Part shown: positions 1 to 64,000 of the stretch, in pieces
Numbering within the stretch: position 1 is the stretch's first letter
Layout: each line of letters begins with the position of its first letter
NCBI GenBank assembly: GCA_021324155.1
Contig: JAJPJQ010000037.1
Span: 100,427-164,426 of the forward strand
Source: Pseudomonadota bacterium
GTDB lineage: Bacteria > Desulfobacterota > Binatia > UBA9968
Length of the DNA: 64,000 bases
Reading direction: 5' to 3'
Notes under the pieces: generated by a model
Seen by the model: only the letters and a program-made list of their open reading frames with translations
The model's database searches: none
Told to the model about the DNA's origin: nothing
Position numbers and translations under genes: made by a program

Positions 1-554
1 ATCTGAATGAGGGCGCGGGGATCGCCTTTGGCAAGGGAGGCTTCCAGGTAAGTTATGGCCTGCGTCTGGACTTTCCAAAGGCCGGTTTCATCGAGAGGAG
101 GCAACTGCGTGAGCCGGGCACGGAGCTGGTATAGCTCGGACAGCCACTCAGCCAAGGTTTCCGGCCGCGGGAAACTGAACACTTGTCGGCTGCGCGGCTT
201 GGGATCGAGTCCGTTGGTAAAGAACGTGACGGAGCCGTTTGACTCGAACAAAAACGGAAGCGGACGGCGATGTGCGGGCAAGTTGTCGGGAAGCCCGGAG
301 GCATATTTCGCCGACTGCGCTTCGACTCCTGTAAGTGGCCCCTCGGCCTTTGCTTCGATAGCTCCCGCAGCTTTGCGATCTACGTACAGCAAGTAGTCAG
401 CGAAGCCAAAGCCTGATCTCATTGGAAACTCGCGGACTGCTACTCCACGGCCAGCGGTGAGGTCGATATCTTTGCGATCCTGCACAACCCAGCCCGCGGC
501 AACCAACTTTGCGTCGATGTCCTGACGGGCTTTCTCTTCCGGTTTTTCGGCCAT
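1..554 (-). CDS. hsdR: Type I restriction enzyme R subunit (HsdR), N-terminal part, truncated by window edge
   Basis: Manual translation of minus strand from ATG at 554: MAEKPEEKARQDIDAKLVAAGWVVQDRKDIDLTAGRGVAVREFPMRSGFGFADYLLYVDRKAAGAIEAKAEGPLTGVEAQSAKYASGLPDNLP...; matches the HSDR_N nuclease pattern of EcoEI-type R subunits; open to the edge, not in ORF track. Confidence 0.8.
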   Translation of the reverse strand, partial: MAEKPEEKARQDIDAKLVAAGWVVQDRKDIDLTAGRGVAVREFPMRSGFGFADYLLYVDRKAAGAIEAKAEGPLTGVEAQSAKYASGLPDNLPAHRRPLPFLFESNGSVTFFTNGLDPKPRSRQVFSFPRPETLAEWLSELYQLRARLTQLPPLDETGLWKVQTQAITYLEASLAKGDPRALIQ

Positions 555-644
555 AAAAACAGTGAATCTAGTCCATTTTCCCTAGCGCTCGCAAGTCCAA
601 ATCACGGCGATTGGAAGTTACTGAACAAAGGGCGCAGGGGTTCA

Positions 645-681
645 AGGGCCGTTCGTGCATCGAGAAGAGATCGCGGGCGCG
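645..681 (-). pseudogene. Short decayed remnant resembling the C-terminus of the cupin gene at 2415-3419
   Basis: agggccgttcgtgcatcgagaagagatcgcgggcgcg closely matches ggggccggtcgttcatcgagaagaggatcgcgggctcgcg (2455-2493), with a 1-nt deletion; encodes ..LFSMHERPL versus ..AILFSMNDRPL. Confidence 0.35.
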
Positions 682-748
682 TGGTCATGCCGAATGGACG
701 CGGCGCTCCGCCGGCGCGAAGCGAATCTCGCCGCGAACTGCCCTAGGC

Positions 749-791
749 GACATTTCCATGTTTCCGTAATTGTGGAAACGCGGAAGTATTC
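749..791. repeat. Palindromic element copy 1 (GTTTCC..GGAAAC core)
   Basis: gacatttccatgtttccgtaattgtggaaacgcggaagtattc; shares flanks gacatttcca..gaagtat with copy at 1078. Confidence 0.6.
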
Positions 792-1077
792 GCTGCGCTT
801 TTACAGCGAGTCGAGCTCGACCTTTTTTATTCGATCCTGCCGTATTCTTCATGGTTTTTGCGTTATCGAATTTTTTTATAATGCTTGAAAATACAGGGGA
901 AATCGGTGGAAACCGGCGAAGAAATGGCAGGAGCGGGCGAAAATCGGGGACGAGCGGCTGAAAACGGCCTACTTTCGAGCAAAAACGGGGTGGGAATGGG
1001 CTAAAATTGGCCCTTTTACTCCTAATTCAGCGAGGACCGAAGTATTCTCCCCGCAGTGGCGATTCTACCCATTGAGG

Positions 1078-1118
1078 GACATTTCCACGTTTCGAGAATT
1101 CTCGAAACGTCGAAGTAT
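1078..1118. repeat. Palindromic element copy 2, containing a perfect 24-bp palindrome (1087-1110)
   Basis: gacatttccACGTTTCGAGAATTCTCGAAACGTcgaagtat; uppercase is its own reverse complement. Confidence 0.7.
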
Positions 1119-1125
1119 GATCAGT

Positions 1126-1458
1126 TTACGGAACACGACGTTCCACTTTCTCCCGCTCGACGCAGATGCCCTGGTTGAAGCGCTCGACGGCATCGGCGGC
1201 GCGGCCGATGGCGCTGGCGATCTTGAGCTGCTCGCGGCGCTCTTCGCATTCGGCCTGCGTGTCGGCCTCCGCCGCCTCGGTCCACATGCGCAGCTTGTCG
1301 GCGAGTGAAATGTTGTGCGGCGCGCCGCTCGGCGGCACGAGGAGCACCCAGGCGAGAAGAAGCGAGTAGTGAGCGGTGAATAGTGAGGAGTGAAAGCGCG
1401 TAGAGCATGAGGCGCGGTACGCAAGCCAGTCGCGAGCACGGTCGAAGAATTTAGTCAC
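1126..1458 (-). CDS. Hypothetical protein with hydrophobic N-terminal segment
   Basis: GTG start overlaps the TGA of the upstream toxin reading (GTGA); hydrophobic stretch followed by charged helix; part of the N-terminus is encoded by a low-complexity agtgagtagtgaa tract. Confidence 0.4.
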   Translation of the reverse strand: MTKFFDRARDWLAYRASCSTRFHSSLFTAHYSLLLAWVLLVPPSGAPHNISLADKLRMWTEAAEADTQAECEERREQLKIASAIGRAADAVERFNQGICVEREKVERRVP

Positions 1459-1710
1459 CGGTACGCTTCCCGCCGGTGCGCAACGCTGTACACGAATACG
1501 CGCCTCGCTTCATCATCGATCGTGTAGAGGACGCGATAGTCTCCGGCGCGGAACCGATAGCCGTCGCCGCCCTGTAACTTTATACTTCCAGGCGGACGGG
1601 GGTTGTCTTCGAGAGCGAGAATTCTGTTGCTGACGTTTTTTATGAATCTTGGCGGGTAGACGGTCCATCTCCTTTTCCGCGGATCGTTTGATCTCGACGG
1701 TATAGACCAC
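1455..1710 (-). pseudogene. RelE/ParE-family toxin, apparently frameshifted
   Basis: Reading MVYTVEIKRSAEKEMDRLPAKIHK, then +1 shift at AAAAAA gives NVSNRILALEDNPRPPGSIKLQGGDGYRFRAGDYRVLYTIDDEARRVFVYSVAHRREAYR*, a classic RelE C-terminus. Confidence 0.75.
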
Positions 1711-1711
1711 C

Positions 1712-1915
1712 CTAGACGTTCCGGTTCTTCAGGTATTCGCGAAAGGGGCGCGACGGCTCGTTTCTTCTCTCCTCAATCGTAGCAAGATCGATCAGATCGC
1801 GGCGGAGATTTCTGTCCTTCACGAGGCCGAGCAGGACAGTCTGGCGCTCGCGCTTAGGCAGCGAGCGGATGGCGCTGAGAAGCCCCGCCGCGGATTTCTT
1901 TTCAGGCTTAGCCAA
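1712..1915 (-). CDS. Putative antitoxin partner of the RelE-like toxin
   Basis: 67-aa ORF immediately upstream of toxin, MAKPEKKSAAGLLSAIRSLPKRERQTVLLGLVKDRNLRRDLIDLATIEERRNEPSRPFREYLKNRNV. Confidence 0.6.
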   Translation of the reverse strand: MAKPEKKSAAGLLSAIRSLPKRERQTVLLGLVKDRNLRRDLIDLATIEERRNEPSRPFREYLKNRNV

Positions 1916-1977
1916 AGTATTTACCTCAGATCACCGCCTAGATTATCACCGGCGCGGCAAAAACGCGAATACGACCC

Positions 1978-2400
1978 TCACGCCAGCTCCTTCCGCAGGA
2001 AATACCACTGGTGCTTTCCGGCGACGTCGTCGAGCTCGCCGAAGATGCGGTAGCCGTTCTTCTGGTAGAAGCCGAGCGCCTGGAAGCTGAAGGTGTCGAG
2101 GTGCGCGTGCCTGCAGCCGCGCGTGACGGCTTCGGCTTCCGTCGCGCGCAGGAGGCGCGTGCCCCATCCTTTTCGGCGCTGATCTTCGCGCAGCCAGAGC
2201 GCGCGGATGTTGAGCCAGCCGAACGCGGTCCAGCCGTGCGCGCCGCCGACGACTTCGCGCTCTTCGTTTCTGAGAAAGACGGTGATGAGCCGGCCTTCGA
2301 GGCCGGTTTGCGCGACGTTATATTGGTCGAGCCCGCTCCATATGACGCGCAGGTCGTTTACGGAAGCATTATCCTCGATCGTGATGATCGGCTCGGGCAC
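1978..2400 (-). CDS. GNAT family N-acetyltransferase
   Basis: ...LNIRALWLREDQRRKGWGTRLLRATEAEAVTRGCRHAHLDTFSFQALGFYQKNGYRIFGELDD; track ORF trimmed to GTG start because the upstream part overlaps the cupin gene in another frame. Confidence 0.85.
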   Translation of the reverse strand: MPEPIITIEDNASVNDLRVIWSGLDQYNVAQTGLEGRLITVFLRNEEREVVGGAHGWTAFGWLNIRALWLREDQRRKGWGTRLLRATEAEAVTRGCRHAHLDTFSFQALGFYQKNGYRIFGELDDVAGKHQWYFLRKELA

Positions 2401-2414
2401 GGGCGTAGGCGGAG

Positions 2415-3419
2415 CTAGGACTCCTCTTCCCGGTAAAAGTCCAGCGCCTCCATGAGGGGCCGGTCGTTCATCGAGAAGAGGATCGCGGGCTCGCGCGACG
2501 TATTGCCGTGGCGGTGGGTGGTCCAGAGCGGGACGGTGAAAGAGTCGCCCTGCTTCCAGTCGAAGCGCTCGCCGCCGACGTCGGTGAAGCCGCTGCCGCG
2601 AAACGCGTGGTAGATCGCGGTGCTCGTGTGGCGGTGCGCCCTGGTCGTCTCGCCGGGGCGGAGCATCGAGATCTCGCACGAGAACGTCGGCAGCGTCGGG
2701 CCGCCGGTGAGCGGGTTGACGTAGCGCAGCAGCAGTCCGTCGTGCGGGTCGCCGGGCGTCTCGCCCAGCGCCTTGAGCGCCTTTTCCGTATCCTCCCATT
2801 TGTAGCGGTACGGCGGCGGCTGTTTCGATTTCGAATCCACCCACGCGGGGCGCGCGGCGCCCAATTCGTGGCGCGAGGCTTCGACCGGGCGCGTGTGCGG
2901 CTGCCGGTCGCGAGAAAATATTTCCGCAAAGCCGATTTCCAACAATCCCATGAGCGGCGCCTCGATGCCGTCGAGCCAGATAATCGGCTTGTCGGAGCCG
3001 TTGTAGTGGTCGTGCCAGGTGCGGCTCGGCGTCGTGATGAAGTCGCCCGGCTCCATCGGGAACGGCTCGCCCTCGACGGTCGTCTGCGCGCCGCCGCCCT
3101 GGAGCACGAAGCGGATCGCTCCCATCGTGTGGCGGTGCGCGCGCGCGACCTCGCCCGGCTTGACGAGCTGGACGCCGAGCGCGAGCGTGTGCGTGGTGCG
3201 CACCTTGCCGATGGATTTGAACGCGATGAAGCGCCTAAGCGAATCGTCCATGCCCAGCACGTCGCCGGCCTCCATGAGCGCGCCGTAGACGTCCTCCCAG
3301 CGCCACAGCGTCGGCTGAAACGACGCCTTGGGCTCGAAGCTCTCGCTCCGCGGAATGCCCCAGTAGCCGACGAGGTTCAGCTGGTCGAGCTTTTGATTGA
3401 AGTCGTCGATGCGGCTCAT
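2415..3419 (-). CDS. Bicupin, gentisate 1,2-dioxygenase-like
   Basis: Two cupin motifs: PGEVARAHRHTMGAIRFVLQGGG and PGETTRAHRHTSTAIYHAFRGSG. Confidence 0.85.
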   Translation of the reverse strand: MSRIDDFNQKLDQLNLVGYWGIPRSESFEPKASFQPTLWRWEDVYGALMEAGDVLGMDDSLRRFIAFKSIGKVRTTHTLALGVQLVKPGEVARAHRHTMGAIRFVLQGGGAQTTVEGEPFPMEPGDFITTPSRTWHDHYNGSDKPIIWLDGIEAPLMGLLEIGFAEIFSRDRQPHTRPVEASRHELGAARPAWVDSKSKQPPPYRYKWEDTEKALKALGETPGDPHDGLLLRYVNPLTGGPTLPTFSCEISMLRPGETTRAHRHTSTAIYHAFRGSGFTDVGGERFDWKQGDSFTVPLWTTHRHGNTSREPAILFSMNDRPLMEALDFYREEES

Positions 3420-3479
3420 GGCTGAGGACTAAAAGAAAGGATCGAGCGTGTCAAGGATAGGTGTGAGGCATGCGGCGCG

Positions 3480-3665
3480 AAACGCGAGAAATTCACCTCC
3501 CCCGGCCCCTCCTTCGTAAGGAGGGGGATCGGAGAAGCGCCCGCGGGCTCCGAAAAGTCTCCCCTTGCGAAGGGGAGATTTAGAGGGGTATTTTTCGAAT
3601 CCCCGCTTCTGTAGAGGCGGTTCGCCCTTCGACAACGCTCAGGACAGGCGAACCGCCCGTGCGTG
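3480..3665. repeat. Intergenic composite of dispersed hairpin repeats
   Basis: cacctccccc..ccctccttcgtaaggaggggg and cccttcgacaacgctcaggacaggcgaacc; related sequence at about 5.5, 17.8, 19.8, 25.4 and 27.4 kb. Confidence 0.7.
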
Positions 3666-3720
3666 TTCAGATTGTGATAGGGCAGGCGTACCGTGCCCTC
3701 TCCTCGCTGGCGCCTCTCGC

Positions 3721-4431
3721 CTATCCCTGGATCGCTTCCAGGCGCACCGCGAGCGCGCCGCGATAGGCGCGGTCGTAGATGAGCGACAGGCGCGCGCCGT
3801 CGAGCGCGTCGCGGGCGGCCTCGGCCGTCGTCGCGTGGCGCTCGAGCACGGCCTGCATCATATCGGAATGCTCCTCGTCGGCGACGTTGTGCACGTCGTG
3901 GCCGGGCACTTTGCCGATGCGCTCCTTCACCTCCGCCGTGTAGCGCTGGTAGTCGCGCAGCGCCGAGCCGCCGCCGGCGACGATGCGGTTGTTGTTGGCG
4001 CGCTCGAGGACCGCGGAGGCCGAGAACGCCTTGAGCCACGACGAATGCTTGGAGAGATTCACCCACGCGGCGAATGCGGCGCTGCACCCCGCCACCGGCT
4101 CGGTCGCGAGAATCTCGTCGCGCGTCAGTCCGGTCAGCTTGATCGCCTTCTCGATCTCGGCGGTCTGGTGGTCGCCGCCGAAGCGCGCGTCGGAGATGAG
4201 CTCGTCCTGCTCGTGCGCCCACACGAGCTTCTTCACGTCCATCGGCGCGCTGCTCTGCACCGAGCCCCAGCAGTCGCGCCGGTTGACCGTGTAGAAAACG
4301 CGGTGGATCATGAGCACGCCGGCGCGGGCGAGGTTCACGGGGAAGCGGTTGAAGCGGAGAATCTCGGGCGTCGCATAGTGGTCGTTGACGAGAACGTTGA
4401 GCGCTTCGATCAGTTCGTTCGCGTGGATCAT
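3721..4431 (-). CDS. Iron-containing redox enzyme / TenA-PqqC-like (heme-oxygenase-like fold) protein
   Basis: MIHANELIEALNVLVNDHYATPEILRFNRFPVNLARAGVLMIHRVFYTVNRRDCWGSVQSS..., acidic/His motifs HEQDELISDARFGGDH and ADEEHSD; track ORF trimmed to ATG at 4431. Confidence 0.65.
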   Translation of the reverse strand: MIHANELIEALNVLVNDHYATPEILRFNRFPVNLARAGVLMIHRVFYTVNRRDCWGSVQSSAPMDVKKLVWAHEQDELISDARFGGDHQTAEIEKAIKLTGLTRDEILATEPVAGCSAAFAAWVNLSKHSSWLKAFSASAVLERANNNRIVAGGGSALRDYQRYTAEVKERIGKVPGHDVHNVADEEHSDMMQAVLERHATTAEAARDALDGARLSLIYDRAYRGALAVRLEAIQG

Positions 4432-4445
4432 AAAAAATTCGTCTC

Positions 4446-5435
4446 CTATTTCTTGTAAAGATTCTGGATGAAGCCGCTCTCCTCCAGCTCGCGCAGCGGC
4501 CGGTCGTCGAGGTAGTCCTGCGGCTTCGCCTGTTTCGCCTTGGCGTTGGTGAGCGCGATCTGGTCGAGGATGTTCTGCGCGCCGGCGGCGGTCGCGTACG
4601 GCGCCGGCTTGAAGACTTTTTTCACCAGCGAGTCGTACATGTTGTCGAGCAGCTCGCGGTCCTGGTTCTTGAGAAACGCCGAGAGGAGCTGCTGCGCCTC
4701 GGCCCGGTTCTTCTCGTTCTTGAGCCAGGCGATCGCTTCCACGTGCGCGCGGAGATAGCCGCGCACGAGCTGCGGATGCGCCTTCGCGTAGCTCTGCGTC
4801 GTCACGGTGCTCAGCTGAAGAAAGTCGATGCCCAAATCCGAGAGGCTCGCGAGCGAGCGCAGCCCCTGCTTGCGCGCGAGCGGCGCGTGCGAGTCGGAGT
4901 TGAGCAGCGCGCCCTGCGCCTGCCCGGCGAGCATGGCGTTCAGGCGCGCAGGGTTGCTGCCGATCTGGAGATAGACGGCGTCGCCGGGGTTGAAGCCCAT
5001 TTTCTTGAGCGCGAGGCGGAGCCCGACGTCGGTCGTGCTGCCGAAGCGGCTGACCGCGAGGCGCTTGCCTTTGAGGTCGTCGACCTTGTGGATCTCCGGC
5101 GTAACGACGAGATCGAAGGAGAGCGCGTTCACCGCGCTCGAGACGATCACGACGTCCGCGCCGCCGACGCCGGCGGCGATCGCCTCGGTGCCGCCGACGT
5201 GGAGAAACGGCGTCTCGCCGGCGATCATCGCGGCGACCGCGCGCGTGCCGCCTTCGATGAAGATGTACGTCGCCTCGATGCCGTTCCTGGCGAGAAAGCC
5301 TTTTTTCTGCGCCACGACCGACGGCCACATGCCGCCGCCGATCGAGCCGTAGCCGACGGCGATCCGGTCGAGCGCGCGCGCCGGCGCGGCGGAAAGGAGG
5401 AAAAATAAAACGGCGGTAAAAATCCCGATGTTCAT
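4446..5435 (-). CDS. NitT/TauT-type (NMT1/THI5-like) ABC transporter substrate-binding protein
   Basis: Signal peptide plus ...LDRIAVGYGSIGGGMWPSVVAQKKGFLARNGIEATYIFIEGGTRAVAAMIAGETPFLHVGG. Confidence 0.85.
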   Translation of the reverse strand: MNIGIFTAVLFFLLSAAPARALDRIAVGYGSIGGGMWPSVVAQKKGFLARNGIEATYIFIEGGTRAVAAMIAGETPFLHVGGTEAIAAGVGGADVVIVSSAVNALSFDLVVTPEIHKVDDLKGKRLAVSRFGSTTDVGLRLALKKMGFNPGDAVYLQIGSNPARLNAMLAGQAQGALLNSDSHAPLARKQGLRSLASLSDLGIDFLQLSTVTTQSYAKAHPQLVRGYLRAHVEAIAWLKNEKNRAEAQQLLSAFLKNQDRELLDNMYDSLVKKVFKPAPYATAAGAQNILDQIALTNAKAKQAKPQDYLDDRPLRELEESGFIQNLYKK

Positions 5436-5495
5436 GCGCTTGTTTTATGACGCGCGGAGATCGGAAGTCAAATTTGCAGGCGCGCCGCGCCCTGC

Positions 5496-5695
5496 TTGCG
5501 ATCTCATTCGGAGCCCTTCGGCAAGCTCAGGGCGAACGGAAAAGAATTCTTCCCTCACCCCAGCCCTCTCCCGAAGCGGGCGAGGGAGAAATGGAGTCTC
5601 GTTAACGTCTCGCGCCCGCTGTTTTCTTCCTCCTCTCCCTCGAGGGAGAGGACAGAGATGAGGGCGTTCTCACGAGCCTGTCGAAGCATGAACGC
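5496..5695. repeat. Intergenic dispersed hairpin repeats
   Basis: cccttcggcaagctcagggcgaacggaaaag, ccctctcccgaagcgggcgagggag, acgagcctgtcgaagcatgaacg. Confidence 0.65.
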
Positions 5696-5696
5696 C

Positions 5697-6944
5697 TCAC
5701 GCCTCTTGCCTATCGACTGCTCTGTCCGCGCGGATGACGGTGCGCGCCATCGCCGCGACGATCGCCGTCGCGACGACGCCGCCGAGCACGACCGCCGCGG
5801 TCGCGCCGACGAGTTGGGCGGCGAAGCCGACCCCGGCCTGGCCGAGGAACGGCCCGCCGATAAGGAAGACGAAGGCGACCGCCTGGACGCGGCCGCGGAG
5901 CTCATCGGGCGTGGCGAGCTGGATCACGGTCATGCGCAGCGTCTCGCCGACGGCGTCGAGCATGCCGAGCCCGAAGCAAACCGCGAGCGAGACCGGAAAC
6001 GAGCGCGACAGCGCGAAGGCGACGAGCGCGGCGGCGTAGAGCAGCGTGACCGCGACGATCAGACGCGCCTTGCGCTTGGGGTCACCCAGCGCCATCGCGA
6101 CGCCGGAGCCAGCGAGCGCGCCGATCGCCGGCGCGCCCAGCAGCGCGCCCAGACCAGTAGGACCGACGGCGAGGATATCGCGGGCGAAGATCGGCATGAG
6201 GCCGCGGTAGGCGCCGAAGAAATTTACGCTCGCGTCCATGACGAGCAATCCGAGGACGATGGGCTTTTGCCGGATAAAAGCGAGCCCCTGCATCATGCTC
6301 TTCAGGCCGCGCTCCCGGCTTGGCGCCGGCGCGGCGCGGATTTTGAGCAGCCTCAGGCAGACGATCGCCGCGAGGAACGAGGCGGCGTCGAGATAATAGC
6401 ACCAAACGACGCCGCCGAATGCGATGATCGCGCCGGCGACAAGCGGACCGGCGAGGAAGGCGCTCTGGCGCAGCGTCACGCTGAGCGCGAAGCCGGTCGT
6501 GAGCTGCTCGGGCTTGACCAGGCTCGGGATGAGCGCGTAGCGCGTCGGGTTGTCGAAGCTCATGAGCGCGCTCTCGGCGAAGAGGATCGCGTAGATGTGC
6601 CATACCTGCACCGCGCCGCCGTCGGTGAGCAGCCCGAGCGAGAGCGAGAGGCAGAAGCCAAGCGCCTGGGCCGCGATGAGCAGGCGGCGCCGCTCGACGC
6701 GGTCGGCGAGCCAGCCGCCGGTGAACGCGAAGGCGATCAGCGGGACGGCGCGGAAAAATCCGGTGAGGCCGAGCTGCGCGGCCGAGTCGGTCATCTCGTA
6801 GATCTGCCAAGCGACGGCAACGGTGGTGAGTTGGCTGCCGATCGCGGAGACGAGCAGGCTGAACCAGAACAGCGCGAAATTTTTTTCTGCGAGGACGGTC
6901 CAGGGCCGGACGGGTCGATCGATCTGGGGAGTTTCGGGTTTCAA
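5697..6944 (-). CDS. MFS transporter (EntS-like)
   Basis: 12-TM-like; FALFWFSLLVSAIGSQLTTVAVAWQIYEMTDSAAQLGLTGFFRAVPLIAFAFTGGWLADRVERRRLL; TTG start. Confidence 0.85.
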   Translation of the reverse strand: MKPETPQIDRPVRPWTVLAEKNFALFWFSLLVSAIGSQLTTVAVAWQIYEMTDSAAQLGLTGFFRAVPLIAFAFTGGWLADRVERRRLLIAAQALGFCLSLSLGLLTDGGAVQVWHIYAILFAESALMSFDNPTRYALIPSLVKPEQLTTGFALSVTLRQSAFLAGPLVAGAIIAFGGVVWCYYLDAASFLAAIVCLRLLKIRAAPAPSRERGLKSMMQGLAFIRQKPIVLGLLVMDASVNFFGAYRGLMPIFARDILAVGPTGLGALLGAPAIGALAGSGVAMALGDPKRKARLIVAVTLLYAAALVAFALSRSFPVSLAVCFGLGMLDAVGETLRMTVIQLATPDELRGRVQAVAFVFLIGGPFLGQAGVGFAAQLVGATAAVVLGGVVATAIVAAMARTVIRADRAVDRQEA

Positions 6945-7045
6945 GTTTCGGGTTTCGAATAAGATCGCGAAGCTATGATAACGAGCAGCGATACGCCGCC
7001 GATTTTGAGTAGCATAACGAGCGTTTTTACGCTAATGATTCACGC

Positions 7046-7957
7046 ATGCGCATCTGCTCGCTGCTGCCGAGCGCGACGGAGATCGCCTTCGCGCTCGGGC
7101 TCGGCGACGAGGTCGTCGCCGTGACCCACGAGTGCGACTACCCGCCCGAGGCGCGCCAGCGCCGCGTGGTGGTGAAGAGCGCGGTCGATTCGGCCGCCGA
7201 CAGCGCGGCGATCGATCGCGCCGTGCGGGAGCGCGTCCAGGCCGGGCGCGGCCTCTACGCGCTGGACCACCAGGGCTTTCGCGCCGCCCAACCGGATTTC
7301 ATCATCACCCAGGACCTCTGCGAAGTCTGCGCGCTCGATTTGAGCGAAGTCGAGCGCGCCGCCGACGCTTTGCCGCACAAGCCGAAGATCGTTTCGCTCG
7401 CGCCGTCAACGCTCGGCGACGTGCTCGACGACATCGCGCGCGTCGGCGCGGCGGCGGGAAGAGAAGCCGCGGCCGGCGCGCTCGTGTCGGACTTGCGCGC
7501 GCGCATCGAGCGTGTGCGCGAACTAACATCGCGCTCCGATACGCGCCCGCGCGTCGCGTGCGTCGAATGGATCGAGCCGATTTATCCCGCCGGCCATTGG
7601 GTGCCCGAGATGGTCGAGATCGCCGGCGGCATCGACGGCTTGGGCCGTAAGGGCGCGCCGGCAAAACCCGTTCCATGGGAGAACGCCTTGCGCGCGTACG
7701 CGCCGGAAGTCGTCGTGCTCATGCCGTGCGGCTTCGGTCTCGAGCGGGCGGCGGCGGAAGCGCCGGCGCTCGCGCGGCTCGCAGGCTGGCGCGATCTGCC
7801 CGCGGTAAAGGCCGGCCGCGTCTTCGCCGTCAACGGCTCGGCGTATTTCAACCGTCCGGGGCCGCGGCTCGTCGACGGGGTCGAGATTCTCGCCGCGCTC
7901 ATCCATCCGGAAATTTTTCCTCCCGCGGCGTCCGGCGCCGCGCGGCGGCTCGCTTAA
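7046..7957 (+). CDS. Cobalamin-binding / BtuF-like periplasmic-binding-fold protein
   Basis: MRICSLLPSATEIAFALGLGDEVVAVTHECDYPPEA...PDFIITQDLCEVCA. Confidence 0.85.
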   Translation: MRICSLLPSATEIAFALGLGDEVVAVTHECDYPPEARQRRVVVKSAVDSAADSAAIDRAVRERVQAGRGLYALDHQGFRAAQPDFIITQDLCEVCALDLSEVERAADALPHKPKIVSLAPSTLGDVLDDIARVGAAAGREAAAGALVSDLRARIERVRELTSRSDTRPRVACVEWIEPIYPAGHWVPEMVEIAGGIDGLGRKGAPAKPVPWENALRAYAPEVVVLMPCGFGLERAAAEAPALARLAGWRDLPAVKAGRVFAVNGSAYFNRPGPRLVDGVEILAALIHPEIFPPAASGAARRLA

Positions 7958-7959
7958 CG

Positions 7960-9336
7960 GTGGAAGCGCAAGCGGCGCTCGCCGAGAACGCATCAGCACG
8001 CTCCGATCTCAAGGCCATCTGGCGCCTCGCAATTCCCGCCATGCTCGCGATCGCGAGCGAGCCCGTGTTCGTGCTCGCCGACACCGCGATGATCGGCCGA
8101 TTGGGCGTCGATCCGCTCGCGGCGCGCTCGATCGCGTCGTCGCTGATCGGCGGCATCTACTGGGTCTTCGCCTTTCTCATCTTCGGCACGACGACGCTCG
8201 TCGGCTTCCACCGCGGCCGCAACGAGCCGGAAGCCTGCGGCGAGCTTTTGGTGCACGCGCTTTTCATCGCGCTCGCCGGCGGCGTCGCCGTCGCGCTGCT
8301 GGGATATTTTTTCGCCGAGCGTCTTTATATATGGATGGGCGCCGGACCCGGCGTGCTCGAACCGGGGACGGCGTATTTTCGCGTCGTCATCCTCGGCACG
8401 CCGTTCACGTTTCTATATTTCGCCGCCATCGGCTTTCTCCGCGGCGTCGAGGATACGCGGACGCCGATGCTGATCGCCTTCGCCGCCAACGGCCTCAACA
8501 TCGTCCTCGATTATTTCCTGATCTACGGCGGTCTAGGCCTGCCGGCGCTCGGGCTCGACGGCGCCGCGACGGCGCGGCTCGTCTCGCAGATGCTCGCCGG
8601 CTCGCTCTGCGCGGCGGTCGTTTTTTTCTCATCCTATACTGCGGCGTACCGCCTCGACCGCTGGCGCCTCGATGCGCGGAGATTTCTATCGCTCTCGCGC
8701 ATCGGCAGCGATCTCGCGCTCCGCACCGGCGCGCTGCGTTTCTCGCTCGTCTTCGCCACCGGCACGGTCGCGCGCATGGGAGCGGTCGCGCTTTCGAGCC
8801 ACGAAATCGCGCTGCAATTGTTTTTGCTCTCGTCCGATACGACCGACGGCATCGCCGTCGCGGGCCAGACGCTCGCCGCCGGTCATCTCGGGGCGGGCCG
8901 AGCCGAGCGCGCCTACCGGATGGGCCGCGTGCTGATTCTCTGCGGCGCAGTGTTGGGCGTCTTGTTCGGCGCCGCGTATTTCTTGCTCCAGGAATCGATC
9001 GTCGGCTTTTTTACGCGGAGCGGCGAGGTCGAAGCAACGCTCGCCGGCCTGATCTTCGTCCTGCTCGCCGTCTTTCAGCCGATCAACGGCGCGGTATTCG
9101 CCTCGGACGGCTTTCTCCTTGGCGTCAACGACACGCGCTATCTCATGCGCGCGATGCTCGTCGGCGCGCTCGGCATCTTCGTGCCGATCGCGTGGCTGTC
9201 GCTGCGCGAGGGTTGGGGACTCCGCGGCATCTGGATCGGCCTCAGCCTGCTGATGGCGTGGCGTCTCGCGACGAATCTCGCTCGCTTTCTGAGCAAACGG
9301 TGGGAGCCGCTACTTTCCGGACAAGGTCCACGGTAG
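7960..9336 (+). CDS. MATE family efflux transporter
   Basis: LKAIWRLAIPAMLAIASEPVFVLADTAMIGRLGVDPLAARSIASSLIGGIYWVF; track ORF trimmed to GTG at 7960. Confidence 0.85.
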   Translation: MEAQAALAENASARSDLKAIWRLAIPAMLAIASEPVFVLADTAMIGRLGVDPLAARSIASSLIGGIYWVFAFLIFGTTTLVGFHRGRNEPEACGELLVHALFIALAGGVAVALLGYFFAERLYIWMGAGPGVLEPGTAYFRVVILGTPFTFLYFAAIGFLRGVEDTRTPMLIAFAANGLNIVLDYFLIYGGLGLPALGLDGAATARLVSQMLAGSLCAAVVFFSSYTAAYRLDRWRLDARRFLSLSRIGSDLALRTGALRFSLVFATGTVARMGAVALSSHEIALQLFLLSSDTTDGIAVAGQTLAAGHLGAGRAERAYRMGRVLILCGAVLGVLFGAAYFLLQESIVGFFTRSGEVEATLAGLIFVLLAVFQPINGAVFASDGFLLGVNDTRYLMRAMLVGALGIFVPIAWLSLREGWGLRGIWIGLSLLMAWRLATNLARFLSKRWEPLLSGQGPR

Positions 9337-9474
9337 CGAGCGGCCGAGGATTTCTTCCAGAACCTTGACGTCTTCCCGATAGGTATCTGCGAGGGCCTGC
9401 CACGGCGTGATATCGCGTACCGCCGCTTCGGCATTGCGAGTAAACTCCTCGATGGAATCGCGAAAGCTTGTTCT
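9310..9474 (-). pseudogene. C-terminal remnant, possibly of a sulfotransferase-like gene
   Basis: Minus-strand reading FRDSIEEFTRNAEAAVRDITPWQALADTYREDVKVLEEILGRSLPWTLSGK*, no upstream start, interrupted near the hairpin at 9503. Confidence 0.35.
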
Positions 9475-9502
9475 GCGAGCTCAAGAATGTACCGTTGACG
9501 CC

Positions 9503-9540
9503 GATCCCACGCTTCGACAAATTCGTCGAAGTGTGGGATC
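9503..9540. repeat. 38-bp near-perfect inverted repeat
   Basis: gatcccacgcttcgacaaattcgtcgaagtgtgggatc. Confidence 0.75.
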
Positions 9541-9581
9541 ATTCAGCGTCCAACGCGCGAGTCGTTAAGGAGCTCAAGAAT

Positions 9582-10310
9582 ATGTCGCAAGTGATCATCG
9601 TCACCGGAGGCGCCGGCGGAATCGGCGCGCCGCTCTGCCGCGCGCTCGCGGCAGACGGCTACACCGTCGTCGTCGCGGACTTCGCCGCCGATGCGGGCAA
9701 TGCGCTCGCTGAAGACATCAACCGAAGCGGCGGGAAAGCCGTCTTCCAGCAGCTCGATGTGCGCGACAAAGCCGGCGCCGAGCGCCTCGCGGCCGATACA
9801 TTAAAGAGCTTCGGGCAGATCGACGTGCTGATCAACGCCGCCGGCGTCATCTCGCGCATGCCCGTCTTGGAGATGCCGGAAGCGGAATGGGACCGCGTGC
9901 TCGGCATCAATCTCAAAGGCACGTTTCTTTGCTCGCAAGCCGTCGCACGCCACATGGCGGAGCGTAAATCGGGCAAGATCATCTGCGTCGCCTCCGGCCG
10001 CGGCATCGCCGGACAGCGGCGCGCCGCGCACTACGCCGCTTCGAAAGGCGGCGTGATCGCATTCGTCAAATCGCTCGCCTTGGAGCTCGCGCCGCAGAGC
10101 GTCGCGGTGAACGCGATCGCGCCGGGCGCAACCGATACGGCGATGTCGCGCTCCGGCTCGACGGACGAGGAATGGAAGAAGCGCGCGGCCGTGCCGCCGA
10201 TGATGGGCGGCCTGACGGAAAAAGATGAGATTGTCGGAGTGGTCCGTTATCTTCTATCGGAGCCGGCGCGACACATCACGGGCCAGACTTTTCTGCTGCG
10301 TACGCCATGA
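9582..10310 (+). CDS. SDR family oxidoreductase
   Basis: MSQVIIVTGGAGGIGAPLCRALAADG...NAAG...YAASKGG. Confidence 0.9.
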   Translation: MSQVIIVTGGAGGIGAPLCRALAADGYTVVVADFAADAGNALAEDINRSGGKAVFQQLDVRDKAGAERLAADTLKSFGQIDVLINAAGVISRMPVLEMPEAEWDRVLGINLKGTFLCSQAVARHMAERKSGKIICVASGRGIAGQRRAAHYAASKGGVIAFVKSLALELAPQSVAVNAIAPGATDTAMSRSGSTDEEWKKRAAVPPMMGGLTEKDEIVGVVRYLLSEPARHITGQTFLLRTP

Positions 10311-11536
10311 GCGCAGCGCAACAATCACGCGACGGAAATCTGCTCTACTCGATTCGCTCATTTTGGTCGCGCCACCGCGGCAAAGCGCTCGGGCTCGCGA
10401 TCGGCGTTATGGCGGTCATGGCCGTCCGGCGCACAGCTCAAGGCTTCAGCAGGGTCGCCGTGGGCGGGATTCGCGGCGATGTCGCGGATATTTTTCACGA
10501 CCTCGTGCCGCGCTGGTTCGGCGGGCAGCCGGTTTACGCGTACTCCTATCTTGCCGTCCATCCGCCGGCGACCTACGCGATTTTATGGCCGGTCTTCGGT
10601 ACGCTCGACATCGATGCCGCGCGAGCGGTGTGGATCGCGCTGCTGACAGGCGGTCTCGCTTGGCTCATGTACATATCGGTGGTCGAGACGCTCGCATCCT
10701 CCGCTCAAGAACGCGTCTTCGCGGCGCTCATGCCCCCGTGTATGTACGCTACTCTGCTCACGGTGAGTTCGGGACAGTTCGGCGTCGTGATCCTGCCTCT
10801 TCTGATCTGCGCGCTGATACTCTTGAAGCGCAATGCGCCGTCATGGCGCCGCGACATATTATCCGGCGCGCTGCTGTTGCTCGCGCTCGTCAAGCCGACG
10901 GTCGCCGCGCCTTTCGTATGGATCGCGCTGGTTCTTCCCGGCGGCATCAGACCCGTAATGATCGTTTTTTTGGCGTATGCCGCGTTAACGATCCTCGCGC
11001 TAACTTTCCAACCGACGGACGCCGCCAGGCTGTTTCACGAATGGCAAGAACGCAGCCACGTGCTCGCCTCCACCGCAGGCTCGGCGAATTTGCATCGCTT
11101 GCTCGCGCGTTTTGCCTCCGAACGATGGCTGATGCCCGTTTCGTTCGCCGCATTCGCGGCGCTCGGCTGGTGGACATATCGCAGCCGCACAGCCGACGTG
11201 TGGCTGCTGCTCGGAGTGGCCGCGGTCTTCGCGCGGGTTTGGACGTATCACCGGCAGTATGACGATATTCTCATATTGCTGCCCGCGATCGCGCTGTTTC
11301 GCCTAACCAAGAGGGCGTCTTCGAATGATGGAGTCGAAGTTCTCGCGGGCCTGCTGCTGGCGTCGATTATCGCGACCTGGGTTGCGCCGATCTGGCTGCA
11401 TTACCATGTGATCGTCGCGCGAACGACGACGCTTCTGTGGCTTGCGGCAGGCGGTTTTATCGCCCTGCAGACGCGGAAAGAGATGCTTCGGTTGAAAAAA
11501 TCAGCCGTCGGCACAGATTTCCGCGCCGCCGGCTGA
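10307..11536 (+). CDS. Glycosyltransferase 87 (DUF2029)-like membrane protein
   Basis: Multi-TM protein; YAYSYLAVHPPATYAILWPVFGTLDIDAARAVW; 4-bp overlap with upstream CDS. Confidence 0.7.
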   Translation: MSAAQQSRDGNLLYSIRSFWSRHRGKALGLAIGVMAVMAVRRTAQGFSRVAVGGIRGDVADIFHDLVPRWFGGQPVYAYSYLAVHPPATYAILWPVFGTLDIDAARAVWIALLTGGLAWLMYISVVETLASSAQERVFAALMPPCMYATLLTVSSGQFGVVILPLLICALILLKRNAPSWRRDILSGALLLLALVKPTVAAPFVWIALVLPGGIRPVMIVFLAYAALTILALTFQPTDAARLFHEWQERSHVLASTAGSANLHRLLARFASERWLMPVSFAAFAALGWWTYRSRTADVWLLLGVAAVFARVWTYHRQYDDILILLPAIALFRLTKRASSNDGVEVLAGLLLASIIATWVAPIWLHYHVIVARTTTLLWLAAGGFIALQTRKEMLRLKKSAVGTDFRAAG

Positions 11537-11542
11537 ACGATT

Positions 11543-12664
11543 TCAGGCGGCGAATCGGGCAGGAGAAAAAGATTCCGCCGCTCCGCCGGCGTCCGAGCCG
11601 ATCATGCGCGCGGCGAGCGCGCCCACCGCCGAGCTTGTCGTGACGCCGTGACCGCCCAGGCCGGCGACCCAGAAGAAGCCTTTGACTTTCGGGTCGGGCC
11701 CGATGATGAAGCGGCCGTCGGCCGACAGCGTTCTGAGCCCCGCCCAATGTTTGCGGATGGCCACCTCGGAAAGCGCCGGCAGATAGCGGCGGATTTTATC
11801 GAATAAAATTTCCGCCACGGCCTCATCCGTCTGCGCGTCGCACGGCGCCATCTCCTCTTGATCGCACGGACAGAGCAGCAAGCCGCCCGAATCCGGCCGG
11901 AAATAAAATTCGTGCGTGACGTCCCAGACGAACGGCCATTTCCGGTCGACCGATGCGATCGGACTCGTAATATATAGATGACGGCGGCAAGGGTGCAGCG
12001 GCGCATCGACCGCCCCGGCGAGACGGGCAACGGTAAGCGCCCAGGGACCCGCGGCGTCGACCACCTTCTCGGTCTTGATGACGCCGTCGTCGGTGACGAC
12101 CGCGGCGACCCGTCCGGCATGAACGTCGATCGAGCGCACGCGCGAGCGATAGCGGATCTCCGCGCCGGCCGCGCGCGCGGCTTTGAGATATCCGGTGAGC
12201 AGCGCATGGATATCGACGACGCCGTCGGTCGCGGACCACACCGCGCCTTCGAACTCCGCGTTTTCGAGCGCCGGTACGTGCGCGACGGCGCGCTCGCGTG
12301 TCCAGCACTCGGCCGACATGCCGAGGCTGCGCGCCATCTCCGCGTCGCGCGCGAGCCGCCGCCACCCCTCGCCGGAGGCGAGCAGCAGCGACCCGTTCTG
12401 CTCGAAGCGCGGCGACTCGGGAAAGTCCGGCGGAGGCGAGCGGAGGAACGCGGCGCCCTCTTCGGTCAGCTTCGCGAGCGCCGAGTCGGCGACGACCTGA
12501 CGCACCATGGAGGCGTTTCGCCCGGACGAATGCACGCCGGGAATCGCCTCCTGCTCGAGGACGACGATATCGCGCGCGCCGTTTCGCGTAAGATGATACG
12601 CGGTCGCAGCGCCGGCGAAGCCGGCGCCGATGATAACGCAGTCGGCGGTGGTGATGTCTGCCAT
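11543..12664 (-). CDS. FAD-dependent oxidoreductase (DAO family)
   Basis: DCVIIGAGFAGAATAYHLTRNGARDIVVLEQEAIPGVHSSGRNA; C-terminal VAGLGGHGVTTSSAVG. Confidence 0.9.
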   Translation of the reverse strand: MADITTADCVIIGAGFAGAATAYHLTRNGARDIVVLEQEAIPGVHSSGRNASMVRQVVADSALAKLTEEGAAFLRSPPPDFPESPRFEQNGSLLLASGEGWRRLARDAEMARSLGMSAECWTRERAVAHVPALENAEFEGAVWSATDGVVDIHALLTGYLKAARAAGAEIRYRSRVRSIDVHAGRVAAVVTDDGVIKTEKVVDAAGPWALTVARLAGAVDAPLHPCRRHLYITSPIASVDRKWPFVWDVTHEFYFRPDSGGLLLCPCDQEEMAPCDAQTDEAVAEILFDKIRRYLPALSEVAIRKHWAGLRTLSADGRFIIGPDPKVKGFFWVAGLGGHGVTTSSAVGALAARMIGSDAGGAAESFSPARFAA

Positions 12665-12673
12665 CGAAAACGT

Positions 12674-12901
12674 CTACGCTGGAGGGAAGATCCTTTTACC
12701 CGTGCCCTCTTCTTCCACGACAATCGCTTTGGTGGGGCATACTTTGGCGGCCAGCACGATCTTCTCGTCGCTGTCGCCGTTGGGATCGACCACTATCGAG
12801 ATGAATTTTTCGTCGAGCTGAAACACTTTAGGGGCCGCCTGCACGCATTTGCCGTAGCCTTCGCACTTCTCGCGCACCACCGTGATCTTCATGTCGCCCA
12901 C
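12674..12901 (-). CDS. Small ferredoxin (P450-type 3Fe-4S/4Fe-4S)
   Basis: MKITVVREKCEGYGKCVQAAPKVFQLDEKF...VCPTKAIVVEEE. Confidence 0.85.
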   Translation of the reverse strand: MGDMKITVVREKCEGYGKCVQAAPKVFQLDEKFISIVVDPNGDSDEKIVLAAKVCPTKAIVVEEEGTGKRIFPPA

Positions 12902-13024
12902 CTCCTCCTTTTTTCTATCCTATTAAAACGCTTTCAGCCAGTCCGGCGACCACAGCGTAAGTCTCGGACCTTGTTCGCTTTAACTCTATTTGCATCCAGC
13001 AACAACTGCGCTATAGTGTCACTG

Positions 13025-14851
13025 ATGAGAGTCCACCGCTACACGCAGTGGGACGGCACGCAGCAGATTCGCTTTCCCACTTCCGAGGACCTTCTCAAAC
13101 ATCTCTCCGATAATTTCCTCGAAGAAGAAGGCGTTCGCCGCGCGCTGAGAGACTTGATGCGCCGCGGCGTCTCGTCCGAAGACGGCTTGCGCTCCGTGAA
13201 GGGCTTGCGCGATTTCCTGCGCGACGCCGAGGACAAGAAAAAAGAGCTGCTGGAAAAGTATTCCCCGGAGTCCTTCAAGCTCACGCCCGAAGAAGCGAAA
13301 GCGCTGAGCGACAAGCTCAACAGCCTGGCGGAGAAACTCGAGGCGTACCATGAGAAAATGCGCAACTTCATGGAGCGGCTCTCCGGCCGCTACGCGCAAA
13401 ACATGGACGAGCTCGCGCAGAAGATGCAGGAAGGTTTCCAGCGCTACCAGGAGTTGCGCGACCGCCTGAAGGACCAGATCGCGCAGCGCAAGATGAAGCG
13501 CCCGCAGGACATGACCGGCCAAGGGCATCAAAACCTGATGGAGATGCTCGAGCGGATGAACAAGCTGCTCGAGGATGAAAATTTTCTCAAAAATCTTCCC
13601 AACATGCTCGACGCGGCCGTCGAGGACATCGACAATCTGCTGGAGAATCTGAACTCGATGTCCGAGGAACAGCTCGGCCAGCTGAGCGAAGCGCTCAGCC
13701 AGATGGAGCAGCTCCAGGAGCTGCTGAACCAGTATCCGTTCCAGGGCTCGCAGCGCATGGGCATGGGCGAAGCCGGCCAGGTGCTGGGACAGCTCCGGCG
13801 GCTCGAGCAATTCATCCGATGGGGGCAGCGCGGCATGGCCGATATCGCCGATCTCAATCTCGACGAGATCCGCGAGCTCCTGGGCGACGAGGCCTACGAG
13901 CAGCTCAAGTACCTGAAGGGCATCGAGCACATGCTCGAAGAGGACGGTTACCTCGTCCGCACCGGCCAGGGGCTGCGCTTGAGCCCCAAGGGAATGCGCA
14001 GGATCGGCGACAAGGCGCTCCGCGAGATCTTCCAGATGCTCAACCGCAACCGCTGGGGCGACCACAACACGGTGGTCAAGGGCCTGCACGGGGAGACGCT
14101 CGAGGAGACGAAGAAATACGAGTACGGCGACCCGATGAACGTCAACATCGGCGAGACGCTCATGAACGCGCTCGAGAGCGGCGGTCGCAGCGTGCCGCTG
14201 AAAGTCGGCCCCAACGACTTCGCCGTCCATCGCCAGGAATTTTCCACCGACTGCGAGACGGTGCTGCTGATCGACGTGAGCTATTCGATGCTCATGAACG
14301 ACGCGCTGCACGCGGGGAAAAAGGTGGCGCTCGCGCTGCACCGGTTGATCGAGACGAAATATCCGCAGGACGTGCTCCACCTGGTGGCGTTCCGCTCGAA
14401 CGCGAAGGTCATCCGCGCGCAGGATCTGCCCTCGATCGTCGCCATCACCTACTTCATGGAGCACGGCACGGACATCAAGGAGGCGCTGCGCTTTTCGCGG
14501 CAAATCCTCGGCGCGCAGAAAGCGAGCAACCGCCAGATCATTCTCATCACCGACGGCGAGCCCACGGCCGTGACGCTCGACCGCGGCGGCCGGCTGCACA
14601 GCGGCTGGGGCTCGGCGCTGCTGCACGAGAGAATCGTGCAGGAGACCCTCAAGGAAGTCCGGCGCTGCACGCAGAGCGGCATCAAGATCAATACCTTCAT
14701 GCTCGGCACGGATTTCTACCGCCGCGGCTTCATCGACCAGCTCTCCCGCCTCAACACGGGGCGCGTTTTCTATACCTCGCCCGATCAGATCGGCAACTAC
14801 ATCGTCGTCGACTACATCGCGAACAAGCGCAAGCGCATCGGCCGGCAGTAA
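13025..14851 (+). CDS. VWA domain-containing protein
   Basis: Long charged helical N-terminus; MIDAS-like LLIDVSYSMLMND; ITDGEPTAVT; track ORF trimmed to ATG at 13025. Confidence 0.85.
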   Translation: MRVHRYTQWDGTQQIRFPTSEDLLKHLSDNFLEEEGVRRALRDLMRRGVSSEDGLRSVKGLRDFLRDAEDKKKELLEKYSPESFKLTPEEAKALSDKLNSLAEKLEAYHEKMRNFMERLSGRYAQNMDELAQKMQEGFQRYQELRDRLKDQIAQRKMKRPQDMTGQGHQNLMEMLERMNKLLEDENFLKNLPNMLDAAVEDIDNLLENLNSMSEEQLGQLSEALSQMEQLQELLNQYPFQGSQRMGMGEAGQVLGQLRRLEQFIRWGQRGMADIADLNLDEIRELLGDEAYEQLKYLKGIEHMLEEDGYLVRTGQGLRLSPKGMRRIGDKALREIFQMLNRNRWGDHNTVVKGLHGETLEETKKYEYGDPMNVNIGETLMNALESGGRSVPLKVGPNDFAVHRQEFSTDCETVLLIDVSYSMLMNDALHAGKKVALALHRLIETKYPQDVLHLVAFRSNAKVIRAQDLPSIVAITYFMEHGTDIKEALRFSRQILGAQKASNRQIILITDGEPTAVTLDRGGRLHSGWGSALLHERIVQETLKEVRRCTQSGIKINTFMLGTDFYRRGFIDQLSRLNTGRVFYTSPDQIGNYIVVDYIANKRKRIGRQ

Positions 14852-14868
14852 ACGGCCGCCGGGATTAG

Positions 14869-14911
14869 AATAAAAAAGGGAGGAGGCTCGCGCCCCCTCC
14901 CTTTTTATTCC
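14869..14911. terminator. Bidirectional rho-independent terminator
   Basis: aataaaaaagggaggaggctcgcgccccctccctttttatt between convergent genes. Confidence 0.8.
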
Positions 14912-14928
14912 GCTCAGCTCAGCGAGGA

Positions 14929-15240
14929 CTAATCGTCCGGGGAGGTCTCCTCCCGCATCCTCTGCACGGCGTGTTGCTGTTCGGCCTGGTCGCAGGGTCC
15001 GGAATAATCGATCCAGTCCTGCCACTCCGGCGTCATCTGATCCTCGTTGTTCCCCGACGGCTTGTCGTTGTCGGGCGCGGGTATTTTGATGTTGCAGTAA
15101 TTGTCCGGCACGACCGTGGCTTTGGGATTTTCGTCCGCCGGCGACCACTCGCTCTGGGCCGCGACTGGCGCGGCCTGAAGCGCGAGGACGGCGGCGAACC
15201 CCGCGGCGTAAAGAATGTTGGTTTTCTTGTTAAACGTCAT
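14929..15240 (-). CDS. Hypothetical secreted protein
   Basis: Signal peptide MTFNKKTNILYAAGFAAVLALQAAPVAAQ. Confidence 0.6.
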   Translation of the reverse strand: MTFNKKTNILYAAGFAAVLALQAAPVAAQSEWSPADENPKATVVPDNYCNIKIPAPDNDKPSGNNEDQMTPEWQDWIDYSGPCDQAEQQHAVQRMREETSPDD

Positions 15241-15363
15241 TGCTATTCTCCTAAAGCTTGCGGCGCTAGCCGAAAGCGAGTTCGTGACGGGCGGGCGCGG
15301 CGCGCACGGACCCCATCGATTAATAATTTCCGAGAAAAAAGTGCCGAGCGACCCGAGAGCGGA

Positions 15364-15711
15364 TCAGAGATTCAGAACGGAGAGAAATAAATTCGTAGAG
15401 ATTTTCTGCACGGGCGCGAGCCCCTCGCATGAGCCGAGTGAAAATCCCGCGGCCCCGACGCTGTTTAACGGAGTTTTCGGCGACAGGTAGCGCGCCGGCA
15501 TGCGCGCGCCGTCCGACGGCGCGGCATTTTCCAAGCAAACGCTGCGCTTGAGCGGCCGGTGCTGACTCACCGGCGCGCGGCCGTTCTCGGCCGCGCGCTG
15601 AGCAATCGAGTCGTAACGCCCCAGCGTCGCGCGGCCGCTGTGCGCGCAGACGAGCGCGAAGCCAAAGAAAAGCAGGATGGCAAGCGCGGCGATCGGTTGT
15701 TTCGCGAGCAT
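15364..15711 (-). CDS. Hypothetical protein with N-terminal hydrophobic signal
   Basis: MLAKQPIAALAILLFFGFALVCAHSG... Confidence 0.35.
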   Translation of the reverse strand: MLAKQPIAALAILLFFGFALVCAHSGRATLGRYDSIAQRAAENGRAPVSQHRPLKRSVCLENAAPSDGARMPARYLSPKTPLNSVGAAGFSLGSCEGLAPVQKISTNLFLSVLNL

Positions 15712-15780
15712 GTTTCCACAGTAAACCGTTCGCTCCCAAAGTCAACGGTTTGGAGAATTAAAAGAATATTAAAAAATCTA

Positions 15781-16518
15781 TCAGCCGCGGAGAAGAAAAT
15801 TCAGACCGGCGATCGCGAGCGCGGCTTCGACGAGCACGAGAAAGACGGCTTCGGGCAGACGATCCAACAGCTTTTTGCCGGCGTACGATCCCGCGATCAT
15901 GACCGAGCCTAGAATGAGGCCGACGGCAAGGCCGCGCGCGGTTAAGACCGACGTGCTGCCGTATACGGCGACTTTGGTGACATGCATCACGACGGTCGCG
16001 AGCGCCTCGGTGCCGATCAGGGCGCCTTTGACGAGGCCGTAGGCGAGAAAGAACGGGATCATGATCGGCCCGACGCTGCCGAGCAGCGCAGAGAGAAAGC
16101 TGAAGACCGCGCCGAGGATCGCGAAGCCGCGGAGCGGCACGCGCAGCGCCGCGGCGCTGCCGAAATGCCGGTACAGCACGACGGCGATCAGGAACACGCC
16201 CAGCAGGCGCGTGAGGAACGAGAGCGGCGCGGACGCGAAGAGGAGTCCGCCCGCGACGGCGGCGGGAATCCCGCCGAGCGCGAACCAACCGACGACTTTG
16301 AGATCGACCTCGCGCCGGTTGAAGACAACCCGGCTCAAGTTGCCGATGAGCTGCGCGACGGTGAGAATCGGAATCGCGTCGCGAATACCGAAGAGCACGA
16401 CGAGAAACGGCAGCAGCACCGCTGCGCCGCCGAATCCGGCGACGGCGGCGAGCGTGGAAGCCAGGAAAGCGCCGCCCCCGAGCAGCAGCAGGTCGCCGAG
16501 CGGCAGCGCGAGCGGCAT
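15781..16518 (-). CDS. TauE/SafE family (sulfite exporter-like) permease
   Basis: MPLALPLGDLLLLGGGAFLASTLAAVAGFGGAAVLLPFLVVLFGIRDAIPILTVAQLIGNLSRV; trimmed to ATG at 16518. Confidence 0.85.
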   Translation of the reverse strand: MPLALPLGDLLLLGGGAFLASTLAAVAGFGGAAVLLPFLVVLFGIRDAIPILTVAQLIGNLSRVVFNRREVDLKVVGWFALGGIPAAVAGGLLFASAPLSFLTRLLGVFLIAVVLYRHFGSAAALRVPLRGFAILGAVFSFLSALLGSVGPIMIPFFLAYGLVKGALIGTEALATVVMHVTKVAVYGSTSVLTARGLAVGLILGSVMIAGSYAGKKLLDRLPEAVFLVLVEAALAIAGLNFLLRG

Positions 16519-16519
16519 T

Positions 16520-17689
16520 TTACTTTTCGTCGATGAGCGCGAGCACGCCCGTATAGGCGAAGAGATGATTTTTTCGTCCGAGCGGCCCGATCTCGAAGCC
16601 GCCGAAGATGCCGATGAGCGGAAAATCGCCGAGGGCGCGATGGATGTAGGCGCTGTCGATGTCGTCCAGGCCGTAGAGCGATTTGCCGCGCGCGCAGCAG
16701 TTGAAGTAAAGCCCGAACGCCGGAGGCTTGTCGAGCGCGGCGGCGCGCCGCTCGAGCATCTGTTCCAGGTCCTCGCGCGCCCGCTCGCCGTCGCGCAGCG
16801 TGAACCACAGCCGCTCGCCCTCGAAGATCTCCTCCGCGACCGCGATGATGCCGCGCGCGGGATCGAGGCCGATGATGTTGCGCACGAGATATTCGCCCGG
16901 CGCGAGCTCGTTCTTCGCCCGGTCGGCGGGCAGGCCGACAAAAATATAGGCGAGCGCGCGCCCGAGATTTTCCAGCAGCGGCCCCTTGACCACGCCGGCG
17001 AAGGCCTCGAACGCCGGCCGGTGATCGATCTCGAGAATCAGGTTGCCTTCGGTCTTGGTGATCGTCATCGGCGGCGTGATCGGGCGGCAGCCCTGCGTGA
17101 TGTCGATCGCCGCGGAGAAGCCGCCGCTCATCGAGAAACCGGCGACCGCGTTGCTCGCGACCGTGTCGCCGCAGAGCTGGAAGGTCTTTCCGAGCGTGCC
17201 GTTCTCCGCCGAGCCCGCGCCGACCATCGGCACGAACCCCGCCTCCTCGGCGCCGCGGAAAAACGCGCGCGGCTCGACGTTGTACGCGTCGGGGAACGCA
17301 ACCAGCAGCGATTCCTTCCCGGCGGGAAGGCCGCGCGCGATCTCCATGCCGATGCGCCCTTCGTGCGCGCGCAGGGACCGGTGCAGAAACGGATGGAATG
17401 CGATGTTGTCGCAGGCGAGCGCGAGAACCGCCAGGCCGGCGCGCCCCTCGACCTCGCCTTCGCCGGTGAGAACGCCCGCGCCGCTCGACCCCACGACCGA
17501 ATCGGTTTTGGTCGTGCGGCGGAGCGCATCGGCGAGCCGATCGGCCGCCGGCGCGTGGTCGGCGGTGAAGAAAACCAGCGCCAGGTCGGCGCGGTCGATG
17601 CCGGCACTTTGCATCGCCCGAGCCGCGGCGTCCTCTGCCGCCCGCTCGCTGGCGGGATTTTTCGACAGCCCCACGCCTGCGCGGATCAT
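16520..17689 (-). CDS. FIST N/C domain signal transduction protein
   Basis: ...LVFFTADHAPAADRLADALRRTTKTDSVVGSSGAGVLTGEGEVEGRAGLAVLALACDN. Confidence 0.8.
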   Translation of the reverse strand: MIRAGVGLSKNPASERAAEDAAARAMQSAGIDRADLALVFFTADHAPAADRLADALRRTTKTDSVVGSSGAGVLTGEGEVEGRAGLAVLALACDNIAFHPFLHRSLRAHEGRIGMEIARGLPAGKESLLVAFPDAYNVEPRAFFRGAEEAGFVPMVGAGSAENGTLGKTFQLCGDTVASNAVAGFSMSGGFSAAIDITQGCRPITPPMTITKTEGNLILEIDHRPAFEAFAGVVKGPLLENLGRALAYIFVGLPADRAKNELAPGEYLVRNIIGLDPARGIIAVAEEIFEGERLWFTLRDGERAREDLEQMLERRAAALDKPPAFGLYFNCCARGKSLYGLDDIDSAYIHRALGDFPLIGIFGGFEIGPLGRKNHLFAYTGVLALIDEK

Positions 17690-17799
17690 GGAGTCACTCT
17701 AGTGCAGTGATCATGTGACGGTCAAGGTGCGAGGCGCTGCATTCGATTTTCCGATGTTCGCCCGCAGTTTATCTGAGGTATAATGCGTGCCGTTGGGCG

Positions 17800-18005
17800 G
17801 GTCTTGCGTAGGGGCGGTTCGCGAACCGCCCGTTCGGAATCGGAGCCCTTCGACAAGCTCAGGGCGAACGGAAAAGAACTCCCGTTGACAATATGAAGAT
17901 AATTCCGTTCGTGCTGAGCCCGTCGAAGCACTCTTCGATTTTTTCCGCGAAAGCGGTGCTCCAGTCTAGAAATAAGCCTGGATTCCCGCGTGCACGGGAA
18001 TGATT
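17800..18005. repeat. Composite dispersed hairpin repeats
   Basis: ggggcggttcgcgaaccgcccg; cccttcgacaagctcagggcgaacggaaaag ... ttccgttcgtgctgagcccgtcgaagcac; ctggattcccgcgtgcacgggaatga. Confidence 0.75.
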
Positions 18006-18015
18006 CAGAACAAAA

Positions 18016-18345
18016 ATGATTTCAGTGCTGATATTAGCCGCGGTTGCCGCATGTTCGAATCCGTCTTCCCGACGAGAAGTGATTGGCCGGTTCAAAGGCA
18101 ACCCGCCGGCTCTCAACCTTGATCTACCAACGAGAATGCGGATTACGAGGTCGGCCTATAACAAAGCCGAAGGACTGGGTTATAAATTGAACAATCTCTT
18201 ACTCGAGTTGTATGAGAAAGACGATTATTACCTCGTATATTTTCGGCCTATGATTACCGAGGACGGCCGAAAGCCAAGCGGTGGTGATCTAACGCTGATT
18301 ATTACTCAGGATGGGAAAGTACATTGTTTTCATCAGGGCCAATAA
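18016..18345 (+). CDS. Hypothetical lipoprotein-like protein
   Basis: MISVLILAAVAACSNPSSRREV...DLPTRMRITRSAYNKAEGLGYKLNNLLLELYEKDDYYLVYFRPM; locally AT-richer. Confidence 0.5.
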   Translation: MISVLILAAVAACSNPSSRREVIGRFKGNPPALNLDLPTRMRITRSAYNKAEGLGYKLNNLLLELYEKDDYYLVYFRPMITEDGRKPSGGDLTLIITQDGKVHCFHQGQ

Positions 18346-18385
18346 CTCAACACCTTCACTCCCCCTCATTTCCGTCCGCGAACCC

Positions 18386-19735
18386 CTACCCTATCAGTAT
18401 CCGGCACAGCGGCCGGATGTCTGCGAGCGTCTCCAATCCTTCGATCACTTCCATGGCACGACGGACCGCGCCTGCGTCGAGAGCGCGGCGCGCGCACTCG
18501 GTGAATTTCGCCCGGCGCTCGTCCGCGGTCATTGGATTTTCCGGGCCGCCCTTGGCGTGCTCGGCGGCGCGTGAATACACAACGCCGTTTTTCAAGCGGA
18601 CCGTCACGCGGCACGGCCGGCCGCCCGCGTTGCTCTTCTTGAGCTCCTTGTCGAGCTTCATGTCGACTTTTTCCGCGAGGCGCAGAACCGCGCCGTCGCG
18701 CACCGCCTCGTCGGTGAACGCGTCGAGCGAGACACCGCCGTCGATGAGCGCGCGCGCGAGCACATAGTTCATGGAAAATTTTCCCTGGATGCCGTTTTGC
18801 GGGATGCGAAACGCGATCCGCTCGAACGTGTGCTGCGTGACGTCGACCTCGATCGATTCCACGGCTTCCGCCGTCAGCCCATGCTGCGCCCGCAAATCCA
18901 GCAGCGCGTCGATCGCCTGATGCGTCAGGCCGCCGCAGGGATAAGGCTTGATGCGGATGCCTTCGGTCGCGAGCGCATAGCTCTCGCCCAGCTCGGCGAG
19001 CGGCTTCTCGTCGGGCGCCATGCGATAGAACATCGCGCAGAGGCCGACGGGCGCTTCGATTGCGCGCGCGTTCGCGGTAAATCCCGCCTCAGCGAGCTGC
19101 GCCGCCAGGATGCCGTTCCGCGCCGCGGCGCCGACGTGCAGCGGCTTGGTCATCGTACCGAAGTTGCACACGACGCCGCCCGCCAGCGACGCCGTGATGC
19201 CGAGCGCCATCTCGATGCGCGGCCGGTCGAGGCGCAATAGCTTGGCCGAGGCCGCCGCCGCGCCCAAAGCGCCGAGCGTCCCCGGCGCGTGCCAGCCGTC
19301 CTCCGTCGTATCGCGCAGCGCGAAGACCAGCTTGGCCGTGGTCTCGAAGCCCGCGACGTAGGCTTCGATAATCTGCCGGCCGCTCGCGCCGAGCGACTCG
19401 CCCAGCGAAAAAATCGCCGGCAGGATCGGCGCTGTCGGCTGTCCCATCATCGTGAAGCTGTGATCGAAATCGAGCGCGTGCGCCGCGACGCCGCTGGCGA
19501 AGGCCGCCGCGAGCGCGGACGAGCGAAAGCCCTGGCCCCATACCGAGGTCTCCTCCACCGCGCGCTCGCGGCGCGCGATCCCGGCGGCGATGACGGCGCA
19601 TTCGTCGCGGCTGCCCGCGAGCGCGACGCCGAGGCAATCGAGCGCCGCCGCTTTGGCGTTCTCCAGCGCTTTCGGCGGCATGGCCTCGTATCTCGCGCCG
19701 GCCACGAACTCGGCGATTTTTTTCGTCACGTCCAT
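18386..19735 (-). CDS. MmgE/PrpD family protein
   Basis: MDVTKKIAEFVAGARYEAMPPKALENAKAAALDCLGVALAGSRDE...ALDFDHSF...KPLHVGAAARNGI. Confidence 0.9.
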   Translation of the reverse strand: MDVTKKIAEFVAGARYEAMPPKALENAKAAALDCLGVALAGSRDECAVIAAGIARRERAVEETSVWGQGFRSSALAAAFASGVAAHALDFDHSFTMMGQPTAPILPAIFSLGESLGASGRQIIEAYVAGFETTAKLVFALRDTTEDGWHAPGTLGALGAAAASAKLLRLDRPRIEMALGITASLAGGVVCNFGTMTKPLHVGAAARNGILAAQLAEAGFTANARAIEAPVGLCAMFYRMAPDEKPLAELGESYALATEGIRIKPYPCGGLTHQAIDALLDLRAQHGLTAEAVESIEVDVTQHTFERIAFRIPQNGIQGKFSMNYVLARALIDGGVSLDAFTDEAVRDGAVLRLAEKVDMKLDKELKKSNAGGRPCRVTVRLKNGVVYSRAAEHAKGGPENPMTADERRAKFTECARRALDAGAVRRAMEVIEGLETLADIRPLCRILIG

Positions 19736-19799
19736 CGCAAAATCCTCCGTCCGCAGATTGGAAGCTATGCGATGGATGGGAGCGGTGTCAATGCGGCGG

Positions 19800-19985
19800 C
19801 GGCCCCTCCTTGCGAGGGGGAGGTGAATTTTTTCTGCATTGGATTTGAATGCGGGCACGGCACGCCGCGCCCGTTCGGATCGGAGCTCTTCGACAACCTC
19901 AGGGCGAACGGATTAATTCTTAACCGCTGCGTATTTTTCCGTTCGTGCTCAGCCTGTCGAAGCACCCTTCGATTCGCCCGTCCCG
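19800..19985. repeat. Dispersed hairpin repeats
   Basis: cccctccttgcgagggggaggtgaattttt; ctcttcgacaacctcagggcgaacgg ... ccgttcgtgctcagcctgtcgaagcac. Confidence 0.7.
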
Positions 19986-20024
19986 CGCATTTCTCTTTGC
20001 CTCCCCTTTTGCTATATCCAAATC

Positions 20025-20792
20025 ATGCGCATCGTGCAGATCCCGCTCTTGCGCGACAACTACGGTTATCTCGCCGTGTGCGAGGAAACCGGCGCGGCCG
20101 CGGTGGTCGACCCGTCCGAGACCGATCCGGTGCTGGAGCGGATCGATCAAGAAAAAATCGACGCCAAAGCGATCCTCAACACGCACCACCACCGCGACCA
20201 CACCGGCGGCAACGCCGGCATCCTCGAGCGCCGCAAGCTCGACGTCTACGGCCACAAGAGCGATGCTCAGCGCATTCCCGGCATCACGCGGCCGGTCGAC
20301 GAAGGCGACGAGATCACGGTCGGCAAGGAGCGCGGCCGCGTCTTCTTCATCCCCGGCCACACGACCGGCCATGTGGCGTATCTCTTCGGCAAGAATCTAT
20401 TCTGCGGCGATACGCTCTTCACCGCCGGGTGCGGGCGGCTCTTCGAGGGCACGGCCGAGCAGATGCTCGATTCGCTGAAAAAATTGAAAGCGCTGCCCGC
20501 CGACACGCTCGTCTACTGCGGCCACGAGTACACGGAAAATAATTTAAAGTTCGCGCTCACGCTCGAGCCCGGCAACCGCAAGCTCGCCCAGCGCATGGAG
20601 CGCGTGCGCGCCGCGCGCGAGGCCGGCCGCTCGACCGTGCCGGCGACGATGGCCGAGGAGATCGAGACCAACCCGTTCCTCCGCTGGGACAGCGCGGAGA
20701 TAAAGGACAATCTCCGCAAGCGGTTTCCGGACCTATCCTTGAATCCGGTCTCGGTGTTCGCTACAGTCCGGCAGTTGAAAGACCAGTTCTAA
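20025..20792 (+). CDS. gloB: Hydroxyacylglutathione hydrolase / MBL fold protein
   Basis: NTHHHRDHTGGN...IPGHTTGHVAYLFG...FCGDTLFTAGCGRLFEGTAEQM. Confidence 0.9.
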   Translation: MRIVQIPLLRDNYGYLAVCEETGAAAVVDPSETDPVLERIDQEKIDAKAILNTHHHRDHTGGNAGILERRKLDVYGHKSDAQRIPGITRPVDEGDEITVGKERGRVFFIPGHTTGHVAYLFGKNLFCGDTLFTAGCGRLFEGTAEQMLDSLKKLKALPADTLVYCGHEYTENNLKFALTLEPGNRKLAQRMERVRAAREAGRSTVPATMAEEIETNPFLRWDSAEIKDNLRKRFPDLSLNPVSVFATVRQLKDQF

Positions 20793-20822
20793 CCCGGAGG
20801 CCGCGCCCTCAAGGAGGTCGGG

Positions 20823-21311
20823 ATGTCCAAACTGACCCAGCTCTGGTACCTCGTCCCGCTGAGACTCTGGATCGGCTATTATATGCTGCAGCAGGGCGTC
20901 ACGAAATATAAACGCGACTTTCCCCACGGCGACTGGATCGGCCGGCAGATCGGCGACGTCAACACGGTCGAGACCTTCGCCTGGTACAAAAATTTTCTCA
21001 TCCATACGATTGCGCCGCACAAGGAGCTCTTCGGCCAGCTCGTCATGTACGGCGAGATCGCCGTCGGCGTCTGCGTGCTGCTGGGGCTCCTCACGCGCTA
21101 CGCGTCCATCGTCGGATTGTTTTTGATGATTAATTATTTCTGCGCCATCGGCTTTCCCAAGGGCGGCGCGTCCCAGGCGCAGCAGATTACCTTCGCGGTC
21201 TCGTTTTTGGTCTTCATCCTGGCGAGCCCCGGGCGCGTCTTCGGGCTCGACGCGATCTTATTCCGCAGCGGCGGAGGAGCGCCGCCCAAGCGACCGGAGC
21301 GCCGGCCGTAA
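20823..21311 (+). CDS. DoxX family membrane protein
   Basis: LRLWIGYYMLQQGVTKYKRDFP...GEIAVGVCVLLGLLTRYASIVGLFLMINYFCA. Confidence 0.75.
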   Translation: MSKLTQLWYLVPLRLWIGYYMLQQGVTKYKRDFPHGDWIGRQIGDVNTVETFAWYKNFLIHTIAPHKELFGQLVMYGEIAVGVCVLLGLLTRYASIVGLFLMINYFCAIGFPKGGASQAQQITFAVSFLVFILASPGRVFGLDAILFRSGGGAPPKRPERRP

Positions 21312-21321
21312 TTTTCACGCT

Positions 21322-22431
21322 ATGGCATTAACCGGCTGGGCAACCACCGAAGGCACCGCCGCCTATAGAGAGCGGTTTCTCGACCGCATCCCCGGCGACC
21401 ACTATCGCCTGTCGAACGGCTTGTGGTTCTCTTCGATCGGCATCGGCACGTATCTCGGCAACCACGACGAGAAAGCGGACGAGCTCTACCGCGGCGCGGT
21501 CGAGCGCAGCGTCGAGCTCGGCTGCAACGTGATCGACAGCGCGATCAACTACCGCTTCCAGCGGAGCGAGCGCGCGATCGGCAAGGCGCTCGGCGGCCTC
21601 GCCGCCAAGGGCTTCGAGCGCCGCGGCATCGTGGTCGCGACCAAGGGCGGCTACCTGCCCTTCGACACCACGCCGCCCGGCGACATCAAGAGCTACTTCG
21701 CCGATACGTTCGTCAAGACCGGCGTCGCGACGCCGTCGGACTTGGCCGCCGGCTGCCACTGCATGACGCCCGCCTATCTGCTCAACCAGCTCGACGCGAG
21801 CCGCAAGAATCTCGACCTCGAATGCATCGACATCTACTACGTGCACAACCCCGAGACGCAGCTCGCGCAGATCGCGCCGGTCGAATTGAACCGCCGGCTC
21901 TTGAAGGCGTTCGAGGCGCTCGAAGGCGCGGTCGCCGCGGGCAAGATCCGCATGTACGGCATCGCCACCTGGAACGCGTTCCGCGAAGACGGCGGCGCGA
22001 AGGACTATCTATCGCTCGCCGAGGTGGTCGAGATCGCGCGCGCCGCCGGCGGCGACCATCACCACTTCAAGGTCATCCAGCTGCCGCTCAACCTCGGCAT
22101 GGTCGAGGCGCTCACCAAGCAGAACCAGATCGTGCAGAAAGAGCACCTCTCCACGCTCGAAGCCGCGCAGTCGCTCGGCATCACCGTCATGTGCAGCGCG
22201 TCGATCTACCAGGGCCAGCTCGCGAAAAACCTGCCCGACTTCGTCGGCGAGGTCTTCACCGGCCTTAACACCGACGCGCAGCGCGCGCTGCAATTCGTCC
22301 GCTCCACCCCCGGCGTCACCACCGCGCTCGTCGGCATGAAGCAGCTCGCGCACGTCGAGGAAAATTTAAAGACCGCGGAAGTCTCGCCCGCCTTGTGGGA
22401 GCAGTACGGAAAATTGTTTAAGGCGGGGTGA
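21322..22431 (+). CDS. Aldo/keto reductase
   Basis: SIGIGTYLGNHDEKADELYRGAVERSVELGCNVIDSAINYRFQRSERAIGKAL. Confidence 0.85.
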   Translation: MALTGWATTEGTAAYRERFLDRIPGDHYRLSNGLWFSSIGIGTYLGNHDEKADELYRGAVERSVELGCNVIDSAINYRFQRSERAIGKALGGLAAKGFERRGIVVATKGGYLPFDTTPPGDIKSYFADTFVKTGVATPSDLAAGCHCMTPAYLLNQLDASRKNLDLECIDIYYVHNPETQLAQIAPVELNRRLLKAFEALEGAVAAGKIRMYGIATWNAFREDGGAKDYLSLAEVVEIARAAGGDHHHFKVIQLPLNLGMVEALTKQNQIVQKEHLSTLEAAQSLGITVMCSASIYQGQLAKNLPDFVGEVFTGLNTDAQRALQFVRSTPGVTTALVGMKQLAHVEENLKTAEVSPALWEQYGKLFKAG

Positions 22432-22435
22432 GGGG

Positions 22436-23950
22436 TCAGAGACACTTCGAAGCCAAATTTCCCAAAGTTTGCATTGCTTGATCGATCTTATCCGTCCAAG
22501 GCTCTCCGCAACTAATCCGAATAAAATTCTTGTATTTCTGTTTCGCTGAAAAGATCGGTCCCGGAGCAATGCTGACGTGCTCCTGCAGCGCTTTGCGATG
22601 GAGTTCCAACGAATCTACCGATCGAGGAAGTTCGACCCATAGCGCAAGACCACCCTGCGGTCTGGTTACTTTAGTTCCCTCGGGAAAGTATCGTGCGATG
22701 GCATGAGTCATTCGTTGAACCTGGGCGGCCAAGTTCTTTCGCATTGTCCGAAGGTGTCGCTCATAACCTCCGCTACGAAGAAAGTCCGCAACAGCTACTT
22801 GGGGCGCGGTTGCACATGCCATCGAACTCATGAATTTTAGACGCTGCACTTGCGGCTTAAATTTTCCGGGAGCCGCCCAACCCACCCTATAACCGGGCGC
22901 CAGTGTCTTGGAAAAAGAGGAGCAAAGAAGCACAAGCCCCTCGGTATCGTAAGCCTTTGCCGTCAAGGGACGAGAAAGACCGAAACACAAATCGCCGTAA
23001 ATATCGTCCTCAATGAGCGGGATATTTCTCCGAGCAAGTAATTTTACCAGTTCTTTTTTATTCTTTTCGGGAACGCAACTTCCCAGAGGATTGTTGAAAT
23101 TGGGCACCAACAAGCATGCTTTGACGGGGTTCCGTTTCAGAGCTGAAGATAAAGCGCTTAAAATGATGCCATCATGCGGATCGGTCGGAATCTCCAGAGC
23201 TTTCATCCCGAGGCTTTCGATCGATTGCAGCGTCCCGTAGAAGGTCGGAGATTCTATGGCAATGATGTCCCCCGGTTTAGCGACCGCCCGCAGGCATAGA
23301 TTAAGGGCCTCCATCGTTCCGTTGGTCGTGACAATTTCTCGCTCGGATAATTTACAACCCGACTCCACTGATCTCTTCGCAATCTCATGCCTGAGCGGTC
23401 CATATCCGGGAGGAAAATCATAATTCACCGCTCGCTTCGGATCATTACGCGCTGCCGCCGCTAACAATTTCGTTAATCGTTTTACCGGTAGGTATTCCGA
23501 GCTTGGGGTTGAAAGACCCAACTGGACAACACCTGGATCATGGGATGCGAGAAATACTTGAGTGACTAATTCGTTGACGCTTACTTGAGTTACGACTCGA
23601 GAAGGATTCGATGGCTTGGGCTCCGGCGGCATCTCACGGTTCATCTTGACGTAGAAACCCGACTGCGGTTTGGCCTCGATGCGATGATCGGCTTCGAGCG
23701 TCATATAAGCTTGGAGCACTGTCGAGATGCTGACCTTCATCTGCCCACTGAGCCGACGAATCGACGGCAGCCGTTCGCCCGGATGCAGGGTCCCCCGATC
23801 AATTAAATCCCGAATATGGATCGCCACTTGTTTATAAAGATAGTCCGAGGCGTGTGGTTCCTGCCGGTACATAACTTCGATTCTAAGCCTCTCCTGCAGA
23901 GTTCTGCAGATACAATAATCAGCTAAAAGCTGCGGTACAGTTGCTGACAT
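22436..23950 (-). CDS. MocR-type GntR/aminotransferase class I fusion regulator
   Basis: N-terminal GntR wHTH YLYKQVAIHIRDLIDRGTLHPGERLPSIRRLSGQMKVSISTVLQAYMTLE fused to PLP aminotransferase fold; start chosen at MSATVPQ. Confidence 0.85.
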   Translation of the reverse strand: MSATVPQLLADYCICRTLQERLRIEVMYRQEPHASDYLYKQVAIHIRDLIDRGTLHPGERLPSIRRLSGQMKVSISTVLQAYMTLEADHRIEAKPQSGFYVKMNREMPPEPKPSNPSRVVTQVSVNELVTQVFLASHDPGVVQLGLSTPSSEYLPVKRLTKLLAAAARNDPKRAVNYDFPPGYGPLRHEIAKRSVESGCKLSEREIVTTNGTMEALNLCLRAVAKPGDIIAIESPTFYGTLQSIESLGMKALEIPTDPHDGIILSALSSALKRNPVKACLLVPNFNNPLGSCVPEKNKKELVKLLARRNIPLIEDDIYGDLCFGLSRPLTAKAYDTEGLVLLCSSFSKTLAPGYRVGWAAPGKFKPQVQRLKFMSSMACATAPQVAVADFLRSGGYERHLRTMRKNLAAQVQRMTHAIARYFPEGTKVTRPQGGLALWVELPRSVDSLELHRKALQEHVSIAPGPIFSAKQKYKNFIRISCGEPWTDKIDQAMQTLGNLASKCL

Positions 23951-24173
23951 ACTTGAACTGTTATGGCCACAATTTTCAATACCTGAATCTGTACTGCAAT
24001 GCGAAGATTGAAGTATTTTTCGCATTGCTTTGAAAGCAATTTTTCACACTGAGGACTGTGGAATTAGTCTCATATGCCGGTGCTATCGGTCGCCTGTTTC
24101 CGACACGGCTCACCGATGGTTTTGCCAAAGCTTACGAATGATACTATTTTCAAATAAAACCCGGCAGAGAACG

Positions 24174-24461
24174 ATGAGTAGCAGCGCAAATGACAATCGG
24201 CCTTTATTTGCTTACGGCCACGCTGCGATAGCACGTTGGACGGATCCGAAAGGTGAAAGACGGGTTTATCTGATCGCGCGAAGTGATGGTCTTTTTAGCT
24301 TCTGGGGCGAGTATTTCAGCAATGATCCTGAAGAAATGTGTTGGCTTCCGGAGAATGTTCGCGGGGGTAAATACGATTCAGAGGAAACGGCGGTGAAAGA
24401 GATACATGCGGCCTATCCTTGGTCACGGAACTTATTAAGGGAAACCTGGCCTAGAAAGTAA
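24174..24461 (+). CDS. Hypothetical protein, 95 aa
   Basis: MSSSANDNRPLFAYGHAAIARWTDPKGERRVYLIARSDGLFSFWGEYFSNDPEEMCWLPENVRGGKYDSEETAVKEIHAAYPWSR; divergent from MocR gene. Confidence 0.6.
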   Translation: MSSSANDNRPLFAYGHAAIARWTDPKGERRVYLIARSDGLFSFWGEYFSNDPEEMCWLPENVRGGKYDSEETAVKEIHAAYPWSRNLLRETWPRK

Positions 24462-24466
24462 ATCCC

Positions 24467-25399
24467 TCAATTCCCCGTCACACTATCCACCCGCTTAAAC
24501 ATCTCTCTCAATCTCCCCGCCACATCATCCGGCAGCGGGGGCTTGTTGATGGATTCGATGTTCTGCTTCAAGTGCTCGGCGCTGCCGGTGCCGGTCAAGA
24601 TGACGTGCGCGCCGGGCTGGTAGCGGCAGAAGCGGTAGGCGGCGTCGACGAAGCTCGACGCCTTGCCCGGGCCGACGGCGAAGGCGAGCGGATCGTCGCC
24701 GTCGTAGTCGATCAATTTTTTTTGCTTGAGCTCGGCGCAGACCTCGCGCAGCCGCTTGGGGTTGCTGAAGGCTTTGCGCTCGGCGAACATGACGAGCGTG
24801 CCGACGTCTTTGGCGAGCGTCTTGGGAAAGACGGCGCGGGCCGCCGACTGGTTCAAAATATTGAAGCCGACCATGATCACGTCCCAGTGATTTTCCGGCA
24901 CGCCGCGCGCGAGCATCCGGTGCGTCATGTCGTCGACGAACGCCTCGCTGACCGCGATAAAGCGGATCTTTCCCTCGTCGCGGAGCTTCACGAGCACCGG
25001 CAGGACGTTTTTCACCGCGAAGTCGTACTCCGACGGCTCGACGCCGTGGACGTGGTAGACGTCGATGTAATCGGTCCCCATGAGTCGTAGGCTCTGCTCG
25101 ATGCTGCAGCGCGTCTCGCCTTCGGGGTCCTTCGGGTCGTCGAGCGGAAATTTTTTTTTCGTCGAAATGACGACCTTGTCGCGCGGCATGCCCTTGAGCG
25201 CGCGGCCGACGACGCCTTCGGTGCCGTAGACTTCCGCGGTGTCGAGGAAGTTGACGCCGAGATCGAACGCGCGGCGGATGATGCCGGCGCACTGCTCTTC
25301 CGAGGCGCCGTCGCGCATGCCGAGGCGGCTCGGCCCGCCGCAGCCGAGCCCGGCGACGGAGACCTTGAGGCCGGTACGGCCGAGTTTCACATAATCCAT
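24467..25399 (-). CDS. Aldo/keto reductase
   Basis: MDYVKLGRTGLKVSVAGLGCGGPSRLG...GVNFLDTAEVYG. Confidence 0.9.
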   Translation of the reverse strand: MDYVKLGRTGLKVSVAGLGCGGPSRLGMRDGASEEQCAGIIRRAFDLGVNFLDTAEVYGTEGVVGRALKGMPRDKVVISTKKKFPLDDPKDPEGETRCSIEQSLRLMGTDYIDVYHVHGVEPSEYDFAVKNVLPVLVKLRDEGKIRFIAVSEAFVDDMTHRMLARGVPENHWDVIMVGFNILNQSAARAVFPKTLAKDVGTLVMFAERKAFSNPKRLREVCAELKQKKLIDYDGDDPLAFAVGPGKASSFVDAAYRFCRYQPGAHVILTGTGSAEHLKQNIESINKPPLPDDVAGRLREMFKRVDSVTGN

Positions 25400-25409
25400 A
25401 AATTAATCT

Positions 25410-25560
25410 AAGAGCGCTTCGACAAGCTCAGGGCGAACGGAAAAACACGCAACAAACAACATTCACCTCCCCCTTGCCCCCTCCTTCGTAAGGAGGGGGC
25501 ATCGGAAGGGCCGGCTCCCGTCTTTCATCTCCCCTTAACAAGGGGAGACCGAGAGGGGTC
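25410..25560. repeat. Dispersed hairpin repeats
   Basis: cgcttcgacaagctcagggcgaacggaaaaa; cacctcccccttgccccctccttcgtaaggaggggg; tctccccttaacaaggggaga. Confidence 0.7.
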
Positions 25561-25600
25561 GCGTTTCCGTCATCCGTCATTCCCTCGAAGGGCGGGAAGG

Positions 25601-26053
25601 TCAATCCCTCTCCACCCTGATCCCCAGCACCTCGCCCCGCGCGCACACTTCTCCCCCGGCGGACAGCGTGCACTCGACCCAGGCCTTGCGGCCTTCGAGC
25701 TTTTTGATCCGCGCGCGCAATTCCAATTCGCCGTCGATCGGCGTCGGCTTGAGATACGACACGCTGAGATTGCCGGTGACGTAGCCGATATGCGGCGCGC
25801 TGCCGATCGCGCGGCCTTCGTCTTTGTACGCGCGCGCGACGGCGAGGTTCAGACTGTGGCAGTCGATCAGCGTCGCGATCACGCCGCCGTTGACGATCTC
25901 CTTCCGCCCGCCGCACTGGTGCGGCGCCGCGCGCCAGCGGCACACCGCCGCGTCGCCGTCCCAAAACGATTTTATCCGGAATCCCTGCGCATTGTCGGCG
26001 CCGCAGCCGTAGCAGTGGAGCACGGCGCCCTGGTCCTGGAACGATCGCTCCAC
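25601..26053 (-). CDS. PaaI-like hotdog-fold thioesterase
   Basis: CYGCGADNAQGFRIKSFW...VNGGVIATLIDCHSLNLA...SVSYLKPTPIDGELELRARI; trimmed to GTG at 26053. Confidence 0.75.
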   Translation of the reverse strand: MERSFQDQGAVLHCYGCGADNAQGFRIKSFWDGDAAVCRWRAAPHQCGGRKEIVNGGVIATLIDCHSLNLAVARAYKDEGRAIGSAPHIGYVTGNLSVSYLKPTPIDGELELRARIKKLEGRKAWVECTLSAGGEVCARGEVLGIRVERD

Positions 26054-26064
26054 GCGGCCCGCGT

Positions 26065-26460
26065 TCAGCTTTTCTTGAGCTTCAGCGACGCCGAGTTGAT
26101 GCAGTAGCGCTCGCCGGTCGGCTGCGGCCCGTCGTCGAAGACGTGGCCCAGGTGCGCGCCGCAGCGGCTGCACATCGCCTCGGTGCGGACCATGCCGTAG
26201 CTGCGGTCGGTCTCGGTCTCGACCTTCTCGGGATCGATCGGCTGCCAGAAGCTCGGCCAGCCGGTGCCGGAGTCGAATTTCGTGTCCGAGCTGAACAGCT
26301 CGTTGCCGCAGCATGCGCACAGATAGGTCCCCTTGTCGTGCGTGTTCCAGTAAGCGCCGGTGAACGCGCGCTCGGTCCCCTTCTCGCGGCAGACATGGTA
26401 CTGCTCCGGCGTCAGCTCTTTTTTCCATTCGGCTTCGGATTTTTGAATCTTCTCGCTCAT
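26065..26460 (-). CDS. msrB: Peptide-methionine (R)-S-oxide reductase
   Basis: [30 protein letters not shown]...[28 protein letters not shown]. Confidence 0.95.
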
Positions 26461-26468
26461 TGCGCCTC

Positions 26469-26960
26469 CTAGCTCGTCATATTGACGAATTGCAGCGGGA
26501 TGCCCAGGTTCGCCGCGCGCACGGCCTTGATCACGCTCTGGAGATCGTCGATCTTCTTGCCGGTCACGCGCACCTGCTCGCCCTGGATCGCCGCCTGCAC
26601 TTTCAAATTGAGCCCCTTGACGACTTTCACGATCGCGCGCGCGGTGTCGGAGTCGACGCCTTCCTTGATCGCGATCTCGCGCTGGATCATGCCGCGCGCC
26701 GTCGGCTCTATCGCCTTCGCGTCGAGCGACTTGGGGTCGATCTTGCGTCGGACGGCGTTCTCGATCAGCGACTCCTGGACCGCGCGCATCTTCATCTCGT
26801 CCTCGGTGACGACGCGGATCTTCTTCTCCTTCTTATCGAGGTTGATCTCGGTCTTCGATTCGCGGAAGTCGTAGCGCGTGAGGATCGTCTTGCGCGCGAC
26901 GTTGACCGCGTTGTCGACCTCCTGCAAGTCCACCCGGCTCACGATGTCGAAAGACGGCAT
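26469..26960 (-). CDS. yajQ: YajQ family nucleotide-binding protein
   Basis: [39 protein letters not shown]...[15 protein letters not shown]. Confidence 0.95.
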
Positions 26961-27085
26961 AGGCGAGTCCTTTCCGGTTTTCTCTATTCTGAACGGCGCC
27001 GGCGCGGATTGTCAACCGGTCGAAGCCGTTGTCTGCGCGCGCTTCAGCGGGTATGATCCCCGGACATTTATTCAAAGGAGCATTC

Positions 27086-27415
27086 ATGGCCGAGCATTAT
27101 CACGACGATCCCAAGAACCTGCGCAAGCTGCGCCAGCTCAAGCCCGAGCTGTTCGCCTCGTTCATCGATTTCGACCGGAAGGTCTTCGAGGCCGGCGCGC
27201 TCGACTTAAAGACGAAGGAGATTATCGCCGTCGCCGCGGCGCACGTGACGCGCTGCCCCTACTGCATCGACGCGCACACCAAGCGCGCGCAGAAGGCGGG
27301 CGCGTCGGAGGCGGAGATCGCCGAGGCGGCCTTCGTCGCGATGGCGCTCGCCGCCGGCGCGCCGTTCGCGCACGCCGCGATCGCGATGGGCGCGCTGGAG
27401 GGGAAAAAAGAATAA
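27086..27415 (+). CDS. Carboxymuconolactone decarboxylase (AhpD-like) family protein
   Basis: LKTKEIIAVAAAHVTRCPYCIDAHTKRAQKAGASEAEIAEA. Confidence 0.9.
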   Translation: MAEHYHDDPKNLRKLRQLKPELFASFIDFDRKVFEAGALDLKTKEIIAVAAAHVTRCPYCIDAHTKRAQKAGASEAEIAEAAFVAMALAAGAPFAHAAIAMGALEGKKE

Positions 27416-27417
27416 CC

Positions 27418-27520
27418 GTTCACCTCCCCCCCTCGCCCCTCCTTCGTAAGGAGAGGGAATCGGACGCGTGAGCGGAGACCCGTTTAATCCCCTCGTTTCT
27501 AAGGAGTGGTTGGGGGGGTA
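27418..27520. repeat. Dispersed hairpin repeat
   Basis: ttcacctccccccctcgcccctccttcgtaaggagaggg. Confidence 0.65.
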
Positions 27521-27544
27521 GTTTTTCGCTCGGGCGCGTTTGTG

Positions 27545-27874
27545 TCAAAGCGCCGCGTCGGCCTTGGCGGCGAAGACGAAGTCGCTCTCCGTCAGGCCGT
27601 CGATCTTGTGCGTCCAGACGGTGAGCTTTACTTTGCCCCAGGCGAGATAGATGTCCGGATGGTGCCCCTGCTTTTCCGCCATCTCGCCGACGCGGTTGGT
27701 GAAGTCGAGCGCCTCGCGGAAATTCTTGAATGAATAATCTTTCTCGAGATGATGCTCGCCGACGACTTTCCAGTCGCCGCCCAGCTTCGATTGTAAATCT
27801 GTCAGCTCCTTGCCTTTGAGCGGCGGCACGCCGCCGCGGCACGGGACGCATTCCTTTGCGGCCAATTCGCTCAT
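27545..27874 (-). CDS. phhB: 4a-hydroxytetrahydrobiopterin dehydratase
   Basis: DYSFKNFREALDFTNRVGEMAEKQGHHPDIYLAWGKVKLTVWTHKIDGLTESDFVFAAK; trimmed to MSELAAKEC. Confidence 0.9.
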   Translation of the reverse strand: MSELAAKECVPCRGGVPPLKGKELTDLQSKLGGDWKVVGEHHLEKDYSFKNFREALDFTNRVGEMAEKQGHHPDIYLAWGKVKLTVWTHKIDGLTESDFVFAAKADAAL

Positions 27875-27897
27875 AGCTACCTCCAATCTTCCGGAAA

Positions 27898-28068
27898 CTA
27901 AAACGCTCCCGAAAGCAAAAATGCGGCCAGCACCAAAATCGCCGCGGCGGCGAGCGCCCACGCGTGAATTCTAAATGCGTCGCGCCGCACCTGCGCCGCG
28001 GCTGCGTCGTCGGAAATCTTCTCTTCGCCCCGGTCCAGGTTGCACGCGCCGCGTGCAGCGAGGCGCAC
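27898..28068 (-). CDS. Small single-TM protein (56 aa), not in ORF track
   Basis: GTG start directly after upstream stop: MRLAARGACNLDRGEEKISDDAAAAQVRRDAFRIHAWALAAAAILVLAAFLLSGAF*. Confidence 0.4.
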   Translation of the reverse strand: MRLAARGACNLDRGEEKISDDAAAAQVRRDAFRIHAWALAAAAILVLAAFLLSGAF

Positions 28069-28260
28069 TCAGTTCCTGCCGCGGTATTCGAGCAATCCCA
28101 ATGCCGCGAGCCAAAACGGGACGAAAAGCACGAGCAGCCAGGCGCCGCGCACGTGAAACCAAAAAAAGATCGCCGCCAGCGTGATTCCGATGACAAGCAG
28201 CGTCGCGCCGAAAACCAATCGCTTGCGCGTTTCGATCGCGCCGAGATTTCCTATCGTCAT
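28069..28260 (-). CDS. Small two-TM protein
   Basis: MTIGNLGAIETRKRLVFGATLLVIGITLAAIFFWFHVRGAWLLVLFVPFWLAALGLLEYRGRN*; ATGA overlap with upstream CDS. Confidence 0.55.
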   Translation of the reverse strand: MTIGNLGAIETRKRLVFGATLLVIGITLAAIFFWFHVRGAWLLVLFVPFWLAALGLLEYRGRN

Positions 28261-28676
28261 CGCGCCCCCTGTTTGGGAATCGATTTGAGCCAGCGGTCGT
28301 CGCCGGGATCGAGCAGGTGCGACACGGCGAGCCAGAGGCTCCGCGAGTGGCGGAAAAAAAGCAGCGGGAAGGCGACAACGAACACGCCCCAGAAAATAAA
28401 TTGATGCGTGAGCGTCGCGCCGTAGCGGTCGAGAAGAAAATATCCCGGCATCGCGATCAGCACCGTCACGGCGTAATTGACGTAGATCGCGCCGACGAAA
28501 AAGCCCTGCTCGCGCTCGAAGCGCAGCCGGCAGAACGAGCACTCCGTATTCATGTGAAAAAACCCGTCGAACATCTCGCCCACGCCGCAGCGCGGGCAGC
28601 GAAGTCTCAGCGCCGCGCCGAGCGTCGGTAAAGGCCGGGGCCGCGGCGGCTTATGCGGGCGGCTGGTCTTGGCCAT
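28257..28676 (-). CDS. DUF983 family protein
   Basis: LRLRCPRCGVGEMFDGFFHMNTECSFCRLRFEREQGFFVGAIYVNY. Confidence 0.85.
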   Translation of the reverse strand: MAKTSRPHKPPRPRPLPTLGAALRLRCPRCGVGEMFDGFFHMNTECSFCRLRFEREQGFFVGAIYVNYAVTVLIAMPGYFLLDRYGATLTHQFIFWGVFVVAFPLLFFRHSRSLWLAVSHLLDPGDDRWLKSIPKQGAR

Positions 28677-28685
28677 GGCGGTTCT

Positions 28686-29666
28686 CTAGAGCTGGTCGAC
28701 GGTATATCCCTGCGCCTTGAGCCCCTCGATGAGCCCTTCCCTGCCGGCCAAATGGCCGGCGCCGACGATCACGAAATAGGTTTCATCGCCTTTGAGATAG
28801 CCGTTGATTTTCGGCAGCCAGCTGCGGTTGCGCTCGACGATGACGCGCTGGTAGACCTCGGGGTACTCGCGCATGCCCTGGAGCAGCGTGGAATCGAGCG
28901 TCTTCAGATCGCCCGCGGACCAGGCCTTGACGATCGTGTTGACGCCCGCGCGCATCGTATCGGAGGTGCGCACGGTCTGGAGCAGCATGAGGTCCTGGAC
29001 GAAGTCCGGCATCTTATTCAGCACCTCGAGCTGGGTCTCGAAGGTTTCGAGCGCGACAGTTTTCTTATTCGTCTCTTTGGCCTTCCGAAAGAAGTACTGA
29101 TCGACGCCGTAGCCAGGATCGAAGCCCATCGACTGCATCGAGCGGGCGATGATCATGTTGGAGACAAACCAGGGCTTGAAGGCCTTGAAGACGCCGATGT
29201 CGAGCCCGAGCTGATTGAGCTTATCGGCGGTCAGTTGATAGGTATTCTCCGAGACGTGCTGTTGCAGCGTCGTCTTGTCGGGATAGGCGGCCTTGGCGAC
29301 GAGCAGATGCTGCGCCTCGTCGCCCTTGGTGCTGTCGAGGTCCATCTCGAAGACGACCGTTTTGGCGTCTTTGAACGCGGATTCGATCGCCGGATCGAGA
29401 GGATAGCTCTGCGCCTTGAGGTAATGAATCGAGCCCAGCAGATAGACGACGTTCGTCGCCGACTGAATTTTCCAGATCGGCCGCTTGCCCGCCTCGGGGG
29501 CGGCGGTCGCCGCGTAAAGAGACGCGGCCAAGTAAACGAAGGCAAAGGCGGCGAGGCGACGGGTTTTCCGCAAGCAGCGTTTCTCCGATCTATACAAGAT
29601 CAATTCCTTATAGCATCCGCGGCATGCGTTATACAGCGCCGCCCGTTGGCAGAGCGCCGCGAACAT
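28686..29666 (-). CDS. TraB/GumN family protein
   Basis: KRPIWKIQSATNVVYLLGSIHYLKAQSYPLDPAIESAFKDAKTVVFEMDL ... VIVGAGHLAGREGLIEGLKAQGYTV. Confidence 0.9.
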   Translation of the reverse strand: MFAALCQRAALYNACRGCYKELILYRSEKRCLRKTRRLAAFAFVYLAASLYAATAAPEAGKRPIWKIQSATNVVYLLGSIHYLKAQSYPLDPAIESAFKDAKTVVFEMDLDSTKGDEAQHLLVAKAAYPDKTTLQQHVSENTYQLTADKLNQLGLDIGVFKAFKPWFVSNMIIARSMQSMGFDPGYGVDQYFFRKAKETNKKTVALETFETQLEVLNKMPDFVQDLMLLQTVRTSDTMRAGVNTIVKAWSAGDLKTLDSTLLQGMREYPEVYQRVIVERNRSWLPKINGYLKGDETYFVIVGAGHLAGREGLIEGLKAQGYTVDQL

Positions 29667-29680
29667 TGTATGGCTTAAGC

Positions 29681-30385
29681 GTGAAGCTCGACGGCAAAAT
29701 CGCGCTGATTACCGGCGGCGGTCGCGGCATCGGCAAAGCCGTGGCGCTGGCCTATGCGCGCGCGAGCGCCAAGCTCGCGATCTGCGCGCGCACCGCGGGC
29801 GAGATCGAAGCGGCGGCGAAAGAGATCCGCGCGCTCGGCGCGGAATGCCTCGCGCTTCCCTGCGACGTGGCGCAGGAGGACCAGGTCAAAAAGCTCGTGG
29901 ACGAAGTCGTGAAAAAGTTCGGCCGGATCGACGTGCTGATCAACAACGCCGGCGTGATGACCCGGCCCACGCCGGTCACGGAATACGACGCCAGCAAATG
30001 GGACTATACGATGGCGGTCAACCTGCGCGGGCCGTTTCTCATGGCGAAGGCGGTGCTGCCGGTGATGTTTAAAAACGGCGGCGGCTCGATCGTCAACGTC
30101 TCGTCGTCGATCGGCCGCGGCGCCTATGCCAACTTCGCGGCGTACGGCGCGTCGAAATGGGGCCTGGAAGGATTCACCCAAATCCTCGCTGCCGAGGTCG
30201 GCGGCCGCAAGGTCCGCGTCAACTCGGTCGAGCCCGGCTACGTCGCCACCAAGCTCACCGGCTTTCACGGCAGCGCGCCCGAATCGGTGACCGAAGTGTT
30301 CGTGTTCCTCGGCAGCGACGAGGGCAGCCACGTGAGCGGCCACATGCTGAGCTCTTCGAGCTGGCGCTCGGAGCTCAAGAAATAG
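29681..30385 (+). CDS. SDR family oxidoreductase
   Basis: LDGKIALITGGGRGIGKAVALAYARASAKLAICART...LINNAGVMTRP...YGASKWG. Confidence 0.9.
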   Translation: MKLDGKIALITGGGRGIGKAVALAYARASAKLAICARTAGEIEAAAKEIRALGAECLALPCDVAQEDQVKKLVDEVVKKFGRIDVLINNAGVMTRPTPVTEYDASKWDYTMAVNLRGPFLMAKAVLPVMFKNGGGSIVNVSSSIGRGAYANFAAYGASKWGLEGFTQILAAEVGGRKVRVNSVEPGYVATKLTGFHGSAPESVTEVFVFLGSDEGSHVSGHMLSSSSWRSELKK

Positions 30386-30634
30386 CTATTTCTTTTTCAG
30401 GATGTCGAGCGCCGCGTTGGCGTTCTTCACGCCGTTGGCGTGATCGCCCGCGTCAAGGTTTTTCTGCGCCTCGTCGAGCAGGCCGCGCGCCTTATCGTGA
30501 TCCGCCTTCGAGACCTTCGTGGTGCTCAGCAGCTCGCGGCCTTCTTTAATGAGCGGCGCGCAACGCGCGAAAACCGCGCCGTAAGAGCCCGCGAGCAGCG
30601 CCGCCGCCGCGATCGCGATGAAAAATTTCTTCAT
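30386..30634 (-). CDS. Small secreted helical protein
   Basis: MKKFFIAIAAAALLAGSYGAVFARCAPLIKEGRELLSTTKVSKADHDKARGLLDEAQKNLDAGDHANGVKNANAALDILKKK. Confidence 0.6.
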   Translation of the reverse strand: MKKFFIAIAAAALLAGSYGAVFARCAPLIKEGRELLSTTKVSKADHDKARGLLDEAQKNLDAGDHANGVKNANAALDILKKK

Positions 30635-30644
30635 TACTTCTCCT

Positions 30645-31508
30645 TTACCCTTTCAGGTTCGTCTTAAAAAAATCGACGGTCTTCGCCCAGGCTTCTTTCG
30701 CGGCCTCGGGGTTATAACGATCGGCATTGGTGTCGTTGTTGAACGCGTGCTTCGCGCCGGGATAGATCTTATAGGTAAACTGCTTGTGGTATTCTTTCAT
30801 CTTTTCGGCAGTCGCGGGCGCGTTGTCGCTGATCGGTTTGTCCTCGCCGCCGTAGTGCGCCATGACCGGCGCCTCGATCTTCTCGATCAGCTCGGGCGGA
30901 TTGGGTGTGCGGCCGTAATAGACGACGACCGCCTTCAAGCCCTTGACCTGAGTGGCCGCGTTGAACGCCTGCTGGCCGCCCCAGCAGAAGCCGGTAAGGC
31001 CGACGTTGCCGACTTCCGGCAGCGTTTTTAGATACGCGACCGCTGCGCCGACGTCCTCCGCGACATTGGCTTCCGGCGCCAGCTCACGGATGTTAGAGAG
31101 TCCCCCACCCTTTGGGTTTAGTTTTTCGGTGCCGCCTTTGCGCGAGAGAAAATCCGGCGCGAGCGCCACGAAACCTTCCTTGGCGAAGCGGCGCGCGACG
31201 TCGCGGATGTGGTCGGTCAGACCGCCGTTCTCGTGGATCACGATCACCGCGGGATGCTTGCCGCCGGCCTTCGGCTCGGTCAGATAACCGGAGATCGTTC
31301 CGCCGGGACCCTTAAACTCCACGTCCTTGGAGGTCAAGCCGGGGTCTTTGGGATCGACCTGCGCGGCGTAGGTCGATCCGAGCGTATCGATCAGCGTCGT
31401 CGCGGCGACCAGGCTGCCGGTCAGGACGACGGCCTTTTGAATGAACTCGCGCCGGCTGAGCTTGCCGCCGCGGTACTCTTCGACCAGTTGTTTGATTTCT
31501 TCCGGCAT
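30645..31508 (-). CDS. Dienelactone hydrolase family protein, Tat-like signal
   Basis: LSRREFIQKAVVLTGSLVAATTL; GFCWGGQQAFNAA; catalytic Cys variant of the alpha/beta hydrolase nucleophile elbow. Confidence 0.9.
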   Translation of the reverse strand: MPEEIKQLVEEYRGGKLSRREFIQKAVVLTGSLVAATTLIDTLGSTYAAQVDPKDPGLTSKDVEFKGPGGTISGYLTEPKAGGKHPAVIVIHENGGLTDHIRDVARRFAKEGFVALAPDFLSRKGGTEKLNPKGGGLSNIRELAPEANVAEDVGAAVAYLKTLPEVGNVGLTGFCWGGQQAFNAATQVKGLKAVVVYYGRTPNPPELIEKIEAPVMAHYGGEDKPISDNAPATAEKMKEYHKQFTYKIYPGAKHAFNNDTNADRYNPEAAKEAWAKTVDFFKTNLKG

Positions 31509-31519
31509 ATTGCCCTCCG

Positions 31520-32149
31520 TTATTTGATCATGTCGATGCGCGTAAGCGTCGTCTGCTGCCCAACGCCTGGCGAGTTAGTCATGTGGTACGCGGTATACTG
31601 CTCGAAGTAGAGATTTTCCGCCGACATGCCGTCGACCGGAATGACGACCTTGATGCCGCGGAACGCCGCCTGGCTGCCGGTGTTGAGCACGGCGCCCTGC
31701 GCGGCGGTGCCCGTGACGATCACGGTCTTGACGCCTTTTTCTTTCAGGATTTTTTCCAGGTCGGTGCCGAAAAATTTATCGGCCGACCCTTTGACGATCG
31801 GCTCGCCGTCCTGCGGCGCGACCTCCTTTAGAATATCGGCGGGCGTCGAGGCGCTCGTGACGCTGTGGATCACCGTGACCTTTTTCGCCCGCGCCTGCTT
31901 GAGCAATCCTTCGACCCTCGGGATCGTCAGCAGGCAGCGCGGCCGACGCTCGTTGTTGCAGGTCTGCTTGACAAAATCGAGGGACAGAACCGCGACGCTC
32001 GAGTCGAGCGTCACCGGCTTGAGCTCCGGCGGCTTCGGCGCCTGCACGTTGCCCCATTCTTCGATGACGTCTTTGTATTGCGCGTGGAGCGGCGCCGCCG
32101 ACAGCATCGCCAAACATAAGACGGCGCCGGCGAGATAGGCTTTGTTCAT
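31520..32149 (-). CDS. Isochorismatase family cysteine hydrolase, secreted
   Basis: Signal peptide; VTVIHSVTSASTPADILKEVAPQDGEPIVKGSADKFFGTDLEKILKEKGVKTVIVTGTAAQGAVLNTGSQAAFRG. Confidence 0.85.
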   Translation of the reverse strand: MNKAYLAGAVLCLAMLSAAPLHAQYKDVIEEWGNVQAPKPPELKPVTLDSSVAVLSLDFVKQTCNNERRPRCLLTIPRVEGLLKQARAKKVTVIHSVTSASTPADILKEVAPQDGEPIVKGSADKFFGTDLEKILKEKGVKTVIVTGTAAQGAVLNTGSQAAFRGIKVVIPVDGMSAENLYFEQYTAYHMTNSPGVGQQTTLTRIDMIK

Positions 32150-32181
32150 CTTCTCCCCTCCCTCTCCTCTCCTTTTCCTGC

Positions 32182-32415
32182 TTATAGCCCCAAAATTTGC
32201 GACAGCTTATCCGGGTCGAAGCCGACGAGCGCCTCACCGTCGATCAGCGTCACCGGCGTACTCTGATATCCCAATGCCAACAGCTCTTTCAATGCCTCCG
32301 GGTCCTCGCGCACGTTTTTGTCCGTAAAAGCCACGCCCTTTTGAGAAAGAAACTCTTTCTCTCGATGACACGGCCCTCAGCCCGGCTGCGTAAAAACCAC
32401 GACTGTTTTCGCCAT
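32182..32415 (-). CDS. Glutaredoxin-family protein with in-frame TGA at the first active-site Cys (predicted selenoprotein)
   Basis: Manual translation: MAKTVVVFTQPG(TGA)GPCHREKEFLSQKGVAFTDKNVREDPEALKELLALGYQSTPVTLIDGEALVGFDPDKLSQILGL*; TGA at 32377-32379; not in ORF track in this frame. Confidence 0.8.
32343..32361 (-). promoter_or_regulatory. Putative bacterial SECIS hairpin
   Basis: Minus-strand RNA GAGAAAGA-GUU-UCUUUCUC, perfect 8-bp stem with GU-containing loop, 15 nt after the UGA. Confidence 0.6.
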
Positions 32416-32562
32416 TGTGCTTTCTCCTTATTGAATGCGCCCGTCCGGCGCGCCTGCAAAGACTAACCAGCCGCGACCCCCGAGTCAATCCCCATGTCCG
32501 GGCGCCGGCCGTCGGGCCGGTGGCCGAACTTTACCAGCTGAAATCGATCTGCTAGCTTCGAC

Positions 32563-34110
32563 GTGCGAATGAAAAAATTACGCACGACCCATTCCACGGC
32601 GGTGGTCGCCGCCGGCATCTTTCTTACATTCGTCTTCAGCCTGTTAAGCGCCGCGAACGATATACCGCCGACGCCGAGCGTCCCGGTTGTCGCGGAGCTT
32701 ACGCGCCACGTGCAGACGCTGGCCGCCGACGACATGGTGGGCCGCGGCGTCGACACGCCCGGGATCGACATGGCGCGCGACTACATCGCCGCCCAATTCA
32801 AAAAATACGGGCTCGCGCCGGGCGGGACAGACGGCTACTTCCAGCGCCTGGAAGTAACGACCGGAGTCGAACCCGCCGGCCGGAACGAGGCGCACCTCGG
32901 CGCGGCCGATCTTGTGCTTTCGCGCGATTGGACTCCGCTCGGCTTTTCGGCCTCGGCCGCAGCCGAAGGAGAGGTCGTCTTCGCCGGCTACGGCATCACG
33001 GCGGGAAACCACGCCTATGACGATTATGCCGGCATCGATGCGAAGGGAAAACTCGTCCTCGTGCTCCGCTACGAGCCGCCGCCCAAGGATGAGAAGAGCC
33101 CGTTCGGAAAATATCCCCGCTCCTCGCGCTACGCGGCGCTAAACGCGAAGGCGGCGAACGCGCGCGCCCACGGCGCGGCCGGCCTCATTTTGGTCGATCT
33201 AAGCTCGCCGCAGGACGAGCTCATCAGGCTCTCGCGCAGCATAGGACGCGGCCAAGGCGAGCTCGTCGCCGCGCAAATTCGACGCGAAACGGCCGAGACC
33301 ATCCTCGGCGCCGCCGGCGTTTCGTTGAGCGATCTCAAGGCGGCGATCGATCGCGAGGAGAAGCCGCACTCCACGACGATCGGCGGCCTCAGGGCGCGGC
33401 TCGCGGTCAACCTAACGAAGACCGTGCGGCCGACGGATAATGTCGTCGCGATTATCCGCGGTTCCGACCCGAAGCTGAAAGATGAAAACATCGTCATCGG
33501 CGCGCATTACGATCACCTCGGTCTCGGCCACTACGGAACGATGGACCCCAACGCCGAGGGGCAGATCCATAACGGCGCCGACGACAACGCCTCCGGCGTC
33601 GCCGTCATGCTGAGCGTGGCGCGGCGCTTCGCCGCCGGCAAAGCGCCGCCGCGAACGCTCGTCTTCGTCGCCTTCACGGGCGAGGAGCTCGGGCTCTACG
33701 GCTCGCGCTATTTCGTGGAGCACCCGCCTTTTCCCCTAGCGGCGACCAAGGCGATGATCAACCTCGACATGGTCGGGCGAATGGAAGACAACAAGCTGAT
33801 GGTCAACACGGCCGATACGGCGAAGGAATTCCGCACGATGATCGGCCGCGCCGCGGGCGGTCTCGACATTGGCATGAAAGCCACCGGCGGCGGCAGCGAC
33901 CACGTATCGTTCTACAACAAAGGCGTTCCGGCGGTACATTTTTACACCGGCATGCACAGCGACTATCATCGCCCTACGGACGACTGGGAGAAATTGAACA
34001 TCCCGGGCATGAGTAAAGTCAGCGATGTCGTATTCACGCTTGCCGCCGAGCTCGCCGCTAGCCATGAGCCACTCGCATTCGTCAAACCGGCATCGCGGCG
34101 CGGCGGTTAA
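32563..34110 (+). CDS. M28 family metallopeptidase
   Basis: VIGAHYDHLGLGHYG...NGADDNASGVAVML...FVAFTGEELGLYGSRYFVEHPP. Confidence 0.9.
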   Translation: MRMKKLRTTHSTAVVAAGIFLTFVFSLLSAANDIPPTPSVPVVAELTRHVQTLAADDMVGRGVDTPGIDMARDYIAAQFKKYGLAPGGTDGYFQRLEVTTGVEPAGRNEAHLGAADLVLSRDWTPLGFSASAAAEGEVVFAGYGITAGNHAYDDYAGIDAKGKLVLVLRYEPPPKDEKSPFGKYPRSSRYAALNAKAANARAHGAAGLILVDLSSPQDELIRLSRSIGRGQGELVAAQIRRETAETILGAAGVSLSDLKAAIDREEKPHSTTIGGLRARLAVNLTKTVRPTDNVVAIIRGSDPKLKDENIVIGAHYDHLGLGHYGTMDPNAEGQIHNGADDNASGVAVMLSVARRFAAGKAPPRTLVFVAFTGEELGLYGSRYFVEHPPFPLAATKAMINLDMVGRMEDNKLMVNTADTAKEFRTMIGRAAGGLDIGMKATGGGSDHVSFYNKGVPAVHFYTGMHSDYHRPTDDWEKLNIPGMSKVSDVVFTLAAELAASHEPLAFVKPASRRGG

Positions 34111-34212
34111 CCCCGCGAAAAAGCCTCCAAATCGCGTTTTTTATATGGCAGGTGGGGCGCACCTGTGATATGTCTGAAGCAGATTATCTCCGCCTAAGGA
34201 GGCTCTCGGCCC

Positions 34213-34821
34213 ATGATCAAGCTTTACCACTCTCCCGCATCGACCAACTCGCGTAAGGTGAGGATCGCGCTCATCGAAAAAGGCCTTGAGTTCGAGCGCG
34301 TCCCCATCGATCTTGGAAAAAAAGAGCAGAAGACTCCGGAATATTTGAAAATCCACCCTTTCGGCCAGGTGCCCGCGCTCGACGACGAGGGATTCGTCGT
34401 CTACGATTCCACGGTCATCAACGAATATCTCGAGGACGAATATCCGTACCCGCCGCTCATGCCGAAAGACTCCGACGGCCGCGCGCGCGCCCGGCTGATG
34501 GAGGATTTTCGCGACAATCATTTCAACATCGCGTTCATTCGGATCTTCCGCGAGATGCGCGGCAAACCCGAGAACGAGCGCGATCCGAAAGCCATCGATG
34601 CGGCGAAGGCGGAGATCGCCAACTACTTCGAGCGGCTCGATAGAGAGCTTCAGGGAAAAGAGTACTTGGCCGGCGAGTTCAGTCTGGCGGACATCGCATT
34701 CATGGCCAACCTGGACCTGATCGAAAAATTCGACATTCAAATCGATCCCAAGAATAAAAACGTCCTCGCGTGGATCGCGCGCCTGAAAGCGCGGCCGAGT
34801 TTCGCCGCGTCGGCGCAATAA
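34213..34821 (+). CDS. Glutathione S-transferase family protein
   Basis: MIKLYHSPASTNSRKVRIALIEKGLEFERVPIDLGKKEQKTPEYLKIHPFGQVPALDDEGFVVYDSTVINEYLEDEYP. Confidence 0.92.
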   Translation: MIKLYHSPASTNSRKVRIALIEKGLEFERVPIDLGKKEQKTPEYLKIHPFGQVPALDDEGFVVYDSTVINEYLEDEYPYPPLMPKDSDGRARARLMEDFRDNHFNIAFIRIFREMRGKPENERDPKAIDAAKAEIANYFERLDRELQGKEYLAGEFSLADIAFMANLDLIEKFDIQIDPKNKNVLAWIARLKARPSFAASAQ

Positions 34822-34885
34822 TGGGGAATTTGGGATTGGGAATGGGAATCGGCAGAAATCCCGAACGCCTAATTCCAAATCCCTA

Positions 34886-35587
34886 ATGCCCGTTTTTCTC
34901 GCCTGGCTCGTTCACGTCTACACGGCTACGGGGGTCTTGCTCGGATTTTTTTCTGTGCTGCTGGTCGAACGCGGCGAATACCGCTCCGCGTTGTGGCTGA
35001 ACGCGCTGGCCGTCTGCGTCGACGCGACCGACGGCACGCTCGCGCGCGCGGTACGGGTCAAAGAACGCATCCCGTGGTTCGACGGCGCGCGTCTTGAAGA
35101 TCTCATCGACTACCTCAACTACGTCCTCGTCCCGAGCCTGATCTTGTATCACGCGGAGCTTCTGCCGGCGGGCGGCGCCCACTGGATCGCCGCCGCGCCG
35201 ATGCTGGCAAGCGCCTACGGCTTTTGCCAGAAAGAGGCGAAAACCTCCGACAACTACTTCCTCGGCTTTCCATCGTACTGGAACATCGTCGTCCTCTATC
35301 TCCTGGTGCTTCGGACCGCCGCTTGGTTCAATGCCGCTGTCGTTCTGGCGCTCGCGGTTATGGTGTTCGTACCGATCAAATACATCTACCCGAGCCGCAC
35401 CGCCGTGTTTCAGCGCGTTACCATCGTCCTAAACGTCATCTGGGGCGTACTCGTCTTTCTGATGCTTTACTACCTGCCGGATCCTCCGCGAGCGATCGTG
35501 TATGCATCGCTGTTCTTCCCGCTGTACTACGCGCTCCTGTCGTTCTTCCTTTCCGCGCGGACACAGCCGCATCGAGGGAAAGTTTGA
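34886..35587 (+). CDS. CDP-alcohol phosphatidyltransferase, phosphatidylcholine synthase-like
   Basis: VCVDATDGTLARAVRVKERIPWFDGARLEDLIDYLNYVLVPSLILY; variant CDP-alcohol motif D..DG..AR....D..D. Confidence 0.8.
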   Translation: MPVFLAWLVHVYTATGVLLGFFSVLLVERGEYRSALWLNALAVCVDATDGTLARAVRVKERIPWFDGARLEDLIDYLNYVLVPSLILYHAELLPAGGAHWIAAAPMLASAYGFCQKEAKTSDNYFLGFPSYWNIVVLYLLVLRTAAWFNAAVVLALAVMVFVPIKYIYPSRTAVFQRVTIVLNVIWGVLVFLMLYYLPDPPRAIVYASLFFPLYYALLSFFLSARTQPHRGKV

Positions 35588-35663
35588 CGATTCGGAGGCA
35601 GATCGGGTATTATGGGGCCCGGCCAAACCGCGGCCATCAACCAGGCATGCCGAGGACAATCGG

Positions 35664-38027
35664 ATGACAGCACCCATCAAAGCAGAAGGCGCACGAGCCA
35701 CAGGGTCCAAACCGAAAATCGGCGAGCTGCTGATGCAGGAGGGCCTGGTCACCGCCAGCCAGCTCAACGAGGCGGTTGCGGCGCAAAAAAAGCAGGCCGT
35801 GTACATGCCGCTGGGCGAAGTCTGCGTCGAGCTGAAATTCGTCACGCGCGAGCAGCTAAAAACCCTCCTGACAAAGCATCACAAGCGAATTCCCCTCGGC
35901 GAGCTTTTGACCAATCTCGCGCTCGTGACTCAAGCGCAGGTTCAGGAGTGCCTCAACGAGCAGAAAAAAAACCCGAAAAAAAAGCTCGGCGATCTGCTCA
36001 TTCAAAAGGGGTACCTCAACGAAAACGCGTTGATCAGCGCGCTCAATATGCAGCTCGGTGTCCCCAAAATGGCGCCGCACGCGAGTCTGATCGACCGTGG
36101 TCTTCTGAAAGAGATCAACGAGGCCTTTCTACGGAAGACCAACGCCATACCGGCGTATAAACGCGGTAACGAGATGACGGTCATCATGGCCGATCCGCTC
36201 GACGAGGCCACGATCCGCGACCTGGCCAAGTTCTTCAAATGCGAGATCCATCCCGCGATCGCGTCGAGCACTGACATTCAGAACGCCCTCAACCAGTGCC
36301 TCCATCCCGACTACAAGCTCGGTGCCACCGAAGCGAGCAAAGACCTGATCATCAACACGACCAACAAAGACACCACTCCCGACGCCAAGGACCCGGCGGC
36401 GGTCGACATCGTCAATTACATCATTCCCGATGCCGTCCGCGACGGCGCCAGCGACATCCATATCGAGATCCAGGAGAACGGCGTGCGCGTCCGCTACCGA
36501 ATCGACGGCGTGCTGCACCATAAGACCGACCTTCCCGCCTTTCTGGCTCCCAGCGTGACCTCGCGCATCAAAGTCCTCTCGGGACTCGATATCGCGGAGA
36601 AGCGCCGCCATCAGGACGGCCGCATCCAGGCGCAGGTGTTGAATCGCAACATCGATCTTCGCGTCTCTACCTACGTCTCGGTATACGGGGAAAGCATCGT
36701 CATTCGTATTCTCGACCGCGGCACGAAGCTTGCGGACATCAACACCCTCGGGCTCAATCCGTCGAACCGGGCCAAATACGAGGAGCTGCTCTCTTTTCCG
36801 ACGGGCGTCATGCTCGCCACCGGGCCGACCGGAAGCGGCAAATCGACGACGCTCTACGCTTCGCTCAATTATCTGAACAACATCTTCCGGAAGATCATCA
36901 CCGTCGAAGATCCCGTAGAGCTCACGATCGAGGGCATCGTTCAGGGGCAATTCGAACCCAAGATGAACCTTTCGTACTCGGATTTCATCAAATCCATGAT
37001 GCGCCAGGACCCGGATGTTCTCATGGTCGGCGAGATTCGCGATCGGATCGCGGCCGAGGCCGTTATTCAGGCGGCGCTGACCGGCCACAAAGTCTTGAGC
37101 ACGCTGCACACCGACGACAGCACGGGCGCGCTGATCCGTCTCATCGAGATGGGCATCGATCCTTACCTGGTCACCTCCACCGTTCTCGGCGTCATGTCTC
37201 AGCGGCTCTTACGCGTTCTCTGCCAGAATTGCCGGCAGCCCTACACGCCGCCGCGCGAGCTGTTTACCGGCTTCCATATCGACCCGCGCGACACCGACGG
37301 CCTGAGTTTCTATCAAGCGAAAGGCTGCGCCGTGTGCAACGGCACGGGCTTCAAGGGCCGCACGGCAATCCACGAGCTTCTAGTCGTCAACGATGCGATC
37401 CGCGAAGGCGTCATGGGCCACAAGACTTCGACGCAGCTGCGCGCGATCGCTCGGCAGCAGGCGAATATGATCTCGATGCGCGAGGACGGGTTCTATAAAG
37501 CCGTCCACGGAATTACGACGCTCGAGGAAATCATCCGCGTCTGCTTTCACAACGAAAGCGACGAGCTGGAAGCGCGCTCGGCGGAAAGCGTTATCGCTAT
37601 GTGCGAGGGTCGCGGTGTCGAGCCGATGAAGACGTCGATGCCCGCCGCCCCGCGCGCGGCGATGCAGCAGGCGTGGCCGGCCATCGATACGCGCCGGGAT
37701 GCGGCTCCAACCGAGGGAGAGACGTACCGCGTCCGTTTCGATGTCAACACCATCGAATCCGAGACCGAGCGCATTGCGGACTTTTTTCGCGAGTACCAGC
37801 GTGTTAAGGAGATGCTAGGCGAGCCCGTCGGTGCCGACCTCATGGGCGACTTCGTGGATTTTATCGTCGATACCGCGCGCCGCTTGAAGACTACGGAAGG
37901 CGCGGACTTCGCGGAATTCTCGCTCTACATCCGCGATCAACGCGACCGGCTTTTCGTCGAGACGATCGTGTCGCACTCGCCGCGCACGCGCGAATCGGCA
38001 CTGCGCCAGGTCGGATACTTAAAGTAA
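35664..38027 (+). CDS. GspE/PilB-family secretion/pilus ATPase with extra C-terminal region
   Basis: MshEN-like N-terminus; Walker A GPTGSGKST; GEIRDRIAAEAVIQAALTGHKVLSTLHTDDS; Zn motif CQNCRQ..CAVCNGTG; about 140-aa C-terminal extension. Confidence 0.92.
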   Translation: MTAPIKAEGARATGSKPKIGELLMQEGLVTASQLNEAVAAQKKQAVYMPLGEVCVELKFVTREQLKTLLTKHHKRIPLGELLTNLALVTQAQVQECLNEQKKNPKKKLGDLLIQKGYLNENALISALNMQLGVPKMAPHASLIDRGLLKEINEAFLRKTNAIPAYKRGNEMTVIMADPLDEATIRDLAKFFKCEIHPAIASSTDIQNALNQCLHPDYKLGATEASKDLIINTTNKDTTPDAKDPAAVDIVNYIIPDAVRDGASDIHIEIQENGVRVRYRIDGVLHHKTDLPAFLAPSVTSRIKVLSGLDIAEKRRHQDGRIQAQVLNRNIDLRVSTYVSVYGESIVIRILDRGTKLADINTLGLNPSNRAKYEELLSFPTGVMLATGPTGSGKSTTLYASLNYLNNIFRKIITVEDPVELTIEGIVQGQFEPKMNLSYSDFIKSMMRQDPDVLMVGEIRDRIAAEAVIQAALTGHKVLSTLHTDDSTGALIRLIEMGIDPYLVTSTVLGVMSQRLLRVLCQNCRQPYTPPRELFTGFHIDPRDTDGLSFYQAKGCAVCNGTGFKGRTAIHELLVVNDAIREGVMGHKTSTQLRAIARQQANMISMREDGFYKAVHGITTLEEIIRVCFHNESDELEARSAESVIAMCEGRGVEPMKTSMPAAPRAAMQQAWPAIDTRRDAAPTEGETYRVRFDVNTIESETERIADFFREYQRVKEMLGEPVGADLMGDFVDFIVDTARRLKTTEGADFAEFSLYIRDQRDRLFVETIVSHSPRTRESALRQVGYLK

Positions 38028-38030
38028 GCC

Positions 38031-38207
38031 ATGGCTACGAAGAAATCCTCGGCGGAACACCCCGGCCCAGCGCGAGACCATCCGGCGCGGAGGGTCGAAG
38101 AGCTTTCTTTCGCGGAATACTTAAAAGTCAAGAAGACCCGCAAGCACATCGAGGAGCTCGTCGTCGAAGATTTCATTGAGCGCCAAAAAGCGTCCGAGAC
38201 GACTTAA
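38031..38207 (+). CDS. Small hypothetical protein (58 aa), not in ORF track
   Basis: MATKKSSAEHPGPARDHPARRVEELSFAEYLKVKKTRKHIEELVVEDFIERQKASETT*, starts 3 nt after pilB-like stop. Confidence 0.5.
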   Translation: MATKKSSAEHPGPARDHPARRVEELSFAEYLKVKKTRKHIEELVVEDFIERQKASETT

Positions 38208-38239
38208 TTCCCATTTCGCTCCCCGCCCGATCTTTCTTC

Positions 38240-39667
38240 ATGCATCATTTGCGTAACCCGCTCACCCGACGCGCCGTGTCGAGCCGTCGCGCGGTGATCG
38301 TCGCTGCGGCGCTGGCGCTCGTCTCCGCGGCTACTGCGCTCGCCGAGGACGCGCCGAAATACATCTTCATTTTTCTTGCCGACGGCGGCAGCGCCGGGGG
38401 TATGGAGATCGCCCGCTCGTTCAACCGCGTGGTTCACGGGGAAGCTTTCACGATTACCGACAAGGTCATGCGCGACGGCTCCCTCGGTCTGCTGACGACC
38501 CACGCCGCCGACTCGCTCACGACCGATTCGGCCGCCGCGGCAACGGCGCTCGCGGCCGGCTGCAAGGCCAATATCGGCGCGGTCGGCGTCTGCGCCGACG
38601 GACACACGTCGAAAACCGTGATGGAACGCGCCCGGGAAAAAGGCATGCGCGCGGCTCTGGTAACGACTTCGACCGTCTACGATGCGAGCCCTGCGGCGTT
38701 CCTCTCGCACCTGTCGAATCGAAAGGACTTCGAGTCCATCCTTGACCAGTATCTCCGCGCCGCGCCCGATCTCATTCTCGGCGGCGGGCGCGAGCAGTTT
38801 CTGCCCGCCGGCCGTCCCGAAAGCGCGCGCAAGGGCGGCAAAGACCGGCTCGCGGAATTCACCGCGCGCGGCTACGCTTACGCGTCGGATAAAGCCGGTC
38901 TCGCGAAGGCTTCGGGCGCCAAGCTGCTCGGCCTTTTCACGCCGGGCGAAATGAATTTCGACCTCGACAGGGATGTCAATAAGGAGCCATCGCTCGTGGA
39001 GATGACGCGCGCCGCGATCCGGTTTCTAGGCCGCGACGACCGCGGCTTCATGGCGTTCATCGAGAACGAAAACACCGACAGCGCAGGCCATTTGACCGAT
39101 GTCGCCTCGATGGTTCAGGCGTATCGCGATTTCGACCGCGCCGTCGCGCTCGCATACGAATTTTATGTCATCCACCGCCGCGAAACGCTCATTCTGGTGA
39201 CCTCCGATCACGACTCGGGCGGCGTCGGCTTCACGCTGGCGCTGCAGGACCTTCGTCCCGACGCGAAGCGCGTGGCGGCGAATGAGGAAGATCTAAAAAA
39301 AATCGCTTCCATTCCTATCTCGCTCAGAAAGGCCGCGGCGCTGCTCGGACCGCGCCCGACGGCCGAGGCCGTCGATCGCATGATGCACGACGTCTTCAAG
39401 GGCTTCAGGCTGGCGCCGGATCTGAAGAAGATGCTGCTCGCAGCGCAGCCGCCCGCGCGCAATCTCTACACCGATCCGGTCGCCAACATTCTCGGCCTCA
39501 TGGTCGCCAACAACACCCAGGTGTACTGGGGCTCCGGCGGCCACACGCACCAGCCGGTCTTCGTCGCCGCGCTGGGCGTCGGCGCCGAGCGCTTCCGCGG
39601 TTATCAGGACAACACGGATTTCGCCAAGCACCTCTTTTCCCTTCTCGGCACCCCGAATTCAAAGTAG
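38240..39667 (+). CDS. Alkaline phosphatase
   Basis: YIFIFLADGGSAGGMEIA...TTHAADSLTTDSAAAATALAAGCKANIGAVG...VTSDHDSGG. Confidence 0.9.
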   Translation: MHHLRNPLTRRAVSSRRAVIVAAALALVSAATALAEDAPKYIFIFLADGGSAGGMEIARSFNRVVHGEAFTITDKVMRDGSLGLLTTHAADSLTTDSAAAATALAAGCKANIGAVGVCADGHTSKTVMERAREKGMRAALVTTSTVYDASPAAFLSHLSNRKDFESILDQYLRAAPDLILGGGREQFLPAGRPESARKGGKDRLAEFTARGYAYASDKAGLAKASGAKLLGLFTPGEMNFDLDRDVNKEPSLVEMTRAAIRFLGRDDRGFMAFIENENTDSAGHLTDVASMVQAYRDFDRAVALAYEFYVIHRRETLILVTSDHDSGGVGFTLALQDLRPDAKRVAANEEDLKKIASIPISLRKAAALLGPRPTAEAVDRMMHDVFKGFRLAPDLKKMLLAAQPPARNLYTDPVANILGLMVANNTQVYWGSGGHTHQPVFVAALGVGAERFRGYQDNTDFAKHLFSLLGTPNSK

Positions 39668-39801
39668 CGCTCGCAGAGCACTCGGCACGAGCGGGCCGCC
39701 GCCTCGATCTCGTCAGCATTAAGAATCATCGCTTCGTCTTGACTGGCCGGACATGGCCTGTAGGATGATTACCTAAACGCCAACCCGGCGGCAGTGAAGT
39801 T

Positions 39802-41121
39802 ATGACCGGCCCGCAAAGCACTGGAGACGAAAGGATAGGCGTTCTAGTCGGCGGCGGACCGGCGCCGGGCATCAACGGCGTCATCAGCGCGCTCACTCTC
39901 GAGGCGCGCAATCGCGGGCGCCAAGTCGTCGGCATCTTCGACGGCTTTCAGTGGTTGATGGCGGGCGACACGCAGAAAGTGAAGCTCCTGGATCACGACG
40001 AGGTGTCGCGTATCCACTTCCAGGGCGGCTCGATTCTCAACACCGCACGCGCCAATCCGACCAAAAAAACCGCGCAGCTCGATACCGTCCTGACAGCCCT
40101 CGCGAAGCTCGAGATCGGCTATCTCGCCACGATCGGCGGCGACGACACGATGTTCGCGGCCAGCCGTCTCGCCGAGCGCGCCGCCGGGCGGCTGCGCGTC
40201 TGCCACGTGCCGAAGACGATCGACAACGACCTGCCGCTCCCCGGCGACATCCCGACGTTCGGTTTCGAGACCGCGCGCCACTTGGGTTTCAGCTTGGTGC
40301 AGAATTTAATGGAGGACTCGCGTGCGACGCGGCGCTGGTATTTCGTCGTTGTCATGGGCCGGACTGCCGGCCACCTGGCGCTCGGTATCGGCAAAGCGGC
40401 GGGCGCGACGCTCACGGTTATTCCGGAGGAGTTCGAAGGGCCGGTGCGGCTGGAAACCCTGTGCGATCTTCTCGAAGGCGCGATCCTCAAGCGCAAAGCG
40501 CTCTGGGGCCGTAGCGACGGCGTCGCGCTCATCGCCGAGGGACTGCTGGAGCGCCTGACGCCGGAGGAGATGACGTCGATCGAGGGAGTGCGAATCACAC
40601 GCGACGACTACGGACATCTGCGTCTCGCCGATATGGATCTCGCCTTCATTCTGAAAACGCAGGTCGAGCGCCGCTTCGCCGAGCGCGGCGAGCGTATCAG
40701 CATCACGCACAAGAATATCGGCTACGAAGTGCGCTGCGCCGATCCGCTCGCGTTCGACTGCGAGTACGTGCGCGCGCTCGGCTACGGCGCGACGGATTTT
40801 CTCCTCCGCCCCGACCCCGAGGCGGCGCGCTATCACGGCGCTCTGGTCTGCCTGGACAACGGCAAGCTTCGGTATCTGAATTTCGAGGATCTCATCGATC
40901 CCGCCACCGGCCGGACGAAAATCCGCCTGGTGGACGTGACCAAGCCGTCGTACAGGATCGCGCGCGAATACATGATCCGGCTCGAGCGCGAGGACTTCGA
41001 CGACGGCGAGCGGCTCGCGGCACTGGCACGCACCGCGGCGAACGGCGCCGGCACATCCAGCCCGGAAGAGTTCAAAAAAAGGTTCGGCTATCTCGTCACG
41101 GAAATTCGAGGAGGAATCTGA
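39802..41121 (+). CDS. 6-phosphofructokinase (probably PPi-dependent)
   Basis: VGGGPAPGINGVI; TIGGDDTMFAA; VPKTIDNDLPLPGDIPTFGFETA; MGRTAGHLAL. Confidence 0.9.
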   Translation: MTGPQSTGDERIGVLVGGGPAPGINGVISALTLEARNRGRQVVGIFDGFQWLMAGDTQKVKLLDHDEVSRIHFQGGSILNTARANPTKKTAQLDTVLTALAKLEIGYLATIGGDDTMFAASRLAERAAGRLRVCHVPKTIDNDLPLPGDIPTFGFETARHLGFSLVQNLMEDSRATRRWYFVVVMGRTAGHLALGIGKAAGATLTVIPEEFEGPVRLETLCDLLEGAILKRKALWGRSDGVALIAEGLLERLTPEEMTSIEGVRITRDDYGHLRLADMDLAFILKTQVERRFAERGERISITHKNIGYEVRCADPLAFDCEYVRALGYGATDFLLRPDPEAARYHGALVCLDNGKLRYLNFEDLIDPATGRTKIRLVDVTKPSYRIAREYMIRLEREDFDDGERLAALARTAANGAGTSSPEEFKKRFGYLVTEIRGGI

Positions 41122-41122
41122 C

Positions 41123-42133
41123 ATGGCTATGCGCGTGGGCATCAACGGCTTCGGACGCATCGGCAGGTTATGTTTCCGCGCCATGATGCAGCGCCACAGA
41201 GAGGACCTTGCCGTCGTCGCCGTCAACGACATGGCCGACCCGGAAACCAACGCCCACTTACTGCAATACGACACGAATTACGGGCAATTTCCCGAAAAGG
41301 TCGAAGCCGGCGAGGGAAAGATCCGCGTCAACGGCTTCGAGATGAGCGTTTTCTCGCAGAAAGATCCGGCGCGCCTGCCGTGGAAAAATCTTGGCGTCGA
41401 TCTCGTCATCGAATCCACGGGCGTTTTCACCGACGGTCATCAGGTGCGCGCGCATCTCGAGGCCGGCGCGAAGAAGGCGATCATCACGGCGCCGGCGAAG
41501 AACGAGGACGTCACCCTCGTTCTCGGCGTGAACGATTCGCAGTACGAGCCGAAGAAGCACCATATCGTCTCGAACGCGTCGTGCACCACGAACTGCCTCG
41601 CGCCGGTCGCCAAGACGCTGCACCAGGAGTTCGGGATCGAGCGCGGCCTGATGACGACGACGCACGCCTATACCAACGACCAGCGGATTCTCGACTTGAT
41701 GCACAAAGATCTTCGGCGCGCGCGCGCCGCCGCGATGAACATCGTCCCGACGTCGACCGGCGCGGCCAAAGCGATCGGGCTCGTCATCCCCGAGCTCAAC
41801 GGCAAGCTTCACGGCCTTTCACTGCGCGTGCCGACTTCCACGGTATCGATCGTCGATCTGGTCGTCGATCTCAAGAAATCGGCGAGCGACAAAGAGGTGA
41901 ACGCGGCGCTCAAGGCGGCCGCCGACAATCAGCTCAAGGGCATCATGGAATATTGCGAGAAGCCGCTCGTCTCGAGCGATTTCCGCGGTAATCCGGCCTC
42001 GTCTATCGTCGACGCGCTCTCGACGACCGTCCTCGACGGGAAAATGGCCAAGGTGCTCGCCTGGTACGATAACGAATGGGGCTACAGCTGCAGAGTCGCA
42101 GACCTTGCCGCCTTCATGGCCAGGTCCGCCTGA
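41123..42133 (+). CDS. gap: Glyceraldehyde-3-phosphate dehydrogenase
   Basis: MRVGINGFGRIGRLCFRAM...SNASCTTNCLAPVAKTLHQEFGIERGLMTTTHAYTNDQ. Confidence 0.97.
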   Translation: MAMRVGINGFGRIGRLCFRAMMQRHREDLAVVAVNDMADPETNAHLLQYDTNYGQFPEKVEAGEGKIRVNGFEMSVFSQKDPARLPWKNLGVDLVIESTGVFTDGHQVRAHLEAGAKKAIITAPAKNEDVTLVLGVNDSQYEPKKHHIVSNASCTTNCLAPVAKTLHQEFGIERGLMTTTHAYTNDQRILDLMHKDLRRARAAAMNIVPTSTGAAKAIGLVIPELNGKLHGLSLRVPTSTVSIVDLVVDLKKSASDKEVNAALKAAADNQLKGIMEYCEKPLVSSDFRGNPASSIVDALSTTVLDGKMAKVLAWYDNEWGYSCRVADLAAFMARSA

Positions 42134-42152
42134 ACAACGGAAGGAGGAGCGG

Positions 42153-42542
42153 ATGATAGCTAGAGACATCATGACAAGGAACGTGATCACCGCCGACGCG
42201 GACACGCCCGTCCAGGAGCTGGCGCAACGCCTGCTGGCAAACGGCGTCAGCGGCGTGCCCGTCGTCGACCGGAGCGGCAAAATCCTCGGCGTCGTCTCAG
42301 AGGCCGATCTCCTCGCGAAGCGAGGCAAGCTCGCGCGGGACATCATGAGCGCGAAGATCTTTACGGTGCGGGAAGACGCATCGGTTGAAGACATCGCGGC
42401 GCTGATGAATGCCGAAAAGATCAAGCGCGTGCTGGTCGTCGGCGAAAAGGAGCTCGCCGGCATCGTCAGCCGGGCGGACATCGTCCGCGCGATCGCGCTC
42501 GGCGACTATGTGCCGCTGCGGACGCCGGTGTACGATTTATAG
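42153..42542 (+). CDS. CBS domain-containing protein
   Basis: MIARDIMTRNVITADADTPVQELAQRLLANGVSGVPVVDRSGKILGVVSEADLL; strong RBS aaggagg. Confidence 0.92.
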   Translation: MIARDIMTRNVITADADTPVQELAQRLLANGVSGVPVVDRSGKILGVVSEADLLAKRGKLARDIMSAKIFTVREDASVEDIAALMNAEKIKRVLVVGEKELAGIVSRADIVRAIALGDYVPLRTPVYDL

Positions 42543-42561
42543 AGGGAAAACGGCTAGCGCG

Positions 42562-42861
42562 TCAGAGAGATATCTCTTTCCTCATGCGCTCGTATTCTTC
42601 GCGGTCGATCTCACCCCGGGCGTAGCGCTGCTTGAGGATCGCCAGCGCGTCGCCGCTTTTGCGGTCGCGCCCGAGCGAGAGTATCAGGCGCACGATGAGC
42701 GTCACGCCGCCGATCAGAATCCCCCAGAAGAGAATCATCGCGATCAGCAGCACGAGGAGGCCCCACTTGCCGGACCAGGCGAGATGCCATTCCCATGGAC
42801 TCCGCTCCGGGCCGGGCCACCACTGCATTGCAAAATCGATAAGCGAACAAAGCCGCGCCAC
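42562..42861 (-). CDS. SHOCT domain membrane protein
   Basis: TM segment then GDALAILKQRYARGEIDREEYERMRKEIS. Confidence 0.85.
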   Translation of the reverse strand: MARLCSLIDFAMQWWPGPERSPWEWHLAWSGKWGLLVLLIAMILFWGILIGGVTLIVRLILSLGRDRKSGDALAILKQRYARGEIDREEYERMRKEISL

Positions 42862-42920
42862 AGGTCTGAATATACGAAAATGGCGGCGCTAATGGTAGAG
42901 GCGGGTTACCGATGCGACGG

Positions 42921-42951
42921 GAAGAAAACGGAGAGGCAAAGGCCTCTCCGT
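42921..42951 (-). terminator. Rho-independent terminator for the small lipoprotein gene
   Basis: Minus strand ACGGAGAGGCCTTTGCCTCTCCGTTTTCTTC. Confidence 0.75.
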
Positions 42952-42989
42952 CTCGACGCGACAGTTGCTGATTATCGCGTAAGCGTAAA

Positions 42990-43136
42990 TTAGTAGACGT
43001 CGACTCCTGCGCCCAGCGGAGCGACGCCGGCGCCGACGCCGTGCCCGCCGACTTCTACGCCGGCGGAAATACAGCCGGCGAGCGACAAGAGTGCTGCGAG
43101 AAGCGATGTCATCACAACGTATTTGAAGCTTTTCAT
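42990..43136 (-). CDS. Small Gly/Val-rich lipoprotein (48 aa), not in ORF track
   Basis: MKSFKYVVMTSLLAALLSLAGCISAGVEVGGHGVGAGVAPLGAGVDVY*, lipobox LAGC. Confidence 0.6.
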   Translation of the reverse strand: MKSFKYVVMTSLLAALLSLAGCISAGVEVGGHGVGAGVAPLGAGVDVY

Positions 43137-43300
43137 TGTTCTTCACCCCCTAAGAAATATTTTCGTCCGACGGCATGCCATATCAATGCCGGTTAATACC
43201 CGAGCAGCGCTATCGCGCCTTGATCGCAAGCTAAAGCAGCAAGGGTCCCAGCGCGATTTGCAGGTTCGAGCCTGCGAGGCACGGAAAACCCTGCAAGTAT

Positions 43301-43600
43301 TTAGTTGTAGAGTATTTTTACCCGCGACCAGGCCGTTGAGCTAGAAATGGACGGAGGAGAATCGTTTTCGATTATGTCTTCGAGAGCGAGACTCGCCAGT
43401 AAGTACGCGAGATGCTTGTCTTTGCAGACTTCAAGCGCCGCACCGCTGACCGCGGCGATCAGCTCGCCGAGAGTCGTATTCAGTTTGTGTTTGCCGCCGT
43501 TCTTCATCGCTCCTCCTCTGGGCGTCGATGCCTCGGCGATAGGATGAGCAATGTTCGTGCCGCAACGGCGGCAAAGAACCGCGCGTTTATTCCACGACAA
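43301..43600 (-). CDS. Hypothetical protein
   Basis: Possible internal start MKNGGKHKLNTTLGELIAAVSGAALEVCKDKHLAYLLASLALEDIIE. Confidence 0.4.
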   Translation of the reverse strand: MSWNKRAVLCRRCGTNIAHPIAEASTPRGGAMKNGGKHKLNTTLGELIAAVSGAALEVCKDKHLAYLLASLALEDIIENDSPPSISSSTAWSRVKILYN

Positions 43601-43988
43601 AGCGGAACGCGCGTTCTTTCACGCCGGCGACGTTTTGTACGATGACTTCGACCCCGCGCATGTTGACGCGCGGAAACACCACGGTCATTTCGCGATGCCG
43701 CCCGTCGCCCTTGTTCTCCACCGTCGTCGGCGCATACGTTTTTTCGCCGGCGCGGAGGAGAACCGACGATCTAAGATCATACCTGTCGAGATTGGCCGAC
43801 GAGGCATCGAGGGTGATTTCGAACCTGAGCTGATCGGGCGGATCGGGGTTGCGATGCGTGACCTTGACGGTCACGCCGCCGGAAGACTGCGTGGAAGTTG
43901 AAATCGACGACGCCGCGCCGTAGGCGACGGCGGCGGTCAAAACAACGGCGACGACTGCGGTCAGAAATGGCTTGAAGCGAACCATCAA
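43587..43988 (-). CDS. Hypothetical secreted protein
   Basis: Signal peptide FLTAVVAVVLTAAVAYGA; beta-rich body. Confidence 0.6.
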   Translation of the reverse strand: MMVRFKPFLTAVVAVVLTAAVAYGAASSISTSTQSSGGVTVKVTHRNPDPPDQLRFEITLDASSANLDRYDLRSSVLLRAGEKTYAPTTVENKGDGRHREMTVVFPRVNMRGVEVIVQNVAGVKERAFRFVVE

Positions 43989-44015
43989 TGATGTCCTCCT
44001 TGCTTCCGTTTCCGC

Positions 44016-45140
44016 TCAGCCTCCCATTGAGACGCCGAGCATCGCGCCGACGCCGTACGTGATCGCCGACGCCAAGAGACCGATGGCGAGCATTCTGAAT
44101 CCGCTCGCGAACGGTCCGCGGGCGGTGAACAGCGACAACACGGCGCCGATGCCGAATAGCATGAGCGAGCTTACGCCGGCGCTCGCGACGAGCGCGCTCT
44201 TGCCGTCGATGAAGAAGAACGGCGCCACCGGAACGATCGCGCCGGCGACGAAGGCAAGAAACGAGCTGAATGCCGCCGCCCACGGCGAGCCGAGCTCCGA
44301 CGGGTCGAGCCCCAGCTCTTCGCGCGCCAGCGCGTCGAGCGCCGTTTCCGGTCTTGCGATCATCCGGCGCGCGAGATCCGCCGCTTCCGCCTTCGGAATG
44401 CCTTTGGCCTGATATAAAAGCGCCAGCTCCTCCTCTTCTTCTTTGGGATCGGCTATGAGCTCATCTTTTTCCAACGCGATCTGCTTCTCGAACAACTCCC
44501 TTTGCGCGGACATCGAGACGAATTCGCCCGCTGCCATCGAAAACGCTCCGGCGAGCAGTCCGGCGATCCCGGCAAGCAGAATGTAGGCGGAGCTTGCGAG
44601 GGCGCCGGCGAAGCCCATCACCAGACTGAAGTTCGAGACCAGGCCGTCGTTGATGCCGAAAACAGCGGCGCGGAGCGTGCCGCCGCGCCCTGTGCGGTGC
44701 CACGCTTCGCGGTGCATGATCGCCTGAGCGCCGGTGCCGTGCTGTAAATTCTCGAGCGTCTGGCGATGCGCCTTTTCCTCTTCCGGCAGGCCCACCGCCT
44801 CCGGCTGCCCGGCATAGCGGTTTTCGTCGCGGCTCTCGATGCCGCTCACGATCGGCAGCACGCGCTCGGTGCCGAAGAGACGCGCGAAGAATCCCAGCAT
44901 CTTGATGCGCGCGCTCGTAGCGTAGTCGGGCACCGGCGCGCCGGAGGATCTCAAAAGCCCCGCCCAGCGCTTGGCGTGGCGCTCTTCGGCACGCGCAAGC
45001 TGCTCGAAGACCGCCGCGCGCTTGCTATCTTTCTCGAGCGACGCGAGCGTTCGATAAAGCGCGATGCCGTCCATTTCCGCCAGATAATTGTTTCGGTACC
45101 GCTCGACGTCGGCGGTTGAAGTTGTTTGGTTCGCCTGCAA
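44016..45140 (-). CDS. Rubrerythrin-like plus VIT1/CCC1 family transporter
   Basis: Ferritin-like EMDGIALYRTLASLEKDSKRAAVFEQLARAEERHAKRW, then VIT1 GGTLRAAVFGINDGLVSNFSLVMGFAGA. Confidence 0.9.
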   Translation of the reverse strand: MQANQTTSTADVERYRNNYLAEMDGIALYRTLASLEKDSKRAAVFEQLARAEERHAKRWAGLLRSSGAPVPDYATSARIKMLGFFARLFGTERVLPIVSGIESRDENRYAGQPEAVGLPEEEKAHRQTLENLQHGTGAQAIMHREAWHRTGRGGTLRAAVFGINDGLVSNFSLVMGFAGALASSAYILLAGIAGLLAGAFSMAAGEFVSMSAQRELFEKQIALEKDELIADPKEEEEELALLYQAKGIPKAEAADLARRMIARPETALDALAREELGLDPSELGSPWAAAFSSFLAFVAGAIVPVAPFFFIDGKSALVASAGVSSLMLFGIGAVLSLFTARGPFASGFRMLAIGLLASAITYGVGAMLGVSMGG

Positions 45141-45213
45141 TTCGTGCGCCCCCGCGCTCCAAGAAACCGGCCTAACGGCCGTTCTACAATTGTCGCATAT
45201 CCTCGCGGCTGGC

Positions 45214-45249
45214 TGTAGGGGATTCCCTCAGAAATGTAGGGGTTTCCCC
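45214..45249. promoter_or_regulatory. Tandem operator-like motif, 21-bp period
   Basis: tgtaggggattccct (45214) and tgtaggggtttcccc (45235). Confidence 0.45.
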
Positions 45250-45353
45250 ACGAACAGGTCACACGCTCTGAGCAGAACATATGCCTACCGGCGAAGAAAA
45301 CTACTAACAATTCCAGTATTTCGCGCAGATCGACTCGCATCCTTAAGTGCTGC

Positions 45354-45367
45354 GGCATACTTCTTGC
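45354..45367 (+). promoter_or_regulatory. Sigma-54-like -24/-12 element upstream of dksA-like gene
   Basis: GGCATACTTCTTGC (GG-N10-GC), 27 bp before the GTG start. Confidence 0.4.
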
Positions 45368-45394
45368 GGCGAGTTCCTGTCGAAAGGAGGAGCG

Positions 45395-45712
45395 GTGAAC
45401 CCCATAACCCTCAAACGATACGAAGAGACTCTCATGAAGCGCAGGCACGAGATCCTGCCCGTCTTGCGGCACCTTTCATCCGAGAGCCGTGGCGCATCGC
45501 CCGCCGCGATCGGGAACGGCGGGAATTGCGGCGAGGCGTTTTTGACGGATCGCCTGGCTGCGGTTTACGAGCGCGAGCTCGACGACATTGAGACCGCGCT
45601 GGACCGCATCCGCACCGGCACATTCGGGTACTGCCGCGCGTGCCACCAGCCGATCGAGCCGCCGCGCCTCGAGCGCTTTCCGCGCGCCGAGTTCTGCCAG
45701 CGCTGCAAATAG
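45395..45712 (+). CDS. TraR/DksA family zinc-finger protein
   Basis: YERELDDIETALDRIRTGTFGYCRACHQPIEPPRLERFPRAEFCQRCK; RBS aaaggagg. Confidence 0.9.
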   Translation: MNPITLKRYEETLMKRRHEILPVLRHLSSESRGASPAAIGNGGNCGEAFLTDRLAAVYERELDDIETALDRIRTGTFGYCRACHQPIEPPRLERFPRAEFCQRCK

Positions 45713-45812
45713 CCGGAAGAAGTCGACAGCCTTGAGTCCACCAAGGCGCGTCGTCGTTCCCGTTAAAACCTATTTAGTTGCGGGTCGAACGGAAGCGGAT
45801 TAGTTTAACCAT

Positions 45813-48794
45813 GTGGTGCGAAAGTCACTTTCGGCCATCCGCCGACTCCTGACAAAAAGCCCCTCCCCCGCGGCTGCGCGCGCCCATTTAGGCCGTCTGC
45901 TTGATTCGGCGGGGCCTGACAGTCTGGCGCGGCTCCCGGCCGAAGATTTGCCGCTGCTCGCGCGGCTGCTCGGCGGAAGCGGTTTTCTAAGCGACGTCTT
46001 GATTCGTCAGGGAGACTCCTGGCCGGAAGTCTTTCATCGCCAGATACATATCGGACAGAAGAGCGCGGACGAGCATGCCGCCGCGATCGCCGCCGCGCTC
46101 GATGCCGACGCCGAACTCGGCGTCGCCGCCGCGCTGCGCCGCCACAAACAGCTCGAATACCTCCGCATCGGCGCGCGCGACCTGCGCCCGGAACAAGCAG
46201 TCGAAGAAACGATGCGTGAGCTTTCGGCGCTCGCGGACGGATCCTTGGACATCGCGTATCGTTGCGGCCGCGCCGCCGTCGAGCGCAATTTCGGCCGCCT
46301 CGAAATCGATGGACGGCCACAGCAATTCGTCGTGATCGGGATGGGAAAACTGGGCGGCGGCGAGCTCAACTTTAGCTCGGACATCGATCTCATCTATTTA
46401 TACGAAGAAGACGAAGGCGAGAGCTCCGGCGGCCTAAAAGGAAAGCTCCCCGCGCGCGATTTTTTCTCGCGCGTGGCGGAGGCGATCACGCGGACCATGA
46501 GCGAGATCACCCCGGACGGCTTCGTCTTCCGCACCGACTTGAGGCTGCGCCCGTTCGGCAGCCAGGGGCCGATCGTCCAATCCGTCGCCTCGGCGCTCAT
46601 GTATTACGAATCGTGGGGTCAGACGTGGGAGCGCTCGGCGCTCATCAAGGCGCGGTCCGCCGCCGGCGACGTCGCGCTCGGCGAACGATTTCTCCGCGAG
46701 CTCGAGCCGTTCATCTATCGCCGTTATCTGGACTTCAGCACCGTCGAGGAGCTGCGTGAGATGAAAGGCCGGATCGAGCGCGAGCTGCTCGCGCCGTCCC
46801 ACGAGACGCGCAACGTCAAGCTGGGGCATGGCGGAATTCGAGAAGTGGAATTTTTTACCCAGGCGCTGCAGCTGTTGAACGGCGGCAAAGAACCCGCGGT
46901 GCGCGATCCGAACACGCTCGGCGCGCTTACGCGGCTCGCGGAGCGCGGCTTCATACCTGAAAGCGAGCGCGAGAGCCTCGGCCGCGCCTATCGTTTTCTG
47001 CGGCAAGTCGAGCACAAGGTCCAAATGGTCCAGGAGGCGCACAGTCACACAATCCCCGAAGGCGAAGCGGAAGAGACCGCGCTCGCCCGCCGCTTGGGCT
47101 ACGTAAAAAGCCGCGGCGGCAGCGAGCGGGAGCTTTTCTGGCGCGATTTCACGGCCAACACGTCGGCCGTGCGCGCCGCCTTCGACCGGCTGTTCCACGG
47201 CGCGGCGAAAGAAATGCGCGCCGAAGAGCTTTCCCCCTGGGAAACCATATGGGCGAAGCTCGAGGACGAGCGCGGCGTCGTCGCGGAGCTTCAGTCGCTC
47301 GGCTTCGCCGATCCGGAGCGCGCCTGCCATGACCTCGTAATGATCCGTGACGGCGACGCGCCGCCGGAGCCGCGCCGCCTCCGCATCATGCGGCTCTTGG
47401 GACCGGCGCTGCTCGAAGCGATCGCGCGGTCGCCGGCGCCCGAGCGCGCGTTGTTCAATCTCGCGGAGCTGAGCCGCCGGTTGGGCGGCCGGACGGGATT
47501 TCTCTCGCTGCTCGCCGAGAATCCGAAGACGATGCGCCTGCTGGTCGATCTCTTCGCCGGCAGCCAGTACCTGACAGACCTATTTCTCGAGCGGCGCGAA
47601 CTGGTCGACAGCCTGCTCCGCGCCGACCTCGTGACGCCGCGGAAATCCGCCGCCGAGATCCGCCGCACCCTGCTGGCCGCCGCGGAAGACGCCGACGATA
47701 TCGAGGCGAAGCTCAACGCGCTGCGCCGGGGCAAGAGCGAAGAGCTCCTTCGCATCGGACTTCACGATCTCGGCAGCGAGCTCTCGCTCGAAGATGTGTT
47801 CGCCGAGCTCACCGCTCTCGCCGACGCGAGTCTCGACGCGGCGCTCGCGCTCGCGACGGCGGACATCGAATCGAAGCACGGGCGGCTCGCGCCCGGCCGT
47901 TTCGCCGTGCTCGGTATGGGGAAGCTCGGCGGCCGCGAGATCGATTACGGCTCGGATCTGGACTTGATATTCGTCTACGACGCGGAAGACGACGCGCGGA
48001 GCGACGGCGCCCCGGGCGCCGCGATCGACGCGCACGACTACTACGTGCGCTTGGGGCAGAAGCTCATCACGTTCCTAACCGCGCCGATGGAAGAAGGCGT
48101 GCTGTACCGCATCGACATGCGCCTCCGCCCTTCCGGCCGCGTCGGCCCGGTCGTCTCCTCACTCGCCGCCTTCCGACACTATCACGCGACCAGCTCGGAG
48201 CTGTGGGAGCGCCAGGCGCTCGTCAAGCTGCGCGCCGCGGCGGGCGACCTCTCGCTCGGCGGCGAAGCGGAAGAGATCGCGCGCGGCTTTGCCTACGGCA
48301 AGGGTCTGGGGGACGAAGACATCGCGATGATCGATCACCTGCGGACGCGCATGGAAAACGAGCTCGCTAAGGAAAGCGCGCAGCGCTTCAATTTGAAAAA
48401 AGGCATGGGCGGTCTCGTCGATATCGAGTTTCTGACGCAGATGCTCCAGCTCAAGCACGGCGGCGGCAGAGCGCCGATTCAAACACAGGGCACTCTCGAC
48501 GCCTTGCGCGCGCTGGGCGCCGAGCGGATCATCGGCGCCGAAGAGTATCGGCTGCTGTCCGACGGCTACTTATTTCTCAGGCGGCTCGATCATCGCCTGC
48601 GGCTCGAGCGCAACGAATCGCTCGATGTTCTGGAGCGCGATCCGGCTCGATTGCAACAGACCGCGCTGGGGTTAGGATACAAGGGGAAAAAAGATAACCG
48701 CGCCGGCAAGCGGCTGCTCGAAGATTACGAGAAGCTGAGGAAGAAAATACGCCGGTGCTACGAGAAAAGATTTAGAGCAGAAAAGCAATACTAA
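45813..48794 (+). CDS. glnE: Bifunctional glutamine synthetase adenylyltransferase/adenylyl-removing enzyme
   Basis: Duplicated GMGKLGGGELNFSSDIDLIY and GMGKLGGREIDYGSDLDLIF nucleotidyltransferase motifs. Confidence 0.97.
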   Translation: MVRKSLSAIRRLLTKSPSPAAARAHLGRLLDSAGPDSLARLPAEDLPLLARLLGGSGFLSDVLIRQGDSWPEVFHRQIHIGQKSADEHAAAIAAALDADAELGVAAALRRHKQLEYLRIGARDLRPEQAVEETMRELSALADGSLDIAYRCGRAAVERNFGRLEIDGRPQQFVVIGMGKLGGGELNFSSDIDLIYLYEEDEGESSGGLKGKLPARDFFSRVAEAITRTMSEITPDGFVFRTDLRLRPFGSQGPIVQSVASALMYYESWGQTWERSALIKARSAAGDVALGERFLRELEPFIYRRYLDFSTVEELREMKGRIERELLAPSHETRNVKLGHGGIREVEFFTQALQLLNGGKEPAVRDPNTLGALTRLAERGFIPESERESLGRAYRFLRQVEHKVQMVQEAHSHTIPEGEAEETALARRLGYVKSRGGSERELFWRDFTANTSAVRAAFDRLFHGAAKEMRAEELSPWETIWAKLEDERGVVAELQSLGFADPERACHDLVMIRDGDAPPEPRRLRIMRLLGPALLEAIARSPAPERALFNLAELSRRLGGRTGFLSLLAENPKTMRLLVDLFAGSQYLTDLFLERRELVDSLLRADLVTPRKSAAEIRRTLLAAAEDADDIEAKLNALRRGKSEELLRIGLHDLGSELSLEDVFAELTALADASLDAALALATADIESKHGRLAPGRFAVLGMGKLGGREIDYGSDLDLIFVYDAEDDARSDGAPGAAIDAHDYYVRLGQKLITFLTAPMEEGVLYRIDMRLRPSGRVGPVVSSLAAFRHYHATSSELWERQALVKLRAAAGDLSLGGEAEEIARGFAYGKGLGDEDIAMIDHLRTRMENELAKESAQRFNLKKGMGGLVDIEFLTQMLQLKHGGGRAPIQTQGTLDALRALGAERIIGAEEYRLLSDGYLFLRRLDHRLRLERNESLDVLERDPARLQQTALGLGYKGKKDNRAGKRLLEDYEKLRKKIRRCYEKRFRAEKQY

Positions 48795-48818
48795 TCGGAG
48801 TGAGGGCAACCGCGGACT

Positions 48819-49520
48819 TTACTTTCCGCCCGTTTCGTTTTTCTGCAATCCGACGAGCGCCATTGCGGCGGCCTGCTGCTCGGACTGCTTTTTGCTCGGT
48901 CCTTCGCCGCGGCCGAGCATCTTGCCGCCGACGAAGATCTCCGTCACGAAACGTTTTTCATGGTCTGGCCCCGTCTCGCCGACGAGCTTGTACACCGGCG
49001 GCTCGTGGAAAAGCATCTGGCTGATCTCCTGCAGCCGCGTCTTATAATCCTCGTGGCCGAGTTTTCTCCCGGCAATGTCGCTGTCGAAATAGCGCTCGAT
49101 CACGCGCCGGGCCGGCTCGTAGCCGCCGTCCCAGTAGACGGCGCCGACGACCGCCTCGAATGCACCCGCGAGGATCGATCTTTTCGCTCTGCCGCCACTC
49201 CGCTCTTCGCCCTTGCCGATGCGCAGCGCCTCGCCGAGCTTCAGCCGCGCCGCCTTCTCCGCCAGCGCGGAGGAGTTGACCAACGCGGCGCGCATTTTGG
49301 AAAGATCGCCTTCACTCTTGTCGGGAAAGTGGCGCATGAGCAGGTCGCTTACGGCGAGGTCGAGCACGGCGTCGCCCAGGAATTCCAGGGTCTCGTTGTG
49401 CGTACCGGGCTGCCCGCGGCCGTAGGAAACATGGGTCAGCGCGCGCAGCAAAGCTTCGGGATGAGAGAAGGAGTAGCCCAGCTGCTTTTGCAGCGAAGTT
49501 AGATTCGATTCGCGCGCCAC
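48819..49520 (-). CDS. rnc: Ribonuclease III
   Basis: HNETLEFLGDAVLDLAVSDLL; dsRBD GRGEGPSKKQSEQQAAAMAL. Confidence 0.97.
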   Translation of the reverse strand: MARESNLTSLQKQLGYSFSHPEALLRALTHVSYGRGQPGTHNETLEFLGDAVLDLAVSDLLMRHFPDKSEGDLSKMRAALVNSSALAEKAARLKLGEALRIGKGEERSGGRAKRSILAGAFEAVVGAVYWDGGYEPARRVIERYFDSDIAGRKLGHEDYKTRLQEISQMLFHEPPVYKLVGETGPDHEKRFVTEIFVGGKMLGRGEGPSKKQSEQQAAAMALVGLQKNETGGK

Positions 49521-49594
49521 GTTCGGCCTTCCTTCAGGGATGGCTGCGCCATGATCTTAGCACTCCCGACGTTTTCGCAGGGAATTCCGCGAAA

Positions 49595-50872
49595 TCAGGC
49601 GATCGTGCCGACGAGGGCGCCGTCTTGGAAACTTTCGACGGCGACCTCGATCTCGTCGTTGACCTGTCCCGCGTTGGCAGCGACGGTCAGATAATTTCTG
49701 CTGTAGCCCGTAAGCGCTCCGTTTTTCGCCCGGCTCTCGAGCAAAACCTGAAGCCGTCGCCCGACGAAGCTCCGGGCGAAAAACTTTTTCTTCCGCGCGC
49801 CGAGCTCGCGCAGCTTTTTCGCCCGCTCTTTTTTCACCGCCGGCGGCACATGTCCTCCGAGCGCGGCGGCGGGAGTTCCGGAGCGAACGGAATAAGGAAA
49901 TACGTGGAAATAAGTTAGCGGCAGCGCCGCGAAGTATTCCATCTGGCGCTCGAAATCGGCCTCGCTCTCGCCTGGAAAGCCGACGATGATGTCGCTGCCG
50001 AGCGCCGCGTCCGGCAGCAGCTCGCGGGCGCGGACGATGATGTCGCGGTAATACGCGGTATCGTAGTTCCGTCGCATCGCCTTCAAGATGCGATCGTCGC
50101 CGGCCTGCGCGCAGATATGAAGATGCGGACAGAGAACGTCCGACCTCGCGACAAGATTGAGCAGCCGCTCGGGAACCTCGCGCGGATCGAGCGAGCTCAG
50201 GCGCAGGCGGCGCAGGGGACTTTTTTCCAGTATCATTTCGACCAGCGCCGTCAGGTCCAGGCGCGGCGTGAGATCGCGCCCGTAGCCGCCGAGATGGATG
50301 CCCGTGAGAACGATCTCGCGATAACCTCGCTCGGCCAGTGCGGCGATTTCGCCGATTATCGTTTCAGGCGCGACGCTGCGCGATAGCCCGCGCGCGGTCG
50401 GGATGATGCAGTAGGTGCACGAATAATCGCAGCCTTCCTGGATCTTCAAGAACGCGCGCGTGTGGCCGGGGAGCGCCCGCGCGCCGAGCACCGGCACGCC
50501 GCGCTCGCGCTGAACGTCGGCGACGGAAATCTTTGGTGTCCCGTCCTGCTCGATGCAGCGGACAAGATCGTCCATGCGGTTTAGCCCGACGACGTAGTCC
50601 ACGTCGGGCACGCGCGCGACTTCCCCGGGGCTCACCTGCGCGTAGCAGCCGGTGACGAGCACCCGCGCGGCCGGACTGCGGCGCTTCGCGCGCCGGACAA
50701 GCTGTCGCGCCTCCCAGTCCGCGCGGTCGGTCACGGTGCAGGCGTTGACGATATAGAAATCCGCCTCGTCCTCGAACGGCACGATCGCGTGCCGCTCCTC
50801 CAGCCGCGATTGGATCACGGCGGAATCGTACTGGTTGATCTTGCAGCCGAGCGTGGTGATGGCGATGCGCAT
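49595..50872 (-). CDS. mtaB: tRNA (N6-L-threonylcarbamoyladenosine(37)-C(2))-methylthiotransferase MtaB
   Basis: TLGCKINQYDSAVIQ; radical SAM EGCDYSCTYCIIPTARG. Confidence 0.95.
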   Translation of the reverse strand: MRIAITTLGCKINQYDSAVIQSRLEERHAIVPFEDEADFYIVNACTVTDRADWEARQLVRRAKRRSPAARVLVTGCYAQVSPGEVARVPDVDYVVGLNRMDDLVRCIEQDGTPKISVADVQRERGVPVLGARALPGHTRAFLKIQEGCDYSCTYCIIPTARGLSRSVAPETIIGEIAALAERGYREIVLTGIHLGGYGRDLTPRLDLTALVEMILEKSPLRRLRLSSLDPREVPERLLNLVARSDVLCPHLHICAQAGDDRILKAMRRNYDTAYYRDIIVRARELLPDAALGSDIIVGFPGESEADFERQMEYFAALPLTYFHVFPYSVRSGTPAAALGGHVPPAVKKERAKKLRELGARKKKFFARSFVGRRLQVLLESRAKNGALTGYSRNYLTVAANAGQVNDEIEVAVESFQDGALVGTIA

Positions 50873-51026
50873 GTCTTCGCTGCGCTCACAGTCCCCGATT
50901 ACAAATCTCAGGTCTCAAAGAAGAGGGTCTGCCCTGTGTCCCTTCGATTCGCTTAGAATCTCTTCTTCGCTCAGAATCTCAAATCAGAAATTTCAAATCT
51001 CGGACGCCATGAAGCCGGGCTTCAAT

Positions 51027-52130
51027 TTATATGAAATTTGAAATCTGAGATTTGAGGTCGAGCGATCGGCCGATCGCTCGCTCGATCCAGCCGCCGCCGA
51101 GAACTTGCTCGTCGCGATAGAAGACCGCCGCCTGGCCCGGCGTCACCGCAGGGAAGGCGGTCTCGAAGAGGACTTCGCAGCGGCCGTCCGCCGTCAACTT
51201 GACGCGGCAAGGAATCGCGGGCGCGCGGTAGCGCACCTGCACCTCGGCGGTAAATTCGCGCTCGCGCGGCGGTTCGATCCAGTTGAGCGCGGCGGCGACG
51301 AGCCCTGAGCTGTTCAATTCTTCCCTGCCGCCGACGACGACGCGGCGCGTCGCCTCGTCGATCTCGAGCACATAGAGCGGCTCGGGCGCGGCAATACCGA
51401 GCCCCTTGCGCTGGCCGATCGTCAGGCGATGCAGACCGTCGTGGCGCCCGAGAATATTGCCCGCGCGGTCGACAACGTCTCCGCCGTGCAGCTCGGCCGG
51501 ATCGGCGAGCGACTCAACGAACGTGCGGTAATCGCCGAAGCAGACGTCCTGGCTTTCCGGACGCTCCGCGACGGCGAGCGCGAGGCGGCGCGCGACCGCG
51601 CGCACCTCGCTCTTTTCCAAAGCGCCGAGCGGAAACAGCGTTGCCGCGAGCTGCTCCTGCGATAGCGCGAAGAGAAAATACGACTGGTCCTTTTGCCGGT
51701 CGACTCCGCGCGCGAGCGCCGCGCGACGCGTCGCGGGATCGCGCGCGACACGCGCATAGTGTCCGGTCGCGACATAATCGGCGCCGCGGCTCCGCGCCCA
51801 GTCGAGGAGAATGCCCAGCTTGAAGTCGCGGTTGCACGCGACGCACGGATTGGGCGTGCGGCCGGCGATGTATTCGCCGACGAACGGGCGCACGACAGCG
51901 CGCGCGAAATCGGCGCGGGCGTCGATCAGCGTGTGGCGGATGCCGAGCGCCGCGGCGATTTCCGCCGCGCCGCGGTGGTCCGAGCAGTTCCGCGGCGCCG
52001 GGCGCGGCGCTTCCCACAGGCGGAGCGACGCTCCCTCGACGTCGTAGCCCTGCTCGACGAGCAGCGCCGCCGTGACGGAACTGTCCACACCGCCGCTCAT
52101 GGCGACGACAATTTTTTCTTTCCCGGCCAT
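51027..52130 (-). CDS. mnmA: tRNA 2-thiouridine(34) synthase MnmA
   Basis: VVAMSGGVDSSVTAALL; TPNPCVACNRDFKLG; GQRKGLGI. Confidence 0.96.
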   Translation of the reverse strand: MAGKEKIVVAMSGGVDSSVTAALLVEQGYDVEGASLRLWEAPRPAPRNCSDHRGAAEIAAALGIRHTLIDARADFARAVVRPFVGEYIAGRTPNPCVACNRDFKLGILLDWARSRGADYVATGHYARVARDPATRRAALARGVDRQKDQSYFLFALSQEQLAATLFPLGALEKSEVRAVARRLALAVAERPESQDVCFGDYRTFVESLADPAELHGGDVVDRAGNILGRHDGLHRLTIGQRKGLGIAAPEPLYVLEIDEATRRVVVGGREELNSSGLVAAALNWIEPPREREFTAEVQVRYRAPAIPCRVKLTADGRCEVLFETAFPAVTPGQAAVFYRDEQVLGGGWIERAIGRSLDLKSQISNFI

Positions 52131-52180
52131 TGGACGAAGATTTAAATTAGCAGGAAATCTGCGGACTTGAAACCGGCGGG

Positions 52181-52918
52181 CTAACGATCGACTTGCTGCG
52201 TCTTGAGCAGCTCTTTGACCTGGCGCAGCACTTCGTTGTCCTCGGCCTGGCGGACTTCGAGACCGCCCTGGCGCGCGGAGAGATCGTTGACGCGCTTCTC
52301 AAGCTTCTGGACGTAGTCGACCAGCGTCCCGATCGCCTTCGCGACGGGATCTGGCAAGCGCTGGTGCTCGAGATCGATGCGGTGCGCGGCGTCGAGATGC
52401 ACGCCTTCGCCCACCACCACGCGGCCGGGAATGCCGACGACGGTGGAATCGGCAGGCACGTCGTTGACGACGACCGAGCCGGCACCGACTTTGGCGTTGC
52501 GGCCGATTGTCACGGGCCCGAGAATCGTCGCGTCGACCCCGATCAGCACGCCGTCCTCGACGGTCGGGTGGCGCTTTTCTTTGCTGCGGCTCGTGCCGCC
52601 GAGCGTCACACCCTGATAAATCGTGACATCATCGTGAATCTCGGCAGTCTCGCCGATCACCACGCCCATGCCGTGGTCGATGAAGAAGCGCCGCCCGATC
52701 TTGGCGCCCGGATGGATTTCGATGCCGGTGTAAAAGCGCCCGATGTTGCTCACGAGACGTCCGAGCGACTTCAGGCCGCTCATCCAGAGCGAGTGTGACA
52801 TGCGGTAGAAAAACAGCGCGTGAAATCCGGGATAGGTCAGGATCACTTCCAAGAAGCTGCGCGCCGCGGGGTCGCGCTGGAAGACGACCTGGATGTCTTC
52901 TTTAAGAGTGCCCCACAT
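52181..52918 (-). CDS. cysE: Serine O-acetyltransferase
   Basis: [46 protein letters not shown]. Confidence 0.95.
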
Positions 52919-52932
52919 GGATCAAATAAGTG

Positions 52933-54528
52933 TCACTTGGCCGCCGCCTGCTTCGAGTCCTTGTACAGCTTGTAATCGATGCCGTCGACGACCGCCTGCC
53001 AGCTCGCCTCGATGACGTTCTGCGAGACGCCGACGGTGCCCCATCGCTCGTGCTCGTCGCCGGACTCGATCAAGACGCGCACCGCCGAGCCGGTGCCCTC
53101 CCCGGATGAAAGCACGCGCACCTTGTAATCCAGCAGCTTCATATGTTTCAGCGCCGGATAAAACTTTGTCAGCGCTTTTCTCAGCGCGGAGTCGAGCGCG
53201 TTCACCGGGCCGTTGCCCATCGCGGCCGCGTGCTCGACGACGCCGTCGACGGCGAGCATGATCGTCGCCTCGGAGATCGGCGGCTCGTCTTCCTTCCTTT
53301 TCTCGTCGATGACGCGGAAACCGAGCAGATGAAAGTTCTTCTTCTTTCTCCCCAGCGCCTCCTGGATGAGCAGCTCGAACGAAGCCTCGGCCGCCTCGAA
53401 CTCGTAGCCCTGGTTTTCAAGCTCTTTGATGCGCTTCAAGATATCTTTGACCGCTTCGTGCTCGTCATTAAGATCGACGCCGTATTCTTTCGCCTTGTAA
53501 ATAACATTGCTGCGGCCGGCCAAGTCCGAGACGAGCACGCGCTGGCGGTTGCCGACGAGCTCGGGATCGATGTGCTCATAGGTCTCGCGGTTCTTGAGAA
53601 TGCCCGCGACGTGCATGCCGCCCTTGTGCGCGAACGCGCTGTCGCCCACGTACGGCTGATGCTTGTTGGGGCTCAAATTCGCCAGCTCGTAGAGGAAATG
53701 CGACGTGTCGCGCAGCTTCTTGAGCTGCTCGTGCTCGATGCAGTGCTTGCCCATCTTGAGCTCGAGATCGGGAATGATCGAGCAGAGATTCAAGTTGCCG
53801 CAACGCTCGCCGATGCCGTTGATCGTCCCCTGCACCTGGCGCGCGCCCATCTCGACCGCCGTGAGCGTATTGGCGACCGCGAGCTCGCCGTCGTTGTGGC
53901 AGTGGATGCCGAGCGGCGTCGTGATCACTCCCGCGAGCGCCGCGATAGCCGCGCGAATCTCGCCCGGCAGCCGGCCGCCGTTGGTGTCGCAGAGCACGAT
54001 CCAGTCGGCGCCGCCGTCCTGCGCGGCCTTGAGGCAGTCGAGCGCGTGCTTGGGGTTCGAGCGAAAGCCGTCGAAAAAATGCTCCGCGTCGAAGATAACT
54101 TCTTCGACCCGCTTCTTCATGTAGGCAATCGAATCCGCGATGATCTCCAGGTTCGCTTCCAAACTGATGCGGAGATCTTCGCGAACGTGGAGGTCCCACG
54201 TCTTACCGACGAGCGTGATCGCCGGAGTCTCGGCTTCGATCAGCGTCTTGAGGCTCAAGTCCTGCGCCGGTTTGGCCGAAGGCTTGCGTGTCATGCCGAA
54301 CGCCGCGATCTTGGCGTGGCGGAGCTTGAGCCTTTCGACAGCCTTGAAGAACTCCGCGTCGCGCGGGTTCGATCCCGGAAAGCCGCCTTCGATGTAGTCG
54401 ATGCCGATCTCGTCGAGCTTCGCGGCGATGCGCAGCTTGTCTTCCAGCGTAAAGGAGATGTCTTCCGCCTGGCAGCCGTCGCGCAGCGTCGTATCGTAGA
54501 TGAGAACGTCCTTTTTAGCGGCGGTCAT
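52933..54528 (-). CDS. cimA: Citramalate synthase
   Basis: [52 protein letters not shown]...LCDTNGG. Confidence 0.95.
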
Positions 54529-55745
54529 AACGCGGCCTGGTTCTCGATAAATTCTTGGTGCAGAGCCTTAACGGCTTTCTCCATTTGCTTCTCGTCGATC
54601 ACTACCGATACCTTGATCTCGGAGGTGGAGATCATCTCGATGTTGATGCGCTCGCGCGACAAGACCTTGAACATGCGCGCGGCGACGCCCGCGTGCGTGC
54701 GCATGCCGACGCCGATGATCGATACCTTCGCGATCTTCGAATCGACGGTGATGCCTTTGGCCTGAATCGACTCCAGCCCCTCGACGACGGCGACTGCCTT
54801 TTTATAATCCGCCTTGGGCACCGTGAAAGTCAAATCGGTCGTTCCCGCCGCGCTCGCGTTCTGGATGATCATATCCACGACGACGTTCGCCTCGGCGATC
54901 GGGCCGAATATCTGCGCCGCGAGGCCGGGACGGTCGGGCACGCCGAGCAGCGTGATTTTCGCTTCGTCCTTATCGTAGGTCACGCCGGAGACGAGCAGCG
55001 CGTCCATCGTTTCGTCCTCCTCGACGACCCACGTGCCCTCGGCGTCGTTGAAGCTCGAGCGTACGTGGATCGGCACTTTGAATTTCATTCCCAGCTCGAC
55101 CGAGCGGATCTGGAGCACCTTCGCGCCCATGCTCGCCATCTCGATCATTTCCTCGTAGGAGATGTGATCGATTTTTCGCGCCGCCGGGCACAGATTCGGA
55201 TCGGTGGTGTAAACGCCGTCGACGTCGGTATAGATCTCGCAGCTGTCCGCGTTCAGCGCCGCGGCGACGGCGACGGCGCTCGTGTCCGAGCCGCCGCGCC
55301 CGAGTGTCGTGATGTTGTCGTCCTCGTCCACGCCCTGAAACCCCGCGACGACGACGATCTCGCCGTCGCGCAGCGACTGGCGGACACGGCTCGCATCGAT
55401 GCTCTTAATGCGCGCCTTGCCGTAAGCGTTGTCGGTGCGAATGCGCATCTGGTGCGCCAGGAACGAGCGCGCCTTATGGCCCGTCGCGCGGAGCGCGAGC
55501 GCCAGCAGCGCCGTCGAGACCTGCTCGCCCGAGGCGAGCAGCACGTCGCGCTCGCGCTCGTCCGGCATGTCGCAGATCTCTTGCGCGAGCGCGACCAGAC
55601 GGTTCGTCTCGCCGGCCATCGCGGAGACGACGACGACAAGATCGTCGCCGCGCTCCCTCGCAGCCGCGACGCGGCGCGCGACATTCTTGATCCTGTCGAC
55701 GCTGCCGACCGATGTGCCGCCGTATTTCTGAACGACCAAAGACAT
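54525..55745 (-). CDS. lysC: Aspartate kinase
   Basis: [37 protein letters not shown]; two ACT-like regions. Confidence 0.97.
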
Positions 55746-56260
55746 TAATCCGTGAACTCCTTCAACAGCGCGTCATAGCGCGGGCCGTGTGGCTCGAAAG
55801 TCATCGCCCGCTCGTTTTCACCGCCATGCTCGAAATGGATGTTGAGCCACTCATCCACTTCGCCCGGCGGCATCTTCTCGAACCACTCGATCAGGCTGAC
55901 GCCGTCCGCATACAAATATTCGCGGAGGTTGAGCTCCTCCAGCTCGTGCGCGCCGGCGATGCGGTAGAGGTCGATATGATAAACCGGCAAGCGGCCGTCG
56001 TATTCGTTGATCAGCGTGAACGTAGGGCTTCGTATCCAAGCCTCTTTGCCGACTTCGACGCCTTCGGCGACGCCGCGCACGAAACAGGTCTTGCCGCTGC
56101 CGAGATCGCCCGTCAAACCGATAATGTCGCCGCCGTTTACCAAACGGCCTAATTTTTTTCCCAGCTTTCTTGTTTCGGCAGCCGACTTGGATTTGACACT
56201 GACGCCGCTCGAATCTCGAATTTTCAATTTTGAATTTTGAATCAAACGATCCGATTCCAT
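55745..56260 (-). CDS. tsaE: tRNA threonylcarbamoyladenosine biosynthesis protein TsaE
   Basis: [35 protein letters not shown]; true start may be the internal GTG ([13 protein letters not shown]). Confidence 0.92.
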
Positions 56261-56282
56261 ATTTCAAAATCACAATTCCATG

Positions 56283-57839
56283 TTATCGCCTGGCGCCCAT
56301 TTTTAGAGCCTTCAGGCTCTCCGGCAGCGCGTCCACGATGTCGGACGCGATCAGGCCCATCTGTCCTTTTACCATGGCGGCCCGATCACCGGCAAAGCCG
56401 TGGACGTATACGCCGAGCTTGAGCGCGTCTTCCATGGGGAAGCCCTGCGCCAGCAGGCCGCCCAGGATGCCGGCGAGAACGTCGCCCATGCCGCCGCTCG
56501 CCATCCCCGGATTGCCCGAGGAATTAATGAATATCCGGCCTTCCGGTGTAGCGATCACCGTACGCGCGCCCTTGAGCACAAGATAGCAGCAATTTTTCTC
56601 CGCGAACGAACGCGCGACGCCAATGCGGTCGCCGTTGACGGCGGCGGTATCCGCACCTAGAAGACGCGCCATCTCGCCGGGATGGGGCGTCAAGACGGGC
56701 GGCCGCTTGGCGCCACCGAGCCGGCGGATGTCGCCGGCAAGCAGGCTGAGACCGTCCGCGTCGATCACGAGCGGCATGTCCAGCTTCCGCAACAGCCACC
56801 AAAGGGCCGTCCGCGTCGAATCGTTGAGGCCGATGCCCGGGCCGAAAACTACGGCCGTCTTTCTCTCGAGCAGCCGGTGCCAGTCTTGATCCGAAGGTGG
56901 CACGATCTCTTCGTTCGCGTTTTCAGGCAGCAGCTCGGTCATCGCCTCCACGAGCGCGCCGGCGAAAATTCCGTTCAGCGACCGCGCCGACGCAAGCGTC
57001 ACCAGGCCCGCGCCGATGCGGAGGCCGGCGCGTGTCGAGAGAATCGCCGCACCGGTCTTGCCGTGCGAGCCGGCGAAAACGAGGAGATGGCCGTAAGTCC
57101 CCTTATGACTGTCGGGCTCTCGCTCGGGCACGAGTAAGCCGACTTGCTCCTCCTCGAGCAGCTCGGCGCGCGGGCCCACGGCTTGGACGGCCTCGCGACG
57201 GATTCCAATATCGGCTACGGCCAGCTCACCGACATACGCGACGCCGGGATAAATCACTTCCCCCAATTTCGGATACCCGAGAGCCACCGTCATCTCTGCT
57301 TTGATCGCCGTCCCGAGCGGCATTCCCGTGTCGCCGTCCAGGCCCGATGGAATATCGACGGCGAGTACAGGCAAGCCGGAGCTGTCGATCAGCGCGATCG
57401 CCTCGGCGTACATGCCGCGGACGTTCTCTTTGAGCCCGGTGCCGAGGATCGCGTCCACGACGAGCTTCTTGCCTTTGAGCCGCTCGCGCAGCAGCGGCAG
57501 CGGCTCGCCGCCTTCGTAAACTTTACCCTTCACTTTCAAATAGGCGCGGAGATTTTCCGCGGCGTCGCGAGAGATTTCCTCTTTGCGCGCCAGCAAAACC
57601 GTCTCGCACGGGATGCTTTTTTTTTTGAGATGCCGCGCGACCACGAAACCGTCGCCGCCGTTGTTGCCTTTGCCGCAGACGACGAGCACTCCCGCTTTCG
57701 CCTGCCTGCCGAAGCGCGCGAGCAGCGCCTCGGCGACCGCCGCGCCGGCATTTTCCATGAGCTCAAGGCTCGGCACGCGGTATTGCTCGATCGTCAGGCG
57801 ATCGAGCTCGCGCATCTCTTGCGAGGTGACGGCCAGCAT
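56283..57839 (-). CDS. Bifunctional NAD(P)H-hydrate epimerase/dehydratase
   Basis: GKGNNGGDGFVVARHL (epimerase); VLTPHPGEMARLLG and NPGMASGGMGDVLAGILGGLLAQG (dehydratase). Confidence 0.95.
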   Translation of the reverse strand: MLAVTSQEMRELDRLTIEQYRVPSLELMENAGAAVAEALLARFGRQAKAGVLVVCGKGNNGGDGFVVARHLKKKSIPCETVLLARKEEISRDAAENLRAYLKVKGKVYEGGEPLPLLRERLKGKKLVVDAILGTGLKENVRGMYAEAIALIDSSGLPVLAVDIPSGLDGDTGMPLGTAIKAEMTVALGYPKLGEVIYPGVAYVGELAVADIGIRREAVQAVGPRAELLEEEQVGLLVPEREPDSHKGTYGHLLVFAGSHGKTGAAILSTRAGLRIGAGLVTLASARSLNGIFAGALVEAMTELLPENANEEIVPPSDQDWHRLLERKTAVVFGPGIGLNDSTRTALWWLLRKLDMPLVIDADGLSLLAGDIRRLGGAKRPPVLTPHPGEMARLLGADTAAVNGDRIGVARSFAEKNCCYLVLKGARTVIATPEGRIFINSSGNPGMASGGMGDVLAGILGGLLAQGFPMEDALKLGVYVHGFAGDRAAMVKGQMGLIASDIVDALPESLKALKMGARR

Positions 57840-57877
57840 AATGAGATGTGACTGCTCGATTTAAAAGGGGAATTCTA

Positions 57878-58600
57878 TCACGACGCGCGGGCGCGGTCGA
57901 GCTGCGCGCGCATCTCCCGCACGGCCTGTTCCATGCCGATCATGATGGCGCGAGCGACGATGCTGTGGCCGATATTGAGCTCGACGATCTCCGGGATCGA
58001 TGCGATCGCCGGCACATTGTCGTAATTCAGGCCGTGGCCGGCGTGGACTTCGAGTCCCCTGCTGCGCGCGAGCGCGGCCGCGCGGGCGACAGCGTCCGCT
58101 TCGCGGGCCTGGGTACGTGACGAATTGGCGTAGCGGCCGGTGTGAATCTCGACGCCGTGCGCGCCGGTGTCCCGGCTGGCGGCGATCTGCTCGTCGTCAG
58201 GATCGATGAAGAGATTCACCTTGATGCCATTCGACTGAAGCGCTTCGACGGCGGCGCGTAGACGATGCTTTTGGGAGGCGACGTCGAGTCCGCCCTCGGT
58301 CGTGAGCTCCTCGCGCCGCTCGGGCACGAAGCACGCGTCGTCGGGCCGCAGCTGCGCCGCGAGCCGCACCATTTCGTCCGTCGCGGCCATTTCGAGGTTG
58401 AGCTTGCTTTTGATCGTCTTGCGCAAACGCTCGACGTCGCGTTGCTGGATGTGCCGGCGATCTTCGCGCAAATGGACGGTGATGCCGTCGGCGCCGCCGT
58501 TCTCGGCAAGCAGCGCAGCCTCGACGGGATCCGGAATCATAATGCCGCGCGCCTGTCTCACGGTCGCGACGTGATCGATGTTGACACCGAGACGAAGCAT
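57878..58600 (-). CDS. pdxJ: Pyridoxine 5'-phosphate synthase
   Basis: [48 protein letters not shown]. Confidence 0.97.
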
Positions 58601-58678
58601 ATAAAGAAGCGCTCAGCGTTTCAGCTCGGATTAAAAAACTTCTGAATCTTAGCTGATTACTGAAACAGCTGACAGCTC

Positions 58679-60133
58679 TCAAGCCAACTCTCTTTTTATC
58701 TCCTCGACGATCTCTTCGGCCATACCGCGAATGCGCTGCTCGTTCTCGCCTTCGAGCATGACGCGCACCACCGGCTCGGTGCCGGAATAGCGCACCAGCA
58801 AACGTCCGCGCGTACCCAGCTCTTTCTCGACGGCGGCGATTTTCGCCGACACGCGCGGCAGCTTCGCCAGATCCTTTTTTTCTTTTACCCGCGCGTTCAG
58901 CAGGACCTGCGGGAGCTGCGTCATGATTTTTTTCAACTGGCTGAGCGGGCGGCCCTTTTCGACCATGACCGAAAGCAGCTGCAAAGCCGTCAGACAGCCG
59001 TCGCCCGTCGTATTGTGGTCGAGAAAAAGCAAATGTCCCGACTGCTCGCCGCCGAGATTGTAGCCGCCGCGCACCATCTCTTCGACGACGTAGCGGTCGC
59101 CGACCTGCGTGCGTTTGAGCTGGACCCCCAGGCCCTCGAGTGCGATTTCGAGGCCCAAATTGCTCATGACGGTCGCGACGACGGTCGAGCCCTTCAGCAT
59201 ACTCTTCTCGCACATGTCCTTGGCACAGATCGCGAGCACATGATCGCCGTCAACGATCTCGCCTTGATCGTCGACGAATACCGCGCGGTCGGCATCGCCG
59301 TCGAGCGTGATGGCGAGATCGGCGCCGTGCTCGCGCACTGCCTGACGCGCCGCTTCGGGATAAAGCGAGCCGCACTCCTGATTGATATTTTCGCCGTCGG
59401 GCTTGACGCCGATCGGAATCACCTCGGCGCCGAGCTCCGTCAACACGTCAGGTGCGACCCGATAAGCCGCGCCGTGCCCGCAATCGACGACGATCCTCAT
59501 TCCTTCGAGCGTGAGATGGCGCGGGAAGGTGTTCTTGAGACAGACGACATACCGGCCGACCGCGTCGTCGACGCGCCGCTGCTTGCCGATCGCGTTTCCG
59601 GTCGGGCGGTGGCGCTCCGTCTCGCCGCTGAAGATCAGGTCCTCGATTTTCGCCTCGGTCTCGTCCGGCAGCTTGAAGCCGTCGTAGGAAAAAAACTTGA
59701 TGCCGTTGTCCTGGTACGGATTGTGCGACGCGGAGATGACGACGCCCGCGTCGCAGCGCATGCTGCGGGTCAGGTAAGCGACGCCAGGCGTCGGCAGCGG
59801 CCCGACGAGCAGCACGTCGACGCCCATCGAGCAGATGCCGGACGCGAGCGCGGTTTCCAGCATGTATCCCGACAGCCGCGTGTCCTTGCCGATCAGAATT
59901 TTATAGCGATGATGCCCGTCGCTGCCGCGCAGATTCGCGGGCGCGGGCGTGCGGTCGCCCAACGGCGCGCCCGGTCGCTGATGCGCGGGGTCGTGCAGGA
60001 CCGAAGCGAGCCCGCGGCCGAGCTTCAGCGCCATTTCCGAAGTCATCGGATCGACGTTGGCGACGCCGCGAACGCCGTCGGTGCCGAACAGCCGCCGCTC
60101 GTACTGAACTTTTTTTGCCTTTTGTGAAGACAT
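58679..60133 (-). CDS. glmM: Phosphoglucosamine mutase
   Basis: [42 protein letters not shown]. Confidence 0.96.
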
Positions 60134-60149
60134 TCGTTGCTCCTGTCTG

Positions 60150-61088
60150 CTACGCGCCCCGGCCGGAAATCGTCACGCGGAAGCGATCCGGCTTCTGCTC
60201 CACCACTTTTATTTCCCGGGGCAGATTGAATGTGAGCGCGACGGAATGCGCGCCCGGCGCGAGGCCTTTCAAGTCGAGATAGACCTGGTCGGGTCCGAGC
60301 TTCAGTTCGTCCATTATGCGCTTCGGGCCGCTGACCTTGAGGTATGCTTGCTTGGGATTGATGGTGTACTTTCCGGAGACGTTGCGCGCGCGCACATCGA
60401 GCCGGCTGAACTCGCGCTCAATCGTTTCTTCCTCCAGAACGACGGTGACGGCGACTTTCTCGGGCGTGAACGTGAGCGCTTCGTCCGACGAGCTCAAGCG
60501 CACTTCGCGCGTGACTTGCCCCTTCGTGCCTTCGAGATCGACGGGAAGCGTCTCGATGGAAGCCATACGGTTAACAGCGCTCGCCGGACCCTGGACTTTG
60601 ACCGAATCGGGCGCGGCATCCGCACGAACGATTTTATACCCCGGCGGTGGCTTGCTGCCAAGACGGACTGTGACGGGCAGGACCCGCTCGCCGCGCGTCT
60701 CGAGCTTGAGATTGATCACCGCCGGGCTGATGCGTGCGATCCTGACGCCGCGCGGCGGATTGAAGAAGCCCGGACTCAGCCGGAATGTCGACGTCCCTGG
60801 GTGCGCCCCGTCGAGATCGAGGACGACCTTGAGGTAGTCCGGGTCGAGCGTGGAGAGCAGCGCCGGCGGCCCCGCCACGCGGATTTCCACCTGTCCCGGA
60901 CCGGGGTTTCCCATCATGAGATCCGCCGGCATGTTGCGCACCTCCACAGGGACCGTAATCGATTTCTCGGTCGGCTTCTGTCCGGCATTGACGAACAGCC
61001 ACAAGCCGACGGCGAACAGCACCGAAAATATCTTCAGGCCGGTGTCGCCGCTCGCCAACGCGAGAATTTTATTCAATCTGCGATTCAT
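60150..61088 (-). CDS. YbbR/CdaR-like domain protein
   Basis: TM anchor then repeated YbbR-like domains; overlaps cdaA by 4 bp; trimmed to [13 protein letters not shown]. Confidence 0.85.
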
Positions 61089-61837
61089 GCGCTGAGAAGC
61101 TGCTCGAGGCGCGAGCGCAGCTGCGGGCCGTCGAGATCCCGGGTTACCCTGCCGGCTGAAACGAGAGATATCTTTCCCGATTCCTCGGAAACGACGACTA
61201 CGACCGCATCGGTGCCTTCGGTCAGCCCGACGGCGGCTCGATGGCGCGTGCCCATATCTCTGCCAACTCTCGAGTCTTCGCTTAGCGGCAAAATGCACTT
61301 GGCAGCGGCGATCCGGCCCTTGCGGATCACCAGCGCGCCGTCATGGATCGGCGAGCGCGGCGAGAAAACGCTCTCGACGAGCTCGCCGGTGACACGCGCG
61401 TCCAGCGGCGTGCCCACGTCGATGTAGTCGTTCAGTCCCACCTCGCGCTCGAAAACAACCAGCGCGCCGGTCCGCTTGCCCGCCATCGATACGGCGGCCT
61501 TGGTGATCTCCTCCACCGCTTGGCCGCGCTCGAACCGATCGGGGTTGCCGAACAGCGGGGTCGTGCCGACCTGGGTGAGCGCGCGACGAATGTCGCTTTG
61601 AAAGACGACAATTACGACGAGAATGATCGAGCCGAGGAAGTTTTCGAGAATCCAGTTGAGGGTAAACAGGCCCAACATCTGGGACCCGACGTAGAACAGC
61701 AGGATAATTACGAGCCCGATGATCATCTGCATGGCGCGCGTTCCTCGCATCATCGCGATAAGCCGGTAGACGATGAACGCGATGATGCCGATGTCGAGCA
61801 CGTCCTGCCAGCGCAGCTGCGTGAGGATTTCAGGCAT
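61085..61837 (-). CDS. cdaA: Diadenylate cyclase
   Basis: Three TM helices; DAC motifs IHDGALVIRKGRIAAAKCILPLS and GTRHRAAVGLTEGTDAVVVVVSEESG. Confidence 0.96.
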   Translation of the reverse strand: MPEILTQLRWQDVLDIGIIAFIVYRLIAMMRGTRAMQMIIGLVIILLFYVGSQMLGLFTLNWILENFLGSIILVVIVVFQSDIRRALTQVGTTPLFGNPDRFERGQAVEEITKAAVSMAGKRTGALVVFEREVGLNDYIDVGTPLDARVTGELVESVFSPRSPIHDGALVIRKGRIAAAKCILPLSEDSRVGRDMGTRHRAAVGLTEGTDAVVVVVSEESGKISLVSAGRVTRDLDGPQLRSRLEQLLSA

Positions 61838-62741
61838 GGCGCGTCTCCAGCCGTTCAGGCGCGCCGAAGCGAAGCGCGTCGGCGACGCGCAGGGCGCGGG
61901 CCGCCTGTTTCACGTCGTGGACGCGCACGATGTTGGCGCCTCCGAGCGCGGCGGCGACGGCGGCCGCGAGGCTTCCCTCCAGCCGCTCATCGGGACCGAG
62001 ATCGAGAATTCTTCCGATGAAAGCCTTCCGCGAAGCGCCGACGAGGAGCGGGAAGCCGAGCGCGGCGAGCGAGGGCAATCCGCGCAGCAGCGCCAGGTTG
62101 TGGTCGAGATTCTTGCCGAAGCCGATGCCCGGATCGATGACGACGTTGTCCGCGGCGATGCCGACTGCCGAGGCTTTCTCGGCTTGTTGTTTGAGAAAGT
62201 CCGCCACCTCTTCGACGACGTTCTCGTAGCTGGGATTTTGCTGCATCGTCTGCGGCGTTCCCTGCATATGCATGAGCACGACCGGAACCCCCTCGCGGGC
62301 GACCAGCGCCGCCATCGCGGGATCGGCGCGGAGCGCGCTCACATCGTTGACGATATCGGCACCGGCCTCTAGCGCCGCGCGCGCGACTTCGCTTTTAACC
62401 GTATCGATGGAAATGGGAATCGAGGAATTCGCGCGGAGTCTTTCGATGACGGGCAGCACCCGGCGGTTTTCTTCAGCGGCGGTAATCGATTTCGCGCCGG
62501 GCCGTGTGGACTCTCCGCCGATATCGAGGATATCGGCGCCTTCCGCCGCGAGGCGCGCACCGTGAGCGGCGGCGGTGTCCGCGTCGAGAAACCTGCCGCC
62601 GTCCGAAAAAGAATCGGGCGTCACATTGATGACGCCCATGATTGCGGTGCGCCGCACCATGTCGACGACGCCGTGGCGCGTGGTGAGAATAAACCCGCTA
62701 GCAGCAGCGGGCGCGGTTTTTTCGAACGACTCTCGAGACAT
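61830..62741 (-). CDS. folP: Dihydropteroate synthase
   Basis: MGVINVTPDSFSDGGRFLD; DIGGESTRPGAK. Confidence 0.97.
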   Translation of the reverse strand: MSRESFEKTAPAAASGFILTTRHGVVDMVRRTAIMGVINVTPDSFSDGGRFLDADTAAAHGARLAAEGADILDIGGESTRPGAKSITAAEENRRVLPVIERLRANSSIPISIDTVKSEVARAALEAGADIVNDVSALRADPAMAALVAREGVPVVLMHMQGTPQTMQQNPSYENVVEEVADFLKQQAEKASAVGIAADNVVIDPGIGFGKNLDHNLALLRGLPSLAALGFPLLVGASRKAFIGRILDLGPDERLEGSLAAAVAAALGGANIVRVHDVKQAARALRVADALRFGAPERLETRHA

Positions 62742-62871
62742 CGCGTTTCAAGGCTGCGTCCTCACATTCCGCATTTTATTCCCGAAACGTGAAGCCGACT
62801 CGAGCGGGAGAGGGACTTGAGTGAACCGATGACAAGGTGAATCGGCTCGAACTGAAAGCTCCCGGTCTATT

Positions 62872-64000
<1,129 letters not shown>

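Follow-up and report, generated by a model that had tools for sequence, protein, structure and literature searches.

In the window, the whole stretch of 64,000 nt that was analysed, one minus-strand frame reads as a complete small glutaredoxin except for an internal TGA. The frame raises the question of whether this codon ends a broken gene or is decoded as selenocysteine (Sec). The features of the locus and its neighbours are listed below, with the basis of each assignment in brackets.

32182..32415 (-): gene of a very probable Sec-containing glutaredoxin, 77 aa, stop TAA (sequence, PF00462, kept in relatives)
32424..32429 (-): AAGGAG ribosome-binding site, 8 nt 5′ of the ATG (sequence)
32377..32379 (-): in-frame TGA, codon 13, predicted Sec, first position of UxxC (orthologs and homologous loci)
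32368..32370 (-): TGT codon, resolving Cys16 of UxxC (sequence; Cys16 invariant in alignments A1 and A3)
32343..32361 (-): predicted bacterial SECIS core hairpin, 8-bp stem, GUU apical loop (folding, covariation, bSECIS model)
32563..34110 (+): M28 family peptidase, divergent neighbour, context only (PF04389, 159.5 bits; neighbour in many relatives)
31520..32149 (-): isochorismatase-domain protein, downstream and co-directional, context (PF00857, 81.4 bits; adjoins the gene in few relatives only)
30645..31508 (-): dienelactone-hydrolase-family protein, downstream, context (PF01738, 196.5 bits)

The initial annotation had described a 78-codon minus-strand glutaredoxin frame with one TGA at the first catalytic Cys, and both its coordinates and its description are right. 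The translation of 32182-32415 has 78 codons including the TAA stop, and the predicted product is MAKTVVVFTQPGUGPCHREKEFLSQKGVAFTDKNVREDPEALKELLALGYQSTPVTLIDGEALVGFDPDKLSQILGL. Its active site is U13-G-P-C16, with TGA in place of the first Cys of CxxC. When Cys is substituted for the TGA, the product matches PF00462 at 51.9 bits (E 8.6e-14; cut-off 22.9), and at the level of protein sequence this match to glutaredoxin is certain and beyond chance. Table-11 ORF calling does not list the frame at 32182-32415.

Conservation of the frame and of its TGA

We surveyed 60 relatives for close orthologs, and 30 of them hold a full-length one with 62-82% identity. All 30 contain exactly one TGA, which aligns to codon 13 in 29 of the 29 orthologs read (all but that of G035), from independent assemblies. 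Among the orthologs cut by contig ends, two more hold the TGA and two others end before the site. The neighbourhood of a divergent M28 peptidase, a downstream dienelactone hydrolase and a GST is shared by many relatives, and the glutaredoxin gene is thus a single orthologous locus; the dienelactone hydrolase lies close to the gene in 17 relative loci, a count that includes repeats of the same contigs. AGGAGG-like sites are found 5′ of most orthologs.

The mean pN/pS of the gene is 0.29 before the TGA and 0.23 after it. The region past the TGA is therefore translated and subject to selection, and by these ratios the gene is under purifying selection. In alignment A1, 26 of 77 columns are invariant. 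No ortholog read contains a further internal stop; the decay in sister genomes that the initial annotation had named as an argument against a selenoprotein is thus absent, and the relatives have the gene intact, with its TGA. Several orthologs of the glutaredoxin gene terminate in TGA, so the codon retains its ordinary stop function there, and the earlier view that global recoding is unlikely holds.

More distant homologs were collected in a scan of named genomes, which gave 75 loci, and the active site was read in 70 of them. The codon is TGA in 63 and TGC in seven, which confirms the pairing of Sec and Cys at this site that the initial annotation had proposed to look for. Homologs with TGA occur in Binatia/'Deltaproteobacteria' MAGs, Methylomirabilota, Rokubacteria, Acidobacteriota, Chloroflexota, Bacillota and other groups; those with Cys occur in Bacillaceae, a Clostridia MAG, archaea and Chloroflexota. 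Their tree requires at least three changes between Sec and Cys, and it is poorly resolved, with too few columns to date them. In one Methylomirabilota homolog (L104:2491-2758), the TGA and the hairpin are present and the later frame is apparently lost; the match spans 268 bases rather than 231, reflecting either decay or an assembly error.

The hairpin downstream of the TGA

The initial annotation had reported a perfect 8-bp stem with a GUU loop 15 nt past the TGA, and this is what the sequence contains: the hairpin GAGAAAGA-GUU-UCUUUCUC at 32361-32343 (-) starts 15 nt 3′ of the TGA, with its loop 23 nt after the UGA. The bSECIS model describes a loop of 3-9 nt with G in the first two loop positions, a stem of 4-16 bp, a loop 16-37 nt past the UGA and an MFE of at most -7.5 kcal/mol (PMC13188914). 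The present element falls within these ranges, with a 3-nt GUU loop, 8 bp, 23 nt and -17.8 kcal/mol for the 50-nt region. The folding energy of this 50-nt region has a z of -2.87, and 1 of 200 shuffles folds as well; the bare 19-nt hairpin (-7.3 kcal/mol) is matched by 18 of 200. When the codons were randomised synonymously so that the protein was preserved, a stem of at least 8 bp arose in 678 of 20,000 sequences (3.4%), and an equally stable fold in 113 of 5,000. The hairpin in the window sequence alone is therefore only moderately unusual, and the comparative evidence decides.

In the alignment of 28 distinct orthologous rows, 99.6% of the cells in the 8-bp stem are paired, and one stem pair shows a two-sided change from A-U to U-A in nine sequences. 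Among 59 distinct TGA homologs from several phyla, pairing is 93.9%, compared with 37.5-78.6% when the stem columns are slid by 1-4 positions. Two-sided changes occur at three stem pairs in this set, in 11, 3 and 8 sequences; 49 sequences have a GUU apical loop and seven a GUA loop. The equivalent columns of the seven Cys homologs are paired in 44.6%. Synonymous difference is also reduced about 2.5-fold in the hairpin codons, to 0.28, against 0.71 across the remaining codons 3′ of the TGA. The conservation of the hairpin among homologs lies far beyond chance. A lower, outer stem predicted in the window fold was dropped for lack of conservation, with 61.6% of its cells paired. The Rfam scan of the glutaredoxin locus gave no family above threshold, and this result carries no weight because bacterial SECIS elements are too variable.

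The hairpin also appears to constrain the protein that it encodes: among the closer TGA forms the segment E-[KV]-E-[FY]-L-S-Q hardly varies, and Cys forms depart from it more freely.

Sec machinery, predicted mechanism and alternatives

The Sec machinery had been expected to lie outside the window, and its absence from the genome would speak against Sec. The host genome (4.80 Mb in 53 contigs, 98.13% complete) contains the whole set on a single contig, C16. The tRNA-Sec gene (selC) is located at C16:257-347 with 74.8 bits, and ARAGORN calls it as tRNA-SeC with anticodon tca. The selA (C16:71316-72650, 602.9 bits), selB (C16:69325-71211, 412.3 bits) and selD (C16:68287-69216, 391.6 bits) genes, all over their cut-offs, are adjacent, as they mostly are in the relatives.

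SelD is itself a predicted selenoprotein, with one in-frame TGA and Sec at codon 25 (AAGUAAK; L120:1686-2759 (-), contig C16), and a selD with one TGA is also found in most relatives of the same order. Some relatives show gaps in the machinery. G006, listed as 100% complete, has the TGA gene and no selA, selB, selD or tRNA-Sec above cut-off; in G004 and G024 parts of the machinery are undetected; and in G012 selABD is undetected and tRNA-Sec is present. These three likewise have the TGA glutaredoxin or paralogs of it. All four cases are probably due to contigs missing from fragmented assemblies, because selABD is clustered and the G006 congeners G014, G019 and G023 have selA. Within the window, 192 TGA read-through candidates were passed through a filter of motif plus stem in a search for a second selenoprotein, and the sole other pass was an implausible frame at 15549. 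PADLOC gave no result.

The AlphaFold model of the product has a mean pLDDT of 93.9 and the order strand-helix-strand-helix-strand-strand-helix. The solved proteins closest to this predicted fold are BC3987, the glutaredoxin cGrx1 of Clostridium (Alkaliphilus) oremlandii and NrdH-redoxins, and UxxC lies within an N-terminal Grx fold (predicted structure, TM 0.93 to 7c10). We consider it very probable that the gene encodes a Sec glutaredoxin of 77 residues, in which UGA 13 is decoded by SelB and the hairpin, Sec13 attacks and Cys16 resolves. SelB with Sec-tRNA(Sec) would bind the hairpin just 3′ of the UGA, so that codon 13 would be read as Sec without termination, and the product would adopt the thioredoxin-fold structure of a glutaredoxin. 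By analogy with cGrx1, Sec13 would be the nucleophile attacking substrate disulfides, and Cys16 would resolve the mixed selenenylsulfide into an internal Sec13-Cys16 bond. We infer both the insertion of Sec and the catalysis from sequence. The internal bond may then be reduced by a cellular reductant, either glutathione or an NrdH-type flavin reductase; the electron donor, like the substrates, is an inferred element of this scheme. The genome encodes a glutathione-synthetase-type domain, which permits glutathione-dependent activity and does not demonstrate it. A Binatota-type lineage thus very probably uses Sec in basic thiol redox chemistry.

Two alternatives would dispense with decoding of the TGA altogether. 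TGA is one base from the Cys codons and Cys homologs exist, so an assembly or sequencing error could have disguised an ordinary Cys glutaredoxin whose true codon is TGC or TGT; however, 29 independently assembled orthologs carry the TGA at this codon, and the hairpin is kept only alongside TGA. A decaying pseudogene ended by a genuine stop would fit the internal stop and the failure of ordinary ORF callers to find a gene, but not the lack of an extra stop in any full-length ortholog read, the pN/pS of about 0.23 and 26 invariant columns, or the intact ribosome-binding site. The conserved TGA, the purifying selection and the conservation of the stem in TGA but not Cys homologs exclude both, and the probability that we assign to either is negligible.

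The remaining alternatives accept that the UGA is read through. It could be read as Cys or Trp by suppression or in a recoded code, and the site is indeed Cys in some relatives. This is highly unlikely in view of the complete Sec machinery in the genome, the bSECIS-compliant hairpin 3′ of the TGA and the use of TGA as the ordinary stop of several orthologs of the same gene. The protein could also be a selenoprotein whose Sec13 serves chiefly to bind a metal or organometal, the role suggested for UXX-star proteins, rather than a thiol-disulfide oxidoreductase. The Uxx-star profile does match (E 8.2e-13), and metal binding has been raised for the UXX-star family in a review (PMC13188914). The match nevertheless falls short of the Uxx-star cut-off, the resolving Cys never varies, one of the nearest structures is that of a dithiol oxidoreductase and no metal genes occur among the scanned neighbours; we therefore regard metal binding as the main role of Sec13 as unlikely, and the Sec-dependent oxidoreductase as the preferred reading.

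Relation to known Sec glutaredoxins

The initial annotation had stated that Sec-containing glutaredoxins are known, which has been so since 2005-2011. Those with UxxC have been reported in the Sargasso Sea (PMC1088965), in sequenced bacteria (PMC1794560) and in GOS data (PMC2398784), and are listed in a 2026 review (PMC13188914). The present protein shares with this Sec-glutaredoxin (Grx) of the prokaryotic selenoproteome the PF00462 family and the position of UxxC. The reported hosts are Geobacter, Alkaliphilus, Moorella and marine metagenomes; Binatota and kin, Methylomirabilota and Rokubacteria are not named for Grx in the same literature (PMC13188914, PMC1794560, PMC2398784, PMC1088965). 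The kind of protein is thus already known, and the Sec glutaredoxin of the Binatota lineage is a new member of it. The present protein may already be included in a deep-Sep survey of groundwater MAGs (Deng et al. 2026), which is cited in the 2026 review (PMC13188914).

The best solved relative by sequence is cGrx1 (PDB 7c10, 7c12, 7c13), a native selenoprotein in which residue 13 is catalytic and Cys16 resolving (PMC7642778). The two proteins have near-identical length and the same layout of residues 13 and 16, and the predicted model superposes on 7c10 with TM scores of 0.93/0.96, an rmsd of 0.9 and 48% identity in the structural alignment. However, the residues around Sec differ, being N-T-[U]-P-H-C in cGrx1 and P-G-U-G-P-C here. 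A further difference lies in the partner. cGrx1 has been proposed as the reductant of a Sec-MsrA (PMC7642778), whereas the MsrA of the present genome is a Cys protein; a tandem Sec-Grx/Sec-MsrA pair is therefore ruled out, and with it the arrangement of two Sec proteins known from C. oremlandii.

We also compared the protein with the NCBIfam models. NrdH-redoxins and YruB-type glutaredoxins, which are usually Cys proteins, give the two top scores and share the GFD motif and close folds; the scores are 72.1 bits for YruB TIGR02196 (cut-off 88.55) and 65.4 bits for NrdH TIGR02194 (cut-off 85.75). The matches to Uxx-star (NF041212) and UXX-star families 1-3, which have a Sec glutaredoxin-like domain in common with the present protein, are significant and likewise stay under the curated cut-offs, with 48.4 of 66 bits for the former and 37 of 100, 32.5 of 97 and 26.1 of 72 bits for the three families. 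Since no current NCBIfam model reaches its cut-off, the protein is likely to stay unannotated, and in many uncultured genomes of the Binatota type standard ORF calling leaves only 12 codons of this conserved selenoprotein. A distinct, uncatalogued and mostly Sec-only clade of YruB/NrdH-like redoxins in Binatota, Methylomirabilota, Rokubacteria and kin, with a nearly fixed E-[KV]-E-[FY]-L-S-Q helix dictated by the SECIS element and a paralog in which the Sec redoxin, together with its hairpin, is joined to a DinB-like domain, is a tentative proposal that we hold to be doubtful. If true, the clade and its fusion paralog would form an undescribed selenium-based redox branch.

The genome itself encodes a second predicted selenoprotein at C2:85610-86389 (L121:2111-2890 (-)), in which an N-terminal Sec glutaredoxin domain (GUFTC) is followed by a DinB_2-like domain that is barely above the Pfam cut-off, at 26.2 bits. 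No NCBIfam model reaches its cut-off on this fusion protein, and we found no description of a Sec glutaredoxin/DinB-like fusion in the literature. The same type of fusion occurs in four relatives (L125-L128), where the TGA is followed by an identical CGAAAGA-GUU-UCUUUCG hairpin.
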